The notes below the pieces were generated by a model. The model was not told the origin of the DNA and searched no databases. It saw only the letters and a program-made list of their open reading frames with translations. 64,000 nt of DNA from Tetrahymena thermophila SB210. Lineage: Eukaryota; Ciliophora; Oligohymenophorea; Hymenostomatida; Tetrahymenidae. Numbering within the stretch: the first letter of the stretch is position 1; every line of letters starts with the position of its first letter. Both the position numbers and the translations under genes were made by a program. This document shows positions 1 to 64,000 of the stretch, one piece after another. Location of the stretch: contig NW_002476251.1 of the NCBI RefSeq assembly GCF_000189635.1, positions 62,001 through 126,000 of the forward strand, read 5' to 3'.

Positions 1-358
1 TTAAATTCGTGAACACTCCTGTATAGAGCTCTAGTTGTAAGAGATTTATCTAACTAGCCATTTGGCTATCTTAAAGACTTAAGATAGTCAATGTGATTAT
101 CTAAATTGTCAATTTTATGTTCTAAAGAAAGCTTCTAGTTGCTTAATCTCCTTTTATAAAATGAACTCTCTAAAACATACAGTTCCGTTTTATTCAAAAT
201 TTGATTCTTTTAAAATCATAACAATATATATTTATAAAACTGTTGAAACCTTCATTGAAAGAATTTACCTTTTTTTAAATTTTAATGCCTCCTTCTTTTA
301 TTTTTTTTATAATTTTACTGTTAAGGTCATTGATTTTTTACTAAACTTCCTATTTCAT
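1..358 (-). CDS. Coiled-coil protein, N-terminal part (runs off the window)
   Basis: Minus-strand gene starting at ATG 358 and cut by the left edge. Exon 1 is 358-269 (30 residues), intron 268-207 has GT..AG ends, and exon 2 runs from 206 off the edge with no stop. The 98 or so visible residues are highly charged (Lys, Glu, Asn, Gln) with leucine spacing typical of a coiled coil (for example LEHKIDNLDNHIDYLKSLRQ), followed by a short conserved-looking stretch TRALYRSVHEF. TAA and TAG codons are read as Gln. I do not recognise the family; a chromatin- or cytoskeleton-associated coiled-coil subunit is possible but unproven. The forward reading frame over 161-367 is only an antisense shadow. Confidence 0.6.
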
Positions 359-446
359 ATTTATTAAAATTAGCCTTTATCGATAATATAACAAGTATTT
401 TTGGAATTTCTAAAAATAAAATGCTTGTCTTGCATAATTATAAATA

Positions 447-872
447 TCATCTAATAGGTTATATAAATTATTCTACTGGCATATTAGGATGATTCTGCTT
501 AAGCTATTGAAATAAATTATGGAAGTAAATATTTGAATCCTAAGTTGCTCTCCAGTATACTCTTTATTCTATTAATCCCATTTACTATTTAACTTCCTAT
601 TTAGTTAAATATAATAAATGTAATCTTAAAAAGTGCGCCAAATAATGAGATATTTTAATTACATCATTTGCTTGTGTATTAAGAAGTTTTTTTGAATTTT
701 ATAACATTGTTTCTATAATTGCTTTTTTAACTTTGTTCTTTGTCAAGTCTTCTTCGCTCATTAGTTCGCCCTCTTCATTTAAGTTGATTTTTTCATCTTT
801 ATGAATCACTGATAAATTTAAAGAAGACTCATAAATTTAAGAGTTTCTCAGTTATAATTCTGAACTATTCAT
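447..872 (-). CDS. Small orphan protein, 141 aa, single exon
   Basis: An uninterrupted frame from ATG 872 to TGA 447-449 encodes 141 residues under the ciliate code. The first 40 residues are polar and low-complexity. Residues 40-140 are rich in Lys, Gln and Leu and look helical (ANDVIKISHYLAHFLRLHLL, then QRVYWRATQDSNIYFHNLFQ), ending NMPVEQFIQPIR. There is no signal peptide or membrane segment. The gene lies 88 bp upstream of the start of the coiled-coil gene at the window edge, same strand. The family was not recognised. Codon use with many TAA/TAG Gln codons matches neighbouring genes, which supports it being real. Confidence 0.6.
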
Positions 873-1848
873 GTGAATTAATGTGAAAGTAAATAAGTAT
901 TGTTAAATCTATCTAAATATTATTTATAAATTAAGGCAGTTTTTATTTATTAAAAATTTAAGAGTCGTAATATTTACTTATGTAAATTAATAAATATAGA
1001 AATGAGTGAGTGATCCTTTGTTTAATTGATTTTAAATTCTTTATTAATATATTTTTGCATTTTATAAACCATAATCAATCAAATCTCTATTAATTACTCA
1101 ATTTAAACTCAATGATAAAAATATTAACTCCTATTTATTTATTTTTACGTTTTATATTATTACTTTAAGTTTTATAAAAAAAGATTTTAAAAAAGTTATT
1201 TAAATAAATTTTTAAAAAGTATGATGAATTAATTAATAATTGAATGCGCTTTTCTAATTATTTAACAAGCAAAGTTTTTCATAAAAAAGATAAATTTTAT
1301 TCAATAATTATATTAAATAAAATTTATAGTTATTTTTATATTTGCATATATGTAAAAATTATCTTTTAAGCTGCTTTTGTTATGGATAAAAAGGTATTTA
1401 ATAAATAAGCAACAAAATAAAATAATAGATAATAAGTAATTATAATTTATCTAAGTGAACGCATAAGAACATAAATATTTAATAAGTTTATGAATAGTTA
1501 ATTACTAATTGCTATAGAATTTGAATATTAGTTTAGAATTATAATTATTATGAATTAGTTATAGATAGATAGTTTTTATTCAATTAAGTTATTTATATCA
1601 ATATATCATGGAGCAATTTAATCTTTACATTTTCAAATTTATTTTATTTAATAATATCTGATGTATTTATTATATTTAATTTATTTATTTAGGTTTTATT
1701 TATTTTATAACATTTACTAAACAACTAAACAATATTTTAGAAAAGTAAACTTCGTTTTAAATGAATATATTTGACTATCTGATTTATTCATCCATTCGTT
1801 TATTGATTGTTCATTAATAATAAATTAAAAACTTAGCTAAAAAATTAA
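873..1848. other. AT-rich intergenic stretch
   Basis: About 0.98 kb of A/T-dominated sequence between two minus-strand genes. I see no coding-like frame, RNA gene or repeat. It should hold the promoter of the 141-aa gene and the 3' end of the RRM gene. Confidence 0.6.
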
Positions 1849-3101
1849 TCATTTCCTATGTTTGCTTTGAATACGACTTGATAACTAACTTCTATCTTCG
1901 TTATTATTCTAATGCTAGCCTTGTTTTTCATAATCCTCAGAGTTAATTTCATAAGAGTTAATTTGTGATCCATATAAAATACGTTTGTTCAAAATAGCTT
2001 CAATTAAAAAATGTAAATTACAAAATGATAGAATATTTTTTAGATTTTACTTATAGCTCTTTCAGCAGCTTCTTTTGAATTAAATTTCACCCTTCCAAAG
2101 TTATCTGATTTCTTTTGTTTAAAAAGTGAGATTTATACATTTATTTTTATTTATAATATAGAATTTCATTAGAAATTTTTAATTCTAAATTTATTATAAG
2201 CTTTGTATCTACTATAATGCTATCCTATTAACTATAGTATTAATTTTGTTGGATATCCTCTTTCAATTAATTAGGAAAATTTGTTATGTTAATGCTATGA
2301 AATGCATTCAAAAAAAAAGCAAATTTTTAATAGGAAGCGGAGTTAATGAACAAAACAAACTTAATTTATAAATTTTACATATGATTCAATGATGTTATCT
2401 TTCTCTTTTTTTAATAAATCTTTCAAAAATTCATTGTCTATTTGTTTTGGTAAATTATCTGCTTAAATATATCCGTATTTTGAAGCATTCTTTTTGATGC
2501 TAAGTCTTCTTCCTCCATTAGAGTTGGAAGAAGATTACCTATTTATGTTTTCTTCATTGTGCTTGTTTTCATAAGAGTCTTCTAAGCTATCATATTCTTA
2601 TTCTATTCTGTTATCATGGTGCGAGTGTTAGTTTTATTAGTAAGTAATATTAGATCTATTATTGTTACCTGAAGAATTTGATGGTTAAATTATCTCCTCC
2701 TCAAAATATGCTTTTCCATTTTCATCGCGCTAAATTGTTATTTTCTTTTTTGGCTTAGCGACTACAGGAACTACTTCAGGATTCTTTTACCATTTTTATG
2801 AGCTATCTCTCACTGAACTTAACGATATTTTTTTAATTTACTTTTGCTTAGGAGGAAATTTTTACCATTTATCATTACTATCTTCATCATCACTCTATTT
2901 TTAATTGCGCTTTGGACTGATATCTCTTCTCTTTTATTAACTTAATAGAATTCTATCACTGGCTAATGTACAATCTTCATGTTACATTTTTTATATTTTC
3001 TGTTCATCAATTTCTTTATCTTTTTTGATTAAGTTAAGCTAGTTAGATAGAGTCTTAGGGATTAATTTCATAAATTTATTTTCAGCTAAAGCAGAACTCA
3101 T
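1849..3101 (-). CDS. RRM-domain RNA-binding protein, 335 aa
   Basis: Four exons: 3101-2379, 2294-2213, 2104-2051 and 1997-1849, separated by GT..AG introns of 84, 108 and 53 nt; exon lengths sum to 1008 nt (336 codons with TGA). Residues 1-220 are low-complexity, charged and Ser/Asn/His-rich. The C-terminal third looks like an RNA recognition motif: an RNP2-like strand YGYIQADNLP near residue 210, an RNP1-like strand NNFGRVKFNS around 270, then helix SKEAAERAI and the closing strand ILYGSQINSYEIN. RNP1 lacks the usual Gly-Phe-Gly-Phe aromatics (FGRV), so the fold is inferred from pattern only. Introns 2 and 3 fall inside the domain, and the frame fits only if both are removed. Likely a nuclear or cytoplasmic RNA-binding protein; targets unknown. 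Confidence 0.6.
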
Positions 3102-4397
3102 TTTCTTTTAAAACGTATTGCTTTCCTATTTTGGTTAATTAATTAAATTGAAGATTTGTTTATTTAATAAGTAAAATACCTTTTAAATAATATCAATTAT
3201 TTATTTATTTTACTACTAGATGCTTCGAATCCTGCTAAAAATTATTGATAGATAATAATTAGACAATAACTTAATAAATTTTTAAAATATTCTTTTTTTT
3301 TTTTATGTCTTTAAATTTTTTTTTTAATTTATTAAATAACTCATACCTTTTTTATGCATATATCCTAATTAATTAATAATGTTAAGTAAAGGGCTGTAGA
3401 GTTTTTTTTAAAAAAATGGTATTACCTATACTTATTTTTTAAAATATTTTATGTTAACTCTTATTTATTGTAATCATCCTATAAATTTTATATAGTAAGA
3501 AAAACAATAAATGAGAAATTTTTTTATTTTCACTCAAATCAAAAATTATTTTTTGGCATTAAATAGCTTTTATTTTAAATTTATATAAAGCATATCAAAA
3601 AAAATAAATATACCATGAGAATTTAAGTAATTTGTTGAATTATTTTAAAATAAAATAAAAAATAAATTTTGAGATTATTTTATACTATTTACCTTCCAAA
3701 TAATAATAATGTTAATAAACTGTTAATTTTTTAATAAATTTATTATATTTACATTAAGAGTTAATTTATATAAATAGCAACATCTAAATAAAGCATGAAT
3801 TAATAATAAATTGAATTAATAAAAATTTTTTCCTACATTTTTACCAACTTAAATAATTTTAAGAAAAAATAAACCATAAAATATGTTTTAAAAACCTAAT
3901 GATTTAAAAATAAAGAGCTATTACCTTAAACTACCATAGATAATTATCAAAGTTAAAAATTAATCAAAGCAAAGCTGATATAAGTATATTAGAATTTTCA
4001 AAATGCTTAATCAGAACCAACAAAATATTCTCAAATAAAAAAAGTAATTCTACTTTTTTGACCTTATAAAAATTCTTGAACAAAATATATCTTGGTTTAT
4101 TTATAATTTTTTTTGCTTTTGGTTTCTTAAAATATTTATGTCAGCAATTAAAATTAATATTTGCTATTTAATACATTATTTATTCTAATATGTATCTATA
4201 CTAATCTCTATGAATAAAATTATTAATTTTAATGATATTTTTAATAATAATACTTTAAAAGTTTTTATATCAAAAAAATTAAGTCTTTTGCTATTTTTGC
4301 CTGGATATATAATTAATGATATTTAATTATTAATTAAGATTTTTGTTCAGAATTATGTTTTAATAATTAAATTAATAAATTCTTTTTAAATATTCTT
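3102..4397. other. AT-rich divergent intergenic region
   Basis: 1.3 kb between the divergently transcribed RRM gene (minus) and the 414-aa orphan (plus). It holds poly-A/T runs only; both promoters must lie here. No coding-like frame or repeat was seen. Confidence 0.6.
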
Positions 4398-5642
4398 ATG
4401 AGTTAAAATATTGATATTGTAAACGAGTTAAAAAAATAAGAAAAATGCTTGATCAAATATCAAGATCAGTAGCATTTATATTTAAATGATCAATAAATTT
4501 CTTCAAAGAAAAATGACTTGATAAAAATTTTTATTTTTTCATAAAAAAATCTGACTCGAGTGATTGACTAATAGATTGAGTTAATTTCTACGGCTCTTTA
4601 GTTTTTGTAATATCAATAGAATAAAGTAGAAGTAAATAATTAAGATGAATAAGAGATTGATGAGTAGCATCAAATTGAAAGTTCAAACAGCTAATATTCT
4701 GAAGAATCAGATTCATTTTCTTCTGAAAGCGAAAATTATTTATAAAATTTCGATTAATAAATAGAGCGTGATATTAATTACCATAACCAATAAGAAAAGA
4801 AAGATCAAAAATTATTTATTACTTAATTAGAAAAAATTAAAGAATCATATGATTAATTAGTTTTAGATTTATTAGATGAAAAATCATTTTAGTCTGAGAT
4901 AATTTCACCCTTCTTTATTAAGCAGATTTAAAACAAAGTATTTTTAAATGGATCTGCCACTAACTTAGAAGCTTTTTCAAGAAGTTTTTGCAACAAATGC
5001 GCTAGTTTAGCAAATAACACACTTAATTTAATAAATAATGAGTTGACTAAATAGAATATTTTCCTTGTATTTGATCACTTTAATTTGAATTTATAATAAT
5101 AAGTAAAATGTAGCTGTAAAACAAAAGGATAAAGACAAACAATTTCATGCGAAAAAATTAACACATTTTTTTCAAACATATCTTCTTAAAAACTAGAAAT
5201 TTTTGGTAACTTATCACAGAATACTGAAAAGAGAATAGAAATAGAACTGCAAAATTACTTGTAAAGCCTAATCATCTAATATGAAATTTATTCAATGATA
5301 AACTTTAAAAATTAAAATGAAAAGTTTATAAAATAAATAGACTTATACGTTGACAGATAATCTCCTATGGAGTAATTATTAAAATCATTACAAAAATTCT
5401 AATTTGAATAGATAAACCTAATTACAATAACTACTCCAATTAATATTAGCCTAAGGAGTATCATTAATTCAAATATGCTTATTTATCTCAAAAAAAATAA
5501 TAAGCAATACAACAAGTTATAGAAATTTAATTTAGTTAACTAAAAATTTGCAGCTACTTTAAGCCTTCTTTGTTTTAATAAACTATTTAAAAATGATTTT
5601 TCCTTCTTCAGAGTTATGTATGACCTTCATGAGTTTGACTGA
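4398..5642 (+). CDS. Orphan protein, 414 aa, single exon
   Basis: One uninterrupted frame from ATG 4398 to TGA 5640-5642 (415 codons) with more than 50 TAA/TAG Gln codons, so it is invisible under the standard code. The N-terminal 100 residues are polar. An acidic Ser-rich stretch follows (EESDSFSSESEN, about residue 105-120), then a mostly helical C-terminal half. Cysteines cluster in two pairs: FCNKCASLANN (about 195) and VKCSCKTKGQ (about 240). This could be a small metal-binding fold but matches no finger I know. There is no signal peptide or TM segment. The family was not recognised. Length, codon pattern and lack of TGA make a real gene very likely. Confidence 0.7.
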
Positions 5643-5800
5643 TAGAATATAAATAAAATTTTAGTTTTCGTGTGTAAATATTTTAATTATATATTTTATT
5701 TGTATTTCATTAAAAATGATATTTTCATAAAAATATCGAATTAAATTTTAATTTTGGAAATAAAAAATTAATAAAAAAAATCCATTTTAGAATTTGTTTA

Positions 5801-6287
5801 AAGAATGATTTATTATTTTAACATAATTGAATCTTTATAAATAATATTTTTATTTGATTCTAAAAGATGAATAATTTTATTTAAATCAAATAAAATTTTA
5901 AAATTAGAAATAGATAATAAAAAGTATTAATTTAGAAAATAAATGATAAAATAAGAGCTTACAAAAAAAATGCTTTTTTAATTATTTTAATTTAGAATAA
6001 CAATTATAAATAAATCAATCAATCTAATTAATTAAATTTATAGTAAAGAATGATTTATTATTTTAACATAATTAAATCTTTATAAATAATATTTTTATTT
6101 GATTCTAAAAGATATTAATTATTTTATTTATTTCTATCAAATAAAATTTTCAAATTAGAAATAGATAATAAAAAGTATTAATTTAGAAAATAAATGATAA
6201 AATAGGAGCTTACAAAAAAATGCTTTTTTAATTATTTTATTTTAGAATAACAATTATAAATAAATCAATCTAATTAATTAAATTTAT
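5801..6287. repeat. Tandem duplication, two copies, 245-bp period
   Basis: The sequence beginning AAGAATGATTTATTATTTTA at 5801 recurs at 6046 with few differences through TCTAATTAATTAAATTTATA (end near 6287). Copy 2 overlaps the last codons and stop of the minus-strand LRR-membrane gene (stop 6265-6267). Copy 1 therefore duplicates the 3' end plus downstream flank of that gene. The TGA position is conserved in copy 1 (about 6016-6024). Confidence 0.85.
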
Positions 6288-9200
6288 AGAAATCATTTAG
6301 TATTTATGAATATTCTGTATTTCTATTAAGTTTTTTGATATTATCGATTATATTTTAATTTGTTTTTTTTGAGAGTTGGTGTATCTTTTTTTCAAATTTC
6401 CATGAATTTTCTTTTTTTGTTTAGTTCAAAAAATCAAAATCAAGCTAATTTATTGTAGATGGTCTAATTGAAAGGAACTTATACCTTTATTTTTAGAAAT
6501 ATTATTATATTTATTAGTTAAAAAATTTAATTTACATTGATATAAGCAAAGTAACTATGGTAGCTACAAATGAAAGTATAATGTTAATATTTGCCTTATT
6601 TTCTAAAATAAGAAATATTATCTAAATTATAAGCTATGGAAAATCTTCGAGTAAAAATCTTTGTATTGCATTATAAATTCTTCCGTTAAAAGCTATCCCT
6701 GCTATAGTCTTTTTAATTAAATAGTTTTGATGACAACTTTAATAAAGAGTTTTAAAATTAATTTACTCTCAATCTGAATAAACTGATTTTTCTTAAAAAA
6801 ACAGGAAATACAACAACATTAGAAGGTGATATTAAATCTAGTGTATCTGAGACAGCGTGAAATTCAAGTAATGTTGAAATTTGATAAAATTTATCAATTT
6901 CAGAAGTTGGAATTAAAAATTTTTTTGACTTTTAGAAAAGCAGTAGGATATAATATATTAAATTTATCAGAGTATGTAATCCTACAAAAACTATTGATGC
7001 AATCATTAGTTTAGGTCTTTGGCATTAATAGCAACTAACAATGAAACCTATGTCTGTGAAGTAATTGTATCTTTTTAAATTTAAAAATAAAATCCAAAAT
7101 TCAGTAAAAAGTATATAAAAAATTAAATACCTTGTAATCTAAGAGCTTGCTAGAGAAAAAATATAGAGATAGCTTCTATTCTGATTTATCACTTTTTTAA
7201 TTTCACTTAATAAAATTCCTATTAAAGAAGTAGAAGGAGTTATTGAAGCCGCAGGGATTAAATGAGAAGTTGTGCTTAATATTTTAGAATACAAAGAATA
7301 TTCCATCAAAAAACTGATTATTGCAAAGGCAAGATAAACATAGTAAGAGTGCCATGACAGACCTTTACCACATGAATCTATTAAATCTTACCTATAAGTG
7401 AAATATAAAGGACCGAATATGCAAATAAAATAATAAATAGGAATCATAAAGAGCATTAATTATTTTAAAAATATATTTTCTTTCGATAAAGAAAGCTTTG
7501 TATTTAGTAAAATAACAGATTCATCGAATTTGTAAAAAGTTGTGTCCTAATAAAATAAGTTTAAAAATTTGTAGAGTTTTCCATTTTTTCCTCTTTAGTA
7601 CAAAATTTTTAACAACCTGGCCGAAATACTATTATTTGACAATGAATCACTAATTTATTTTTTATGAATTTTAAATATAAAAAATAGATAGATCATATTA
7701 TTTGAATTAAACTTACATCGAATAGTTTATGGTGGTCTTATAGCTGTAAGGAGAATACATTTATATGAGATAGAGATATTTAAAAAATTAAATACTGTAA
7801 TTTGATAGATTTAATTCTTGTGATGGAGCAAAATTCAAAAAGTCTAGCATAGTATATTCATTTATAAAATTCAGATTTCTGTTAAGCTCTACAATTTTAT
7901 CAAATTTTTATGAGTTTTGGTCTAAATTTTCTTAAAAAGAAGAGCTGAATTATTCTTCTTCGTAAAGACTTTCTTTTTAAGAGGAGGAAGTTAATTCATT
8001 CATAATCTAATTTCTGTTTAAATTTAGGGAATAGCTAAGAATTATCCTTTTTGTTGGTCTATTGAAAAAAATATCCATTAGCTTATAGATAACAGAAATA
8101 TTTATGCTTCCTGAATAAAAAAATTTATCGTCATTCAATTGTTAAATAAATACTGTTTCTATTTGATTTGATTCAAGTAGGTAAGAGTTTAAAATCAAAC
8201 CTAAAAAGCTTTCATCATTTATTTTAGAGAAAATAAAAAACAAATAGCAATTTATATTATTAAAATATATTATTTTTTAATTAAATGCTTATTGAGAAAG
8301 AATTTTTTAAAGCTAATTTAAATCAGCTTTCAAAAGAATGTCAAATCGAACCAAATTCCACATAACCATCCCATAAGTGGAATAAGACATTTGCGAAGCA
8401 TATTTCTCGTCTATTTCTGAAAGAGGTTAAAATGGAAAATTGTATTTGATTCTATCTAAAATCAAAGTTTTTTATTAATTTTATTCTAATCTATTCAAGT
8501 GATTTTTATTTGAAAAGTCTTCTTTTTCGTTCTATAATTTTAAATATTATTAGTAATAAGCGTGAGAAGGATTCAAAATTCTAGCATTAAATAATTAAAG
8601 AGGCATCATGGCAAAACTATAATCGTTTTTCAAGTAACTCTTAAAAATGTTATTCTAAAATGAATAATAATAAATATTTGTTTATTAATCCTTTTCCAAA
8701 ATAACCTTTCTTATATTAGAAAAATTTTTCCATGGTAAAGTAAGTATTTATTCTTCAATACCTTCGTCTTTTAAAATCATCTGCTCTAATTTAATCATTT
8801 TTTCAGTAATTTTTCCAATAATATGAAAATTCTATTCAAAACAATCGATATTTGATATATTTAATAATTTCAAATTAATAAGGTTTTGCCAATTTATCAT
8901 CTCTAATTCTTAAGCTTGTATCATTAATTAATTCATATTTAAAACTTCTAATCTTTTCCCTACATTTTAAATTAACTTTTATAGTTCGATTACTTAATCT
9001 CTTCTCTAAACTTCTAAGAATTTTTCTAAATTCATATTACTGATATCTAAAAATTTTAGCTTACTAGCCTACTGCCAGTTTGCTCCAATAACTAATTCAG
9101 TTAACTAAATTTGAGATAATTAAGATATTATAGCATTCATAAATAATAAAGCTTCTTTTGATTAAAATGTCTAGTTGCTTTAAGATGATTTAAATATTTT

Positions 9201-11226
9201 TAAAGCCCATTTAGCCTTAAAAATAGATAACTTCTATAATTTTGTAAAATCGAAATTAGATAGATTATTTTCAAGACAAATATTTGTTTGGCCAACATTT
9301 AGTTCTTACAAGTTCCAAGATATTTAGTTTAGCATATTTTTAAATATTTGCTTATTTTACAAGAAAAAGTTATTGTTTCTTGAAATATCAAGCTTTGAGA
9401 GTTGCTTAAAATTTGTAAAATCTACTTTATCAAATATTTCTTCAGTTATATTACAATTTCTCATGCATAAATTTATCAAACTACTTTTAAATGATTCTAG
9501 TATTTAAAAAAATTTAAAACCACTCTTTTTTGGATTAACATTTTTATTTTATTTACTGATTTTCATTTTTTTTAATTTTTTTTATTTATTTTATTTTTTC
9601 TATACTTTCTTTTTTTTTTTAATGCTTAAATCTTATGAACTATCCTCTCCACTTCTTTCTTCATCTTCCTCACTATTTTCTTCATCACTATTAATTTCCG
9701 AATCTTCATATTAGCTTTCATTCTCTTCATTTTCACTATCCTCTTCTTCTTCTTCTTCATCATCATCATCGTCTTCTTCTTATTCATCATGATCATCATC
9801 ATCGTCTTCTTCTTCATCTTCATCAGTATTACTTTCTTCCTCTTCTTAATCACTGGCATACTAATTTTCACCTTAAAAAATTTCCTCTTGTTTTAATGAA
9901 TCGAAGCTTTCTTCAGAGTTAAAAAAGCTTGCATAATTATCTAAATTATCTTTGTAAAGTGGATTATGATTTAAAATAAGAGTCTCTAGATTTTCTAAAT
10001 TATTAATTTTAAGATTTTCTAACTATTACATTCTTAGAGAATTATTTTTTAGACACAAAAACTTAATAGATTTATTTTTTTAATCAAAAAAGGATTTATT
10101 TTTTTATATAAGATTTTGATTGTTAGAAATTGTTAAATTTGTAAGCTATTTAAATTCATTTATTTACAAAAAATCTAAATTTTATTTTAGAGAAAACAGT
10201 TTTAAGTTTTAAATTTATTTTGGTAAGGTTTATAAAGGTTTTTAAACCTAATTGTTAATAGAATCATGAATAATGAAAGTTCGAAGATTGACTAATTTAG
10301 AAAAATCAATGATTTAATTATCTTTCTTAGTTTAATTTTATTAGCTTTCTGTAATATTTAATATTTCTATACATTCAATAGTTGAAGATATTCTATCAAT
10401 GAAAGCTTAAATTCGTTTGAACGAAAAGAAGAACGATCTTGTTACTTTTAAAATTTTTAATTGCGAAAATTATTTTTGATTTTAAGAGTCAAAAATTTTT
10501 ACTAAACTTATACTACTCCTTCTTAAATCTAACACTTTTAATTAGTTGGATAATTAATTAATAATACTTTCCAGTTATGAATTATGTTTTTTTGCTTCTT
10601 TATCATTGAAATTTTACCAGCAAAATATTTCTTCAACATTTTATAGTTTACTAAATATTATTTTTTAATCATAATTAGTAAGCTATGAAGGAGATAAGGT
10701 GGTTAAATTGATTGATTTTACACACATGTCTAAGTATTTTAAATCTACATTTTCACAATTATATTGACTAAAGATATAATCAGAGTTAAGCTTTATGCTA
10801 ATTCTATCAAATGATTTATAAACAATTTAATCTGTAAGTTCGTCTTACTTTTAAACAAACAATTATTTTTTATCATCTTCTTTAATAGCATCTTTTATTA
10901 TCTGATTTTATATTTTTTGATAAATCTTTGCTGTTTTTTATTCATGGTCTAAAACCTCTTCTTCTTCTTCATTGCCTTCTTGATTATTTGTATCATTTTT
11001 TTAAGTATTGTTTTAATTACTCAATTCTATATTTTTTTTTTGATTAGCATTTTCATCTTTTTTTTATTTTTCACCATTATCATTTTCTTTAAGTAATTTT
11101 AATTTAAAATTAATAGTAATAATTTTGAAGTAATAAAATAATCATAAAAATTTCAATAAAACAAGAAAAAAATAATTAAAATTTAGAAAATATTTTTTAA
11201 TTTAATTTAAAATATTTATTTTTCAT
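6265..11226 (-). CDS. Giant LRR protein with C-terminal membrane segments, about 1566 aa
   Basis: Proposed exons: 11226-11163, 11086-7717, 7649-7131, 7070-6767, 6708-6265 (4701 nt, 1567 codons). The 3.37-kb exon 2 is a single TGA-free frame. It reads as irregular leucine-rich repeats (NLRTFIIHD, FLCLKNNSLRM, LETLILNHNPL) interrupted near residue 430 by an Asp/Glu-rich segment of some 70 residues (9640-9870) and a Lys run. The C-terminal 450 residues hold hydrophobic segments such as LMLFMIPIYYFICIFGPLYF, LMIASIVFVGLHTLINLIYY and PQLIIQIIFLIL, giving 4-6 membrane passes. Ciliates carry many such LRR/membrane proteins; the role is unknown. The 5' end is the weak point: exon 2 has no in-frame ATG, and the first exon uses an unusual GTTTTA donor. 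Fusion to the LRR gene upstream is the alternative. Confidence 0.6.
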
Positions 11227-11332
11227 TGCTTCATATTCGATAATTAGAGTATGAATATCTAATTAAAGTAAATCAATAATTTTATTTCGTTGAAGCAATA
11301 TTTAAAATATTTTGCCTTATTAATAGGACAGT

Positions 11333-14300
11333 TCATTAAAATTTAAGAACTTATAAGAGCTTCCATAAAAATTGAAAATATTAATTTAAAGTAAATAAAT
11401 TAAAATTACTCTATTAAAGCTATTTGATATTTACCATTTATAGCATATTTTGATAGTTTTAGAAAAATTTACTGGCTTTAAAACTTGTAAGATTTGTATA
11501 TTTTGATGGATTAAATGCACCCAAGTAATGCTAAGGTATATTTATACGGTTAAAATTAAGTGTTTTGAGTTAATGAGCTATAGGTTCGCAAATATCAGTT
11601 ACATAAAAGCTTTTATTATCATTTTTTATGTTAAAAATTACTGATGTTAATTCTATGAAATTAATTTGTTTGAATCTTTTCCAATCGATTGCATATAAGA
11701 ATTTCTCACTACATTTGATACTTACTAATTTAATTTTTTCTAAGCTTGTATCATTTAGTGAATTAAATAATTCAAATAAGCTTTCCTCATCAAAATTACA
11801 TCTTGAAAATATGATTTTTTATAATTACTTGAATTTACTCCAATCTACTCCTTTTAATAAATTATTCATAGGTATAAGTTATCCTACATCTCCAGAAATT
11901 TTAAATCTTTTTAAATACGGAGCACATTTATTCAATCCTTAGCTTAGCTGAGCTATTTCGGACTATAAAAACAGAGAAATATTTTCGAGAGTAGGAACAA
12001 ATAAAATATCTAAATTTACAATAGTAAGAGTTGAGCCAACATACTTTTATACCAACAAATCTCTAAGCTTTAAATTTTTTAAATAATTATCTATGTTAGA
12101 TAAAATCTTAAGACAATACATCCCAATTTTATTTCTTAAAGAGAGTACTCTTTCAACTTGATTAATATCTAGGATTTATTTTTAATTTTATTATTTTTAC
12201 AAATTTTAATTTAAGGAATTTATTTTTAATTTCATGAATATTAAATAATTTTTCAACTAATTTTTTTTATCTAAATAATAAATATTTAAAAAATGAATTA
12301 CTGAAATATATTAGGTTAATATCTATGTCTTTTAAAGATTTTCTTGAGTAAATAGTTAAATCAAAATTATGTCCTACCTCATTCTTATTATCGATTAAAA
12401 AATCATTATAATATTCAATCTATAAGTCCTCAATTTGATCATTTTCAATAGAATGTTTTATGCTTAGCCATTAAGTTTTTAAATCCAATGTTTCTAACTT
12501 TGCTTAATTGAATTTAAAATCATACCCTAAATTTGGGTTGTAGTATATTCCCTTTTATGAAATCTACAAAAATTTAATTAGAAATTAAAAAAATATAAAT
12601 TATAAAATTAATTACAGGTTTTAAATTTTGTTAAACGAGTGATTAAAGGTTTTATGAGATATAATTTTGATCTATCATGATTAATGAGTAACTCTTAACT
12701 AAATTTGAGTTAAAGTATTTTAAAAAATAAATATCGTTTAATTATTAGTTATTTCTAGGGTATTTAGTGAGAGATGTATCAAATAAGAAGTTCAAGTCTA
12801 GCTGATTCAAAAAGTTTTAGACAAATCCTATCTTTTTAACTTTTCCAAGTTGCCAATTCATGAATAATTTAATTTCTTCTAAATTTTATGGATAAAGAGC
12901 AGTGTCATAAAAGAGAAGAACTTAAATTCTATCAAGATCTCTAAGTTTTTAAAAAAGCATAGAAAAGAGATTATCTTTAATCCTTCCTAATCTCATAAAC
13001 TTAATAGACGTAATTATACTAGAATACTAGTCTATTATAGTAGTCAAGTAAATAAAGGATGGTATGTCTTCAAAATGAAATTTATTTATTATAAGTTCTA
13101 TTCTTGTTTTTACTTTTTTTGGATTCTTCTTACTCGAAAAACGCTTCTCTATTACAAAGCTATCGAATTTCTTTTTCCTAAAAATGTCTTACTCTATACT
13201 AGAGACACTTTTATAAAATTTTATTTATTTAAGTTAATTTTTTTCTTCGTCATTTAAAGATTCTTCGTTTTTAATATCTAGAAACAGGTAATTATAAAAA
13301 TCAGCTGTTCCTTCTTCTAATCTGGATAAATATTAATCCTCTTCAAAATCTTATAAAGTATTTTTAGACTTTTGGTCTTCCTAAAATTAAATTTTAAGTA
13401 TTAAAATAGATTTATTAAATAAGAGATTTAATGTAATTAATTAATTTACTAATAAATAAAATTTGTAAAATAAAATAATAAATTTTAATTGTTTTAGCTC
13501 AATTTATATTAATGGATATATCAAAATTAAAAAACTATAAAAAATTAAAAATTCTTAAAGTGTTAACTATTACCTCATTAGTATTTTATAAAATAAGTTA
13601 TCTATATTCACCAAGTAATTACTAATAATCTACTAATATGAGAGGATTGTAATTTTAGATAATTCTTACTGATTAAAAAGTATTTAACTCTAACAAATCT
13701 AAGACTATTTAATCAATCTATTCAATATATTAGATTTTTAAATAATCTTGTTAAAACATTATAAACATCGCTGATTCTCTGGTTATATTTTCTATCTAAT
13801 CTATAATTTATTTATATAAATTTTAATTTTTAAAATGATAAATAAAATACCTGCTTTTTTGAAAATTCTACTAGAAAATACAGCTGGACTAGATCTCAAA
13901 AAGAATATATTTTCTAAATAATTTTTACAATCAAATATATACTATCTGCAGCTATTGATATCGAATATTGAATAAACAACTCTCAAAATCTTTATTCTTT
14001 AAAATACTTTTAATATCTTGAATACATTTATTGTCCTTATATTCTCGAATGTTACTTCTTCAATCAAATCAAGGAAATCACCATATTCTAAGATTAAATT
14101 TTTATCCTATTTTTAATTTTTCATGATAATTTTTATATTAAATTCAATTAATTTTTTTTAATTGATTGTAGAGTTTTTCATTTGACCTGATTATTATTAT
14201 TTTGTTTAAGATAAATTATTTTACTGAGGTAATTGAATATTTTGCTCATCATTATGTTACTATTTTTATATAATATTAGTCTTACTACCACTTAACTTAT

Positions 14301-14923
14301 TTCTCAATTATAAAGATTTTTCGTTATTTGTTAGTTAATCAGTTTCTTTTTCTTTGTTATTATCATATATTTTTTCATTCAACGCTACAGATTCTATTTG
14401 CTTTAATTTAATTTAACCAAGCTAACATTCTTCTAAGTATTCCTTTTCAGCTTTATCAGATATTAATTGGCTTTCTTAAATAAAATCATCTTAGTTATCA
14501 TCTTTGTTGCTTTCAACGTCAGAAATATCTTCTTCGTATTCTTCATTACTATAAAAAATAAATATATTTTGATCAAATTAGAATACAAAAATTAGTATCT
14601 AAATATAATTTTAGTTACTTTTTATCATCTACACTAATAAAATTCTAAATTTCCCCTACATATTTTTCTTTTTCTTCAATTTTATTATCTATATTAGCTG
14701 AATTTTATACAAAAAATGAGCGTAGATTATCTTATTCGTCTTGGCATATTAAAATTGATCTTGAGGGTATCTAATTATGAAATTTCTTTTGTTTATAATC
14801 GTTTTTCATTTAAAGGAGCTTGCTTTTAATGAATTATTCATTTATTCGAGAATTTAATCTTTGTAGAGTTGCTTACTTTTTTAGTATTTGACCATCAGGT
14901 TTTTAATTTGAGTTAGAATTCAT
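11333..14923 (-). CDS. Leucine-rich repeat protein, about 1064 aa
   Basis: Six exons: 14923-14619, 14548-13851, 13800-13574, 13380-12616, 12563-12302, 12270-11333 (3195 nt), with introns of 70, 50, 193, 52 and 31 nt. The N-terminal 230 residues are charged and Gln/Asn-rich (starting MNSNSNQKPDGQILKKQATL). The remainder reads as degenerate LRR-like repeats (VNLDILFVPTLENISLFLQ; LISSQ-type ends absent). No signal peptide or clear TM segment is present. It ends at TGA 11333-11335, about 107 bp before the proposed start of the next LRR gene on the same strand, so the two are probably tandem paralogues or one split gene. The 31-nt intron is supported because only its removal keeps the frame. Function unknown; LRRs mediate protein binding. 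Confidence 0.6.
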
Positions 14924-15932
14924 TTTTTTTAAATTTAAAAAACGCAATTAATTAATTTAATTCCAAAAAATGTTGTTGAATTTTTTAATTATTAAATTGT
15001 AAATTTATAGAAAAAAGATATTTCTTATTATTTTTAAAAATAGAATTACATGAAAAAATTAAGCATTTAACTATGAATTAATTAATTAAAATGCTAAATA
15101 TATTTATTTAATAAATTGTGAATTTTTTATTAAAAAAAATATTATTTAAAAAATATTTGAAAATTAGATTTTTGCTAAATTAGTTTTATATTTAATTATA
15201 TTTAATAAAATTAAAATTTTTTAATATAAATATCTTTAAAGAAAATAAATAGTTTGAAGCAAAAATGATGATTCAAACCATATTAATTAATTGAGTATGT
15301 TTTATCTGATAATAAACGAAAAAATATAAACAAAATATGAGATTAAAAACTTTTAAATTTATGGAACATTAAAAAAAATATTTTTTTATTTTTAAAATAT
15401 TATAATTAATATTAGAGTTTAATGAATAAAAAAAAATTAGATGAATAGAAAACTCTAAAAACTTTGTATATTTTTTATGGTCATCTAAAATTTAAATTCA
15501 ATCTTACATTTTAATTAATTTATAAAAATTAAAATGGAAAAAATGTAAACTAAATATGAAATTAAAAATTTTTAAATTTATGATAGAAAAATATTATATT
15601 TTAACTTCAAAAAATATGATTAAAATGACCATTTAATCAATAAAAAATAAATAAAGAGAGAAAAAAAAGATTAATTTATAATTTATGGTTATTTAATGTT
15701 TAAATATAATTAATCTTACTATTTAAATAATTTATTAAAAATGCATTTAATGAATGAGTGAAGTACTTTTAAATTTACTATCATCATTTAAATCAATACA
15801 GTAGTTGTTAATTTTAAGTTTTTTTATTTATATTGAATAATAATAAATTAATTAATTAATTAATTTATAATTAGTGTTGAAATAGAACTATTATTTATCA
15901 TTTTATAATTCAGTATTTTTAATTTACAAGGT
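14924..15932. other. AT-rich divergent intergenic region
   Basis: 1.0 kb between the LRR gene (minus) and the IQ/coiled-coil gene (plus). It holds A/T runs and short TTAA/AATT repeats (around 15848-15870). No gene was seen; both promoters should be here. Confidence 0.6.
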
Positions 15933-17416
15933 ATGAAAAGTGCTGTAGAAGTAAGTGCCTCCGAGAGCTACGTATCTTTACCTAAAATTGAAACCAAGAA
16001 TTAAATACTCTAAAGAAATATCTTTTAAAATCGTATAAGTACAATTAGGGAAAGCCAAGATAATATCTAAAAATTGGAATAGATGTCTCAAGAGTTTATT
16101 AGAGATGCGGAAAAATATGATTAACCTTTTAGCTTTATTTAATTGCCTACCTACTTTCAAATAATGAAAAGTTATAATTTCATTAATTACAAGGATGAAG
16201 CAAAATCCAATGATAATTAAAATTCTTTCCAAAACGGATCATCACACTAAAATTAATAATCAATCCTAGCTCATCATTACAGCTAAACGACTACTCATAA
16301 AAAAAGTGTATTAAAGTAAAATAGCGTTTTTGACTAGTAATCATCTGGAAATGCTACAAAGCAATAAGAAAGCTTCACTGAATCGCTTAACAAAGAGAAA
16401 AAAATACTTCGTTCGCAATCATAACAGAATTATCAGTAGTAAAAATTTAAGAAAATTAAAGTTTAAAAATAAATCATGAATCAAAGTAGTATTGAAGAAG
16501 AAATGTTTATCAAAGAAAACTGGAATGAATAATAAAAATACGAGCTATAAACAGGAGAAACGTTAAATTTCCTTTTTAAGAACCTATCAGAAAATTTGTA
16601 AAATTTAGTAAAGTATAAGTCAGAGAAGTATTGCATTAAAGTGATAGAAAAAAATGTAAATTATAATAAAAAACTAAAAAAATTAATAGATATTGAAAAT
16701 ACTTCTTTCAAAGAATATAGTGCAGCCTTACTGCTTTAGAGATATTTGAGAATACATTATAAACATCTACATCTTATTTAAAATAAATAGAATACTAATT
16801 AAAGTCAAATAAATACTATTCCATAATAAAACAACAATCAGCAAACAAATAATATTGCAGATTCAGTACGCGAATAGCAGCTTCCTAGTATATCTAATAA
16901 CCATACAATCATATCTAAAGAAGAATCTAAAATAGCACAGGGAGATAGTAAATCAAAAGATAAATAGATAGCTTAATCTAGTATAATCCATGATAAATAG
17001 TTTTTAGATAATATTTTGGATTTAAATACAAGGCTAGAAGAATGGATAATGATGATGCAGAAAGTACAGATAGATCAATTTTCCAATTAATTAGTTGACA
17101 TTACAGAGCAAGTTTTTGGTAAACAATTTTTTTTAAAACTATTATCATTTTATGACATAAAAATAAAGAGAAGGAGCTTACATACAAGAATCAGCTAATA
17201 AATCATCAAAAAAAACAGAGTTACCTTGAATTGAAAGAGATGATAAAAAGTAAATATTCCTTAAATCTAAGAATAATGAAAAGCAATCTGAGTTAACAAA
17301 TAAAAGCATGTGAGGAAAAAAATGGTGATATAAAATTTGTTCACAAGTAATGTATAAATAAAGGTGATTGTATTGATAAAGTAATAGGCTGCATTGAAAA
17401 ATTAGATTTATATTGA
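15933..17416 (+). CDS. Gln/Lys-rich coiled-coil protein with an IQ-like motif, 477 aa
   Basis: Two exons, 15933-17118 and 17169-17416, with a 50-nt GT..AG intron; 478 codons ending TGA 17414-17416. Residues 1-190 are polar, Ser/Gln-rich and probably disordered. Residues 200-290 are helical, with an IQ-like element AALLLQRYLRIHYKHLHLIQ near 270 (LQxxLRxxYKH approximates the calmodulin-binding consensus). A polar linker follows, then a coiled coil (NTRLEEWIMMMQKVQIDQF onward) to the C-terminus ending CIEKLDLY. No TM segment. Such proteins are often ciliary or basal-body components in ciliates, but that is inference. ATG 15933 is the first in-frame start. A reverse-strand frame over 15978-16232 is its antisense shadow. 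Confidence 0.65.
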
Positions 17417-17499
17417 TTCTTAGTTTGCTTAAATGAATGAATGATATGCTATCCTAAACCATTCAAATTTTCAAAATACAACAATAAACTTTTCTAAAT

Positions 17500-18480
17500 T
17501 TTTGTTTCCAATTTTGGTTATTTATTAGAATTTTGATTAATTTTTGTATTCACATATTTTAATTTGTTTTTGTTCAACTTTTTTCACTATTCAAAAATTT
17601 TAGTTAAATGATTTTGTTTATTGATAATATTTTAGGTTAAATTTTAATAGATCCATTTTTATTCTAATTGATTTTGATTTTTCCTCTGAAATCTGACAAT
17701 ATATAATTAATTTAGTAACAAAAACAGCTCTCAATTTTTTATTTAAATACTCAAAAATACAGAAATAAATTTAAATATTAAGTAATATGGTTTAAATAAT
17801 TTGGCACTATTTAAAAGTAATAAGTATTTTTTTTTTACAATTTCAAAAATACTAGCAATTAGTTTTTTAAAATAACTTTAAAATTTTACTTTTTAATTGG
17901 CAAAGAGATAATTGAAACAAAAAAATAATTATAAGGTTTTATATTTTTTTTTACAAAAAAGGGTTGTCATCAATTTTATTTCACTTTGAACTTTTCAAAT
18001 ATTTTAATTAATTAATTTTGTTTATTGAAAATACTGAATTAAAACTTAATAGATCAATTTTTGTGGAAATTAGTTTTGATTTTTCCTCTGAAATCAGACT
18101 ATATATATTTCAGTAACCAAAGAAAGTTTTTAATTTTTTATTTAAATACTCAAAAATACATAAATAAATTTAAATATTAAGAAATATGGTTTAATACTTT
18201 GGCAAAAAGTAATTAAAATAAAGTTTTTTTTTATTATACAATGTAAGGTTGCCATCAATTTTATTTCACTTTGAACTTTTGAAGTATTTAAATTAATTTT
18301 GTTTATTGAAAATATTCTGAGTTAAAACTTAATAGATCCATTTTTGTGGAAATTAGTTTTGATTTTTCCTCTGAAATCAGACAATATATAATTCAGTAAC
18401 CAAAAAAGCTCTTAAATTTTTATTTAAACACTCAAAAGTACATTGATAAATTTACACATTGAGAAGTAGAGTTTAAATAC
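17500..18480. repeat. Degenerate tandem repeat family R1, three copies
   Basis: A unit marked by GATTTTTCCTCTGAAATC followed by (T/A)GACAATATATAATT occurs at anchors 17681, 18083 and 18365 (spacings about 402 and 282 bp). Each is preceded by TTTTGTTTATTGA..AATA and AAACTTAATAGATC and followed by TTTATTTAAATACTCAAAAATACA..AATAAATTTAAATATTAAG. The copies differ by small indels and substitutions. No coding frame is conserved across them. Confidence 0.75.
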
Positions 18481-20165
18481 TTAATTTTTATTAAAAATAA
18501 ATATTAAGTTTTTTTATTTTTGATTTAAATAAATCTAAAAATTAAAATTTTAATTTTTAAAATGTTTTATATGTTTTATTAAAGTAAATTGTATGTCTAA
18601 AAATAATGGTATTAATTATGAAGATTTAAATTTGATTAAAATCAAAGAAGCGTATATAAAGTCTGAAATATCAAAATAGCATTATTAATTATTAAATTTT
18701 AAACGAAAGTGATATGAATGAAATATATTTATTCTTGTGACATATTTTTTAACTTTTCCGATCAAATGTAAAGTGGATAGTTAGTTTCTTATTATCTGCA
18801 ATTGAGATTTTAATAAAAGATTATTTTTTTTTGAAATAATGTAAATGATAAATTGATGTTTCTTAATTAATAAAAATCATTATTTATATTTCATATAGTT
18901 AATCATATATATATCTAATATGCTTAAGCAGAAGGTGATAAAACTTATTCAACTTTTTATATTGTTACATTCATAATGTAAATAAGTTTAATCTTATTAA
19001 TCCTAATATTAAATTTAGATAAATTAAAATATTGAAAAATGTGGTTTTAATACTTGAGTGTTATTAAAAATAAATATTAAGCTTTTTAATTTTTCATTTG
19101 TTTAATAGTAACCAAAAATTTATAAAAATTTTTATCTATCAATTATGGAATAAATTAACTATGATGAAAAAGTTTAACTAAGATCAAAGAAGCATAGAAA
19201 AAAATCAGCAATAATTAAAATATTATTATTAATTGTTACAATTTAAACTAAAATTATATAATATATTTAAGTATGTTGTTTATTTATTTAAATATGAAAT
19301 AATATTTATTTGAGAATAAATGTATTTATTCTAAAAAGATTAAATATTATTTATGTAAGTGAAAATTGATTGTACATAATTAATAAAAATAATTTTTTAT
19401 ATATCTTATAGTAAATCATATATTTGAATATTTTTATCTAACATACTTAGAGAGATAATTATAAATTTATCCTAAAAAACTTTTAATTTTATTACAGTCA
19501 TAAAGTAAATAAGATTAAACTGATTAATCTTGATGTTGAATTTTTATTTAAATGTAGATAAATTTAAATAAAGAAAAATTGGATTTTAATTCTTTTGAGT
19601 TACTAAAAATAAATATTAAGCTATTTTATTTTTTCATAAAAATATCCAAAAAAATATATTAATATTTAAAGTGTTTTATTAAAATAAATTCTCAATAAAT
19701 AATGGTATAAATTATGATGATATAAATTTAACTAAGATCAAAGAATCTTAAGAAGAATCTGAAATTTTAAAATAGTACTATTACTTATGACATATTAAAC
19801 GAAGTTGATATAATATAGCTATGAACATTGTATATTTAAATATGAAAGGACATTCATTTGAGGAGAAATTTATTTATTCTTATTGTCTATTTTTTAACAA
19901 TTTCAATCTAATGTGTAGGGGATAGTTTCTTATAATCTTTAGCTGACGTTATTATAAAAGATAATATTTTTTGAAATAATGTAAAAGATAAATTGATGTT
20001 TAATAAATCGTATAAATAATTGTTTATCTTTCTTATAGTTAGTCATATTTTTGAATATTTATATAAAACACGCTTATACTTATGATTATAATTAATTTAT
20101 TCCAGATAACTTCTAATTTTGCTTCTGTCGTAATATAAATAGGGTTAATGCATAAATGACATAAA
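18480..20165. repeat. Degenerate tandem repeat family R2, three copies of about 540-570 bp
   Basis: Copies start at about 18496, 19068 and 19608 with the anchor AAAAATAAATATTAAG. Each contains AATGGTAT(T/A)AATTATGA, a stretch resembling TTTAACTAAGATCAAAGAA, and TAGT(T/A)A(G)TCATAT about 400 bp in. R2 units are preceded by the same AAATATTGA(G)AAA..GG(T)TTTAA sequence that ends R1 units, so R1 and R2 appear to be parts of one evolving array. Confidence 0.7.
18593..18712 (+). CDS. Possible 39-aa peptide inside repeat R2 copy 1
   Basis: ATG 18593 to TGA 18710-18712 reads MSKNNGINYEDLNLIKIKEA then YIKSEISKQHYQLLNFKRK. Copy 3 keeps the frame NNGINYDDINLTKIKES over the equivalent segment (about 19703-19780) but lacks the ATG. 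Copy 2 is frame-shifted. So the frame may be a decayed exon carried by the repeat rather than a functional gene. No known domain. Confidence 0.25.
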
Positions 20166-20198
20166 GCTCAAAAAAGATATAAACAAACAAAGTAAAAA

Positions 20199-20435
20199 AT
20201 GGCCTTTCTTTTAATATTACTAATTTTAATTCCTTTTATGAGTTAAAAATACTTTCATTTTAATCAAAAATCTTAAATGAAACAATGTAATTATAAAAGA
20301 AAAACGAATGTATCAATCAAGAATTTTCATTTAAGTAAAAGCGATGAAAACAGAATTAATTAATCATATTACTCATCATGTAAAAAAAAATTCTTTTATT
20401 GTAGCCACAGATTGAAATTAATTAATATATATTGA
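20199..20435 (+). CDS. Candidate small secreted cationic peptide, 78 aa
   Basis: ATG 20199 lies in the A-rich context AAAAATGG usual for ciliate starts. The frame runs to TGA 20433-20435. The first 14 residues MAFLLILLILIPFM form a good signal-peptide core; the remaining residues are Lys/Arg/Asn/Ser-rich with three cysteines (KQCNYKRK; SSCKKKFFYCSHR). It sits at the downstream end of the R2 repeat array, 162 bp before the transporter start. A frame this short could occur by chance in AT-rich DNA with one stop codon, so the call rests on the signal-like N-terminus and start context. No homologue recognised. Confidence 0.35.
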
Positions 20436-20596
20436 TTGTATCTATTATTTGGTTATATTGTTTGCTCAGTACAAAAGCCAAAAATCTATGTTCCAACAAT
20501 AACATATTTAAATTAAAAAATATAGATAAATTAAGTATAAAGTTCATTAAAAAAGTCATAACTATTTCTAATAAATAACATATAGCAAAGTAAGAA

Positions 20597-22651
20597 ATGG
20601 CATCAAAGAAAAGGGGAAGCTTTGTCCGCGCTCCTGGTGAGGATTTAGTTGAATATGAGCAATAAATAGAAAGCGTTAAATATAATATGAATCGTAGAGG
20701 GTCAACAAGAGAAGAAACTTAAAATGAAATCAACAAATTAAAGCAATCATTTAGCTCTCACAGAACTGCGACTTCATTAAATACTATATTTGCATTAACT
20801 AATTCTATGGTTGGTTCAGTTTGTTTGCTCATTCCAATCGTAAATATTACTTTAATTCAAATGAAAAAATCCATTTTGTTAAAAATAACACAATTTTAGT
20901 TAAAATTCTACAAACATTCACTTGTTCTTAATGAAATTTTTGTTTATTTTTACATAAAATTTTAAAAAAAGTGAATTAATTAATTTATAAATAATGTAAT
21001 TAAAATTATAAAAAGACTTTTGCATAGACTGGTATAATAATGAGTATTTTAATCATGTTTTTAATTGGTCTGATTAATATGAAGACAAGTTAATTGTATT
21101 TGGCTCATTTGAGAGAAGGAGAAGTTGATTTATCAGATGTAAGTATTTTAATTAAGAATTTATTAATTCTATTTTTTTATTTCTTTGAAACTATCAATAT
21201 TACATGCATCCAAACATTCTTTCTTTGTTTGTTTATTTATTTGACAATATTGAAAAAATTTACTTTTTGCAACATTTAATTATGTTTAATATCAATTAAT
21301 ATGAAATCTTGTTTAAAATTTTCTCTAAATTCAATTAAATATTAATTTAAATTATTTGAAAAAAAGTTGATCATGAGAACTCTTGGTAAAAAATATGCTA
21401 TTTTGTTTAACTTCTCGAGCTCTTTACTGATGTTTTTAGTAGGAACTATCTATTTCATATTAATTAATAATACTGCTTATCCTATGTTATGTTTTATTTT
21501 AACCAAAGCTAATGCAAATCCTGATTCCTACGTTTCTCAAGATCATATGAACGATGAAATGGTATTCAGTAAATTTTCTATTTAATGGTTGAGTGTTATA
21601 ATTATTGTTTGTGTATTCCCTCTCTTCCTAATTAAAAATATGAAATTTATCATGAAGCTTGCTCATGGAGGTAAATGTTTATTTTCAAATTTCAAATTTT
21701 CTTTTAATTTTTTATGAAGTTGCTATTTTTTTTGCATTTAAATTCAAGTAAAAATTAAAATGAAATGTTTTTGTGAATTTTTTAGTATATTAATTATTTT
21801 TAAATTATCTAGGTTTCTTTGCTATTGGAATGTATGTCATTTTCATTTTATATGCATTTATAGATAATGCTGCTAATGGAAATTTAGCAGAACATGCCTC
21901 AGATGTTAAATTTTTCACTGGTGACATTGCTGCTGTTGGAGGTAATTTTGCTCTTGCTTTCATGGTTCATAATGCCATAGCCTAAATTATGAGTTAAAAT
22001 GCTCGTCCTGAAAAGAATAATAGGGATATGTCTATTGGCTATCTCTTAGCTGCAACTATTTATGCTATTATTGGTATTTTTGGAACTTATGGAATTGTTG
22101 GTAGATCTCACCCTGATAATGCTTCAACAATTACCTAATACTTTGATAGTGATAGTGTTCCACCATTTATTATTAATCTTTTCTTCTCAGGTCACTTAAT
22201 TACTGCTTATCCTTTATTCTGCTACATCTCTAAAACATAATTCTTTAACCTTATAATGCCCACTTCTGTACCTTCACCTCTAGCTGTTATGGTATATAAC
22301 TTTTTCTTTGGTGGATGCTGCTTTTTGATGGTTTTGCTTAATATAAGCCCCGGTATAGTCATTGGTATAACTGGTGCTGTTGTTGGATTTGCTATTGTTT
22401 ACTTGCTCCCTATTTTGATTCATATGAAATGCATAATTAAAAACTCACAAGCCAATAAAAATAGCTAAAATGAATAATTACTTATTAACAACGATTATTC
22501 AACTACATCTTCTGTGAATACATTTTCTTGTGGAAATCATAATATTACTGAAAGAAACATCTATGTTAGAGGAGCATTTTATTTAACAATTGTTGGTATT
22601 GGTATCTATTTAGCAATAATTCAGCTTATTCCAATTTTCTAAAGCTTTTGA
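20597..22651 (+). CDS. AAAP/SLC38-type amino-acid transporter, 502 aa
   Basis: Four exons: 20597-20839, 21016-21138, 21367-21670, 21813-22651 (503 codons), with introns of 176, 228 and 142 nt. A 70-residue polar cytosolic N-terminus precedes 11 predicted TM helices. The first carries the family-type pattern NSMVGSVCLLIPI followed by TFAQTGIIMSILIMF. Others include LLAATIYAIIGIFGTYGIVG, FFSGHLITAYPLFCYI and GIVIGITGAVVGFAIVYLLP. This matches the amino acid/auxin permease family (SLC36/38 in animals, AVT in yeast), which moves neutral or cationic amino acids with H+ or Na+ at the plasma or vacuolar membrane. The substrate cannot be told from sequence. ATG 20597 is in AAGAAATGG context. Divergent from the minus-strand genes downstream. 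Confidence 0.85.
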
Positions 22652-23534
22652 AAAAAAGGAATAACAAACATAACGAATTTATTTATATTAAAATAAGTAA
22701 AATTTAATTTAATTAACAAATAAATAAATAATAAATAAATAAACTGTAAATTCATAAAATTCTAGATTTATTTTAAATATTAAAAATAAAACTTCAAAAT
22801 TAAAAAAATTATCTAAGTAAATATAAACCAAAAAAATGTTTTTATATATCATTTATGTGGGTAGATATAAAATATTTAAATTAAATATTTTTACATCATC
22901 AATCTATTTTTAAATTTAAAAAAAAAAAATTGAATTAAATGTTAGAATACTCACAAAAATAAAAAAATAAGTTTAAAATGAATTTATATTTTCCAATATA
23001 TTATTTAAATAAGACATTATTATATTATTTTTAATTATTTTAAGTATCAAAAAAATTACCTAAACTAGAATATCTCAAAATATTGCTCTCAGTTATTTTA
23101 TCCAGTAGTATTTTTATTACACTTTAAAAAGTAAACCAATAAAAATTTAATTTAACTTAATATCAAAATACTAGTAAGGTTTTTCTGTAGTAATATTATA
23201 GAAAAAAATGAGATCCAAATTTATTTATTATTATTTTTTTATAAAAAATTAATTAATTTATAAAAAACTAAATAAGTTCGAAAATTCGAGAACCAAGTAG
23301 AGATTAGTTGATTAATTTATATTTAATATTAGCACTTATTTATGCATAAAATAAAATAAATCTTCTTTTATTATTTGTAAAATGTAAAAATACAATGAAT
23401 GAATTTAAAATAAATGCTAACTAATATATGAAAATTAATTTATAAACTGAAAATATAAATAATATGATATACATTTTATATTGGATTAAACAATCATTTT
23501 TAATACTTACTGACTAACTAATAATATTTATGAT
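22652..23534. other. AT-rich convergent intergenic region
   Basis: 0.88 kb between the 3' ends of the transporter (plus) and the two-TM protein (minus). It contains A/T runs only; no gene or repeat seen. Confidence 0.6.
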
Positions 23535-24294
23535 TCATTATTTTTATAATTTGCTGGTATTAGTGCTTTCCAAATTATTATTTATATTATTATCTGTTTA
23601 AACTGAATCAGCTTTTTAAACAGGAACTAGTTCAAATTCTTCATCATTCATGTTTTACAATAAATCATCAAGCTAACTGTGCTTTTTGTAGGCTTATTAT
23701 GAAATTTTTTCTAACTTTTTAACCAACTATTCGTCTTTAATAGTAGGATCATAAGTTCCAGTTTTATACATCATATATTCCTTTATTAAATGAGAATCCT
23801 CTATATTTTGATATTAATCAACTTCAAATTTTCTTAAAGTCATAGTATAGAACGAGTACTTAAACATGAAGAAACCCCTAGTTTGCATTTTTAAAATAAA
23901 ATTTACTATTTATTGTAACTATTAAATTAATCATTAATTACCATATTGGGAGAGCAGTTAAAACACTACCCCAAACAAACCAGTAAGCTGCGTTTTATGC
24001 TTTTCCTATTTGTAATAAAGAAATTTCAGATTTATTAATGAACATTTTATTGATATTAAATTATTTATATATAAATTAATCTTTGTTACTTGTTTTAATA
24101 TAGTTGTGAATACCGAATATAGATCCTAAAGCTAATCCCCATTTAATTGAGGTGATAGTGAAGGGAAAACGGAATACATATTTTGCTTTCAGATATTCAA
24201 ATTTCTCAGGATTATCATTTGGGTCATAATTATTATACAAATCACCTTCAGGAAATTTAGTAACTGTTTCAACTTTTTAGCGGCTATCACTCAT
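23535..24294 (-). CDS. Two-TM protein, COX20-like, 203 aa
   Basis: Three exons: 24294-24090, 24005-23942, 23877-23535 (204 codons), introns 84 and 64 nt. After a polar N-terminus come two hydrophobic segments, IKWGLALGSIFGIHNYI and AAYWFVWGSVLTALPIWGFF, separated by a short basic loop KTRKAQN, then a helical and acidic C-terminus. Two closely spaced TMs with Gly-rich first helix, basic loop and an A-x-W start to the second helix resemble COX20/FAM36A, the inner-membrane chaperone for cytochrome-oxidase subunit 2, but no decisive motif is visible. The C-terminal 100-residue extension is unlike COX20. Mitochondrial location is inference. Confidence 0.5.
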
Positions 24295-25152
24295 TGTCTT
24301 ATTATTTTATGTATGTTATTGCTAATAAATAAATTATATATATTTTTTTTTGATGCTATCTTTCTAAAATTATTTTTAACTTTTTAGTTTGCACTGTTAG
24401 TTTTAACAAATAGAGATTAAATTCTAAATAAATATTAAGGATTAATTAATTATGCTGTTAACCAAAGATATATAAATAATTTAATATCTATTTGACGCAT
24501 TTCTAGAATTCTTGTAGAAATTACTTAAACAAACAATTTTCCATAACTTTTAATTAGTTAATAAACAAACCTTTATTATTATCAATCTTCAAATCTAAAA
24601 TTCTCTTTAAAATATAAGCATAAATAACATTGATAAAAACTAATAATTAGAAATATCTTTGGTTGTGTTTTACAATAACTCCTACTTTATACTATTCATC
24701 AAATAGTAATTTTAAAGTATTTCATTAATTCTAATTATAATAATTAAAGTAATTTTATTCATTTATAAATAATTAAATGTTCTTTATTTATTATAATATC
24801 TCTCATTTAAAATAAATTTCGCTCTACAAAAGATTTGTTTGCTATTAATATTTCTTTAACACATTTAACTACTTTTTCCATTTAGCTTATTTTATTTAAA
24901 ATTTTGAAAAAAGTAAAACTCTAATATATTATAAAAATACAGTAACACTAAACAAAATTTTAATTATAATATGCTAGTTTTATTATAAAATTAGTTTTAA
25001 TTTATATACATTTTATTGCTTTTAATTATTTTTTCAATTTTAAAAATGAGATTTTTTATTTTTATTTGACAATCAATATGAACCTAAGCTACTTGCCTTT
25101 ATTTATTCATTATGTGGAATTCTAATTTATTATAAATTTCTTTCTTTTAATA
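24295..25152. other. AT-rich intergenic region
   Basis: 0.86 kb between two minus-strand genes; no coding-like frame, repeat or RNA recognised. It should include the promoter of the two-TM gene. Confidence 0.6.
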
Positions 25153-25467
25153 TCAATTTTAAGAATTATTTTAAATTACTTTTAAAGCAGCAGCCTCTTT
25201 TCTTAATTCTTTCACAACAGCAGCTAAGGCTTCAGGATTTATTCCATTTTCGCACAAACTGATAAGCACAGAAAGCTATTATCTATCTAAACCGCAATTT
25301 AATATTTAATTTATATCATATAAGACTATATTATTATTAAGTTAATTTTTATTTCAACTAATGAAAAAAAAATATCTGTAATTGAAAATACTTTCTAGAG
25401 TTTCTTTAGCTTCCTCTATATCAGCATTATTTTAGCTTATTGCGCTTGGATTATAAGAATAATTCAT
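25153..25467 (-). CDS. MZT1: MOZART1, gamma-tubulin complex recruitment protein, 82 aa
   Basis: Two exons, 25467-25392 and 25325-25153, with a 66-nt intron; exactly 82 residues, the length of the animal protein. The conserved core is obvious: [19 protein letters not shown], then [20 protein letters not shown], matching the family pattern (…ILNTGLD…[20 protein letters not shown]). Three short helices form a bundle that binds the N-termini of GCP proteins and helps recruit and activate the gamma-tubulin ring complex at microtubule organising centres. In a ciliate these include basal bodies and nuclear spindles. The splice junction falls within helix 1 and restores the family sequence, which confirms the intron. 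It is too small and split to be found without the ciliate code. Confidence 0.95.
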
Positions 25468-26181
25468 TTATCTTTAATTTACTAAAAACTAATTTTAAAA
25501 ATTTGATTTCAAATGTATAAATTGAATTAGTATTATTGCTATTATTTTTTTTATTAAATTAATGCATCCTATTTAAATTTTTTGAAAGCAAAAAATAAAA
25601 ACACACAGTATAGTTTATTAAGATAAATTTTGCGCTTAAAATCAGACAGAACCCATAAACTAAAACATAATAAAAAGTAAGTTGATATAAGATTTAATAA
25701 ATACATATTTATAAATTCAATATTGTAAAATTATATATAATTTAAAATAAAACAAAATTCAGTTTAATGATGAAAAACAGCACGTCAGTATGACTTATGA
25801 TTAAAAACAATTGTTCCTTCTGACCTTTTATTTTTTCATTTATTTATTTATTTTAAAAAGGAAGCACTTTATTTATTTAACAATTATTATTTTAAATTAA
25901 AATTATTTTAAAAATCATAAATTAACTAATTAAAATTAAAATTTTAATATTTTTATTCATTAAATATTTATAATTATCATAATTTTAATTTAATATTATC
26001 ATATAAGAAGCATATAAAAATTTAAATCTACAAAAAAAATTTGAGTTTTTTGTTAGTATTTTCAAAAAAATAATTTATAGATTAATGCTGATTAATATTT
26101 AAAATAAAAATAATTAAATTTTGTTTTTAAGTATTTTATAAAGAAAAATAAGTTAATTTTATATTTTTTAAGATCCTTCTT
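25468..26181. other. AT-rich intergenic region
   Basis: 0.71 kb upstream of MOZART1 and downstream of the first PAP2 gene, with A/T runs; nothing recognisable. Confidence 0.6.
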
Positions 26182-27773
26182 TCATTTATTGTATGATTAT
26201 ATAAATTCTTTTTCAGTAAATGAAGAATCAAAGAAAGAATTATTATCATCAAACTATAAAAAGTCACCTTCAATATCCATATTAACTTTTTTAATTGCCC
26301 ATGGAGCTACTTTAATTAAACAGAAGGAAACTAAGAATGCTTGTAATGCTGCTTTAAAGAAATAATGGAAGTAAATATTATTGAATTTTAAGAATATTGT
26401 CATTCCTACTGGAATAGCACAAACAATCGCTGTAACTATGATTCTTGCTATCTTTTGTTTTATATATAAAAAATATAAATATCAATAAAGTTTTTTAAGG
26501 TTTTTTTTACCTTTTTGGTAATAGAGAGATTCTTAAAATTTTCATTCCATCTTTCTGGTTTGTAAGATCCTTTGGTGAATAAAGTTGTAATTATAACGCC
26601 AAAACAAACAGCTAAAGTAACCGAATCCATCATACATTTGTCTGCTAAGAAAGTGAAATTATCTGGATTGAATTTTGCAACACAATATGTCTTTGACTTA
26701 ATATTATTTGCATATTTTTCTCTATCTTCTAGCTTTATAGACTTATTGACAACATTATAAATAACTATATTTATTGTAATTAAAATCGCATAGAGTAATA
26801 GGCTGCTTATAGCATATTTATAGAAATGACTCATGTTTGTAAATCCTTTATGAGCAGCAGTTAATAAAACGTTCTCTAATTATTTTTCTAATACTAATCT
26901 GTAGAGAATAATGCAAATTGTTCCATAAGTCCATCCAAGTATAACTTGACTGAAACTATGAGCTCCTAAGATAACGCGACTAAATCCAATCAAAAAGATC
27001 CAAATGAGATATAAAACAAATGCTAAGCTATTTCCAAGAAATTTATCTTCCTAAACTTACTGATTGAGGATGGTGTCGCTTTAAGGATTTTACCTTTTTA
27101 AATATTTTTCATAATTAGTTAAATGTAAAAAAAATACATTTTGAGAAAGAAAAGACTTATATATTTTAAATCTCTTTTACATCATAATAACTGCTACCAA
27201 AAAACAAATAAGTTTAAACATAATATTTTACTTGTCGATAATAACTACTTCAACTAACTCTACATGGCCTGAGCTTCTCTTTCCAGAAACAAAATTGATA
27301 GAATTAGTAAAATCAAAGAATTTTCTGTTTAGAAAAGAGTCAATAAGTATAAAATACATAACTGAGGTAACCATTGCATGGCCAGATGGTTTACCAAATT
27401 CAGTATCGCATCCTATTCCTTATAAATCAGGGTAGACAAAGTAAGGGCGTGGTTCATGATAGATCAATTTTAGCAAGGAAAGAATATAAGAAGAAAAAAG
27501 TGTATAAATAAGAACTTTTAATGCTTATATTTTATTTGGGAACAAGAAAAAGCCACCTGCTATAAATATTCCTACTATATGAGCATATCCAAATTAAGTA
27601 ATTATTCTAAAAACCATAAATCTTGGTGCAGAAATATTTTAAACTCCACCTTAAAGGTATTTAGCTACATGATGGTTAGCTTCGAATAAAGTGTGTGCAA
27701 TTATAGCATCTATAACTATCCATACTGCACAAATAACTAAAATGATATATTCTGCTTTGAATTATAAACCCAT
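26182..27773 (-). CDS. PAP2-superfamily membrane phosphatase, paralogue 1, 464 aa
   Basis: Exons 27773-27232, 27093-26511, 26451-26182 (465 codons), introns 138 and 59 nt. The three PAP2 signatures are present: KLIYHEPRP (K-x6-RP) near residue 117, PSGHAMVTS (catalytic His) near 142, and SRVILGAHSFSQVILGW in exon 2 (Ser-Arg and nucleophile His). The Asp usual at H+4 is Gln, as in glucose-6-phosphatases (HFPHQ). About eight to nine TM helices span the protein, with a hydrophilic insert carrying Cys residues late in exon 2. It likely dephosphorylates a phosphorylated lipid or sugar on the lumenal side of an internal membrane; substrate not determinable. First of three same-strand paralogues with shared intron positions. 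Confidence 0.85.
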
Positions 27774-28848
27774 GCTATTAACTACTTGCTTAATATATTA
27801 ATTCAACTTTTATTTATTTGCTTATCTATAAATCAAATTAAACAAAATTTGTTCAATAATTTAAAGTGAGATCTATTTTTATTATATCAATTAAATATCT
27901 TGCATATTAAAGTGCGAAAATATGTAAATAATAGATAAATGTTAACTAACTTATCAATTTTTAAAAATCAAATTATCTATTTCAATTCCGTCAGATATTT
28001 TAATCATAGACTTCTATCAAATAAAATTAAAGATATTCACTCATCTATCGAATTTAATAATTCATTCATTCATGATTCTTTTTTTATTAGAAAACCCAAA
28101 TTTATTCTTTTAAATCAAATTGCATTTTATTTATCTTGTTTGCTTGATTAGAAGTTACTTATTTTATCATATAATTAAATGCTTATCTATTTTTGAGGGT
28201 TCATATATTTTCTTATAATTTTTGATAATAGTTTATCCAAAACAATTTTTTTCTAGATTGTATTTTTTTCAAATCAAACATAATTCAAACAAAATTAATG
28301 CAATTTCACCTTCATCTTTTATTTATTTTTCAATTAAAATATATGAATCTACTAAGGAATTAAATAGAGAAAATAATTTTAAAATATATATTATTATATT
28401 TAATACACTAAATCCTTTAACGATACCATAAACTATCTTTTTTAATTACTCTATTATAAATTATTTTTTATTGATTATTACAATTTTCTAGCAATAAGCA
28501 ATCTAGTTAAATAAAACTTTGTTAATTTATATATTTTTTATATTTACCATTTAATCTTATTTATTTAGCGATAAAATATCATTTATATTTGACAAAAATA
28601 AAAAATTTTAAAAGTTTTAAAAATAAAAAAATAAAAATAATTTTGTAAATGAGAATTATTTATTACTAAATACAGATAATATAATTTTATATTTTTAGAT
28701 ATTAAAATAAAAATTAGATTTATGTCTATCTAGTATTTAGCAAAATATTAATTTCAAAAGCAAAATAAAGTAATACCAATTAAAACCAATAATATAAAAA
28801 TGAATATTAAACGAAATTTATAAATAAAATCTAATTATAATTAAAGAT
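27774..28848. other. Intergenic region with possible decayed coding sequence
   Basis: 1.07 kb between the first PAP2 gene and the 321-aa orphan. Short forward frames at 27939-28151 and 28222-28431 have no coding character. On the minus strand a coding-like but TGA-interrupted stretch is listed separately. Confidence 0.5.
27930..28440 (-). pseudogene. Possible decayed gene fragment
   Basis: Reading the minus strand, protein-like blocks occur in successive frames: IKDEGEIALILFELCLI then TGA then KKYNLEKNCFGQTIIKNYKK, and lower down NELLNSIDE, ISLILFDRSL and LKYLTELKQII, each separated by TGA. The blocks share the codon style of local genes, but no intron arrangement with GT..AG removes the stops. 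Either a pseudogene or chance; no parent gene in the window was identified. Confidence 0.25.
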
Positions 28849-29867
28849 TCAAAAAATTTGCACTCTTTAATGATAAAATGTGTCCATTGATAAGATATAA
28901 ACTCCTCTTAGTAGCATATGGTATCCAAAAAGTCTAGGATTATTAATAAATTAATTTCCAGAAGCTATTGCTTACTACTCATATTTTGAAAAGATTTTAT
29001 ATCTGATAATATCTCCTGTTAAGCGAATTACAAACAAAGGTAGAAAATCTTTAGCTATTCTAGATCCTAATTCTTCTAATGGTAGTTTATCGTAAATACC
29101 ACAAAAAAGGTAATAAGGCAAAAATGAGAAGGGAGATAAAAACATCTTTTTGTTAGATGAATAGCCTTTTGTTTTAAAATGGTTATTTAGCTTAGCATGA
29201 AAAATTGATCCTAGATTAGTTGCTAAAAATCCATAAATAAAGTTCTTTAAAATGGTGCTAGAATTTTGAGATTCTTAAAGCTATTCTTACAAAACTTTAA
29301 GCTACTCATGTTAATCTAGTTTTTCAAGCAATTTTTCTTTAGAAAATTCTACATTTTTAAGTTTATCATTTGTTTATTACTCATATTTTTTAAGACTTTC
29401 ATAGTGCTTTCCTTCTCCAAATATTTGTTTACTTATAAAATCTATTCCTCCATATCCTAAACCTCCAATAATAAATCTATAAAATGAGACAGATTAATTT
29501 AGCTTGACTTTCTGTTAACTCATAGAAGCAGGAGGTTTTTAAAATTAAGGATGACTATTTGGATTCATTTAAATATTACTTTCAAATATAGGGTATCTAA
29601 AAGATAATTGATTTTAAAATCTTTAAAGTTGCAGAGATAGTATTAATACCTATTAAAACTGTAAGAAATTCTTAGACTATTCTTTATCAATCTTTTATTT
29701 TAATAGAACAAAGTCTGAATTTATATTTAATAAATAATCAGATATCTAAATAAACCAAGAATCTATATTTCATTTATAATATGATTAAAATAAAAAGCTT
29801 AAGTTTTTAAAAAACATTTCATTTATTTTAATTTCAAATTTAAAAAGGCTTAGAAATATTCGGCCAT
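28849..29867 (-). CDS. Orphan protein with hydrophobic segments, 321 aa
   Basis: Two exons, 29867-29816 and 29762-28849 (322 codons), separated by a 53-nt intron with an unusual GTTTTT donor; without it the frame has no upstream ATG before residue 91. The N-terminal 110 residues are Gln/Leu-rich. Then come a Gly-rich hydrophobic stretch FYRFIIGGLGYGGIDFI, a coiled-coil segment rich in Glu/Lys/Gln, a second hydrophobic stretch LKNFIYGFLATNLGSIF, and a C-terminal half with LSPFSFLPYYLF and FLPLFVIRLTGDIIRY. Two to four membrane contacts are possible, and the pattern would suit a mitochondrial or peroxisomal membrane protein, but I do not recognise the family. It splits PAP2 paralogue 1 from 2. 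An alternative start is ATG 29550 in exon 2. Confidence 0.6.
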
Positions 29868-30407
29868 TTTATAAATTATTAAAGAAAATTAATATTTAAC
29901 TGATCAAGACTAAGATTGATATGTTAATCTATAATTAAATAACAATAAAATTTTATTTTAACTGTTCAAAATACTGGATAAAATTAATATTTATTAGTAT
30001 TCTGTTCTTTCCATTATAATTTATAAGAAATAAAATTAAAAATACTAATAATAACCTTATTTAATCCAATAATAAGAACTCAAAAATATATAGATACATG
30101 TTTGAATTTAATCTAAAATTATACTGTAAATCAAAAAATCACAGAAACAATTTTTTCTTTGCAATTTTACATTAAAGTTAAACTGTGCTATTATTTTAGA
30201 ATTTAATAATTTAGCATAAATTTAATATAAAAAGCAAGAGAATTTATTATTTCAGTATCTATTATTTAATATTTTATCAGAATTATTTTTTGTGTTTTTT
30301 TTTAGATTAAAATCATTAGTAGTCAATTAATTGAAAATAAGCTATTTCAATATATATTTCAAATTACAATATATATCATTAATTGATTCCAAAATTATTA
30401 TTATCAA
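29868..30407. other. AT-rich intergenic region
   Basis: 0.54 kb between the orphan and PAP2 paralogue 2; no gene or repeat recognised. Confidence 0.6.
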
Positions 30408-31920
30408 TCAGTTTGAATTAGGTAAGAGTTTTAGCAAATCACCATCGATTTCTAGTTTTGTTATCTTAAATGCAAAAGGTTGTAATCTAATAAGAAATAA
30501 TCCTACGAACAAATATTTCAAGTTACTTCTGAAAAGGAAATATAGATATTAATTATCAATTTTATAAAGGGAGAATAAAATATAAGGAATAGCAACTAAG
30601 ACCAAAGTTATAATTACTCTTATAATCTGATTTAAATAAATAATTTTTTAATTCAATAAAAAATTTTTAAAAATTATTTACTTTTTTAGAAAGCTTTAGA
30701 TTTTTGTAGCTTTAGTTCCATAATTCTGGTTAGTATGTTCCCTTTAGAGAAATGCAGCTAACATACACTCCATAAATTAAAGAAAGTACAGCACAGTCTA
30801 AAATACATTCTCCAGCTAAAAATGTATGGGCATCAAAAGAGTCTTAACAATATGAGTGACTCATAAAGTTAGCTTTGTATTCATTTTTTTAGTTTTAAGT
30901 AAGCTAATTATCAGCTATATAATAAAAGATCATTGCCAAAGCAATCGAAATAATATAAATGACTGTGATAAAAAATAAATATTTAAGTTTTTATTTGTCA
31001 TTATTAAATTTTTTTTCAATAACTACTTAGAGGCTGTTCTCAATAAATATTTCCAATTTTAATCTATAAAATAAAATATATAATAAACTATAAGCCCATC
31101 CAAGTAAAACTTAGTTAAAAGAGTGTACACCTAAAATAACTCTTGCAAATCCTACAAGGAAAATTAAAATCAGATATATTGGAAAGTATATAAAGCTGTT
31201 TAGAAATCTTTCTTAATATACAATTTTCTTGCTTCCTAAACTCTGGCCTTACAATTGTGGAGAATTATTGCTAATTTATAATGATAATTTATCTTAATAT
31301 ATTCTTGACGATAAAAATTAATTAAAAGTAAAAATTTGTAATAATTATATTTTTGTTTGGTCGATAATAAGAAATATTTACGAATCTTGTGGTATCATCT
31401 CAATATCAACAACTTTAGTTTCTTTATATATTTATTAATCATCTATTTAGGCATTAGTAGGGTTGATTATTTTTTTATTAACAAACGAATCAAACATCAA
31501 ATAAAATAAAACAGATGTTATGAAAGCATGGCCTGATGGTTTACCAAATTCAGGATCACATCCTATACCCTGCAAATCAGGGTAAACAAAATAGGGACGT
31601 GGATCTTTATACCATAACTTGAGAAGACATATTAAATAGACTGTAATCATAGTTCCTATTAAGATTTTAAGAGCCTAAATCTTGTTTGCAAAAAATATAA
31701 ATCCGAATAAAACAAAGATAGCGATTAGCTCTTCCTGTCCTAGATAAGAAATAATTGTAAATATTTTATATTTTGGAAGAGAAGGATCAGAATCTCCATT
31801 TTGCATCGAATAAGCAAATGAGTAATTCCACTTAAAAAATTATTCACCATAAATAGCATCTAATATAATCCAAACTATACTGCAGATCGCAAGGGCATAT
31901 TATAATACTTTAAATTTCAT
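30408..31920 (-). CDS. PAP2-superfamily membrane phosphatase, paralogue 2, 459 aa
   Basis: Exons 31920-31382, 31303-30682, 30626-30408 (460 codons), introns 78 and 55 nt at the same relative places as in the flanking paralogues. Signatures: KLWYKDPRPYFVYP, GCDPEFGKPSGHAF, and ARVILGVHSFNQVLLGW. The third motif has Ala where PAP2 enzymes have Ser (S-R becomes A-R), and Gln replaces the Asp at H+4; Arg and the nucleophile His are kept. Eight to nine TM helices. The stretch SYCQDSFDAHTFLAGECILD corresponds to the Cys-bearing segment of paralogue 1. The Ser loss may lower or alter activity. Same membrane phosphatase role inferred. Confidence 0.85.
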
Positions 31921-32800
31921 TGACTATTATTGGTTTTCAAAAAAATCAGGATTCTAAAATTAAATGAATTTGTTTTGTTGATTATTAAATTAATTGTTTA
32001 AACTTTTACCCATTTTTAAAGTAAATTATTAAATTAATTTGCCCAAGAGTTAATAAAATTTTATATTAACGTAAATACAAGTTATAAGTTATGAGTCAGA
32101 AAATGTTATTAAAAAAGATACTTTTTAATTTTTTAAAAATTAAGTGTAATAGAATAAAGAATCCAAAATAAAGTATTAAAAATAATGTTTATCAATTATT
32201 AAATTAATATTTTAAACTTTTAACCATTTTTAAATGAAACATTATATTAATCTGAATATTCAATTATTCTGTAAATTTGTAAATGAAATTTTATGTTGAC
32301 TTACATATTAATTAATTAGTTATAAGTTATGAGTTAGAAAATGCTAACTAGATACGTTTGAAAGATATTTTAAATTAAATGTAATAGAATAAAGCAAAGC
32401 ATACAAACGTAGTAGTTAAATTATTCTATAACTAACTTCGAACTTCGTTTTAAATTTGCTTAGATAATGATGTTATATTAATAAAAGAGATTTAAAGATT
32501 AAATATATTCAAAATAAATATTCTTTTAAAATAAAGAGTTATAAATTATTTTTGATTTCAGGATTTTTTAATTTTGAATGAAATAATTCGTTAGTATGTT
32601 TTACTTTGAGATATTTTTTTTAGAATTTATAAATTTCTTAAATTCAACAGAAGTATTTTAATTATAATATTAATTATAGAAATAGAATAATATTTATTAA
32701 AACCTTTTAATCATTAAAGATATATACACTCAGAATATTCATAACTAATTAATAATTATTATATACATTTTTAATATTTATATTTTATATTATGAATATT
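31921..32800. other. Intergenic region holding a direct repeat
   Basis: 0.88 kb between PAP2 paralogues 2 and 3, AT-rich, with the imperfect duplication listed separately. No gene seen. Confidence 0.6.
31979..32400. repeat. Imperfect direct repeat, two copies of about 200 bp
   Basis: Copy A (about 31979-32163) and copy B (about 32193-32400) share ATTATTAAATTAAT..TTTAAACTTTTA(A)CCCATTTTTAAA at the start, AGTTATAAGTTATGAGT(C/T)AGAAAATG in the middle and TGTAATAGAATAAAG at the end. They lie upstream of paralogue 2's start and downstream of paralogue 3, possibly a by-product of the gene duplication. Confidence 0.6.
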
Positions 32801-34393
32801 TCAATTTTTTTCTTTAATTCCTTGAAAAGAAACTAAGGAAAAATGCAGCAAATCATATTTTGGTAGGGTTTTCAGATAATCTCCATCAATCTCAAGATGC
32901 AAAATATTAAATAAATAAGGTTACAATTTGATTATAAATAAAGGTATAAAGAAGTTTTTTAAGTTGTCTCTAAAGAATAAATCAAGATATAAGTTTCCAA
33001 TTTAATAGTATCTAAAGCAATAATAAGGAATTCCAAAAAGAAGTAATGTTAATATTATTCTAAAAACCTAAATACATTTATTTATTTTTAATTTTTTGTT
33101 AATTGCATAAACTGAATTTATTTCATAAATTTAAAATAAGCTTACTTTTTTAAAAAATCTGAGAGGTTTGTATGATTAAGTCCAGAGTTCAGGCTTGTAT
33201 CTTCCTTAAGTCAATAGTGCATTAATAATCAGACTGTAAGAGAATGTTATACAAGATAAATCCAATAGGCATCCATTAGTTAAAAATCTATATCCTTCAA
33301 AAGATTTCGTGCAATTAGGATTCTTTAATAAGTTTTATTTGTACTTATTTCTGTCATAATCAGATATTGAGGCATTTATAAAATAGTATGATAAAATTCC
33401 TATTAAAAGTAAAGTTATGTAGATTAAGCTTATTTTCAAAAAGTAAATTATCAATTCTTATTTTTTAAAAAAAATTTTATATGTGACATCATTCAGAATA
33501 TTATCTAAAATTATTTCAAGTTTCCATCTGTAGAGTATAAGAAATATTGTAGCGTAAACCCAAGCAATAATAACTTAACCAAAGGAATGAGCACCTAGCA
33601 TTATTCTGCTAAATCCTATTAAAAAGACAACTATCAAATAAATAGGCAGATATATAAAACTATTTATAAATCTTTCTTTTCCTATATCATTATTCTGTTA
33701 CTCATTGCCTACAATTAGAGTGCAATTTCCATCGTTAATAGTTTATCTAAAATTTTATAAATGAATTTAAAAAAAAATATTTTTTACTATAAAATTAATT
33801 TAAATTTACTTAATGTTTTTTTCTTCATCAATAATTTGTTATGAATTTTAAGGATTATTACTATTTAGTTTTTATTGATAGAGTTTAGGTAAATTCATGA
33901 TTTCTTATGATTTTTCTGATTGTTTAGAAACAATAAAAAATTTTCTGTTAATAAGTGAATCAAAAACTAGATAGTAAAAAACTGTAGATCCTAATGTGTG
34001 TCCTGAAGGCTTAGCAAATTCTTGTTCGCAGCCAATACTTATCAAATCAGTATAAATAAAGTAAGGACGAGGTTCATGATACCATATTTTTAATAAGCTC
34101 ATAATAAAACTAGACATGTATAAAGTTATTAAAAATTTTAAAGATTAAATTTTATTAGGGAAAAATATATATCCAAGTAGAGGAATTAACAGCGTGATTT
34201 CTCCTTCACCAATAAAAGACATTATATTAAAAAATACATATTTTGGAAGCTAAGGATTAGATTATCCTTGTTGAAGAGAATAAGTAAAAGTGTAATTCCA
34301 TCTAAATAGATCATCTTTGAGTATTGCATCAATAATAATCCAAATTAAGCAGAGAGAAAATAAAATAATCCCAAAAAGCTTTTCTTTATTCAT
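32801..34393 (-). CDS. PAP2-superfamily membrane phosphatase, paralogue 3, 483 aa
   Basis: Exons 34393-33810, 33746-33146, 33067-32801 (484 codons), introns 63 and 78 nt. Signatures: KIWYHEPRPYFIYT, GCEQEFAKPSGHTLGS and SRIMLGAHSFGQVIIAW. The Ser-Arg pair and both His are intact; H+4 is Gln as in the other two copies. Eight to nine TM helices, with a Cys-bearing hydrophilic segment NPNCTKSFEGYRFLTNGCLL aligned with the others. A slightly longer polar loop after motif 2 (exon 1 end) and a longer C-terminus distinguish it. Closest in organisation to paralogue 2 (same YNSF/YTFT N-terminal region and LPKY element), indicating that copies 2 and 3 diverged last; substrate unknown. Confidence 0.85.
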
Positions 34394-35290
34394 CAATAGT
34401 TTATTTTAAATATTTATATTATTTAAAATCTCCAAAAAGAAATAAAAACTTCATAATTTATAAAAATAAATTTATTTTGCATAATATAGAATATAACAAA
34501 AAAAAACCACGTGTAGGCACTATTATAAAGTCTATACATAAATAATTGCTAATTAGCAAATTACTGATTAAGTTGACTGTTTAATTTTGATAATTTAAAA
34601 TTTAAAAGTCAAATTTAGGATTCCCATTTATGAAACACGTTTTTAAGAAGTAAAGAATGTTTAATAAAACTTAATTTTTTAACCTAATTATTTAATTTCA
34701 TAGTAAAAACATCTAAGTAAGTAATTTAAAGTAATAAATATTAATTGAAATTAAATATTTTTAATTTGATGTAAATTTAACTTTATAAAAACAGTTTTAA
34801 TCTAAAACTAAATTAAAAATACAAATAAATTAGAAAAATTTTTCCAGAAAAAATTGACTTTTGTTGATTTAAATTATTTTTTGTTAAAAATTTAATAATA
34901 TTTTGAAAAATTCACTCAATTTTTTAGTTTAATTAATTTTTTGCTGAAACATAGTTTTTAATAAAAAGTAGATTTTTGCTACACTATTAATTAAGCAACA
35001 CAATTTAATAAATTATCGATACATATTTATTTATTACTAATTTTTGTAAAAATTCAATGAACTAGCATGAAGTTAAATAAAATTGAGAAAAAATATTACT
35101 AGAATTTAGTTTTTATTTATCTGAAAATTTAACTTATTTCAGAGCACAAAAAGATTGTTTGTTTAATATTTTATATTTTAAATTATTTTGAATATTGGTA
35201 TAATTTACAGAATATAAAATACTAAGATTATACATTTTTAATAGTATATTCTAATAAACTTGAAATGGGTAAGGTAAATTGAGTGAGCCA
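34394..35290. other. AT-rich intergenic region
   Basis: 0.9 kb upstream of PAP2 paralogue 3 and downstream of the nine-exon gene; no features recognised. Confidence 0.6.
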
Positions 35291-37603
35291 TCAACTTTCA
35301 TAAATAAAACGGAAGACTTTTCCAGTTTCTTTTTCATTTGTTACATCGGGAATTGCATAAGAGATATAATTGAATATGTTTCTTAGCTTTTGAGGCTCTA
35401 AATTGAAATGATTAGCCCAAAACTCAACATTATACTAGTTTTTATTGTATTATTTTATAAGATTTAAATATTTATAATTTTTATTAAAATTTTTACTTTC
35501 TTAGGATTTTAATTGTTTAAGAATAAAATTTTTGTCATTTCAGTGAGTAAAATTCTTTTTTCTTCAGGATGATCTGAATAGGTAACTTAACCAACAAATT
35601 GAGGAATAAGCTTTCTTTCTTCTCTTTCTGGTAATTAATTCATTACCTCAGATAAAATATTAAGCTTCTATATCAAATTAACATTTTTTTCTTTGGGGTC
35701 TCTAGCTCTTACTGGTTCATCACCACCAACAATTTTTTTATATTCTTCGTTTGCTTTAAATTAAAAAAACAGATATTTTTATCTTATTTTTCTGATAATC
35801 ATTAAAACTTACATTATTCAATAAGTGATTTAATATCAGCTCTTCTGTATTCTTGTAGTATGTGATCAAATTAATTTTCGTTAGTGTTTGAGTTGTCAGG
35901 AATTAACAAACTCTATTAATTAATTCAAAATAAAATATAATTTATTCTAATTAATGAAATAAATTTTTTTTACTTCACTAAATTCATATGAATTTCCAAC
36001 TAAAGTTTCCCATTTCTCAATCCAAGCAGCTTCAAGTTTTTTATTTTACTTGACAAATTCAGGAATTTCTATTAAATTTTGATAAAAAATTTGAATAAAT
36101 ATTTAAATATCAATCTTAGAATTTACATAATTTCTTTTGTTCTTGAATTGCTTTTTCCTTGAGAAGCTCACAGAAATGAGCAAAATCTTAATTTATTTTT
36201 TTCAATTCTTACAAATCTTTTTTCAATTCTTTCTCTTCTTCTGTTAATTTTTCTTCAGGTTTCAATTCAATGTTTTCCAAAACTAAATGAACATTAGCAA
36301 ATCCAGCTTCTCTTTTCTATTTTTATTATTTTTTAAATAATTTGTTGGAAATTAAAGCAATGATGATTAATTAATTACAATATAAATATGTTCAGCCCAT
36401 TTTTAAGCAAATTAACCACATTTTCTATAAACAAAATCTCTCATCTCGTACTCATCAACTTTGATTTATTCAAGAGCTAATTAATAAAAATACAATTAAA
36501 GCATTCAACATATTTTATATGAAAATATCTTACGATGCAAAGGCTTTGGTAATTCATCATGCTTAGGATACTTTTCAGTAACCTTAATGACTGAAGAATC
36601 GTTCTTTAAAATATATAAAAGATTGATTAAAATATTTAAACTTTGTACTTAAATTTTACACTATCAAGTCTAGGTCTTTTAGCTAAAATTTTATCACGTT
36701 CAATTTTTTCCATTGTCTCAAGTTCTGCTTCAAAAAGTTCTGGACATACTTCAAATAACAACTTTTTAAATAATTTATTTATTTATTTAATATATAAAAG
36801 CAATATAAATAGCTATCTATGAAGTATTAATTTGATCATATCAAAATTTGTGTTTATTATAATTAAATTACTTCTCTTTTGACAGGAATATTATGATCAA
36901 CATCATAATGTATTTTTTCAATAGCTTTCATTGTTTCAGGGTGTAAATTAAAACCTTAAAGATTTCTAGACTAGAATTCATAATAAGCGATTTGATTGAG
37001 TACTAATTGTTTTTTCATTCCTGTAATTAAAATATAATCAGGTTCTAATTCTTCAATCTTTGTATTAACTTGCTCTAATTCCTATTTTGTAACTTTTATT
37101 TGCTCTAGTTCACTATTAATTTTTGAGAGTGCAATCATTAATTCTTCTTTTAAATCTTCTTCATCTTTGTCTGATGTTATCTTATAAATTGTTTAAGCAT
37201 TTTCATTCTTTAGTTCAAGCTATTTTTTCATCATCTCCTTAGCATATTACTCAACTGAATCAAATTATTCGGCAGTTTTAATACCTTCTAATTTTTTAGT
37301 TTCCTCTAATAACTACTTCTATTCTTCACTATAACCCTTTGAATTGATAATTCCCAATTCTTTTTGCTTATTCAAATAATCTAATTATTGCTCAATTAAT
37401 TTCTTTTTCATTTTTTTCTTGTATTCAATCAAAAGTAATCTTTATTTCTTTCTCTCATTTTCCATATCTTAAAATTGTTGCTGAATTTCAATGTGTTAAT
37501 ACTTTCTCTATTTATCTAAGTTCTATCCACTTCTCATGAACACATTAAAGTTAGTTTATAAGAATTTGTGCCATGCTCTTTGCATGCCTCTTTTAATCGA
37601 CAT
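35291..37603 (-). CDS. Nine-exon coiled-coil protein of unknown family, 595 aa
   Basis: Exons: 37603-36872, 36761-36660, 36603-36534, 36476-36379, 36316-36127, 36068-35974, 35912-35813, 35753-35497, 35434-35291 (1788 nt, 596 codons); eight GT..AG introns of 56-110 nt. The N-terminus MSIKRGMQRAWHKFLQTNFN is basic and amphipathic and could be a mitochondrial presequence. Residues 30-200 form Lys/Glu/Gln-rich coiled coil. The C-terminal half is more globular, with YEMRDFVYRKCGQFAQKWAE, a hinge KKIVGGDEPVRARDPKE, LPEREERKLIPQFVGQVTYS and a final YNVEFWANHFNLEPQKLRNI followed by FNYISYAIPD. The last block looks like a conserved domain of mitochondrial proteins that I cannot name. A mitoribosome or respiratory-complex accessory subunit is a guess. 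The consistent frame over eight introns makes the model firm. Confidence 0.75.
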
Positions 37604-39844
37604 TTTATGTTCTATTTTATAATCTTTTCCTGATAAAAATATTAATAAAAATAGTATCTCAAAAAATTTGGATTATTTCCAAAAGATCTTTCTAAATAAT
37701 ACTAATAATCAAATATTCATTCATATATTAACAAATATCTTTTTATTAGTATCATCTACTTTTTTTATTTGAAATTAAAATAAAAACTAAAATATTTTTC
37801 TTTTTTAAAATTGATGAAATAATTTTTAATTTATATTAAAACAGAATATTATTATATAAACAAATCCAAGGAGAATATGCAAATACTCTTAAAGAAGAAG
37901 AATATTAATAGAGGTGATTCTTAAAATTATTTGAAATATAAAGTATTGTTTATATTAATAAAATTAATAATTAGAAACAAAAATAATTTTTGATCTTTCT
38001 TTATTGATTAAAAAATATATTTTGTGCTAATTTATTATGAATAAGCATTCTATTAAATTATGAATATAACTAATTATAGTTTCTTCTTCTATTAATTTTT
38101 AAAAATTTAATTCAAATTAAAATAAAAAACTTGAAATGAGGTTAAAATTTAATTTAATTCAACAAATATTTTTTTAATTAGTAAATAAATTTATTTGGAA
38201 AATATTTTCATTTTAGAATATATGATATTTAAATGTCAACTAATCTTTATGTATTTATTTATAAATTAAAATGAATACACCATTTTGCTTGTTACTATTT
38301 CAATCTAATTTATTTATTTTAACAACTTAAATTTTAGATACTATTTAGATTTTTTTTCATAATTTTTATACATTTTAAAATCTTATTTTTGTATATCTGG
38401 TATCTTAATATAATTTTTACTATGATAAAAAAAGTAAGAACTCATTCATATCAGATATTTCTAAAGATATTTATCCAATATTTATGTTATAAAATTAAAA
38501 AGCACTATCTATACTTTAAACACAATTAAATAATTACAACTCATTTGTGCTTATAATACTTATTTAATTAATAAGATTTTAAAATCAGAAACTACTTAAA
38601 ATATAGATAAAAATTTTGGCTTTATAAAAAAATAATTCTTCTCTAAAACTAAAAAAATGTATTGAAGAATGCAATTTTTGTGATATGTATATTTCATATT
38701 TAATTGTTTTATTTATTAGTTTTTATTTTAAAATTAAAAATATAAAGAAGAATATGATCAATTAATTTCATTTTTTAAAATTAACAGTAGAAACAAAGGA
38801 AAATATGTAAAAATGTATAACCATAAATATTGAGTTTGATAAATAAAATATTTTTATTATTATTAGCTAAATGATGAAGAGCACAGCTAATTTAATGAAA
38901 CTATTCTAATTTATCATCAATCTTTTATTTTAAAAATAATTATTAATATGTTGAAATATCAAATTAAACTAATAAATAATTGATATTTGCTAATCATCTA
39001 TCTCACACATTTTTATATAAATGAATCAGACAGGTTTTGGGTTTTAAAGTTCTCAACAACTTAATTTATGAATGGTGCATTTTTGTCATCATCGGATTTG
39101 ATTTAGATGTTAGATTTATTTTAGACACATATATTTTTAAAGATAATTAATGAAGTTAGCTAATTACCTATGATTTATGGCATTTGAGGAAGATTGAGCA
39201 TTTTTTTTCTTCTAAATTTTACATTAGTTTCCCATGAATTTAATCTCTAATTATTAATAAAAATACAAATTAATTAATCAATTTTTTTCTTTGATTATTT
39301 ATTTTGAAATAGGTGTTAGAGGGGTGAAGTTATTTTGAACAATTTAATGTTCAAATCTTGGATATCCTCTTTTTCTATTGCAAACTCAAAAAGGGATAAT
39401 GATATAGTATAAAATTATCCAGAGTGTAATTTGCTTTAGTGTATTATTTTGTTTAAAAAGTTTATGTTTGTTTGTTTACCTTAACTTTAAAAATCCAGAA
39501 TCGTCTTATAGGCAACCAAAAAGTATTCAATAGGGTCTCGTCAACCAAAGAAGATAATATCTTTTTTTAGAAAATAAAATTAATAAATTCAGTATGACAA
39601 AGAAATCATTATAAATGATTGATTGATAAATAGAAAAATGTAAGCGCAGGCCAGTGATTTAAACATCATGAATGTCGTTTAATTCATAAACTGCTATTTA
39701 CTTCAATTTCTGCAGAAATCTTCACGAATATTTGCTGAAATCCAATTATCCATGCTTTTGGCTGCATTTTAAATCAATTAAAAAAAATAAAATAAAGGTT
39801 CTTACATGCAAAGATTTTAACTTTTTTAGAAATGAAAAAAAATT
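37604..39844. other. Gene-poor region, AT-rich becoming less so after 39.3 kb
   Basis: 2.2 kb without a recognisable gene. Up to 39.0 kb it is A/T runs. From 39.3 kb the sequence is visibly less AT-rich. A short imperfect hairpin TTGAAC..GTTCAA sits at 39332-39351, followed by CCTCTTTTT, and an ATTTCTGCAGAAAT palindrome lies near 39708. A forward TGA-free frame near 39010-39185 (…FWVLKFSTTQFMNGAFLSS) is of chance length. Confidence 0.5.
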
Positions 39845-39850
39845 TCCAAA

Positions 39851-39921
39851 CCCCAGCAAAAGATGCTCTCAGGAGGGGTGGGAGGGGGTGGGTATTAGAA
39901 TGAAAGCACATTTTGCTGGGG
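39851..39921 (+). other. G-quadruplex motif inside an inverted repeat
   Basis: CCCCAGCAAAA (39851-39861) and TTTTGCTGGGG (39911-39921) are perfect reverse complements enclosing about 50 nt. Inside the loop, 39875-39892 reads GGGGTGGGAGGGGGTGGG: four G-runs of three or more with one-base loops, the strongest class of intramolecular G-quadruplex motif. It stands out in a genome with very little G/C. Function unknown; G-rich A/G tracts guide DNA elimination boundaries in Tetrahymena, which is one possible parallel. Confidence 0.8.
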
Positions 39922-40052
39922 ATAAGGAATAGATTTTTTCATTTCTTCATTATAGTTTTATTAAATGCATATCTTAGGTTCAAAGTATTGAGAAGACTCT
40001 GCTGAAGGAGTGTGTTCTTAGAAGCCATCAAAGACAAATCAAGAATGAAGTG

Positions 40053-40348
40053 AAATCTAAGGCGTTGGAATAAAGTGAGCCTCCTTGTGTTCTTAGAATT
40101 GTATAACTTTGCTATTGATAAGAAGACCTCATCTCTCTTAAGTCTCAGGTGTTTACTTTTTGGGTAAAAACCCTCTTCGACAGAAAGATGAAATCCCCCG
40201 TTAGTTAAAACTGATACTTTCTATCAGAGTCAGGAGGACTTTCCCCAAGGTTTTGAGTTATCGACAAAAGTCGAAGCTCTCCTCTGCAAAGAGGAGAACT
40301 TTTTTTGTTTGCCTCGAAAACAATTCTTTATTCCAACGCCTTAGATTT
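40053..40348 (+). mobile_element. 296-bp GC-rich element with perfect 23-bp terminal inverted repeats (MITE or structured RNA gene)
   Basis: Left end 40053-40075 (AAATCTAAGGCGTTGGAATA+AAG) and right end 40326-40348 are perfect reverse complements. The interior is far richer in G/C than the surroundings and contains successive perfect hairpins: GGGT-AAAA-ACCC (40162-40173), CTGATA-CTTTC-TATCAG (40211-40227), TCGAC-AAAA-GTCGA (40261-40274) and CTCCTCT-GCAA-AGAGGAG (40279-40296). The last is closed by a GNRA-type GCAA tetraloop on the plus strand, with a T7 run soon after. No protein frame is apparent. A terminal stem closing several hairpins is what a structured RNA would look like; perfect TIRs are equally what a miniature transposable element would show. 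No obvious target-site duplication is visible (flanks GAAGTG and AATTAA). Confidence 0.6.
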
Positions 40349-41349
40349 AATTAATTATATAAAACACAAATAAAATTCGCAGTTTTTAATGTTAAAATAT
40401 AGTACTTTTGACTTTTATTTAAATTTATCTGAAAATTTAAAAAACCCACCACAATTTAGTTTGTTTTTGATTTATTTAATTATTTTAAATATTAAAAATA
40501 AAATATCACTCTTTCAATAAGTTAAGAGAGATAATAAAATTTAACCAACTAAACCAAATTCTACTTGAAGTGAAGAAAAGATAATTATTTTAAACTAATT
40601 TTAGAAATACATTTTTTTCTTCTGGAAAATAACTATTAATTTATCTTTCTTTTAATTTTCACCTAGTTAGTTTCGCTCCTTTTAATTGCTATTGATTCAA
40701 TCTACTAAATTTTTTGTTTTATAATGTTTTAAATTAAAAGATAATTGATTGATTTATTTTTTTAAAATAAACTTAAAAAATAAATTCTATTTTTTGAGCT
40801 GAAAAGTATTTAATTAAAAAAATTATTATTTTTGTTTCATTTATTTTATTTGGTTAAATAATGAGAATAAATTCAATCTTAAAATTAAAATTTTATTTTT
40901 TTTATTAAAAAAATAAGTATTATTAACTTATAAATAAACAATTCTTAATGGATAAAATACATAAACTTATAAATTAATTAGGAACAATACTCTTTTATTT
41001 TTAAATTTTATTGATTATTTAAGCATTTTTAATAATCAAATAGATATTCCACTGAAAGCTGATTTTGATCTTTGATAAAATTCTCCTACTGAATATTATT
41101 AAAATCTTGACATTCTTAGTCCAGCATATGATTTTAGTTACCATATTTCATTTATTTTATTTGGTTAAATAAAGAGAATAAATTCAATCTTAAAATTGAA
41201 ATTTAATTTTTTTTTTTTATTAAAAAAATAAGTATTATTAACTTATAAATAAACAATTCTTAATGGATAAAATACATAAACTTATAAATTAATTAGGAAC
41301 AATACTCTATTATTTTTAAATTTTATTGATTATTTAAGCATTTTATTAA
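40349..41349. other. Intergenic region containing a duplicated gene 3' end
   Basis: 1.0 kb downstream of the secreted-protein gene, AT-rich, occupied from 40835 by copy 1 of the tandem duplication listed next; otherwise no features. Confidence 0.6.
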
Positions 41350-41450
41350 TCAAATAGATATTCCACTGAAAGCTGATTTTGAGCTTTGATAAAATTCTCC
41401 TACTGAATATGATTAAAATCTTGACATTCTTAGTCCAGCTGATGTCATGT
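40835..41450. repeat. Tandem duplication, two copies, 311-bp period, including a gene 3' end
   Basis: TTTCATTTATTTTATTTGGTTAAATAA at 40835 recurs at 41146, and about 300 bp following are nearly identical. Copy 2 (41146-41450) contains the last codons of the secreted-protein gene. Copy 1 carries the same C-terminal coding segment in frame (SVGEFYQRSKSAFSGISI, one residue changed) with the TGA intact at about 41040, but has no upstream exon, so it is a truncated duplicate. Confidence 0.85.
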
Positions 41451-42489
41451 AGTTACCGTTAGAATCTGTACCCATCCAGGATATATATACCTTTACAAAA
41501 AAATATCAATTTTAAACACAAATTGTTAAATGTAAGCCAAAAAGTGTTAAGATATAATAGATTTTTATTAAATTATCATAAATGATTGAATACCTTAGGA
41601 TCACAAGAACCGTCTGTTGAATTATTTGTACAGTCTGTAATATAGTTATTAGATTCGCTATAAGTGGTTTAATTACCTTTAGAATCAAGTGTACTTACAG
41701 TGAGTTATTTGCAAACAGTCTAAAATATTTTCAAAAATAATTATATTTTACTAATAGTCAAAAGCTAAAATAAAAAAGTTTCATAAAAATAAATTTTACT
41801 GGACTTGATCCATTCCAGCAACCATTATCCCAATCTATTCCAGTTATTTTACCATTTGTAATTTAAATAACAGCTGAAAATATAGGGAATACATAGGGTG
41901 TAGTTGTTGAACCAGCAGTTGGTGTATCTTATCTAATATATGTCTATATTATATTTACATTTCCAATATTATAAACCAAAATGAATGATTATTTTAAAAT
42001 CTAAATAATTAATTACAAGTGCATCACTTTAAATTGAATTTTAAAAAGATTAAACAACTAGCTAGAATCCATTAGCTGTTTATGCTTAAGTACTAAAGTT
42101 AGCTAAGCTTTTTATTGTATTATAAGCTTTTACAAATTTATAAATAAATTACTATCAATCACTAAATTTTATGTTAAATTTATTTACTTCCTTTAAGATT
42201 TAAACCAGCATATTAATCGACTGTCACTTAAAATGGAATTTTTTTGCCTAAACCTTTGATTTATACGCAAATAATAGCAGTATCTCCCTTTATTTAAAAG
42301 ATAATCAATCAATTAATCATTTGTTATTTTAAACAAGCAAATATGTCATTTTAATTATAATTAAATTACTCTATTATAAGAGTTAGTGTCAGTAGCTCCT
42401 CCACATATAAGGCTAGTATCATTTGATGCTGCTAAAACTTAAATCGCTATAATAGCTAATGTTAATATTAAAGTCTTTTAAGAAATCAT
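41350..42489 (-). CDS. Secreted or surface Cys-containing protein, 246 aa
   Basis: Six exons: 42489-42370, 42287-42188, 42126-42017, 41943-41800, 41719-41594, 41490-41350 (247 codons), five GT..AG introns of 61-103 nt. The N-terminus MISQKTLILTLAIIAIQVLA is a classic signal peptide. The mature chain is Thr/Ser/Asn-rich with cysteines at LICGG, IICVQ, NGCWNGS, TVCKQ, TDCTNN and GSCDPK, probably disulfide-bonded, and several N-glycosylation sites. No GPI or TM tail is seen. It resembles ciliate secreted or mucocyst-type proteins only in general style; the family was not recognised. The last exon lies in a tandem duplication whose downstream copy repeats the C-terminal segment. Confidence 0.75.
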
Positions 42490-43709
42490 TCTGAAAACTA
42501 ATTTATAATTATTATTTTTTGAAGTAAGCTAATTATTTATTAATTTATCAATAATATTATGATGCTCTAATTTTTTTTGAAAAGCTACTACTATTCTATT
42601 TTTAATAACTAAAGAATGAAAAATCAACCAATATTAAAGTTAAATTAGTAAATATATTTATCAATAAAATAGATTGGTTCTATCAATAAACTATCAAATA
42701 TTTTATCTAATTTATCTATATTCAAAACCCATTAAATACTATTTTACTTATTTTAAATCTTCATAAAAAAAATTTCTAATATTCTTAACTTTAATTAGAA
42801 TGAAAATGATAAATTACTTAATTAAAAATAAAATTTTAATTTTTAATTCTTATATTGATTGTTAAATATAATTAAGAATTATTTTTTTAATAAAATCTTT
42901 CAAAGAATTAAATTTAAAAAATTAAAATAATTCTGTGATGGGTATTGATTTTTCTTTTTGATTTGGAATTAATAAAAAATTGTTTATAATCAATGATATT
43001 TATTTATCTTTTGTAATTCTAATAAATCTAAAATTTCAAAAAAATATAAGCTTTAATAATAATTTAGAATAATATAAAAGTAAAATAAATATATTTAAAA
43101 TTATTTTGTTTATTTATATTTTATTATTTATTTCAGTAATTTATAATTTATTGAAATATATTAAAAAAGAGTTAATAAAATAAATATTTCAAATAAAGAA
43201 TAGTTTTTATTTGTTTTAATTAAATAATGAAAATTATTGAATAAAAATGATATATATTTTTATCATTCAAATTTGTTTAAAAATTCAAATTGACTTGTCA
43301 TAGCATTAAAATAATTTTAAATATTTAATAATAATTAAAATAATTGAAAAATATAATGAAATTTAAACATGGTGTTCATGCTATTTTTTTTCCTACTTTT
43401 TATATTTATAAATTAAATTATGATTATGTTTAACATAATATTTAATGTGAATAAATTCAAATATTAATTTCAAAATATTTTTTTTAATTTTAAAATTTTT
43501 ATAGAATAAAATTTGTATTTTTGCATTTAATATATTTCTACTTATTTTATAGATGGCTATTAGATTATCACTTATAAAAAATAACTATAATTGCTTTAAA
43601 AACAGGTTGCTAAAATTATATGTATAAATAGATAGAACTAGCTAATTTTTTAAAGAGTTGACTATTAACATTTTAAATATATTTTAAGTATAAACCAAAT
43701 ATTATAATA
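42490..43709. other. AT-rich intergenic region
   Basis: 1.2 kb between two minus-strand genes, with very high A/T; no gene, repeat or RNA recognised. Confidence 0.6.
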
Positions 43710-44208
43710 TCATTTTGGCTAACCATTTATAGTTACTACTAATGTTCTAGAGTGTTTTCCATCTCTATGCTCATTTAAATATATTCCTTACCATGCTTTT
43801 TAATTAATTAAATATATTTATGGAATAAATACTTTTATAAAATAAAATTAGATTACTTCCTAAGTTAAAGTCTCCATCAGTAATTGGAATAGTTAAAGAA
43901 ACACCTATTAGTTAAGATTTTACATGAGCAGGCATATCATCTTTTCCTTCAGAAGAATGTCTGTATAATTTGTTACCTTCTGGGACGATTCTATTCAAAG
44001 TATCTTCCATGTCTAATCTTACATCAGGATCAAAATTTTCATTCAAGCTAATAGAAGCACTTGTATGTTTTAAAAATAATGTTGCATTACCGATTTTGAA
44101 GTTTTAAATCTCTTTTATTTGATTTTTAATTTCATCTGTAATTAGATGACAACCTCTTCCTTTTTATTTAAGCTAAATTTCTCTCTAAAACCAATGACTT
44201 TACTACAT
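43710..44208 (-). CDS. YjbQ/UPF0047 family protein, 145 aa
   Basis: Two exons, 44208-43857 and 43795-43710 (146 codons), 61-nt intron. The family is unmistakable: GRGCHLITDEI, FLKHTSASISLNENFDPDVR, YRHSSEGKDDMPAHVK, SLTIPITDGDFNLGTWQG and YLNEHRDGKHSRTLVVT. Length equals the bacterial proteins (about 140). YjbQ-type proteins form trimers with a conserved His/Glu/Arg pocket that binds metal, and several have thiamin-phosphate synthase activity in vitro; the physiological role is unsettled. No targeting signal is visible, so cytosolic. The intron sits in the highly conserved G-T-W-Q-G motif and its removal restores the motif exactly. Confidence 0.93.
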
Positions 44209-45358
44209 TTGTAAGATACTTAATAATATTAAACAAAATTAATATAAATTATGACTCAAAAAATAAAAAATTTATCTAATTTCTTAAACATATTCCTTTT
44301 TTATAAAATCATTATTATTTGTTCAATATCTAATAGATATTTATTATTATCTTGAATAAAAAAATTTTGTATAAATATGTATAAAAACAGTTTTTTATTA
44401 AATATTAATTAAATTTTACTATTTAATTTAAAAGTATTTTTGAAAAAAAATATTTATAAATAAAATAAACACCTAATAAAAATGGGTTTACATATAACAT
44501 ATGCAAAAAATTCCAATTAAATAAGGTATTTAAACTGAAATTAAGGTGGCTTTTATGAACCAAAAGGAATATTTTTGTTGCTTAAATTTGATAAAAATAT
44601 TTTTTAATTTATAAATAATAATTAAAGGAATATAAAATATTATTTTCATCAAATCTAACAAACAAAATTGATAAAAATACTTCATTATTTTTAAAAAATT
44701 TTGGTAAAATATTTCATATTAAATTTAAAAATAAATGAAATTTTCATATTTTATAATCATCTAAATCTTTAGCTAATATTTTATGATATTTTTTATTTAT
44801 AAATTATTGTTTTATTTGATGCTAAAGAATCCTTCAAGTAAATAAAGATAATTAAATATAATTTATTTATTACGAATTTGAAACTTTAATACTAATTTCC
44901 ACATTAAATATGTCATTAAGAAGATTTTTTTTAAAAAAAAACTTTTGGTTTTTAAATAAAAAATTTTTTAATTTAAATTATAATCGATTTAAAAAGATAA
45001 ATCTATCTTCATTTTAAAATAAATAAAATATATCTCATTAAATAAGTCACTCAATTAAACCTAAATAACAAATATATTTTTATTACATTTTTTGATTAAA
45101 TTTTATGACTTAATTAAAATAAGAAATAAAAATAAATAATCAAGTAAGTTTTATGTTTTCTGTTTTAATAATAATTCAAAATAAAAGTGTTCACTTAAAT
45201 TGTATCAAAGAAATAAAGGTAAAAATAATAATTAAATGAAAAAAAAAAAAATTTATTGCATAAAAATATAATAAAATATTGTTAATACAAATTCATTATC
45301 ATTTTAAAAATTTTTTCAGAAATATATTTCATATTAAATATAAAAATAAATATTATTT
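44209..45358. other. AT-rich intergenic region
   Basis: 1.15 kb upstream of the YjbQ gene, with A/T runs and no recognisable feature. Confidence 0.6.
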
Positions 45359-47981
45359 TCATGTATCATCTTCATCTAAATTTTTTGCTTAAATCCTATG
45401 CTATTTTTCTATATGCGAAGGAAAATATTATTGATCTGTTTACTAAATTGATTTTAAGTCTTCTATTTAATCTAAATTACTTTCTTTGATATAATCCATC
45501 TTATCAGATTCCTCATTTTCCTTTTAGTCTTAAGTTTTGGACGATGGGTTTTGAATTCTAAAACTATTATTTAATGTGTTTGAATTAGATTTTTATAACT
45601 TTATTATATCATCTAAATCAAATCTATCTGTCTGATTACTAAATTGAGTTTAACATTTTTTTAAAGTTCTATTTAGACTTAATAAATCATTTTCTTCTTG
45701 CCTATATTCAAATTGATTCAACTAAAATTACTGTCTATTACTTGCTAGATCAAAAGAATTTTCTTTAAAAAGATTTACTAACTTTATATCGAGCATTTTA
45801 ATAATTTTTTCATCTAAATTTGATTTATTTTACCCTTCGTATATAGAGTTGAAAGCTTTTTGAGCCTCATAAGCTTTTTCTTGTTAACTCTTTTCCTCTT
45901 AGCCAAAAAATGAAAATTTTGTATTTTGATTCTGTTTTTTATTTGTTTTTTATTTTATCCTTGTAGATTATTGAGATGTTGGAGATGATTATTATAATTA
46001 ATTAAAAAAATTAGTTGTCTACTAATTTTACTCTTCCATTAAAGCATTTTTTTAACTCAGGTCTATATTTTCGTCAAGGTCGATTTCTTCAATTTTAAGT
46101 TCAGGACGAGGAAGGTATTGAAATAGCTTTATTTAATTTTCATTAAGCAATAAGTATTTCAACTTCTCAACTTCTATCAGTTTATTTACTATATAAAATA
46201 TATCTAAGTGATTATATAACTTATTAGTTCCATAAGTAATTATTTTCTATTTAGTGGTTTAGAAACTTTTAAAGTATCTAAAATAATAAAAAATATAGTC
46301 TTTAAACTTGACCTATAGCTCAGAAAATTGTGTTTTGAAAAAATCTCTTGCTGCGTCTTTGATTGAATGAGATTTATTTTATGGTAAATTATTTTTTTAA
46401 ACAGTTGATATCATATCATGTAAATTTTATTTTCTAGGAGTGTTCATACTAAAAGTATTGTTTGAAGATGTTGGGCTTAGAATTTCTCTCACCTTTTTAG
46501 TTTAGGAAGGTAATCTTTTTTTAGTATTTTTTTTGTTTTTATCTTCTTAATTTTTCCCATCTGTAATGTTGAATATAGAATTGAGCAATTTTCTATTCAA
46601 TTCAAGCTAAGAAATAGGAGAGCAGATAATATATCCTATGGATAAAAGGGCGTTAAACATACCACCAAGCTATGAAAATGCCTTTATATTTTGATATTAA
46701 TGATATTAATATACTCATAAAAATAATTAAAGTTAAAAATTTAATCCGCTTGGTTATGCTTGATTACTTTTTACTTTATTTTTTAAATTTTTGATGAAAT
46801 AGCATTAGCTTAATCAAGAAAATAGTAAGTCTTTTGATTAAATAAAATTTTAGTAATAATTAATAAGAAATCAACTTATTAAAGTAAAAAACCACTTACA
46901 AATAAAATATATTGGGAAAATAAAAGTCAGGTTTAATCAAAGCTGGCTGATTTTAAGGTTTTTATTTTATGATAAATTATTGAAGATAAATAATTTAAAA
47001 TTTATATTGAAAATTTACTTCATCTATTTTAATATATTTTCTGTAGAAATTGACTTCTCTGTTTTTTTCATAAACTATAGTCAGCCTAAACATAACTTTG
47101 TCAGTCTTAGGGATCACCTGCTCATCAGAAGAGCTGAAATTGACAATTCTTTCTTTTTTAAAAGATGAGCCATAGTAGGAAGAATCAGTGTTCACATATG
47201 TATTCATCAAATTTAATGTTAAATACTTTTGAAAATCTGGACCATTAAGCCAGTAAAGATTCTTTCCGACTGGCAAAAATGGTTTATCTTTGTTTTGAAC
47301 TTGTATGATTGAGTTTGAAAAAAAAATTCCCAGAGTAGGATTATTCAAGAATTCAGATTTTTTTTCTTTAGAGGCACAACCTTCTCCTATACATTCCTCG
47401 AATTCAATCACAATACCTCTATAAACATTAGCAGAAAATTCACCTTCTATGATGGCTTCCTCTTCATTAGTATCAAAACAATACATGATCGGAAAATTTA
47501 AGTCTAGAAAGTAATTTTAAATACCATCTATTTAAAAGTTTTGTTTAGTACAAGGAGACATTTTTAAATCTTTATAGGTCCACTTTTAATCCATTTTGTT
47601 TGTTGTTTAGTTTAAAAATCTAACCAAATTTTATTGTGTAGCTTTGATTTTGTAAACTGTTTCATCCATAAACTAATTAAAGTTTACATCTTGTAGTCCC
47701 ATAGCAATATTAAATGATTTTGGTGTTATTTAGAATGGTTCTGGCTAGAAAACATAATCATCAGATTATATAACTTATGGATTTTTTTACATAAAAAGTC
47801 CTATCAAAACATTAGTAACTTGGAAAAAGATTATTGCTAGTATCATTAAACTAACAAAACCTCCAAATTTAGTATTATGAGTAGGTTAATGATTAAACCT
47901 AATTGCTATTCCAATACCAAATATATCAATCTTTTCTAAAAACGATTGAGAAATATTCTAAATTGTATTGTGATGATGCAT
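45359..47981 (-). CDS. Ciliate two-TM membrane protein with large extracytosolic domain, 778 aa
   Basis: Exons 47981-47019, 46946-46896, 46681-45359 (779 codons). The N-terminus FLEKIDIFGIGIAIRFNH is followed by TM1 (VSLMILAIIFFQVTNVLIGL), a roughly 270-residue domain with scattered Cys (MYCFDTNEE; EECIGEGCAS), then TM2 after QAFSQLGGMFNALLSIGYII, and a 400-residue Gln/Asn/Ser-rich cytosolic tail. This layout is a large expanded ciliate family of unknown function. Intron 2 (214 nt) uses donor GTGG rather than GTAA; the alternative GTAAGT three bases upstream breaks the frame, while GTGG gives the family-like FYLQAFSQLGG. Stop TGA 45359-45361. Minus strand, divergent from the EF-hand gene. Confidence 0.75.
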
Positions 47982-49266
47982 TTTGTAATTTTTATATTTA
48001 GTTTGTTACTATTTTATTTCAAATTATCAATTCTTACAAAAATAATATCAAAAAATGAATTATTATTAATTTCTGTATTTTAAATTTACTATCACAATTT
48101 TATTTCAACCCCAGTTAATTTCTAGGAAAAAAATCCAGTAAATTATAAAATCAAAATTATCATCATAGAGAGTGATAATAAATTAACAATTGAATTTTTT
48201 TTTTAAATTATTCTTAAAACAGTAAATTTTAATCCATAATAATAAAAAAATAGCATTCGATTATTGTTTTGTGGGTGAAATTAGCATATATATTTATCAA
48301 ATATTTTTTTAATTAAAATAAATAAAAAATATACCAAAAACAAGAATCAAGTAATACTTTAAAAATACTTTTTGTTTAGTATTTGTTTTATTCACTCTCT
48401 CTTTAAATTAAATCATTGTATTTTTAAATAATACAAGCTAATTCCTCTTCAATAAAATTAATTTAAATATATATTATAAAGTAGAAATGCAATTAATTTA
48501 TAGCAAAAATTAATAAAAGAACTAGTAGATTAAAAATTGAGGTAAATTAAAAAAATAAATAAAGATCTTTAAAGTGAATAACTCTAAAATTTTAAAAATT
48601 TATTTAAATTTAATGAAAGAAATTATTTTATTAATAAAAACTAGAAAAATCTATAATTTTTAATTTTATTTGTTTTAAATTTTCACTTAATATGAAAATC
48701 AATTCATTTAGAAATTAAAACTTTATATTTTTATTTTTACAATATAATTTTTCTTTAAAACATAAAGTGAAATTTATCATTGATTTATTTTTATTATTTA
48801 AGAATATGAAAAAAGCTTAAAAAATATGTTTAATATTCAAAAAATATTTAAAGTAAAAGGTAGTTCAGTTCCTTTCACATAAAAATAATTAATTATTCTT
48901 TATATAAATTTCAAAGATAATAAAATCAATAGATTCCTTTTTTCACCTAATTCCTAGTATCTATAATATTGTTTAATATATTATAATTAGTACTTATTTA
49001 TTATTTGAAAACATGAAATTCTTAATTTAATTTATATAAAAAACTTAATTTCTACTTATTTAACACTTAGTAAAATTAATATTGCTTGAATAAATCCATT
49101 TTTTGTTAATGGGATAGCTTTTAAGCTCAAATAGTAAAGACTATCTTTTAGAAATAAGAAAGTTATCATTAAATAAAGTAAACTTAGATGATATAAATTA
49201 CTTATAGGTTTAAACTTCATGTAAAATTTTCAGATTACTGATAAACAATTATTTAAATTTTGATAA
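47982..49266. other. AT-rich divergent intergenic region
   Basis: 1.3 kb between the two-TM protein (minus) and the EF-hand gene (plus). No coding-like frame or repeat; both promoters expected here. Confidence 0.6.
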
Positions 49267-50090
49267 ATGAAAGTTACCCCTGAAGAGCTTTACTCACTTT
49301 ACTAAAAATTTGCTAATTTGGGCACCCCTAGAGAAGTAAATATTGATAAAATTCTTCTCTTTAAGATATAAAATATTCTAATTACATAGTCAAATCTATC
49401 AATATATGAATTCATGAGATTAGAAGAATTAATTAATTGTCCATTTATGCCACGCCTACCAGATGGTCTTGACTTAAAATATTAATTAGAGGCCTTCCTT
49501 TATAAATAAGACATAGAAAATTCTAAAAATACTCCTACTGAAAAGCAACAAAATCAAGGTTAAAACAAAGAAAAATTACAAAAAAAAGAAAGTTTAAAGA
49601 GTAGAGAGTAAAAAAAAGTTATAATAGACAACAGCACTGTAATGCTTTAAAGTAGCTACAGTAGCTTTAAAAATAATATTAATTAACTAGATATTAAGTT
49701 TATAGATTTTAAATTATTTGTTATGGTTTTGAATGTATTTTCTCCTTAAGCATCAACTGGAATTAAAACAAAATGTAAAAATTATTTTAAATCTATTTAA
49801 AATTGAAACTATTAAAATTATTAATTTCATTATGAATAGTTATGTTTAAAATTTTTGATTTTGACAATGATGGTGTACTTCTATTTAAAGATATATTTTA
49901 AGGGATAAAAATGATGTATTCTGACCATAATCTTAAGGAATGTAAACTAACAGATAATGAAATAACTTCTCTAGTCATGAGAATTTTTTATGAATCTGAT
50001 ATTAGCTAGGAAGATGGATTTAAATACGAAGATTTTTAACTCAATTTGTGGGAGACTGATTTCGAAAAGCAATGCACAATATATTTTTGA
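49267..50090 (+). CDS. EF-hand protein, calcineurin-B-like, 252 aa
   Basis: Two exons, 49267-49774 and 49840-50090 (253 codons), 65-nt intron. One canonical calcium loop, DFDNDGVLLFKD (D-x-D-x-D-G with hydrophobic position 8 and Asp at 12), lies near residue 180 and is preceded by helix KFMFKI. A second, degenerate loop follows (SDISQEDGFKYEDFQ). The N-terminal half (MKVTPEELYSLYQKFANLG, NCPFMPRLPDG) aligns in order with the N-lobe of calcineurin B/CIB-type proteins but its loops no longer look calcium-binding, and a Lys/Ser-rich linker of about 50 residues is inserted. No myristoylation signal (Gly at position 2 is absent). Probably a calcium sensor or regulatory subunit; partner unknown. 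Confidence 0.75.
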
Positions 50091-50594
50091 AAATTTATTT
50101 CATTTAATTAATGCATCATGATATACTACAAAATTGTTTACTTAATTTTTTAGCAAAATGAATTTTTATTTCAATAATATTTTTTAAACAAAACTTTTTT
50201 GTTAGAGAAAGAAAATAAAAGTTTTATTAATGTAATTTTTTTATATCATCCAAACAAATGCTATGAGCTTCTTAGACGAAAAGAGCAAAATATAAAAACA
50301 CAACACATAAATACTTGCGAAAGTATATTAAAATAGAAGATATTTGAAATAAGATAAAATATTGCAAACAAGTTAAAAGAAACTAAATAATTTGTAAAAT
50401 AAATGATAAAGAAATAATATAAATAACTTTTATCTAATAAATTAAAAAATGAATTAATTAATTAATTAATTAATTAATTATATTTTGGAATATAAAATTA
50501 TTTTCTTATAAAACTTTGTATATTTATTTATTATGATTATATAATTTAAAAATTTATAATTTTATTTATTTAAATAGCTAAATTATTAATGCTT
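50091..50594. other. AT-rich convergent intergenic region with a TTAA/AATT microsatellite
   Basis: 0.5 kb between the 3' ends of the EF-hand and deaminase genes. It contains (AATT)n at 50452-50480 (seven tandem units); nothing else. Confidence 0.7.
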
Positions 50595-52457
50595 TCATAC
50601 TTTTTATTCTGCTTATTCTACTAAAAATTATTTAACAAAAGAATCCCATTCTTCGTTCCAGTATTTCAATAATTTTTGCTTTTGTTATTCTTCTAGCAAG
50701 CTATATTAAATACTATTAAAACAGCATAACTTCAAATCCTTAAGATCTAATAAATTAAAAGATATTAATTAGTTTATAATCATAATCTAAATATAACAAA
50801 TAGTACCAAATTCTTAAGCTAATGTAAGAGTATAGAAATCATAAGTGATTCCATTAATACCGAAAAATCCTGGATCATCAGGATTAATGCAGATCTTAAT
50901 TCCATAGTTCAAAAATGTTTTAGCAGGATGGAGTCTTAGATCAGAAATGTAACGCAAAATTTGATTTGAGAGGGGATTAACTTCGATGCAGATCTTATCA
51001 TTCTTAATATAATCCATCAAGTAAGCGTGATGAATAAGATTAATGCCGTGACCTATTCTCTTTGTTTCCAACAATAATAAATCAACTAAATTACTATTTT
51101 CTTAGAAATTCAAACTTTCTCCACCTTTTTTTTAATATTAAATTAATTAATTACTAACTTTGATCTCACAAAACTATATTATAATTGAATTCTATTTTAT
51201 TACCATGGAATAAGAAAGGTAATTCTACTCCATATTCTTTTTCAATTTCCTTTTTCTTTAATAAAGCAGGAGCAAAAGAATCCATCATTCTGTATCCATC
51301 TTCTTCCTATACAAGGTCGAAGCCAATATAAAAGTCAGGGTATTACTTCTTTGCCTTAATAGCTTATGCCATGTAGTTTTCAACTTATTAATTATCCCAA
51401 CACTTTAAGCCTTAAATAATTATGCTATAAGAAAAGTTAGGGTTTAAATTTTTTCTGGCCTTATTAATAACTTCTTAAAAGATGGCGTATTCTTCTTCTA
51501 ATGGAATTTGCTTATGGTCATCATCAAATAAAGACTAGAGGAAAGCTCTAGCTTCTATACGATAGATTCCTTCTTTAATGAAATGCTCAAATGTTCTATA
51601 GAGGTATTACTTGAAGTAATCTTTGTGTAGAATTAATTACCACATTGCCTAAATTTTTGTTTCAAATATATCCCATGTATGTCTGGTCATGTCTGTTACT
51701 TCATCCTCGATCACAATTAATCTGGTCTTAATGTTCTTCAACCATTCTTCTTTGTTTTCCTTTTTATAATTTAAAAGTATTTTGCATGCTATTGTTTACA
51801 ATTCATGAAATTGTCAATGTCTACATTTATGGACTTGCCTAAAATGAATTCCAATTATAAAAAACTGCAATAAAATGTTTACCTGTTTATCTCTTATCTC
51901 TGAGAGCCTCTCGAATCCTTTTTCTGCTGCCTCTTTACTTTTAAAGTATTTGAAGGTATTTGTTTCAGGATTGAAAAATGTAGTATCCAAAAATGCAAGT
52001 GTCTCAAAGAACTGTATGTATTTTAAAGAATTATTTAGAATTAATCATTTAACAATTTCTTTAAGTTAAAAAACGATTTAAATATGAGAAGACTAGACAA
52101 AAATCTAAAGATATTTATGAATATGTGTTTTTAAATGCTTTAAAAGACAATGTTTAAAATGCTTACCCACTCAATATCGTTGCAAGTATCGAAATGAAGA
52201 TGGAGGATTGAACCTTTTGGCATTTTGTAGAAATATTTCCATAGATTCGACTTTTCAATTTACTCCTTATGGCGCAAAGTGTATATTTGGTAAAATTCTT
52301 CAGGATATCCTTCCTTTTCCTTAATAATAAGCTTTCTAAATACTTCGTTTGCTTCTTCGTCTTCGCAAGTGAATTCAAGTTCTTCATATTTTCTTTTTGT
52401 GATTTTGTTCATCAATGCTTCCTTTTTGGATTTGTATGCAATGTCTGCAGCGCTCAT
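50595..52457 (-). CDS. ADA2/ADGF-type adenosine deaminase, 481 aa
   Basis: Exons 52457-52167, 52011-51883, 51759-51204, 51124-50807, 50746-50595 (482 codons); introns 155, 123, 79 and 60 nt. Active-site elements in order: MPKGSILHLHFDT (metal His-x-His, about residue 86), FLFHGGES (His and catalytic Glu, about 325), ETKRIGHGINL (His), EVNPLSNQILRY, and CINPDDPGFFG (Asp-Asp). The family-typical GITYDFYTLTLA and DLKDLKLCCFNSIQYS close the domain. It should hydrolyse adenosine (or 2'-deoxyadenosine) to inosine. Unlike animal and insect ADA2/ADGF there is no signal peptide: the N-terminus is charged (MSAADIAYKSKKEALMNKIT), suggesting a cytosolic enzyme. The PRB dimerisation insert of human ADA2 is absent. 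ATG 52457 is the only start before exon 1 becomes non-coding. Confidence 0.9.
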
Positions 52458-53818
52458 TCCTACTAACTTTTATTGCTTTTTATTTAGTGTTAATTTTGTT
52501 TGTTGATAATCAATCTGATATAATATTTATACAATATTTTTATAACAAATAAATTATTTATTTATTTATTTTCAACTGAGCATACTTTAAAGCTACAAAT
52601 GATGAATTAAAAGCTATGAATTTTATTGATTTTTTTATCTTAAACATATATATAGATGTCAAAAAAGATAATCACAAAAGATATATCTCAAATTTTAAAG
52701 AGCAAACGAATAAACGAAAGTAATAAATATTAAACAAATATAATAAAAAATAATTTGAAACTCATAATATCCATTTTATTACTTTATATTTAAAATAATA
52801 TTTTAGTTAAATTTATAACTGATTTGATGATAAGTTTATTTTTGATAGATTTTGTTAAAACATAAATAAAATTAGTAAGTATGATTGAATGTAATAAATT
52901 TATTAATATTAAAAATAACTTTACTGTTATATTTAAAATTATTCAAACCTAAAAACCTTATAGTGGTTATTAATTTTCTGTTTAATCATAAAGAAAATTT
53001 ATTGTCGAAAGTTGTTAAATAATTGAAAAATCAAAAAAATAAAATTTTTTGAGATATAAATTAACATTTTGACCATATTTTTAAAACAATAAATAAATGA
53101 TAGTGTGTTTTTTGAAATATTCAAATTAAAAGCAAAAATAAATATTTAAAGGTTAAAAATTTTCCTTTAAAAAATTATTATTTCATTGGCTAAGCATTTC
53201 TAAAATCTATTTGACGTAAGCATGCAGTTTTAATTTTTTAATTTTCATTTTTCTTTTAGTTATTGAAATATTTTAACAAAGTGATCTTAAATAGTATATC
53301 CTTAAATAAATTGAATTTTCTAATTTCATTTTATTGTTAAATGTTGATACTTTTTATTGATTCAAGAATCTTAAAAGCATAATTTTAGTTTTGTAAATAA
53401 AATTTATAATTATTTTAACTATATTTCAAATACAATAAAATTTTTAGAGCTTAAATATCAATGTTTTTTATTCCATTTTTGTTTTTATTGATCTAAATAA
53501 TTAGAAAACAATAGACCATTTAATAGAAAGTAAAATTCCTTACTTTTCTTAAAATAAAATTTTTAAATTCAAATATATATTTATTATTAATATTTGATTT
53601 TAATAATTTTAAGCATTCTATCTTGTTTCAAAATAAAAAAAAAAGATTAATAACAATTAATTTTATTTAATGAAAACAGCAAATAATAAATATGAGAAAT
53701 TTATGTGGAAAACAATTGTTTGTTTTTTTGTTTTAATTAAATTTATTTTACTAACAAATAGAAAAATATAAATAGTACTCTTAAATTTTTGAATTTAAAT
53801 AATATTATATATAAGCTT
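52458..53818. other. AT-rich intergenic region
   Basis: 1.36 kb between two minus-strand genes; A/T runs, no recognisable feature. Confidence 0.6.
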
Positions 53819-55183
53819 TCAAATAATTTTAAATAATATAAACAAACATAATAAAATTATTAAAATAAAGTAAACTGCATTCTTTTTTAACCACATTTGC
53901 CATGCTAAGTTTTTGGTTTTGTTGACATACTAATTAAATTAATTAAAATAATTAAAAATTAAATATTAAAAAATTAAATAATTATTATTTACAATCTTAG
54001 AAAAATCTTTTAATCCAGCAGCATTTTCGTTTAACTCTAGTTTTATAAATTAAAAAATATATCGATTAAATATTAATAAAATGTCTAAAGAAGGTATATT
54101 TTAATTATTTTATTCTTCATTTCAAATTCATAAAATTATTTGAGAATCTAAATTCTATTAGAATTTATTTTTTGCTTGTATATGAAATTAATATTTTTTA
54201 TACCGTTGAGGTTTTTAGTTCTGTCCATGACTTTAGAAAATACTTGTGTCATGATTTCATGGATATCTGTCATATCGTTTTTAATTCTATCTATATTTGC
54301 TTGAGATCTCTAATCAGAAAATTCTTTGCATTTTCTTTTGATATATCTATCTATAAAATAAAAGTTTATTGTAAATAAATTTTGAAGGTGGTGTTTGTTT
54401 GTTTATTTATTTATTTAATTTGCTATTTTCTGATCAAAGATATATATATTTCTTCTTTTTAATTTGTCATATTTAAAAATAAATAAAATAATAAATTTTA
54501 CCAAATTTAATGAAACTGTAAGGAGTTTCTATGGTAGATAACTTTGAATAATAATTAACACCTGTTGTACCAAAAGTATTTTTCAATTCCTATTTTGAGT
54601 TTGTTTAAAAATAAATTTTTACTAATTTAAACCAAATTAATGCTGTAATTATGTCTAAATATATTTAATTACTTCTGTGAAACCCTATTAAATATCTTTA
54701 ACGTACTATCTGCACAACTTTACATCATAAGTAGAGCTAACCAAGGCTATAAAAACGACATCATCTTAAACTAAATAACTGTAAAAAATAATAAGATTCT
54801 CATTTATTGCTGGATATTGATTCTTTTTTAAATTTATTTATAATATATAAATATATACCCAATTGTGTAGTTTCCAAATTCAACAAGCCTAAAATCTTAA
54901 TTTTGTTTGAAAAGAGAGTCATTTTTAATGAATTTTTTTAGCTAGCCTGATATCTCAGGTTAAATATGAGCACCTTCAGTAGTGTACTCGCAAAAAACTA
55001 AGCCATCTTATGCACGAACTATTTTTGATATGTAATTGAAAAACGTTAATAATATTTTGCTTAAAATAAAAGATATAAATTTCTTGTTTTTTAAACGCAT
55101 CTAATGTTTCTCTTAATTAAATTGATTTTATAAAGTATTATTTTACCTATAGTTGTTTGAAAAATTGAATGTGATTGATTCAT
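53819..55183 (-). CDS. SEC22: Sec22-type longin R-SNARE, 234 aa
   Basis: Seven exons: 55183-55147, 55018-54859, 54778-54633, 54561-54502, 54350-54204, 54036-53993, 53929-53819 (235 codons), introns 63-167 nt. The longin domain starts TTIVRAQDGLVFCEYTTEGA and continues FRLVEFGNYTIGYLVQDDVV and LCRQYVKDIQQGF. Then PYSFIKFDRYIKRKCKEF (Sec22-type linker), the R-SNARE helix ANIDRIKNDMTDIHEIMTQV with the zero-layer Arg in VMDRTKNL, AWQMWLKKN, and a C-terminal TM anchor AVYFILIILLCLFILF. Length and order match animal SEC22B (215 aa). Sec22 drives ER-Golgi vesicle fusion as the R-SNARE with ER/Golgi Q-SNAREs. Exon joins were chosen because only they keep the frame; two AG sites that look better by eye fail. 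Confidence 0.9.
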
Positions 55184-56918
55184 TTTATAACTTAATATAA
55201 CCCTATTAGCTATTATGTATTATTTTATTTTCTTTGTAATACTTCAGAGAACTTGTTTGTAATACTTTATCTTTATCTAGAAATTAGTTCAAAGATTTTT
55301 TTACTTTTTAATATAATTGATTTAAATTATTTATTTAATAATTCATTAATAAATTGAATGATTAATAATAAGGAGGGTTGAAGTATGTTTTTAATTTGTT
55401 TAATTTAATAAGATCATACATAATAAATTATTTATTTTAAACGTGTTGCCTTCTAAAGTAGAAATATTTGTTTCTTTTCTTTTTATATGAATTGATTATT
55501 TTTTAATTAGAATTATTTATTTCTATTTAATTCTAATTAACTATAATTTAATTATTTTCTGACAGCACTTAATTTAAGATAGAACAACCATCTATTAGCA
55601 CGTATGTAAAGTGTGTTTGTTTAAATTAGTAAAACTAAATCTTTTGTTTACAAAATAAGTCATAAAACTATAAGAATATAGAAAATACAATTTTTTAAAT
55701 TTGATAAATAAAAAATTAAACCATGTAAATAAAGTAAAGTAAGAAAAATAATTAACAAATTAATGAATTCTGTTATACAAATATTTTAACTATTAATATT
55801 AATTAAATCTTTATTAAAGATATTAGACATAAAAAGCATTAAAAAATTAATCTTTCTACAAAATGGAAACATTTTATTAAAATAATATATATGTATGATA
55901 TTAAGTTATAAAAAGAATATAATTTTAATTATGAAATTACTTTCATCGTCATTTATTTCTTTTATGCTATAATATCCAATAAGATATTAATTTAGATAAG
56001 TTTTAGTACTAATTAACTCCTGAGAAAAATAAATTTTTTCAGTAACAATATATTAAACTTACTTTGGGCAAATATAAGTTTAAAGTAACAAATGAATAAA
56101 TGAATAACAATCAAAAAAATTATTTTTCTATTTATCTCCAATTTAGATTTTAAAATGGAAATTTTTTTTTAAAAAAGGTATTTTTTCATTAACTATAATT
56201 TATAAGAAGAAAGTAAATAATTCAATTTATTCTAATTTTATTAAAAATTATTCAATAGATTTAGATATTTGCACATTTTTAAATATATTTTTTAGCTTTT
56301 GCAAATTATTTTGAGTATTTGATTTTTAGATTAAAAAATAATTATTTTAAGCTTTTTAAATTTAAATTTTTAATTATCAAGAGTAAGCTTGAAAGCTAAA
56401 AATAAATATTTAATTTAATCTACAAAATAAGTAAAAGATTTGGCATTTTTAATTTGATAATGCAGTTAAAAATAAATAATTTTAGATTCAATTAATTATT
56501 AATGCTTCTTTAGTGGTATTTTGTTATTAAATTGGAGAGTCATTTTACTAACATAAAAGATTAATAAATTTAAAAAATAACGAACAAAATTAGGTTTGTA
56601 AAATGATCTTTGTTGCATTGAAGATATTTTAATTTAGCTTAAAGAGAATCTAAAAGCACATATTATTTTTACTATTAAATAAAAGATTGATATAGGTTGA
56701 TTAGATAAAAATAATTAAGTTTTGGTGCTTTTAAAACCACTAGTGTTTTGTATTAATCTAAGATTACTTAAATTGGCGTGATATTTATTTGTTAATTAGT
56801 GATTTGATTACAACACTCTTTATAAATTAAAATATTGATAAATAGGAATTTGTATTTTTTTTACGATAACAAAAGAAAAATAAAATAATATATAGTTAAG
56901 TGGACATCAAATATTTTC
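55184..56918. other. AT-rich divergent intergenic region
   Basis: 1.7 kb between the Sec22 gene (minus) and the carboxypeptidase gene (plus). No gene or repeat recognised. It should carry both promoters. Confidence 0.6.
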
Positions 56919-59900
56919 ATGATTAAGTGTAATTAATTAATTTTTAGCATTTTTAAACCTATTACAAATAAAATATACTTTAAAAATCATTTAAATTTGT
57001 ATTTTTCTAGCATCTAAGTATTTGGAGGATTTCTTTGTTTAAGATAATGAAGGATTTGAAGGCGCTGATCATGATGAGTTTGATGCGAGCCACGATAAAA
57101 ATTAAAAAGGGAGCACTTTACACAAAAGAATAAATTCTAGCATATTAGAGCATAAAATTCACATAAAAGCCAATGAAGAAGATAAAATTGAAATATCTTA
57201 AAAGAATAATGAATTACCAGAGGCTAATCCTCTGCTAAGCTCATCTAAACCAACGGATTTTAAACCTAGAATACTGATCAAAGATTACTAATATATGTAA
57301 ATTAACATATTAATTTCTTTTAAAGCTAAGACAAATTTAGTAAATAAACTTTAAATACTATTGAAAAATAGGGATTTGCCTTACATTTTACATAATAATG
57401 TGGATACTAAGTATAAAAATAGACATGATTCTGATTAAGAAGATTAAATTGTTCAAGATACTCCTTCAACAACTATTTAAGTAATGGCATAAGATATATA
57501 TATAAAAATCTTTTTTTTAGAATCTTAGTACTTATTATAATAGTTTAAAAATTTGTAATATATTAGCAAGAAGAAGAAATATAAGGTGTACAGTAAGATG
57601 ATGAAAAAATAAGTTAAAGTTTGTATCAAAAATATGAACTATCTAAGAAATATGAAAAAGTATATTGCAAATACAAGCAAGAAAAAAGTATTGAAGAGTA
57701 AGTCAAGAGTTTTGCAGGCTATTATATAAATTTAAGCTATGTTATGGACTTTGGAAGCACTATGTTTAATACCTTTCAGGAAAACAAGATGAATAGGCCA
57801 GAATATAATTACGAATTTGATCTTTATAACCGTATTGACCAAGGAAAAAAGGAAGAATTCTCATCCAAGCAAGAGCAGATTTCATTTGACAGTAGATTCG
57901 AATGTGGAAATTTGTATTAAGTTTACACAAAAAGTCCTAATAAAGAATACGATTTACTTTTGTAGAACGATATAAATACAAAGGGATATACATAGTGGTT
58001 TTTTTTCAAAGTTTCAAATTACAAATTCAAAGGATTAACTGTCAAATTCAACATAGTTAACATCGCAAAACCTTCTTTACCTTTTAAGTAGGGTATGAAA
58101 ATTTCAGTTTTTTCATTAAAAGAAAATAAGTTAAAAAATAATGGCTGGATGAGAAAAGGAAAAGATATTTAATATTTTAAAAATAAAATTATCAAAGTAA
58201 TTTATAAAATTAATTATCAAAATTATATTTTTAACATTCATTATTCGAATAAAGGAATAAGATCCTAATTAATATTACTACACTCTTTCCTTTACCTACA
58301 GATTTAAACATGAGGATGATGAGATCTATTTTGCCATGAACCCTCCATATTCTTATACTAAAATGACTAAACATTTAGATTATGCGATTAATAAATCACT
58401 AAAAGAATAGCCAAACATGTAATTTATTTTATTTTTTAATATTGTCATTTTTTATTTATGTTAATTAGAATAATAAAAAAAGATATCTTATGCTACAGTG
58501 TCAGTAATAATGCAGTGCCTTTGTTATCGATTACAGAAAAATCACCTTCAGGAGGAGAATCAAGCAAAGAGTAGCTCAAAAATAAAAATAAAAAGTTAAT
58601 TGTTATTATAGCGAGATAGCATCCAGGTGAGACAGTTTGCAGCTATAAAATGGAGGGTGTTATTAACTTCTTGATTAGTAATGAACCAGAGGCTTAATAC
58701 TTAAGGCAATAATTTATATTTAAAATAATTCCAATGATGAACCCAGATGGAGTAATTTATGGAAATTTTAGATGTAATATATCAGGAGTAGATATTAATC
58801 GTTAATGGCAATAGCCTTCTAGAGTAAGTTGATTAAATCAAAAAATAACAAAAATAAATAACATTTTTTTTACTTTTTAGATACTCCATCCTTCTGTTTA
58901 TCATGCTAAAAAAATGATAGCTACATCAAGAGAAGAGGGCTTAAGACTGGAATACTTTATAGATTTGCATGGACATTCAAAAAAGTATTTTTATTTTGTT
59001 AGCTGATTTCAAAACTAATTTTCTTAGAAAGTCAAAATACAAAAATTTTAAAAATATGTTTTAAATAAATTAACTTTTATGAAATCTTGAAATGTAAATA
59101 TGGGTTAACATTTTTTTTTGGATTAAAAGAATGAACAGCTTCATATATGCTTGTAGAAAAGATGAAGATTTAGTATCATGTAGAGTTTTTCCTGTTATAT
59201 ACTCAAAGATTTCGTCAATCTTTTAATTCAAAGACTGTACATTTAGTTTAGAATAGTATAAAGAAAGTGCTGCTAGAATTGTGATGTGGAATGAAATAAA
59301 TAAGATAAGAGAGTAATTTTTTGAATGCTTTAACATCTTTACTGTAGAGACTAGTTTTTTTGGTTATAAAATTGGTAAAAAGAATGAACATTTTTTGATA
59401 TCTGATTTGCTTGAGCTAGGAGAAGATCTGCTTAAGTCAGTTTATATTAATCATAAGGGAGAAGATAAGGAATTGTATCCTAATATTAATAGACAAGAAA
59501 TAATTGACAAAATGAATGAAGATATTCAATAATTTGTTGAAAAAGAATCTAAGGATAGTGGTAGTGATTCTGATCCTCTAGCTGATGAATTAAATATTGA
59601 TGAGAAATTAGGATCTATCATACCTATTAAAATAGCTAAGAAGTTAGGATTCGAATTAAAAACTAAGCAAAGTGATAAAATTTCTTCAATTATCTAACAA
59701 GTGAATGGGATGAATAATTCTGTTAAGGATAAAAATAAAAAATAAAAAAAAAAATCAATTGGAAATCAAAAGAATATCATATAAAATGGGTAATAAATTA
59801 TTTTTTAGCAGCTATAAACTTTGCCATTAAATAGCTAAGCAGTAAATTCTCCATAAAAAGATTCTTAAGCAGCTTCCAATTCTACAGGTAAAGCTAAAAA

Positions 59901-62586
59901 TAATAATGCTTAGGATTTCTCTTAAAGTCTTATGGGGACTTAAGTGGCTTCTTCTCTTAAAAAAAGAAACAGCTTACTCTTTTCTGATTCATAAGCTCAT
60001 AAATTTTAAAACAAATAAAAATCAAAATTTTATAGAGGTTAGAGCGAAAATAGATCTAATGTGCTAAATTATAATGGAATTACCTATTTAACTACAGAAG
60101 AAAACACAAAAACGGTAAATGTGAATAATATTGAAACTACTCCTTTTTCTGCAAGTAATAATGAAAGTCAAAATATTTAAGCTTCTACGTCTATTGTGAT
60201 TATTAATAACCCCGAATTAATTAATTAACCCCACTAAGTAATATAAAGCAATAGCAATACCAAAAAAGTAATTATTTTTAACTCAACTAATACAAGTAAT
60301 TTGATATAGCCAAGTGTAGCTAAAACCTCAACTCCAATTTAAAGTTGTTTAAGTCCTTCTTAAAACCCTAATACGAGTGCTCAGCAACCTTAATAGACAA
60401 TCACTCTTAATACATTAAAAGATCCAAGCATTCTTTTCATTACTGAGAAAAATAAAATAAAGCCATCTCAACTAAACGATAGTTAAGTGGACAAGTAAAG
60501 GACTACTTAGCATGTAAGTTAAAGGAGTTATGATTAATAAATTGCTAATTCTCCTCTATCAAATAATGGTACTAAATAATAAACTGAAACACCTATAAGA
60601 AGTAGACATACTTCTGATATTTTACGCCAATAAATTACTACTATTTAAAGCTTATAAAATTAACAAAATTTGCATATCGCTTTTCAGACCACATTAAATT
60701 CTGCTAGCTTATCAAATAATGGAACTAACATTTTTATTTAGGCCAATTAATTTAACACTTAACCAAATAACTCAGAATCTAACACAGTTTAATTAAATAA
60801 TAATAGCAATATAGTTATCAACAATTACTAATCCAACTAAAATTATAATAACTAATAAGGTCAAAACAATAAATAAACTTTTTAAATTTCAGGCAATAAC
60901 ATATAAAACACGACTGCTAATAAGCAAACTACAGAATAAAATTTGTAAATTTCATCATTTTTCAAAATTTCATTTTTTTATTTATTTATTTTTAACAAAA
61001 CTTTATTAAATAATAGGGCGACTAATAATAGTATAATTATATAAAATACAAGTGGGGATTAATCTAATAATTAAGCTATAAAGATTAAAAATTCACCAAA
61101 CCCATCGTTTTAGATTAAATAACGAAACATTAACGGTGGTGCTGTAGGGATAAAAAAGCAAGATCTAAGAACAAAAAGCTCAACTACTCATTAAACACAA
61201 CCCGCCAACATCGAAATGTAGCTTTATTTAAGAAACAAAGCACTAATGGGAAATAATATGTCAGTGATACAAAATAATAGTAATTTTATTAATAATAATA
61301 ATTTGGGCAATGCAATTTCAAATAGCTAATTTCAATAGTAGTAATAATAAAATAATACAAGTTCATAGGTTGGGAGCAGTAATTATTCAAATAACAGACT
61401 TGTTAACGTTGGATATTAGTCGCTTATTTAAAAAGTTCAACTATTAGGCATGTAAAAAAGAGCCAATACAAAAGAATTTGATGAGCCTAACTAATCACCT
61501 TTAAAATACTAACATTCTCTGTAAACTCAAACTGAAAGATAGAATGGATTATCATTCTTATAAAGTAACTAAGGTAACAATAATAATACCTAAGTTGCAA
61601 GTAATAACTAATTGGAAGATAATTTTTCAACAACTTTTTAATCAAAATAGTTTTAATAAGCTAAAATTAACAAATAAAAATTCATCGATAGACACTTAGT
61701 AAGAAGCACAAATAAACCTTTAAGTTAACATGTAAGAAATAATTATTCTGCATCAAATAAAGACTCAAGTTAAGTCAATAAAACAGATTAATCATTTATA
61801 GGAAGTAATAATAATACGTAACCTGACGAAAACAATAAAAATCAAAGCTCTTCTCCTAAAAGATATAACACTCAGCTAAACAATTAAAAGCTTGAAGTGT
61901 ATTTCACTAATGCAAATAATACTGAGTTTATTGTGTCTAACTAGTCAGACGTGATAAATGCATAGTCTTTTGATATAATCAACTCAAGTACAAATGGGTT
62001 TATGCAATAGAACTAAAAAGTAATAAAAATTGCTTAAACAAAACTAATTCCTATCAAGGATGATTAATCCTCTTCGAATTAAGTTGATAATTCTTCATCT
62101 TTGATCAAGAACTTAGCATCTCCTTTGTAGCTTTTAGGCAAAAATCCTTCATAAAAAAAGATTCAGCTTTAGCAAATTCAATAATAAAATTAACATACTT
62201 CTGACTTTGCTAATCTTGCAAGAAATACTTTAAGAAGCAACTCTCTGCAGAAGGGGACTTATGTATAGGTAAAGGAGCCTTCAGGTTAAGATCCTCTCAT
62301 GCTCACTTTTACGAGATTAAACAGAAATTAAACTAATAACATTAACAACTCTATGTAAAAGGAGCTAGCTGGTATAGATTCAAATAGAATGAAAATTCAG
62401 CAAGCAAATATGACAAAAACAGAAGAAATAAACTATAACAAAAAATATTAAGCTGCATAGCGTTCCTTGAAGCTAAATTAATTGATGATAAATGAAGCTA
62501 GGATTAATTCTGCGAATTAAAATTCATATATCCCAAACAAATAAATGTTAGCTTTTAATGATGCACACTTAGTTAACAAAATTTGA
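56919..62586 (+). CDS. Cytosolic carboxypeptidase (CCP/AGBL, tubulin deglutamylase type) with giant Asn/Gln-rich tail, 1705 aa
   Basis: Exons: 56919-56928, 57011-57480, 57567-58196, 58255-58418, 58469-58823, 58881-58984, 59130-60944, 61017-62586 (5118 nt, 1706 codons). The N-domain contains the CCP beta-sandwich elements [11 protein letters not shown] and [20 protein letters not shown] then PPYSYT. Zinc ligands: RQHPGET (His, Glu, about 475) and DLHGHS (His, about 574). Substrate residues: [12 protein letters not shown] and VDINRQWQQPSR; the catalytic Glu is in [10 protein letters not shown] (about 655). M14 CCPs remove glutamates from tubulin tails, tuning cilia and basal bodies. The last 970 or so residues are Asn/Gln/Ser/Thr-rich, disordered and prion-like. 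The 10-nt first exon (Met-Ile-Lys) is the weakest element; intron 7 (60945-61016, 72 nt) is in frame and might be retained. Confidence 0.9.
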
Positions 62587-64000
62587 TATTTCATATAAAT
62601 AATTCGTAAATAACTCACTCTCTTATAATAATTTTAAAATGACTTATATTATCTTATATCAAAAAAAAAATTTCTCCTATATTTTATTCTTTTGCATTCT
62701 CTATTGTAACATCTTTTATATTAAAAATAATTACAAAAAGCATTTTTTGATAGAAGATATTTTTTGTAAAAATTAATTTTTATTTATTTATTTAGATTGA
62801 GTTGATTCCAAATTTTTGAGAAAATATTTTCTATAATAAAATTATTAAATTATTTTATTGATTTGGAGAATTAGCATCTAATAAAAACAGCATGACACAA
62901 TAAATAATTTAAAAATTATTTAGACTAATAGACATAATTTTGTTTTCATTAGGCAATTTATATAAAAGTTATATTTTAAATAGTTTTTAACTAGAAAAGC
63001 GAAAAAAATGAATCTGTAACAAATCTATAAAATTCAATAATAATTAGGATTTATATCTAAATTTTATTATTTTGCTTTGATTTTAGTCTAATTATAAATT
63101 AAACCTATTTTATTCTATCTAAAATTAAAAATTCATTTTAGAGCAATCGAAACTCATTTACCATACTTATAAACATATTTGACTGTCAATATGAAAATAA
63201 ACAATCTGTAAAGCTATCAAGATAAATTAAGGATATGACAAAAATAGGTTTGACAAATTTTCTCCCTAAATTTATAAAAGAAAATTATAAATTTAAAAAT
63301 ATGAATGTAAATTAACAAAAATAATACTAATTTTTTGATTCAAAGTCTATAGATTAAAAATTTAGTACATCTCTTCATTAAATTTAAACTCATTTAAATT
63401 TCAAATAATAATAAAATAGAAAGTAAGTAAGAAAGAAAAAATTTATTGATCAAAAAAATTCTATAATTTTAAAATATTATGATAGATAAATTTTAAAAAA
63501 AAATAAATAATTTTATTTATTTTTCAACTCTATTTGCTTTTATTTCTTTGATTTTTGTTTTATTTATATTTAGCATATTAAAAAAGTATAATATAAAAAA
63601 TAATCAAATTTAGCTAGCGTATTTGTTTTATCATCTTTGATTTATTTGATTTTTTGCTAGCCTTATATTTAAAAAATAAAGTAAATATAGATAAATTTAT
63701 CGATGTCATACTTGATTGTAAAATTTATTTTATTAATTGAATATCCAGTCACTAACCTATTTGATCAGGGTGTTGCCGACGTAAATCAAAGTAATTCAAA
63801 TTCACTTATTTAAGATTTAATCAATTTATTAACATTTTGATTATCTTAAATTATAGTAAATTAATCTATTAAATTCTTACTGACTTTACTCTACTAACTT
63901 AAAATTAAAAATTTAATAATTTAACATTTATTGGTTCTACCAAAGTATATTTATAATTGGCAATTAATTTTATATAGAAATCTATAATTTTTTAAGAAAG
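62587..64000. other. AT-rich intergenic region to window edge
   Basis: 1.4 kb downstream of the carboxypeptidase with A/T runs; no gene, repeat, telomeric C4A2 repeat or breakage site seen. Confidence 0.6.

Follow-up and report, generated by a model that had tools for sequence, protein, structure and literature searches.

RNase MRP RNA assembles with Pop and Rpp proteins into an enzyme that most eukaryotes need for making ribosomes, and RNase P RNA is its sister RNA, the two having a catalytic core in common. According to PMC7277114, the yeast MRP RNA gene NME1 is transcribed by RNA polymerase II (Pol II) and the human gene RMRP by RNA polymerase III (Pol III), and PMC4287351 describes the movement of RNase P RNA, in insects and crustaceans, into Pol II-transcribed genes. 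With regard to structure, three papers (PMC1796607, PMC13184271, and PMC3737539) present the GARAR pentaloop as an MRP-specific element of helix P8, the first of them adding that some groups are without it; PMC13184271 names a 3-bp P5 adjoining CR-I and a six-nucleotide CR-IV as MRP traits.

The block at positions 40053-40348 of the window, i.e., the 64,000-nucleotide stretch of Tetrahymena thermophila DNA analyzed here, is almost certainly an RNase MRP RNA gene of the Tetrahymena type, located on the minus strand. It is like human RMRP and yeast NME1, as represented by the Rfam family RF00030, in its match to the full length of the model, in CR-I and CR-V, in a P4 with a bulged U, in a P8 with the GARAR loop, and in P1 and P2. 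Unlike the model, in which P1 has 10 pairs, the ciliate RNA has a perfect P1 of 23 bp; its P3 region and the last hairpin of the model also differ from the consensus, and it lacks the flanking signals that mark the genes compared with it in the same genome. The gene belongs to a curated family and has the anatomy expected of that family. The RNA itself is ordinary; the result fixes the strand and identity of a conspicuous block and argues against a mobile element, and the mode of MRP transcription is the part worth testing. Among the listed titles and abstract openings on MRP RNA in Tetrahymena or ciliates, none describes this gene, which is not proof of its being unpublished; Piccinelli 2005 and Andersen 2012 (a Tetrahymena RNA survey) would be the likeliest sites of an earlier description.

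Identity of the GC-rich block

The block differs from its surroundings in composition (38% GC vs 21% in the 2 kb on each side) and is bounded by two arms, 40053-40075 and 40326-40348, which are complementary at 23 of 23 positions, with the flanking base on either side unpaired. This confirms the original prediction of a GC-rich, 296-bp block with perfect 23-bp terminal inverted repeats. Exact inverted 16-mers no more than 1 kb apart number 19 in the window, 8 overlapping ones representing this arm pair and the others falling in five AT-rich places. When both strands of 40053-40348 were folded, as the prediction had proposed, the minus strand reached -110.7 kcal/mol (z score of -10.0) and the plus strand reached -97.5 kcal/mol (z score of -6.9), each value being equaled by 0 of 200 shuffles, and the predicted chain of internal hairpins was present in the helix list of the fold. 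The prediction had favored the plus strand on account of a GCAA loop, seen there in CCUCU-GCAA-AGAGG; however, the gene lies on the minus strand, where the same hairpin is capped by UUGC. A plus-strand RNA was rejected, given its weaker fold and the absence, in the window scan, of any Rfam family at its cut-off on the plus strand.

Comparison of the whole window with 4227 Rfam families, by a scan that retains the best match of a clan, gave two matches at the curated cut-off, RF00030 (RNase MRP RNA) and RF02327. The RF00030 match covers 40064-40338 on the minus strand, scores 85.5 bits against a cut-off of 50 (E value of 2.9e-22), and extends over model positions 1-266 of 266. The Rfam scan suggested by the original prediction thus bore out its view of a folded RNA of about 300 nt, with "RNase P/MRP" among the candidates, and of the terminal repeats as a closing stem, which is P1; its statement that the block fits no known RNA motif and may be undescribed did not survive the same scan. 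A genome search with RF00030 returned one place over the cut-off and two below it, at 21.4 and 17 bits (25 of 169 candidates scored). In all genome searches the best candidates alone were scored, so repeat counts are lower bounds, and "one copy" means one found. Among the prokaryote control genomes, RF00030 gave matches below the cut-off in 10 of 14 and over the cut-off in 0 of 14.

The RF00030 model contains 67 base pairs, of which 47 form standard pairs in the ciliate RNA, 4 are unpaired, and 16 fall on gaps; 20 of the 47 keep the consensus bases, 3 differ from it in one base, and 24 differ in both, all of these counts leaning towards the model's structure because the alignment is fitted to it. 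Strongly conserved consensus letters are identical at 67 of 96 positions and differ or are gapped at the remaining 29. Divergence is seen in the inner P3 helix, where gaps take up 7 of 7 model pairs, and in the hairpin that comes last in the model, where they take up 6 of 6. Altogether, the bulged U of P4, the GARAR loop of P8, and the full-length RF00030 match support the identity of the block as MRP RNA. By family knowledge, the ciliate RNA would bind Pop and Rpp proteins and would cut pre-rRNA in ITS1. A Pop1 profile had one partial match in the genome (30.4 bits vs a cut-off of 22.2; profile positions 128-168 of 208). NEPRO, an MRP-specific protein in humans, had no match in the genome, but the search was equally silent in the controls and is hence uninformative.

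Since the core made of CR-I and CR-V, together with P4, is common to both sister RNAs, the block might be taken for the RNase P RNA gene instead of that of MRP, but this is very improbable. RF00009 finds one gene elsewhere (C426, 80.7 bits) and none here at an E value of ≤1 (15 of 810 candidates scored), with control matches below its cut-off in 1 of 14 prokaryote genomes and over it in 0 of 14; RF00030, conversely, scores its next places at just the two low values given above, the best-of-clan scan leaves MRP, and P8 bears the GARAR pentaloop. We give just as little credence to an inactive MRP pseudogene whose working counterpart is missing from the assembly: the usual flanking signals are absent, as such a relic would lead one to expect, yet the block is the sole place over the RF00030 cut-off among the 25 scored candidates, and its P1, P2, P4, and P8 are intact. 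The original prediction had also entertained a MITE, and perfect terminal inverted repeats of 23 bp would suit that or another mobile element. The copy search that it proposed for the same genome found one copy of 40053-40348 in the 101-Mb assembly (1 candidate, 1 scored); target duplication is absent, as the left flank GAATGAAGTG differs from the right flank AATTAATTAT, and the interior matches an RNA family from end to end. Copy number and the Rfam match together rule out a MITE, and the probability of a mobile element with terminal inverted repeats is negligible.

Several other candidates were discarded. For SRP RNA, RF00017 matches three places elsewhere at an E value of ≤0.001, none being listed at the block (prokaryote controls: below the cut-off in 5 of 14, over it in 0 of 14). 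DLEU2_4, on the plus strand, scored 24.7 bits vs a cut-off of 40 and overlaps part of the spacer hairpin described below; RmaA, also on the plus strand, scored 20.9 bits vs 57, and BTnc231, on the minus strand, scored 17.2 bits vs 80.4.

Anatomy of the minus-strand RNA

The helix and conserved-region names used here (P1-P8, CR-I, and CR-V) come from the family literature, and we assume that they apply to this RNA. Its features are as follows:

40053-40348, minus strand: assigned RNase MRP RNA gene, with presumed ends, including the 23-bp terminal stem (RF00030 match within it)
40326-40348, minus strand: P1 5' arm, AAAUCUAAGGCGUUGGAAUAAAG (complementarity and fold)
40053-40075, minus strand: P1 3' arm (complementarity and fold)
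40321-40326, minus strand: P2 5' strand, GAAUUG, pairing with CAAUUC at 40096-40101
40096-40101, minus strand: P2 3' strand, CAAUUC (Rfam alignment)
40275-40300, minus strand: 11-bp hairpin with a UUGC loop in the P3 region, its plus-strand copy showing GCAA (fold)
40233-40246, minus strand: CR-I, GGGGAAAGUCCUCC, aligned with the consensus GGGGAAAGUCCCCG
40232-40240, minus strand: P4 5' strand, AG(U)CCUCCU, with the bulged U at 40238 (unconstrained fold)
40078-40085, minus strand: P4 3' strand, AGGAGGCU (unconstrained fold)
40211-40227, minus strand: P8 hairpin, CUGAUA-GAAAG-UAUCAG, with the GARAR pentaloop at 40217-40221 (Rfam alignment and fold)
40121-40199, minus strand: long distal stem of 18 + 3 + 4 + 5 bp (fold)
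40078-40108, minus strand: conserved 3' core, comprising AGUUAU at 40103-40108 and CR-V, AACACAAGGAGGCU, at 40078-40091 (mostly capital-letter consensus)

All 10 model pairs of P1 are formed, and the outer part of the 23-bp stem is an extension beyond the model. In P2, 4 of the 6 pairs are changed on both sides relative to the Rfam consensus; the free fold, which is nested and lacks P2, places the first base of P2 in a P1 pair. P1 and P2 together form 16 of 16 model pairs, and in 11 of these neither base is that of the consensus, as counted in the structure-fitted alignment. P4 crosses P2, so that the Rfam structure line holds P2 without P4, and P4 is a separate check. The pairing of CR-I with CR-V as P4, with one bulged U, arises from a free fold that is blind to the family, and by our own comparison with the Rfam consensus letters it includes one C-G to U-A change. 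P4 is the centre of the catalytic core in this RNA family. The P3 domain departs from the model, with 6 of 7 pairs of the outer helix formed, 7 of 7 of the inner helix on gaps, and a different 11-bp hairpin occupying the region. The GAAAG loop on P8 is, judged by its sequence, the MRP-specific substrate-side element.

Flanking signals compared with other small RNA genes

The reference set consisted of 21 RNA genes of the same genome, representing 6 kinds of RNA, with polymerase classes assigned from general knowledge: 9 genes of the Pol III type (RNase P, 1; U6, 4; SRP, 3; telomerase RNA, 1) and 12 of the Pol II type (U2, 8 of 9 places; U3, 4 of 4). The ciliate telomerase RNA was detected in the genome with RF00025 at 161.9 bits; this RNA, the Tetrahymena snoRNA described below, the high AT content, and the 101-Mb assembly all fit a Tetrahymena genome. 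In addition, the RNase P RNA gene at C426, which is separate from that of MRP, carries ACCCATAA at -70 and T6 just past its end. As a side observation, a second U2-like group (L018-L021, G000:C329) scores 102-104 bits vs 146-150, starts with TGTCCTTCTCGG, and bears ACCCATAA instead of AACCATAA upstream.

In 21 of 21 reference genes, an element of the form A(C/A)CCAT(A/C)A begins 59-70 bp before the Rfam start; in the Pol III-type genes it reads ACCCAT(A/C)A, occurring as ACCCATAA in 8 of 9 and as ACCCATCA in 1 of 9. Scored with a matrix built from the other families, the element gave values ranging from 11.7 to 20.9 across the 21 genes and from 13.0 to 20.9 for the nine of the Pol III type, the test being milder for U2, whose two groups were counted as separate families. 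The element is presumably the USE of PMC6315972, equated by description; that paper reports the USE for snRNA and snoRNA genes of Tetrahymena and, in the case of two snoRNAs, puts it 98 and 118 bp upstream of the mature RNA.

No such element was found upstream of MRP, where scores peaked at -1.7 over 160 bp and at 1.9 over 400 bp; for random 160-mers drawn from the window, the median was 0.7 and the 95% point was 7.1. The H/ACA snoRNA gene downstream, TtnuHACA20, is likewise without the element, its best upstream score being 3.2. At the 3' side, a run of T5 or longer lies no more than 8 bp from the Rfam end in 9 of 9 Pol III-type genes, none of which has an earlier T4 run, and internal T4 or T5 runs are contained in 12 of 12 U2 and U3 genes. 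Within MRP, T4 runs occur at nt 29, 80, and 139 and a T5 run at nt 179; downstream, no T4 occurs before +191, and a T-run of at least 5 begins at 210 bp. Three simple patterns for an internal A/B-box promoter detected none on the minus strand at 39500-41000. Altogether, MRP does not resemble the Pol III-type genes examined, and it is without the element that the U2 and U3 genes carry.

Transcription mode and neighboring elements

Two features on the same strand lie downstream of MRP:

39636-39758, minus strand: H/ACA snoRNA TtnuHACA20 (RF02327, 153.5 bits, cut-off of 100)
39828-39946, minus strand: 119-nt spacer hairpin of 13 + 4 + 11 + 9 bp with a C-rich, 29-nt loop (fold)

TtnuHACA20 is separated from MRP by a 294-bp spacer that is partly GC-rich (22-45% in 100-bp steps). 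Folded as 39826-39948, the hairpin in this spacer has a z score of -10.5 on the minus strand and -5.6 on the plus strand. It has no Rfam family at cut-off, and the genome search for the spacer found one copy; the hairpin may serve in processing or represent a third RNA.

With neither the element upstream nor a T-run at the 3' end, and with internal T-runs present, we doubt that MRP is an ordinary Pol III gene and lean, by a modest degree, towards its not being one. Its source might be a longer precursor, probably made by Pol II, in which TtnuHACA20 and the spacer hairpin are included as well. We assign this model slightly less than an even chance, considering that a missing motif is no proof of a different polymerase, that the references represent 6 RNA kinds, and that a weak codon test gave neither a host exon nor a clear coding signal. 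Most simply, a single longer, probably Pol II, transcript would yield both MRP RNA and TtnuHACA20, and the stems, i.e., P1 and the spacer hairpin, would help the cutting of the precursor. About as likely as this shared precursor is an ordinary Pol III MRP gene with a diverged upstream element, in which the internal T-runs are read through and transcription perhaps ends at the T-run 210 bp downstream. Such a gene would agree with human RMRP being transcribed by Pol III (PMC7277114) and with the Pol III signals reported for 26 of 26 insect MRP genes surveyed (PMC4287351), and, besides the distant T-run, there is a TATA-like stretch upstream of MRP at about 40355-40364. It is harder to reconcile with the presence of both element and terminator in 9 of 9 Pol III-type genes here, RNase P included, with an MRP element score that falls below the background median, and with the one T5 and three T4 runs inside the gene.

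The fullest version of the shared-precursor model, which we put forward tentatively and consider somewhat doubtful, is that MRP RNA no longer belongs to the Pol III class, to which RNase P RNA, U6, SRP, and telomerase RNA still belong, and has become the first part of a Pol II precursor with an H/ACA snoRNA, in which P1 and the hairpin would act as processing signals or the hairpin would be a third, undescribed RNA. If true, a catalytic RNA would have changed its transcription mode, as a mirror image of arthropod RNase P RNA leaving Pol III. Having left Pol III, the ciliate gene would be like yeast NME1, an MRP RNA outside Pol III according to PMC7277114, although the precursor shared with a snoRNA is a proposal for ciliate MRP alone and not a feature of NME1. 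It is also like the arthropod RNase P RNA described in PMC4287351, being a gene of the P/MRP family without Pol III promoter and terminator; unlike in those arthropods, where RNase P RNA switched and MRP stayed with Pol III, the ciliate signals point the opposite way. A further difference from arthropod RNase P RNA is that no host coding gene is evident at ciliate MRP by a weak codon test: sampled every 100 bp over 38.6-43.8 kb, no 40-codon stretch passed the mark of 8, with a score that discriminates poorly (-0.08 to 0.17 per codon in held-out frames). A single 20-codon stretch on the plus strand at 39900, in the G-rich loop, had a codon score of 10.5.

In the same part of the spacer, 39875-39892 on the plus strand (GGGGTGGGAGGGGGTGGG) is the one G-quadruplex-type run that the chosen pattern detected in the window; a related G-run pattern occurs at 58 places in the genome, and the others among the matches listed are nearly pure G. 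By eye, the minus strand of 39560-39807 shows AG sites beyond TtnuHACA20 and, some 47 bp ahead of it, a GTAAG, and these sites would allow the placement of TtnuHACA20 in a short intron. Upstream of MRP there is an AT-rich tandem duplication of about 300 bp (40835-41130 and 41146-41444), pieces of which are 89-99% alike. A Pfam search of 8 neighboring open frames found nothing in 7 of 8; the remaining one, at 32804-34450 on the minus strand, is a ciliate-code open frame with a PAP2 phosphatase domain.
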